Source: Chloroflexota bacterium
GTDB lineage: Bacteria; Chloroflexota; Dormibacteria; Aeolococcales; Aeolococcaceae
Direction of reading: 5' to 3'
NCBI GenBank assembly: GCA_003491925.1
Contig: DNAU01000050.1
Location: forward strand, 1 to 11,798
Length of the DNA: 11,798 nucleotides
Shown: piece by piece, positions 1-11,798 of the stretch
Numbering within the stretch: the stretch's first letter is position 1
Layout of the letters: every line of letters begins with the position of its first letter
Position numbers and translations under genes: made by a program
Notes under the pieces: generated by a model
The model's input: only the letters and a program-made list of their open reading frames with translations
Told to the model about the DNA's origin: nothing
The model's database searches: none

Positions 1-1143
1 CTCCGCCGCGTAGATCTCTTTCCAGCGCGCAAACACGAGGTTGTTGCTGCATTCGGCATCTTCGGTGCCCACGGCAATCAGCTGGCGGCGCTTGGGCGGC
101 AGTTCCTTGAGGACGTCCTCCTTGAGTCGTCTTATCATTATGCTGGTGCGCAGCCTCTGCTGCAGCTCGCTGTGGTTGCTGCTCCCGTTGGCGACCCAGA
201 CCTTCTTCCGCCCCCTCTGCTCCTCGTGGAGGGCGCAGTACCGCCTGGCGAACTCCCACCAGTCTCCGAACCTGGACGGGCACAGGGCGGCCGCCACCGG
301 CCAGATCTCTATCGGGCGGTTCTCCATGGGTGTGCCGGTCAGGAACAGGGCCCGGCGGCAGCTCTCGTAGATCCCTTTTTGAGTCAGGACGACCCGCGTT
401 CGGCGCGCGTCGGGGTTCTTCAGGTACTGGGCCTCGTCGAATATCCCGACGTCCCACTTCTGGCGGAGGCTCTGCGACAGGGGCGTCTCCTCCCACTTCT
501 TGACGTCTTTCCCGCTGTCGTCCTTGACCGTGTGGGACCTCCCGGTCACCTTCTCGTAGTTTGTTATGCAGAACAGGCCGTGGTCGGGGTTCAGCTCGGG
601 TGCCGCGTCGTCGCCTCCGCGAGGGATGAAAATTTGGGGAGGTTCTATGAGCCACTTCCGGGCCTCGGCGACCCAGTTGAGTATCAACGTGGCGGGGCAT
701 ATGATGAGGACGTTCCTGGCTTTGGTGTAGTTCAGGAAGCCGAGTGCTTCGATCGACTTCCCCAGCCCCATCGAGTCAGCGAAGAGCGTGTCCTTCCGCT
801 GGATCGCGTAGGCGATCCCGGCCTTCTGGAAGGGTAGGTAGGAGAGGCCCGCCGGCGCCGGGATGACGATGCTCGAGTCGACGGCGCGGGACGTGGCCAG
901 CTTGGCCAGGTGGTTCCGCATCACCTCCAGGGCGCGCGGGTTGCAGAACCGCTTCAGGCGGGTGGCGTGCTCCACGCGGCCCGAGTAGTACCGGCGACCG
1001 ATTCGGGCGCGGCACGCGCGGCACTTGGTAGGGTTGTCGCACATGGTGGGCTCGTGCAGCTCGAACCCGGCCTTCTTGAGCAGCCTGACGTCGCCAGGCT
1101 CGTGGTCGGCGACGAACACTCCCTTCCAGAAGGTCACGATCAT
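1..1143 (-). CDS. SMARCAL1-like SNF2-family DNA helicase/translocase (3' end beyond window)
   Basis: An ATP-driven double-strand DNA translocase of the SNF2 superfamily 2 type; SMARCAL1-like members reanneal or remodel forked DNA. The 381 visible residues hold motif I (DSMGLGKS, about 122-129), motif Ia (LIICPATLILNW, about 146-157), the DEAQ box (236-239), motif III (LTGTP, 268-272) and the family linker IRRLKEDVLKELPPKRR (337-353). The second RecA-like lobe lies beyond the left edge. The N-terminus carries a Cys cluster (C35, C41, C44, C67) that might bind zinc. The ATG at 1143 overlaps the methyltransferase stop as ATGA, so translation is probably coupled. It likely acts in phage replication or recombination beside the family B polymerase of this window. 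The family is clear from the motifs; substrate and exact role are inferred. Confidence 0.93.
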   Translation of the reverse strand, partial: MIVTFWKGVFVADHEPGDVRLLKKAGFELHEPTMCDNPTKCRACRARIGRRYYSGRVEHATRLKRFCNPRALEVMRNHLAKLATSRAVDSSIVIPAPAGLSYLPFQKAGIAYAIQRKDTLFADSMGLGKSIEALGFLNYTKARNVLIICPATLILNWVAEARKWLIEPPQIFIPRGGDDAAPELNPDHGLFCITNYEKVTGRSHTVKDDSGKDVKKWEETPLSQSLRQKWDVGIFDEAQYLKNPDARRTRVVLTQKGIYESCRRALFLTGTPMENRPIEIWPVAAALCPSRFGDWWEFARRYCALHEEQRGRKKVWVANGSSNHSELQQRLRTSIMIRRLKEDVLKELPPKRRQLIAVGTEDAECSNNLVFARWKEIYAAE

Positions 1144-2084
1144 GTCGTTTTCTCCGAGTCGAGGTGCTCCATGACGACCCTCATGAACGCTTCGGCGACC
1201 GGCGCGCAGAGGCTGTTCCCGTAGCCGCGCAGGCGGCGCGTCCTGTTCTTGCCGTTCTTGATGAGCGGCGAGAGGACCACTCGATCTCCAGAGCGCACGT
1301 ATCCCAGGAGGGAGGCAGCGCCTGCAGCCATCTGCTCAGGCCGGGATTCAACTGGCCTCCACTTGCCGTCGGTGCACGGGACCCACTCGGCGCCTGACCA
1401 GAAACCAGCAAGCGGGTCTTGCGCGAGTTGCACGAGTCGCCCGCCTCGTTGTAGCTCTCCGTCGCCGGGCTGCCGGCCATGGGAGTTGGCCACGGCGCCA
1501 GGCGGGCTTGACCCAGGAGAGACAGCATCACCGATCCGTCTCGCTGGTTGTGCCGATCTCTGCCCTCCTGGCTCGCGGGAGTGGCCCACCCAGTACAGTC
1601 GCTGTCGGATATGCGGCGCGCCGACGCCCGCAGCGCACAGATCCGCCGCCCCGACGGCGTAACCCGCTCCTTCCAGGTCAGCGAGAACAACGTCGAGCCA
1701 CTCGAGGCCAGCTGGGCTCGCAACCTGCTCTCCAACGACGACTGCAGGGCGGAGCTGGCGGACGAGTCGGAAGAACTCGGGCCAGAGGTGCCTCGAGTCC
1801 TCGAACTTCGCTTGCTTGCCGGCCGTGGAGAAGGGCTGGCAGGGACACGAGCCGGTGACGATCGGGCGGTCGTCGGGCCACCCCGCCCGGCGGAGGGCGT
1901 ATGACCAGACTCCCACTCCCGCGAACAGGTGGTGCTGCCAGAAACCCTGGAGGTCGTCGACCTGGACATCCTTCACGTCCCTTTCGTCTACCTCGCCCGG
2001 GGCGATCAGGCCGGCTGCTATCAGCTTGCGCAGCCACTCCGCCGCGAACGGGTCGTGCTCGTTGTAGTAGGCGTACTTGATCAT
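1140..2084 (-). CDS. DNA (cytosine-5-)-methyltransferase, phage type
   Basis: Transfers a methyl group from S-adenosylmethionine to C5 of cytosine in DNA. Motifs are in order: motif I FAGVGVW (54-60, SAM binding), motif IV PCQPFS (81-86, catalytic Cys82), motif VI GEQVAS (118-123; Glu119 is the catalytic acid, and EQV instead of ENV is usual in this phage subfamily as I recall it), motif VIII RQRLYWVG (160-167), a variable target-recognition region (about 170-280), and motif X GYGNSLCAPVAEAF (287-300). At 314 aa with a MIKYAYYNEHDPFAAEWL N-terminus it looks complete. No partner restriction endonuclease is visible, so it is probably an orphan enzyme for protection against host restriction or for regulation. 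No clear Shine-Dalgarno precedes the start; a 12-bp palindrome lies just upstream. It overlaps the downstream helicase by 4 nt. Target sequence unknown. Confidence 0.95.
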   Translation of the reverse strand: MIKYAYYNEHDPFAAEWLRKLIAAGLIAPGEVDERDVKDVQVDDLQGFWQHHLFAGVGVWSYALRRAGWPDDRPIVTGSCPCQPFSTAGKQAKFEDSRHLWPEFFRLVRQLRPAVVVGEQVASPAGLEWLDVVLADLEGAGYAVGAADLCAAGVGAPHIRQRLYWVGHSREPGGQRSAQPARRIGDAVSPGSSPPGAVANSHGRQPGDGELQRGGRLVQLAQDPLAGFWSGAEWVPCTDGKWRPVESRPEQMAAGAASLLGYVRSGDRVVLSPLIKNGKNRTRRLRGYGNSLCAPVAEAFMRVVMEHLDSEKTT

Positions 2085-2091
2085 TAGTTTT

Positions 2092-2103
2092 CAGTCGCGA
2101 CTG
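2092..2103. repeat. 12-bp perfect palindrome upstream of the methyltransferase
   Basis: CAGTCGCGACTG is its own reverse complement. It ends 7 nt before the methyltransferase ATG in the 35-nt gap after the 399-aa gene. It could be an operator, a small mRNA hairpin that shields the start, or a methylation site used for autoregulation. The sequence shows only the symmetry; function is inference. Confidence 0.55.
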
Positions 2104-2119
2104 TTCGACGGATGATTCT

Positions 2120-3319
2120 TTACAGCATTCCTTTGAAGAATTCTCGATTCTGTCGCGAGTCTGCGTCTGGTTCTTTGTATTCTTCTAGGTTCTGATCGAC
2201 CATCCCGACCCAGGCCGCGCTGAATACCTGCGGGAGGTCGGAGATGTTCTCGATGGAGAGGGTCAGGAACTGGGACACGTCGCATGGGTCCAGTTTCAGG
2301 TTCGGGATCCGGACGGTCTCGTTGAACACCATCGCCGGCATGCTGCCCGTCGCGACTACCTGTGAATTCCTCCCGACCTTCATGTCGATCACGCTGAAGT
2401 GCTCGGCGATCTCGGCCGGGATGACCAGGCGGCTCGCCTTGAACCTCGAGTACGGCTGGGTCGATATGTTGCAGGCCTGCTTGGGCGGCACGTCGGTGCG
2501 GCCGAGGCCTATTATCATCACCTGGTCCTTCTCGAGGTCGAGCAGGTTGTCGGTGAGCCCGCTCTCACTCGTGGGACCTTCGTAGAGGTGCGAGACCTTC
2601 GTGAGGCCGGTCAGCTGGACCTCCAGGTCGTGCTCCTGATCCGTCGTGTTCGCGAAGCTCAGCTCGACTACTGTCTTCTTGTCCACGAAGTAGTCCAGCT
2701 CCACGGGGACAGCGCGGGGCGAGAACATCGCGGCGGGCACGGCCCCGCGGTAGATCATTTCTTTTCCTGCCACCTTGAGGCTGGCCAGGACGAAGTTCCG
2801 GGCCGTTTCGTCGGACACGCTGATCTGCGTGAGCTTGAACGGCTCCGTCGCCTCGAACGCGAGGTTCCGGCTCTCGCCCCGCCTGACCACGGCAGGTTCC
2901 AGCTCGATCTCGATCTTGGTCTTCGTCCTCATGATGCTCATCTCGTCGCTCCTCCTACATGTGGGCAGCCTATCCAGTTTGTACTGACTCCGCAGCTCCC
3001 TGATCTTGGCGGTCTGCTTGAGCAGCACGCTGGTCAGGGACTCTCTCGGGTCGCGCAGCATTTTTGCCGACTCCTCGACCAGCAGCCTCTCCGTCATGTC
3101 CTTCTGCATGATCAGGAAGAGGCATTCTCGGGTCGTCTGCCCGTCCACGACCCGTATCGTGACCCCGTCCGGGGCCACGACCGCGTAGAGCCCCGGCCCG
3201 TCGGGAGCGGGGACGTCCTCCCTGCCCTCGGCGGCCTGGGCGCGGCAGACGTCGCCGACCTCCGCGTCTACCTCGCGGATGATCTGATCGATGTCCTCCT
3301 GGCACAGGTCTCCCGTCAT
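2120..3319 (-). CDS. Hypothetical protein with two tandem beta-rich repeats
   Basis: Not recognised. 399 aa in two parts. Residues 1-126 are mostly charged and helical (an Asp/Glu-rich start, then a helical stretch at about 71-118). Residues 127-399 are beta-rich and contain two homologous copies, about 150-238 and 279-371. The best-matched parts are FKLTQISVSDETARNF...AVPAAMF (161-199) and FKASRLVIPAEIAEHF...SMPAMVF (293-332), each followed by a second strand set ending in a conserved LxxSxxN/F-like segment. There is no signal peptide or membrane segment. A duplicated jelly-roll-like fold would fit a virion or decoration protein, but this is inference. A perfect AGGAGG lies 9 nt before Met127, so the beta-rich part may also be made alone. 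The annotated start at 3319 has only a weak ribosome site, directly behind an intergenic repeat copy. Confidence 0.75.
   Translation of the reverse strand: MTGDLCQEDIDQIIREVDAEVGDVCRAQAAEGREDVPAPDGPGLYAVVAPDGVTIRVVDGQTTRECLFLIMQKDMTERLLVEESAKMLRDPRESLTSVLLKQTAKIRELRSQYKLDRLPTCRRSDEMSIMRTKTKIEIELEPAVVRRGESRNLAFEATEPFKLTQISVSDETARNFVLASLKVAGKEMIYRGAVPAAMFSPRAVPVELDYFVDKKTVVELSFANTTDQEHDLEVQLTGLTKVSHLYEGPTSESGLTDNLLDLEKDQVMIIGLGRTDVPPKQACNISTQPYSRFKASRLVIPAEIAEHFSVIDMKVGRNSQVVATGSMPAMVFNETVRIPNLKLDPCDVSQFLTLSIENISDLPQVFSAAWVGMVDQNLEEYKEPDADSRQNREFFKGML
2951..2956 (-). promoter_or_regulatory. Internal ribosome binding site inside the 399-aa gene
   Basis: The minus strand reads AGGAGG, then AGCGACGAG (9 nt), then ATG at 2941-2939, in frame with the host gene at Met127. 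This is the strongest Shine-Dalgarno on the left arm and is stronger than the one at the annotated start. It marks the exact boundary between the charged N-terminal part and the beta-rich duplicated part, so a 273-aa product is likely, either as a second protein or as the true main start. Confidence 0.55.
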
Positions 3320-3323
3320 CGTT

Positions 3324-3395
3324 TTTCGTCTTTTTCTCTTTCGATGATCTTGAGAAGTCGTCCTCTCGGACTACTCCCCAAAGTTCTACTTGACC
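3324..3395 (-). repeat. Intergenic repeat, copy 1
   Basis: About 72 bp, close to 90% identical by eye to 4115-4184, with 20 nt (3341-3360) and 14 nt (3369-3382) identical blocks. On the minus strand it starts in the last codons (VK-stop) of the 240-aa gene, fills the gap and ends just before the 399-aa gene ATG. Imperfect arms TTCTC and GAGAA could form a small hairpin. It may be a promoter/leader, an operator or a recombination point between gene modules; no clean -10/-35 pair is seen. Confidence 0.8.
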
Positions 3396-4108
3396 AACTC
3401 GTGGACGTGTTTTTCGGCGGAGCGCAGGAAGTACTCGGTCACCAGGTGCGAGTGCCCGCTCTCGTCCATCCTCGTACGGCCGTTGCCGTTGAGGTCGAGC
3501 TCGGCGACGTGGCGGTGTCCGTTGACGGAGCTGGTGAACATCTGGGCGAACAGGACGTGCTTGCCGAGCTGCCTCTCCACCTCCGCCCGCAGCTCGGCGA
3601 GGGTGGCAGGCCTCACGACGCCGCCGGCGGGTCTCCGGGGTCCGGACGAGTCTTCTTTATCCTGGTCGGGAGACTTCGACCTGATGCGACCGTTCTCGAG
3701 CAGCCACTCGAGGTGGGGCGCGACCACCTCGACCGCGAGGGACAGCTCCCTCGCCACGTCGACGGCGGACGCCACGTGGGGCAGCTCCCACAGTCGGGCG
3801 ATGCGGTTGCGCATGGCGGTCGTCCTGCTCACGGAATCGCAGAAGGAGTAGGCGAGCTTCCCCTCGCAGGCCAGCTCCAGCGCCCTGCCGCGCACCCACG
3901 ACTCCGACCTCTTCATGATCTCGCTCACCTCGCCCCAGGTGCGCCCCTGCGTGCGCAGCTTGATGAGGTGGTCGTCCTGCGCCCTGTCGAGGGAGGCCGT
4001 GCTGAGCTGCAGGTTCACTTTCGCCGCCTCCAGCTCGCCGCGGAGCCTGGCCACTCGGTCGCGATCCGTGTTCACGGCGGCGGTCAGCTTCTCGATCAGG
4101 TCCAGCAT
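3386..4108 (-). CDS. Hypothetical HTH protein with C-terminal histidine/EF-hand-like motif
   Basis: Not assigned to a named family. 240 aa. Residues 1-50 form a probable coiled coil (EKLTAAVNTDRDRVARLRGELEAAK). Residues 56-85 (RTWGEVSEIMKRSESWVRGRAL) look like a helix-turn-helix, and 113-143 (SAVDVARELSLAVEVVAPHLEWLLENGRI) like a winged helix. A flexible linker (145-168) follows. Residues 197-221 hold two histidine pairs, GHRH and GHSH, around DLNGNGRTRMDE, whose D205, N207, N209, G210 and E216 fit an EF-hand-type metal loop. Similar HxH...GHxH patterns occur, as I recall, in many phage proteins of unclear role. DNA binding plus metal binding is an inference. It is flanked by both copies of the intergenic repeat, and no strong Shine-Dalgarno precedes the ATG. 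Confidence 0.72.
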   Translation of the reverse strand: MLDLIEKLTAAVNTDRDRVARLRGELEAAKVNLQLSTASLDRAQDDHLIKLRTQGRTWGEVSEIMKRSESWVRGRALELACEGKLAYSFCDSVSRTTAMRNRIARLWELPHVASAVDVARELSLAVEVVAPHLEWLLENGRIRSKSPDQDKEDSSGPRRPAGGVVRPATLAELRAEVERQLGKHVLFAQMFTSSVNGHRHVAELDLNGNGRTRMDESGHSHLVTEYFLRSAEKHVHELVK

Positions 4109-4114
4109 GTCTTC

Positions 4115-4184
4115 TTTCGTCTTCTTCTCTTCGATGATCTTGAGAAGTCGCCCTCTTGACTACTCCCCAAAATTTTACTTGACC
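4115..4184 (-). repeat. Intergenic repeat, copy 2
   Basis: Partner of 3324-3395; differences are about five substitutions and two single-base gaps. It has the same placement: it begins in the VK-stop codons of the upstream 64-aa gene and ends 6 nt before the ATG of the 240-aa gene. Here the hairpin arms are longer (CTTCTC/GAGAAG on the minus strand). Conservation of a non-coding stretch with the same position relative to two unrelated genes argues for a regulatory role or recent duplication. Confidence 0.8.
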
Positions 4185-4369
4185 GCCGCCTTCGCTCGAC
4201 GGAGGGCCTCGTCGAGGCTCCTGCCCGTCCCGCGTTTGTCGAGGTTGTATTTCGGAGCGTACAGGCGGGCGTGAACTTTCTCCTTCTTGCCCGGCGACGT
4301 GCTCTGCGTGATGTAGGTACGCACGATCGGGCGTACGACTCGAGGTCCTGCCATGACGGGAGCGACCAT
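4175..4369 (-). CDS. Small basic hypothetical protein (64 aa)
   Basis: Not recognised. 64 aa, strongly basic (many Lys/Arg), with no membrane segment or Cys. The C-terminal part LDEALRRAKAAVK is a likely helix; the middle VRTYITQSTSPGKKEKVHARLY is beta-like. The ATG at 4369 has GAGG 7 nt upstream, which supports it over the in-frame ATG five codons later, which has no ribosome site. It is the first gene of the leftward block, transcribed from the AT-rich divergent gap. A small DNA- or RNA-binding protein is possible but unproven. Confidence 0.6.
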   Translation of the reverse strand: MVAPVMAGPRVVRPIVRTYITQSTSPGKKEKVHARLYAPKYNLDKRGTGRSLDEALRRAKAAVK

Positions 4370-4427
4370 AGCACGGCCTCGTTTCGGGGTGCAAGTAGGC
4401 AGTAAAATGAAGCCCTCTTATTTTTTA

Positions 4428-4456
4428 TTGACAAGGTCGGAGGGCAGTCCTACTGT
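4428..4456 (+). promoter_or_regulatory. Sigma70-like promoter candidate for the rightward genes
   Basis: TTGACA at 4428-4433, a 17-nt spacer, then TACTGT at 4451-4456. The -35 is perfect and the -10 matches 3 of 6. It sits in the most AT-rich patch of the window (about 4401-4436), between divergent gene blocks and about 70 nt before the first rightward start. If the host is archaeal this pairing would be chance. Confidence 0.5.
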
Positions 4457-4465
4457 CTCCCTCCG
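4438..4465. promoter_or_regulatory. Inverted repeat overlapping the -10 (operator or leader hairpin)
   Basis: CGGAGGG (4438-4444) pairs with CCCTCCG (4459-4465), and inside it CAGT (4445-4448) pairs with ACTG (4452-4455) around a CCT loop; TCT (4456-4458) is bulged. It covers the spacer, the -10 and the likely start of transcription, the usual place for a repressor operator. Symmetry is seen; the repressor is not identified. Confidence 0.45.
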
Positions 4466-4524
4466 CGGGCGGGGATGAGGTGATGACCCGCTCGTATTCC
4501 ACCCAATGAGATAAGGAGATACCA

Positions 4525-5043
4525 ATGGCGAAGCACCACAATTCCGAGAACCAGGCACCGGCCGGCAACTTCGAGCTTCCCGAGGGCTTTGCCCGCTCGG
4601 GCTCGGCCAACGCGGTCGGCTGGTTCGACCACACCACGCTGGGCAACATGGCGAGGGGCAGCCTGGTCGGCATGTTCCGGCGCCCCGATCAGCTCAAGGG
4701 CCCGAAGGGCGAGAGCGACTTCTTCCAGATCGAGCTCGCGGCCCCCTGCAAGGTGCGCGAGGGCAAGGGCGAGGACGCCGAGATCGTCGACGCGAAGGCG
4801 GGCGACGTCATCAACATCAACTACGGCCCGAAGACGAAGGTGTGGAAGGACCTCGTCGCCGACATCCTGCGGGGAGCCGTCTACGAGGTGATCGCCCGGG
4901 TCGAGGGCGACAAGGTCGCCATCAGCGGCGGACGCAAGATGCACAACCTGGGCTGCTACCAGCGCTGCGTGCGCCCGGCCCCGGCTGACAGCGAGGTCGA
5001 CACCGACTTCCCGGGTTCGGCAGAGGAACAGACGCAGGCGTGA
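4525..5043 (+). CDS. Hypothetical protein, possible OB-fold ssDNA-binding protein
   Basis: Not recognised with certainty. 172 aa. A disordered, polar N-terminus (1-30) leads into a beta-rich core (31-150) with GWFDHTTLGNMARGSLVGMF, DFFQIELAAPCKV, GDVININYGP and AVYEVIARVEGDKVAI. It ends in an acidic, flexible tail (DSEVDTDFPGSAEEQTQA, 155-172). Beta core plus acidic tail is the plan of phage single-stranded DNA-binding proteins, and it is the first gene after the rightward promoter, consistent with an abundant early replication protein. This is inference from pattern, not a family match. The ATG at 4525 is well set by AAGGAG 6 nt upstream. Cys75, Cys144 and Cys148 are the only cysteines. Confidence 0.75.
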   Translation: MAKHHNSENQAPAGNFELPEGFARSGSANAVGWFDHTTLGNMARGSLVGMFRRPDQLKGPKGESDFFQIELAAPCKVREGKGEDAEIVDAKAGDVININYGPKTKVWKDLVADILRGAVYEVIARVEGDKVAISGGRKMHNLGCYQRCVRPAPADSEVDTDFPGSAEEQTQA

Positions 5044-5046
5044 TCG

Positions 5047-5068
5047 GGATCCGCCCGCGGGCGGATCC
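5047..5068. repeat. 22-bp perfect palindrome between two genes
   Basis: An 11-bp arm, GGATCCGCCCG, is followed at once by its reverse complement, with no loop. It starts 3 nt after the stop of the 172-aa gene and lies 16 nt before the next ATG. No T-run follows, so it is not a typical terminator. It could be an mRNA-stabilising or processing hairpin, or a protein-binding site. Confidence 0.7.
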
Positions 5069-5084
5069 ATGCTAGGAGCTGATC

Positions 5085-5318
5085 ATGCCTCGGCCCATCG
5101 CGATGCGCCTGTCCTACCGACCTGATGCCTCGTTCTTGATCAGGTTCATGGGAGCCGTTCCCAAGGACAACCGCAGGACGGAGGACTGGAAGCGCAAGGC
5201 GAGGTTCCACGCCAACTCCCTGGTCCAGCTGCTGCTCCAGGCAGAGGCTGAAGACCTGGCGCAGGAAGAGCAGAAGTCCGCCAAGAGAGGGCGGGCTTCG
5301 GTCGCGAAGGCTGTCTAG
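5085..5318 (+). CDS. Small basic hypothetical protein (77 aa)
   Basis: Not recognised. 77 aa, basic at both ends with a central amphipathic helix (RFHANSLVQLLLQAEAEDLAQEEQ, about 43-64) that could dimerise. No signal peptide or Cys. The ATG at 5085 follows AGGAG by 6 nt. It lies between a 22-bp palindrome and an intrinsic terminator, so it is the last gene of the first rightward transcript, likely co-expressed with the 172-aa protein. Confidence 0.68.
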   Translation: MPRPIAMRLSYRPDASFLIRFMGAVPKDNRRTEDWKRKARFHANSLVQLLLQAEAEDLAQEEQKSAKRGRASVAKAV

Positions 5319-5341
5319 GTCATAGGCTGCCGCGATCGGGG

Positions 5342-5379
5342 GAGAGGGGTCCGAGGTCATCGGACCTCTCTTCGTTTTT
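5342..5379 (+). terminator. Rho-independent terminator
   Basis: AGAGGGGTCCGA (5345-5355 region) pairs with TCGGACCTCTCT (5360-5371) around a GGTCA-type loop with one bulged G, followed by TTCGTTTTT. It lies 25 nt past the 77-aa gene and ends the first rightward transcript, or attenuates expression of the genes beyond. Confidence 0.78.
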
Positions 5380-5399
5380 GACCTCACAGGGAGACCATC

Positions 5400-5747
5400 A
5401 TGGCCGACGTAGTCCCTATCCAGACTGGCAAGCCCGCTACCGTAGCTACCGAGATCTCGTACTGTCCCAACCTCGACGTATACCACTACGTGCGGTTCGG
5501 GGAGGACGAGGCCGACTACATGTTCACTACGCCTCAGTTGGAGAAGGCGATAGAGACCTACATCAAGCACGGAGACACCAGGCAGGCGGAGTTCATGGCC
5601 ATCCTGACGGCCCTGGCCAGGCGGTTCCCGCACAAGAAGGCGACGTTCGACGAGCAGGGCCAGTGCTACATGTCCGACCTCGAGCCGGTGCCGCCGCCGT
5701 CCGCAGACGAGCCCGACGACGGTCCTGATACTGATAATAAGACCTAA
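5400..5747 (+). CDS. Hypothetical protein with acidic tail (115 aa)
   Basis: Not recognised. 115 aa. Residues 15-80 look folded (TEISYCPNLDVYHYVRF; TPQLEKAIETYIK; QAEFMAILTALARRF), and 95-115 form a Pro/Asp-rich disordered tail (PPPSADEPDDGPDTDNKT). No membrane segment or known motif. AGGGAG at 5388-5393 supports the ATG at 5400. It follows a terminator and sits 18 nt before the HerA-like ATPase, so both are probably on the same transcript, and a small partner of the ATPase is possible but not shown. Confidence 0.72.
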   Translation: MADVVPIQTGKPATVATEISYCPNLDVYHYVRFGEDEADYMFTTPQLEKAIETYIKHGDTRQAEFMAILTALARRFPHKKATFDEQGQCYMSDLEPVPPPSADEPDDGPDTDNKT

Positions 5748-5765
5748 TTTTTGGAGAGATCTACT

Positions 5766-7262
5766 GTGCTCTTTCGGGGCGGCAGATCATCGGGTTCGCG
5801 TCCCACCGGACCGGGACTGCGAGGCCCCGTGTCGTCGGTGGGCTCCGACGCGGGCGACGACCAGGCTGAGGGGAAGCTGGTGCGCGTGCTGCCCCGCACC
5901 CGGATCTACGAGGCTCGCGCGACGGTCGACGTCCTGGAGACGAGCTCTCCGCCCTCCCTCACCACCAAGATGCGGGCTGCCTTCGGGGACGGCAAGTTCC
6001 ACACGCCCCGCGAGGCAGCCTCGCAGCTCGGCGACGAGATCGACGACTGCGAGCTGGTCGCCGCGATCGGGGAGATCCTGCTCGGCGGCCGCGTGTTCGA
6101 CCGGGCGGGCAACTACCTGCGCATGCGCCCCCGCGGGCCGGGCGAGCCCGTGCAGTCGCTCGCCGACCTGGTAGACGGACTCGACATGTCGGCGGTGCCC
6201 AGGACGGAGCCAGCGGTGTTGGAGTCCGGCGCGGACTTCAACCCGGAGACGGACGCGGCGGGAGCGGGACCTGTGGTGACCACCGGCGCTCCGCCTGCAG
6301 GGCTGGTGCTGTCCGACCCTCCCGACGAGCTCACGCTGCCCACCTCGATGGTGGCCAGCATGATGAGCGCGATCCTGGCCAAGCGGGGCTCTGGTAAGAC
6401 GTACCTCGGGATGGTGCTGTGCGAGGAGCTCATGGCGACCCCCGACCCTCCCGTGCCCGTGGTGTTCGACCCGACCGGGGCCTGGTGGGGGCTCTGCGCC
6501 AGGTCCGACGGCTCGCCTTCGGAGGGTCTGCGACCCGAACGCGAGATCCTGCTCCTGGGGGGACCGAAGGGCCACCTGCCCCTCTCGGCCAGGCACGGGG
6601 CCAAGCTCGCCGAGCTCGCGATGCAGCTCGCGGTCGTCCCGGTGGTCGTGGACCTGTCCGAGATGGCGCCCGCCGAGCAGCACCGGGTGTGCGCCGACTT
6701 CTGCGAGCGCCTGCTCGCGATGCCCAAGGCCGAGCGCCGGGCCGCACACGTGGTGTTCGACGAGGCGGACGAGTTCGCGCCGCAGCGGTTCGGCGGGGTG
6801 GGAGGCGAGCAGCGCCGGTCGCTCGGGCTCGTGGAGCGCCTCGTGATGCGCGGCCGCTCGCGCGGAATCGGGGCGACCCTGATCACGTTGCGCCCCGCGG
6901 TGCTCTCCAAGAACGTCCTCTCCCAGGTGGACGCGCTCTACCTCTTGCGCATGGTCGAGCCGAACGACCTGCACGCGGTCAAGGAGTGGCTCGCGGGGTT
7001 CGAGCGGAACATCAGCGCCGACCAGCGGTCGCGCTGCCTGGGGTACCTACCCGTGCTCCCGGTCGGCACGGGCTACTTCCTGCGCGGGGGAGAGCAGGTG
7101 ATGTTCAGGCGGTTCCACGTGCGGCGCAAGCGCTCGTACGACTCGTCACGCACTCCGGACGGCCTCACGCGTGATGCTCCGGTCTTGCGCGCACCGTCGG
7201 CCGCCGTCCTCGCCCGGGCGACCAGGATCCTGTCAGACGGGCCCGCCCAGGAGGGAGGCTGA
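5766..7262 (+). CDS. HerA/FtsK-like DNA-translocating ATPase with N-terminal winged helix
   Basis: A hexameric P-loop motor of the HerA/FtsK type that pumps double-stranded DNA. Visible: Walker A AKRGSGKT (205-212), VVFDPTG (232-238), Walker B VVFDEADEFAP (329-339) and an arginine-finger-like stretch MRGRSRGIGA (361-370) followed by TLITLRPAVLSKNVLSQVDA, the usual HerA sensor region. Residues 66-118 look like a winged helix-turn-helix, perhaps for DNA or partner recognition; 120-185 are a Pro/Ala-rich linker. The GTG at 5766 is chosen because GGAGAG lies 7 nt upstream; an in-frame TTG at 5751 would overlap that ribosome site. In viruses such ATPases can package genomes; in cells they serve end resection with NurA. 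No NurA nuclease or terminase is visible. The stop overlaps the next ATG by 1 nt. Confidence 0.88.
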   Translation: MLFRGGRSSGSRPTGPGLRGPVSSVGSDAGDDQAEGKLVRVLPRTRIYEARATVDVLETSSPPSLTTKMRAAFGDGKFHTPREAASQLGDEIDDCELVAAIGEILLGGRVFDRAGNYLRMRPRGPGEPVQSLADLVDGLDMSAVPRTEPAVLESGADFNPETDAAGAGPVVTTGAPPAGLVLSDPPDELTLPTSMVASMMSAILAKRGSGKTYLGMVLCEELMATPDPPVPVVFDPTGAWWGLCARSDGSPSEGLRPEREILLLGGPKGHLPLSARHGAKLAELAMQLAVVPVVVDLSEMAPAEQHRVCADFCERLLAMPKAERRAAHVVFDEADEFAPQRFGGVGGEQRRSLGLVERLVMRGRSRGIGATLITLRPAVLSKNVLSQVDALYLLRMVEPNDLHAVKEWLAGFERNISADQRSRCLGYLPVLPVGTGYFLRGGEQVMFRRFHVRRKRSYDSSRTPDGLTRDAPVLRAPSAAVLARATRILSDGPAQEGG

Positions 7263-8404
7263 TGGCTCGCAGCGATAAAGAGGTGAGGCGGCGCCTGCCC
7301 CCGCGCGACGAGCAAGGGAGGTTCCGCAAGCGCCGGACGCTCCCGCGGGACGAGCAGGGGAGGTTCCGCGCGCGCAAGACGCGCAGGAGGCCCGAGGAGC
7401 CCTCCAGGAAGCCGGTCAGGAAGCCCGCCCGGCCTCCCGCCAAGCCCGCGCGCAGGCTCCCGGCCGAGCCTGCCAAGAAGCCGGCCCGCAGGCCCCCGGT
7501 CAAGCCCGCCAAGCCCGCCAAGCCTGCCAAACCTGCCAAGAAGCCCGTCCGCAGGCCCCCGGCGAAGCCTCCCAAGAAGCCGGTCCGCAGGCCACCTGCC
7601 AAGCCTCCTGAGAAGCCCGTCCGAAGGCGTCCGGCTAGACCTCCAGTCAAGCCTGTTCGCAAGCCCCCGGCCAAGCCTCCGAAGAAGCCGGTCCGCAGAC
7701 CTCCGGTCAAGCCTCCCGTCAAGCCTCCCGTCAAGCCTCCGGTCAAGCCACCGAAGAAGCTGCCGAAGAAGCCCCCCAAGCGGCGCAAGAAGCCGGCGGC
7801 TCCCCCGGAGGCGGCGCCTCCGGTCGCTCCCGTCCTGCCCCCCGTCGGCGAGCGGGCGCGGGACGCGGAGGCGGCGATGCAGGAGCGCCTCCTCGCGCTG
7901 ATGCAGGACATAGCTCGCCTGCAGTCCGGGCTCGACATGGCGATCAACACCTGCATCAACCTCGACGGCACCGTCGACGGTGAGCTGACCATACGCAACC
8001 TGCCGGAGGAGTGGCGCTCGCTCGAGGGGGTGCGGTGGCTCGTGGCGACCTTGTCGTCCGCGCTGCGGGCCTTCGACCCGTTCCCGATCCCCTCGCGGTG
8101 CCCCATGGGCGGCAGCTTCTGGTGCTCGTTCGGTATCCGCTTCGGGCCGCAGAACGAGGCCGAGATCGGCGAGCTGGCCGATCTCTACAAGAGGCACAGA
8201 GGACTATTCCAAATTGGAACATATCCGACGCAGGCGTGGGGCACCGGGGCGATGCAGATCGCGCTGACGGGAGACAGGGTCGGCATGCTGGCCATGCTGA
8301 CCTCGCTGCTCGAGAAGCGGGGGCTGCCACCGTCGGTCGTCATGATCCGCTTCATCTGGACCCCGGACGGGTCGCGGCCCGGTCACTACAAGGGGGAGAA
8401 GTGA
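7262..8404 (+). CDS. Histone-H1-like Lys/Pro/Arg-rich protein with C-terminal globular domain
   Basis: 380 aa in three parts. Residues 14-36 contain PRDEQGRFR twice at a 14-residue spacing. Residues 45-178 are an almost pure Lys/Pro/Arg/Ala/Val tract built on a 12-residue unit KKPVRRPPAKPP plus four VKPP units, similar in make-up to the C-terminal tail of histone H1 and bacterial H1-like proteins that condense DNA. Residues 196-380 are an ordinary folded domain (helix AEAAMQERLLALMQDIARLQ, then EEWRSLEGVRWL, beta-rich SFWCSFGIRFGP and a C-terminal VVMIRFIWTPDG) that I do not recognise. DNA compaction inside the virion or during replication is inferred from composition. GAGGGAGG at 7251-7258 supports the ATG, which overlaps the ATPase stop (TGATG), so the two are translationally coupled. 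Confidence 0.85.
   Translation: MARSDKEVRRRLPPRDEQGRFRKRRTLPRDEQGRFRARKTRRRPEEPSRKPVRKPARPPAKPARRLPAEPAKKPARRPPVKPAKPAKPAKPAKKPVRRPPAKPPKKPVRRPPAKPPEKPVRRRPARPPVKPVRKPPAKPPKKPVRRPPVKPPVKPPVKPPVKPPKKLPKKPPKRRKKPAAPPEAAPPVAPVLPPVGERARDAEAAMQERLLALMQDIARLQSGLDMAINTCINLDGTVDGELTIRNLPEEWRSLEGVRWLVATLSSALRAFDPFPIPSRCPMGGSFWCSFGIRFGPQNEAEIGELADLYKRHRGLFQIGTYPTQAWGTGAMQIALTGDRVGMLAMLTSLLEKRGLPPSVVMIRFIWTPDGSRPGHYKGEK
7385..7795 (+). repeat. Coding tandem repeats (36-bp and 12-bp periods)
   Basis: DNA behind the Lys/Pro-rich tract. A 36-bp unit (KKPVRRPPAKPP) recurs from 7538, and a 12-bp unit GTCAAGCCTCCC is repeated four times at 7706-7753 with few changes, the last in CCACCG form. The near identity of the short units points to recent expansion by slippage, so tract length probably varies between relatives. 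Confidence 0.85.
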
Positions 8405-8850
8405 TGCACTGGCCTCAGATCGTCGTGTTGGTGTTTTGTTTTGGGTACGGGCTCTTGGTCGCCCGCCAGGCGGTGCGAGGCGCCGTCAGGCGGGAGCGAG
8501 GCCGCATCGCCAGCGAGCTCCACAGGCGAGCGGACAAGCCGACCAACCGCGAGCTGCTCAGTGTCGTGTACAACAGCGTGGCCACCAGCATCTACGCCGA
8601 CCGCGTCGGGGACGACGACCGGGGAGACGACGAGAACCGGAAGTTCGTCGATCTCGTGATCCGTAACCAGATCTCCAAGAACCTGCTCGACCAGTGCCAC
8701 AAGACCGACTCCATCTGCCTGCACAACATATACGCGCTCTTCGCCAACGCTGTTTCTTCCGGCGCCGAGGCGGGCGACTACCTGCCCAGGCGGCTCGGCT
8801 CGTGTGGCGAGGGCATCGCGGGCGAGAAGGTCCCCGAGGCCAAGAACTGA
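8404..8850 (+). CDS. Membrane-anchored hypothetical protein (148 aa)
   Basis: Not recognised. 148 aa. Residues 5-20 (QIVVLVFCFGYGLLVA) are a hydrophobic segment followed by positive residues (RQAVRGAVRRERGR), which suggests an N-terminal anchor with the rest in the cytoplasm. The soluble part holds a helical region (NRELLSVVYNSVATSIYADR), an acidic patch (GDDDRGDDE) and Cys99/Cys106. The ATG at 8404 overlaps the H1-like gene stop by 1 nt (TGATG), so expression is coupled; a GGGGGAG stretch lies just upstream. Confidence 0.72.
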   Translation: MHWPQIVVLVFCFGYGLLVARQAVRGAVRRERGRIASELHRRADKPTNRELLSVVYNSVATSIYADRVGDDDRGDDENRKFVDLVIRNQISKNLLDQCHKTDSICLHNIYALFANAVSSGAEAGDYLPRRLGSCGEGIAGEKVPEAKN

Positions 8851-8861
8851 AGGAGGAGACG

Positions 8862-9608
8862 ATGAGCTGCCGCTGGGACATCTACTGCAAGACCTGTGAC
8901 GCGTGCATAGTAAACTGCGGCGTGAATCACGGCGAGGAGCACCTGCACCGGGTCTGCCTGGACGCGATCCCCCTCCTGATGAGGTTAGCCAGGTCGATGC
9001 CCGACGCGAGGATCGACCTGGAGTCGCTGGGCGTGCTCGGGCGGACTGAGTACGAGAGTAGTCTCCTCCTGGGCAACCTCGACGGCCACGAGGGCCACGT
9101 CATCCTGCCCAAGAACGAGTACGGCGAGTACTTCGGTGAGTGTGGGGAAGGGGGGAAGTGTCCCACCTGCGGCGGTGAGGTCCTCTGTCGGCTGGACCGC
9201 GGTCACTCGGGCGAGCACGAGTCTTATGACCGGATGGTGGGATCCAAGGAGAGGGAGGCGATGCGGCTCGTCGGGGGGCGCGACGTCCGTCATGACGCTC
9301 CCCAGTCGGTCCGCGTGACCGACGCTGAGCTGCTGCGCGAGGTGGTGGAGCAGGCCAGGAAGCTGCTGGACGAGGAGCGCGGGGTATCTATCGCTCTCAC
9401 GAATGAGGTCGCCCGTCAGCGAACGAGTCTCGCGCGGGAGCTGGTAGTTATGGAGAAGGGAGCGGTGTCCTCTATGCTCGGGGGACACGACCGGAACTGC
9501 GACGTGTTACAGCCCGCGCCCGACGGCGGCCCATCGCAGAAGCCGTGCAACTGCAGGGGCCGCGACCTGGGCGAGCTGTGGGTGCACGAGGACGAGGTCG
9601 AGACGTGA
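8862..9608 (+). CDS. Cys/His-rich hypothetical protein, probable zinc binding
   Basis: Not recognised. 248 aa with three Cys/His clusters. Residues 3-19 hold C3, C9, C12, C15 and C19 (CKTCDAC); residues 100-119 hold CPTCGG, C109, H115 and H119, a likely zinc ribbon or finger; and residues 217-240 hold H217, C221, C236 and C238. Between them are a helical region (DAELLREVVEQARKLLDEERG, about 155-175) and an early helix (LDAIPLLMRLARSM). AGGAGG sits 5 nt before the ATG. Zinc binding is likely from spacing; a role in DNA or RNA binding is only possible. Its stop overlaps the next ATG by 1 nt. Confidence 0.76.
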   Translation: MSCRWDIYCKTCDACIVNCGVNHGEEHLHRVCLDAIPLLMRLARSMPDARIDLESLGVLGRTEYESSLLLGNLDGHEGHVILPKNEYGEYFGECGEGGKCPTCGGEVLCRLDRGHSGEHESYDRMVGSKEREAMRLVGGRDVRHDAPQSVRVTDAELLREVVEQARKLLDEERGVSIALTNEVARQRTSLARELVVMEKGAVSSMLGGHDRNCDVLQPAPDGGPSQKPCNCRGRDLGELWVHEDEVET

Positions 9609-9751
9609 TGTCTCCTTGGCAGAGGCTCGAGTGCCTGGTCGCGGGGGTGGGAGGGATAGTGCTGGTGGTCTGCGGCATCATCAGCCTCGTTCGTCGTGAG
9701 TATCAGCGTCCGAGAGGAAAGAACCGGCGGTGGCCGTCTTCAACCCCATAA
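9608..9751 (+). CDS. Small single-span membrane protein (47 aa)
   Basis: 47 aa, too short to be obvious. One hydrophobic span, CLVAGVGGIVLVVCGIISLV (about 9-28), is followed by a very basic tail (RREYQRPRGKNRRW). This arrangement puts the tail in the cytoplasm. The ATG at 9608 overlaps the preceding TGA (TGATG), and its end overlaps the polymerase start by 22 nt, which argues for a real coupled gene. Holin-like, anchor or replication-membrane roles are all possible. Confidence 0.6.
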   Translation: MSPWQRLECLVAGVGGIVLVVCGIISLVRREYQRPRGKNRRWPSSTP

Positions 9752-11798
9752 AGTCGACCCGCAAGCTGCGGCGGTTCGGCGTGCTCGACCTCGAGTGGGT
9801 CCCGGGCGAGACCCTGCCCACGCTCGTCAACACCCTGGTCAAGGTCGAGGGGATAAGGACCCCCGTCAAGATCCCCCTGCCGGTCTCGAAGCGCATGACG
9901 AGCGCGCTGAAATTGCGCTTGGCCGGGTACTACGACCAGCAGGCGAGGGGCAGCGACGACGAGGACGAGGTAGTGATGGAGGAGTGCTACCGGAGGTTCA
10001 ACTCGATACGCGAGCAGGTCGACTTCCTGCTCACGCGCGAGCGGCGAGGCGACTGGTTTTTCGCCCACGCCGGGGGACTGGCCGACATGCAGTTCGTCCT
10101 CGACGAGCTCCTGAGCGAGATCAAGGAGCAGCTGCGCTCGGGAGGCACCCGCTCTAGCACGTCTTACGCACCGGACGGCTCGAAGACGAGCGAGGAGGAG
10201 AGCGGGGTGACTGCCGGAGGCAGGTGCTGGAAGATCAAGGCCTCCTTCAGCGGCAGCTCGGCCATCATCGTCCACGTGATCAACGGCAAGAACGCCTGGC
10301 ACTTCGTCGACTCCTACTGGCTCCTGCGCGACTCCCTGGCCAACATCGGCAAGGCGATCGGTTTGAAAAAGGGCGACGACCCGCGCGCCCTCGCCTGGAT
10401 GACCGAGAGGTTCGGCAGGCCCATCAAGGACTTCGAGGAGCTCTCGCCGGACGAGAGGAAGGTTTTTTATCGCGACGTCCCCATCGAGATCCTGGAGCTG
10501 TACAACAAGCTCGACTGCGAGATCCTGTGGAAGGCGATATCCCAGTTCGAGACGGAGATCGTGAGCCTCGGGGGCCAGCTCCAGCAGACGATAGCCTCGA
10601 CCGCCATGACCCTCTTCCGCCGGACTTTCCTCCAGCGCGACATCTTCACCTCCGAGTCGCTCAACCAGATCAGCCAGGAGGCCTACTTCGCGAGCCGGGT
10701 CGAGGTGTTCAACCGCAACCCTCCCGACGACTTCCTGATCTACGACATCAACTCGAGCTTCCCCTACGCGATGACCTTCCCCCTGCCGGGCAACCTCGTC
10801 GAGTACCGCCTCACCCTGCCGTCCGACGAGTCCGACGACTGCATCTACCTGGCAGACGCGACGGTCGAGGTCCCCGACATGTACCTGCCTCCCCTCCCCT
10901 ACCGCAAGGACAACCGGGTGTTCTTCCCCGTGGGCAAGTGGCGCAGCTGGTTCACGTCGACCGACATCCGCCTCGCCCTGCGCGAGGGTGCCGTGCTCCA
11001 CAAGGTCCACCAGGTCTACGTCTTCGAGTCGTTCCGCGACTTCAAGAGCTACGCCGACAAGATCTACGAGCTGAGGCGGGTAGCTACCACCGACTTCCGC
11101 AAGCTCGTGCTCAAGTACCTGCTCAACAGCCTCTACGGGAAGTGCTCGGAGTCGACGCACAAGCAGGAGATGCTCATCAACCCCGACAAGATCGACCGGG
11201 AGACGATGCAGATGCTCCAGCCCGGCGTGTGGCTGGCGGAGAAGGAAGCAAAAATTTCACATCGACATGTGATCATAGCCGCCGTGATCACCGCCATCGC
11301 GCGCCGGACGCTCTACGACCTGGCCAAGGAGTGCATGCGCCAGGAGAAGCCCCCCTTCTACAGCGACAGCGTCACGGGCGACCGGACGGTGGTACTGCGC
11401 TCTCCCGAGGGGAGGATAGTCGTCGACCCGATCGAGATGGTGTGGGCCAAGCGGGGCAGGGACGTCAGCTCGTACCGCGGAGAGAAGGAGACCTGCGTAC
11501 TGGGGGAGGGGTGGACGGCGCTGGCGAAGGACGGCGGTGGGAGGGAGGGGTGGTTCCCCCTGAAGAGGATCATCCGGCACAAGACTCGTAAGACGGCTTA
11601 CCTGATAAGCTCCAAGAAGGGGCAGGTACATGTGACGGCGGACCACTCGCTGGTGGTAGGCGGCAGGGAGGTCAAGCCGGTTGACTTCATCGAGCGAGAG
11701 ATGGAGTTCGAGACGGTGGCTGCACCTCCGCCGGTACCGGCCGAGGAGATCGACGTCCTGGAGCACGTGAAGGGTTTCGAGAGGACGATACACACCAC
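9730..11798 (+). CDS. Family B DNA polymerase with intein in motif C (3' end beyond window)
   Basis: Replicative DNA polymerase of the viral/organellar B type (DNA_pol_B_2-like). The exonuclease part has Exo I DLE (20-22), Exo II AHAGGLADMQF (112-122, Asp119; the usual Asn is Ala114) and Exo III YNKLD (258-262). The polymerase part has motif A DINSSFPYAM (339-348, Asp339) and motif B KLVLKYLLNSLYGK (458-471). Motif C begins with FYSD (543-546) and is then broken by an intein (Ser547 on), so the second catalytic Asp must lie in the C-extein beyond the window. GTG at 9730 is the only sensible start after an in-frame stop at 9697-9699; AGAGG lies 12 nt upstream. Whether it is protein-primed cannot be told without the C-terminal half and a terminal protein gene. 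It overlaps the membrane protein gene by 22 nt. Confidence 0.93.
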   Translation, partial: MAVFNPIKSTRKLRRFGVLDLEWVPGETLPTLVNTLVKVEGIRTPVKIPLPVSKRMTSALKLRLAGYYDQQARGSDDEDEVVMEECYRRFNSIREQVDFLLTRERRGDWFFAHAGGLADMQFVLDELLSEIKEQLRSGGTRSSTSYAPDGSKTSEEESGVTAGGRCWKIKASFSGSSAIIVHVINGKNAWHFVDSYWLLRDSLANIGKAIGLKKGDDPRALAWMTERFGRPIKDFEELSPDERKVFYRDVPIEILELYNKLDCEILWKAISQFETEIVSLGGQLQQTIASTAMTLFRRTFLQRDIFTSESLNQISQEAYFASRVEVFNRNPPDDFLIYDINSSFPYAMTFPLPGNLVEYRLTLPSDESDDCIYLADATVEVPDMYLPPLPYRKDNRVFFPVGKWRSWFTSTDIRLALREGAVLHKVHQVYVFESFRDFKSYADKIYELRRVATTDFRKLVLKYLLNSLYGKCSESTHKQEMLINPDKIDRETMQMLQPGVWLAEKEAKISHRHVIIAAVITAIARRTLYDLAKECMRQEKPPFYSDSVTGDRTVVLRSPEGRIVVDPIEMVWAKRGRDVSSYRGEKETCVLGEGWTALAKDGGGREGWFPLKRIIRHKTRKTAYLISSKKGQVHVTADHSLVVGGREVKPVDFIEREMEFETVAAPPPVPAEEIDVLEHVKGFERTIHT
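11368..11798 (+). other. Intein N-terminal splicing domain (pol-c site, Ser1), runs off window
   Basis: After Y-S-D of polymerase motif C the sequence switches to SVTGDRTVVLR (Ser547 = intein residue 1, block A), followed by EGRIVVDPIEMVW and, 90 residues in, QVHVTADHSLVV with the TxxH motif (Thr636, His639, block B). These are the hallmarks of the Hint/intein fold. The site Y-x-D / T-D-S equals the pol-c insertion of archaeal B polymerases, so the C-extein should begin T-D-S. The endonuclease region, if any, and the C-terminal His-Asn lie outside. Without splicing the polymerase would lack its catalytic metal site. Confidence 0.9.

Follow-up and report, generated by a model that had tools for sequence, protein, structure and literature searches.

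The window, that is, the whole stretch of DNA that was analysed, is an entire contig (G000:C363) of 11,798 bp. Its right-hand part is taken up by a family B DNA polymerase frame (9730-11796, plus strand), which runs without a stop to the contig end, encodes the first 689 residues of the protein and matches the Pfam profile PF03175 with E=9e-30. Within motif C of this polymerase the codons for FYSD (11356-11367) are followed, from 11368, by SVTGDRTVVLR and later by VTADHSLVV, in which the block-B Thr lies at 11635 and the His at 11644. The main features are the following.

1..1143, minus strand: SNF2-type helicase, cut by the contig end, syntenic in the phage records (PF00176, E=1.5e-28; P-loop without an intein)
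4525..5043, plus strand: small syntenic protein (44% and 35% identity to the phage records; no Pfam or PHROG match)
5751..7262, plus strand: HerA/FtsK-like ATPase (matches phrog_2666, 'terminase large subunit', with E=5e-11; syntenic in both G110 and G111, at 36% identity)
7262..8404, plus strand: Lys/Pro/Arg-rich protein with a repetitive N-terminal part (39% identity to G110 and G111; no Pfam or PHROG match)
9730..11367, plus strand: 546-aa N-extein of the DNA polymerase; it contains the exonuclease motifs, DINSSFP (motif A), LNSLYGK (motif B) and, in FYSD, the first of the motif C Asp residues
11368..11796, plus strand: N-terminal 143 residues of a 397-aa Ser1 intein (identical to residues 547-689 of the protein P0001; PF14890 and TIGR01443 match the full intein)
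11368..11370, plus strand: Ser1, predicted nucleophile of the N-terminal splice junction (Ser in 29/29 inteins)
11488..11490, plus strand: Glu41 (29/29), by our own assignment the putative equivalent of the Glu described in passages of PMC10189870 as contacting the NX motif
11575..11580, plus strand: Arg70-His71, putative NX motif of Ser1 inteins with Ser/Thr at +1 (29/29)
11635..11646, plus strand: block B / N3 motif T-A-D-H (Thr90 and His93 in 29/29)

The element and its host

When 12 proteins of the window were compared by tblastn with two IMG/VR records, G110 (194 kb) and G111 (38 kb), seven matched both, with order and orientation kept: the SNF2 helicase, the proteins at 4525, 5085 and 5400, the HerA-like ATPase, the Lys/Pro-rich protein and the polymerase. 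The protein at 2120 has scattered matches in G110 alone; neither record was matched by the methylase or by any of the proteins at 3386, 4175 and 8694. Of these two records, G110 has a gene for a virion structural protein (phrog_1645, E=3e-93), while G111 has one for a CHAP endolysin, and since the window is syntenic with records carrying such genes, the element is very probably a soil phage of bacteria. The first-pass annotation had called the polymerase viral; this stands by way of the relatives, although no virion gene was recognised among the window proteins themselves.

As for the host, the TypA protein of the bin is 90% identical to P0141, whose source is named Candidatus Dormibacteria bacterium; neither SSU rRNA (RF00177) nor RNA polymerase (PF00562) was matched in the 71%-complete bin. 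The bin likewise gave no match to the virion protein of G110, an outcome that carries no weight either way. An archaeal host is unsupported, given the Dormibacteria-like TypA of the bin and the CHAP endolysin of the relative G111. Two points of the first-pass annotation are to be corrected here: the polymerase belongs to the phi29-like PF03175 type rather than to that of archaeal cells, and the bin is that of a bacterium. We likewise rejected a resident gene of the host class, as matches were found in only two of 110 genomes of that class, namely the window's own and one with a distant polymerase (G025). With two genomes matched, the link to the host is given solely by binning, and any such source label (that of P0141, that of the bin, or that of P0033, a relative with an empty site named after a Conexivisphaerales archaeon) may be a binning error.

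The relatives have features of their own. In G110, a CRISPR-like array of ~29 repeats, mostly 70-74 bp apart, adjoins a 634-aa Cas12f/Cas12u1-like protein (PADLOC, E=4e-76; L026:7477-10073 and L026:10083-11987, minus strand). The same record encodes a phrog_850 RNA-binding protein at L026:13857-15536 (E=2e-79). The SNF2 helicase of G111 (L008:201-3011, minus strand) contains a putative intein with LAGLIDADG_3 between GLGK and T, which the helicase of the window lacks. The first residue of this putative intein is not Cys, Ser or Thr and there is a Cys in block F, features that we take to resemble those of class 3 inteins.

The complete intein, its splice residues and its endonuclease

From the letters of the window the first-pass annotation had proposed a Ser1-type intein at the pol-c position in motif C of a family B polymerase, had placed it at 11341..11798 and had expected His-Asn followed by T-D-S to the right of the window. 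Both the type of the insert and its position are borne out by P0001, a 1113-aa protein found by protein search (a cluster of 26 sequences, seen on 11 contigs). It is identical to all 689 residues of the window frame and contains the insert in full; the C-terminal end of the insert is YVYDLEVEGAHTFVDGLGRVLLHN, followed by TDSLSTKADL. The frame continues to HN|TDS as anticipated, with neither an early stop nor a missing C-extein, and the site itself reads YSD|TDS. The coordinates are the one detail that needed correction: an insert is present, but it starts at 11368, and 11341-11367 still encode polymerase. The C-terminal half lies in the window's bin as well, since residues 791-1113 of P0001 are 100% identical to the translation of another contig, G000:C225:1-969, and 101 residues of P0001 are absent from both bin contigs (C363 and C225). 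Because C225 opens mid-frame at base 1, this gap is an assembly break. In other words, the window covers 143 of the 397 intein residues, the remainder being known from P0001 and C225, and as these continue the frame, the contig merely ends inside the intein.

The sequence hallmarks of class 1 inteins (Ser/Cys1, TxxH, His-Asn and the +1 residue) were found in 29/29 intein-bearing relatives, P0001 included, and the predicted structure shows the HINT/intein fold. In the alignment, Ser1, Glu41, Arg70-His71, Thr90, His93, Asp377, His396 and Asn397 are invariant in all 29 inteins; Thr at +1 is present in 26 rows among those listed, the column being T944 in the 25 full-length rows. The NX motif, described in passages of PMC10189870 as a His after Arg/Lys with a preceding Glu in Ser1 inteins having Ser/Thr at +1, would be fitted by Arg70-His71 together with Glu41, as far as those passages define it. 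PF14890 (Intein_splicing) was matched in four of four scanned inteins, that of P0001 scoring 29.3 bits, under the curated cut-off of 35.8. The predicted structure has fold matches to phi29 DNA polymerase, the Aes123 PolB1 intein, the TliVMA intein and I-DmoI; confidence in the model is moderate (mean pLDDT 71, pTM 0.51), with the junction residues 544-546 and 942-947 below 50. The phi29-like assignment of the polymerase is thus backed by both profile and fold matches. Nonetheless, phi29 DNA polymerase has a 571-aa solved chain as compared with a 716-aa extein here, at 17% identity; the record of the relative is 194 kb, and the likeness to phi29 is known from the polymerase sequence and the predicted fold.

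In the predicted fold an endonuclease domain sits between the two splicing halves. The 25 full-length inteins (385-400 aa) all have two aligned LAGLIDADG motifs with an acid in each (25/25), and PF14528 (LAGLIDADG_3) was matched in two of four scanned inteins. Four mini-inteins (282-286 aa) have neither LAGLIDADG acid (4/4), yet keep all splice residues. Without the endonuclease acids, their own spread cannot be self-driven homing.

The presence of the two halves on two contigs of the bin might also be read as a split intein, with an N-half ending just past the contig end and a C-half encoded elsewhere for trans-splicing; the best sequence match of the N-half, insignificant at E=0.35, is indeed Aes123 PolB1, which is a good fold match too. 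However, P0001 is one continuous frame rather than two separate genes and its cluster was seen on 11 contigs, the start of C225 mid-frame points to an assembly break, and the endonuclease domain lies between the splicing halves. We therefore rejected the split intein as extremely improbable. It is hardly more credible that the polymerase is dead and the insert in it decayed, or that the copy is that of a defective provirus. Four relatives' inteins do lack the endonuclease acids, and the bin assignment is possibly wrong, but there are no internal stops in either the window frame or the C225 part, the splice residues are intact in 29/29, and the catalytic columns of the polymerase domain are invariant over 33 aligned rows, 25 of them with intein. 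In the same 33-row alignment Asp20 and Glu22 of Exo I are conserved in at least 90% of rows. The invariant catalytic columns fit ongoing selection on the spliced enzyme.

Taken together, the sequences argue with high confidence for a class 1 intein of the Ser1 type, in frame and equipped with a LAGLIDADG endonuclease, at pol-c (Y-S-D|T-D-S) of a phi29-like PF03175 phage polymerase. In the mechanism we propose, the 1113-aa precursor would be translated whole; Ser1, aided by the NX motif and the block-B His, would attack the preceding Asp-Ser bond, Thr+1 would take over the ester and Asn397 would cyclise. The exteins would be joined as Y-S-D-T-D-S, uniting the two metal-binding Asp. The freed endonuclease would then cut the intein-free polymerase gene of a co-infecting relative at pol-c, and repair would copy the intein in. 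Since the two Asp of motif C are parted in the precursor by 397 residues plus Thr, polymerase activity without splicing is unlikely, given the known role of these residues.

Distribution and history of the intein

To describe the distribution we used the 120 best-scoring of 687 related proteins found (7995 candidates were scored). Among these best 120, 29 have the intein (25 full-length, four mini), 90 have an empty site, that is, an exact uninterrupted YxDTD[S/C] motif C, and one (P0019) is truncated within the insert. The inserts start with Ser in 29 rows, all at the same YxD|TDS site. Because the query contained part of the intein, 29/120 is no unbiased frequency. P0019 was left out of the trees, so that the extein tree (a quick tree, LG+G4) has 119 rows. 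On this tree, presence and absence of the intein require 22 changes, at least 20 of them forced by starred branches; shuffled labels require a mean of 26.1 changes, with 11 of 500 shuffles reaching a value as low as the observed one. In other words, the intein is distributed almost at random over the polymerase tree. P0003, the closest relative of P0001, is without intein, the two exteins agreeing at 498/546 and 166/170 residues. P0026, with a mini-intein, and P0094, with an empty site, have identical exteins over 712 residues. Losses, or near-identical phages mixed in assemblies, may account for some of the 22 changes. As an observation in its own right, the 286-aa mini-intein of P0026 is without endonuclease acids, so the gain or loss that separates it from P0094 is unexplained by self-driven homing.

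The histories of inteins and exteins are in conflict. With trees under LG+G4, AU tests on the 25 full-length rows reject the topology of the exteins for the intein data with p=1.3e-7 and the reverse with p=2.5e-38; for all 29 rows congruence is rejected with p=2.3e-10 and 5.6e-50. The P0001 intein is nearest to that of P0016 (74% identity; exteins 69%), and this pairing has support of 100/99 in the intein tree but is rejected by the extein data (p=1e-82), whereas the pairing of the extein neighbours P0001 and P0002 is rejected on inteins (p=0.00035). P0016 and P0021 have exteins that are 93% identical and inteins that are only 51% identical over shared columns. Overall, intein and extein identities are weakly correlated (Spearman 0.23, 406 pairs).

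These conflicts bear on whether an old intein could have been inherited vertically and lost many times instead of homing repeatedly. In favour of such inheritance, the inteins of PF03175 polymerases form one clade (97/97), and several shallow clades, e.g. P0060/P0065/P0069 and P0004/P0006, are concordant in both trees, so that the history is partly vertical. However, a single old intein with many losses predicts agreeing trees, and the rejected congruence of the full-length rows, the opposite verdicts on the two pairings of P0001 and the divergence of the P0016 and P0021 inteins therefore speak for gain by transfer, not loss alone. We consider vertical inheritance quite unlikely as a full account. 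It is likely, judging from the trees, that the intein moves between these phages by homing, as had been suggested from the window. The G+C content is alike in the intein (64%) and the extein (63%) of the window, so composition shows no sign of recent arrival.

Related inteins and possible role

Inteins of other polymerases occur at the same site. A scan of viral contigs identified PF00136-type PolBs with an intein at YGD|TDS on the IMG/VR contigs L034 (76.9 kb) and L035 (61.8 kb). These inteins, of 402 and 384 aa, are 43% and 41% identical to the full P0001 intein, although their hosts belong to another polymerase subfamily, and BLASTP of their exteins against that of P0001 gave nothing better than E=0.3. 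It was in the tree including these two that the PF03175 inteins formed their single clade, which makes jumps between subfamilies look old or rare; for the two PF00136 inteins as one clade p-AU was 0.137. The intein profile gave nine matches, and the seven that were fetched (all except P0123 and P0125) have the intein at the YxD|TDS site. The best match among solved chains is PI-PkoII (E=1e-7), which is presumably located at a different PolB site. NCBIfam matches of the intein are to models of intein-bearing RNA polymerase A'' and gyrase.

Matches elsewhere were few. At E<=1e-5 the full intein matched nothing in the phage collection; a longer polymerase query matched the gut phage record H11 in the intein part (E=1e-6), and the other 10 of 11 phage records are distant polymerases (~25-29% identity), the best being that of Methanosarcina spherical virus. 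The sole match in the scan of genome contigs was a partial distant polymerase in a Phycisphaerae MAG, and the plasmid search returned three distant Bacillus polymerases.

The pol-c allele is described in passages of PMC549080 for archaeal PolB and for Mimivirus PolB (YGD|TDS), the best match of the Mimivirus intein being the Thermococcus Pol-2 intein. Going by the site given there, those inteins and ours are inserted at the same point, which parts the two Asp of motif C, but the host polymerase here is of the phi29-like PF03175 type from a bacterial phage. Aes123 PolB1 (9hth) and PolB16_OarG (8cpn, 8cpo) are short split inteins, their solved chains having 173 and 157-159 aa, whereas this one is contiguous and has an endonuclease domain. 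Homing by gene conversion was demonstrated in vivo for the polB intein of Haloferax volcanii, according to parts of PMC3024317; that intein is likewise endonuclease-bearing and in a family B polymerase, but there the gene is archaeal and cellular and the activity measured. Sections of other papers describe T4-like phages whose PolBs have cysteine-less split inteins (PMC12707363), crAss-like phages with group I introns in PolB and with inteins in TerL (PMC7886860), and gut jumbo phages in which endonuclease sequences split the polymerase genes (PMC12363816). A search limited to open-licence PMC papers returned no paper on inteins of this phage group. Pol-c inteins themselves are already known from archaea and Mimivirus, and what is new is the phi29-like phage host group and the very patchy distribution.

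The intein might, though we regard this as rather doubtful, serve as a weapon between phages, its endonuclease cutting the codons of a catalytic motif in intein-free competitors during co-infection. The cut site would then be hard to mutate, and intein-bearing and intein-free phages could, just as tentatively, keep replacing each other. If true, this would explain both the near-random presence of the intein and the coexistence of near-identical phages with and without it. Among exteins that differ by as little as zero to a few percent, the full-length, the endonuclease-less and the empty state all occur and form a natural series of the homing cycle (invasion, decay and loss), and in pairs like P0026 and P0094 the gain, loss and fitness cost of the intein are directly testable. 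As candidate Ser1 inteins, both the full-length and the mini forms may be of use in protein engineering as well.

Finally, a protein of a human-gut phage (MT835482.1, L010:4365-6563), which we read as tRNA-guanine-transglycosylase-like, seemingly contains a Ser1 intein ending in HN|TT, and its N-half matches the intein part of the window at 33%.
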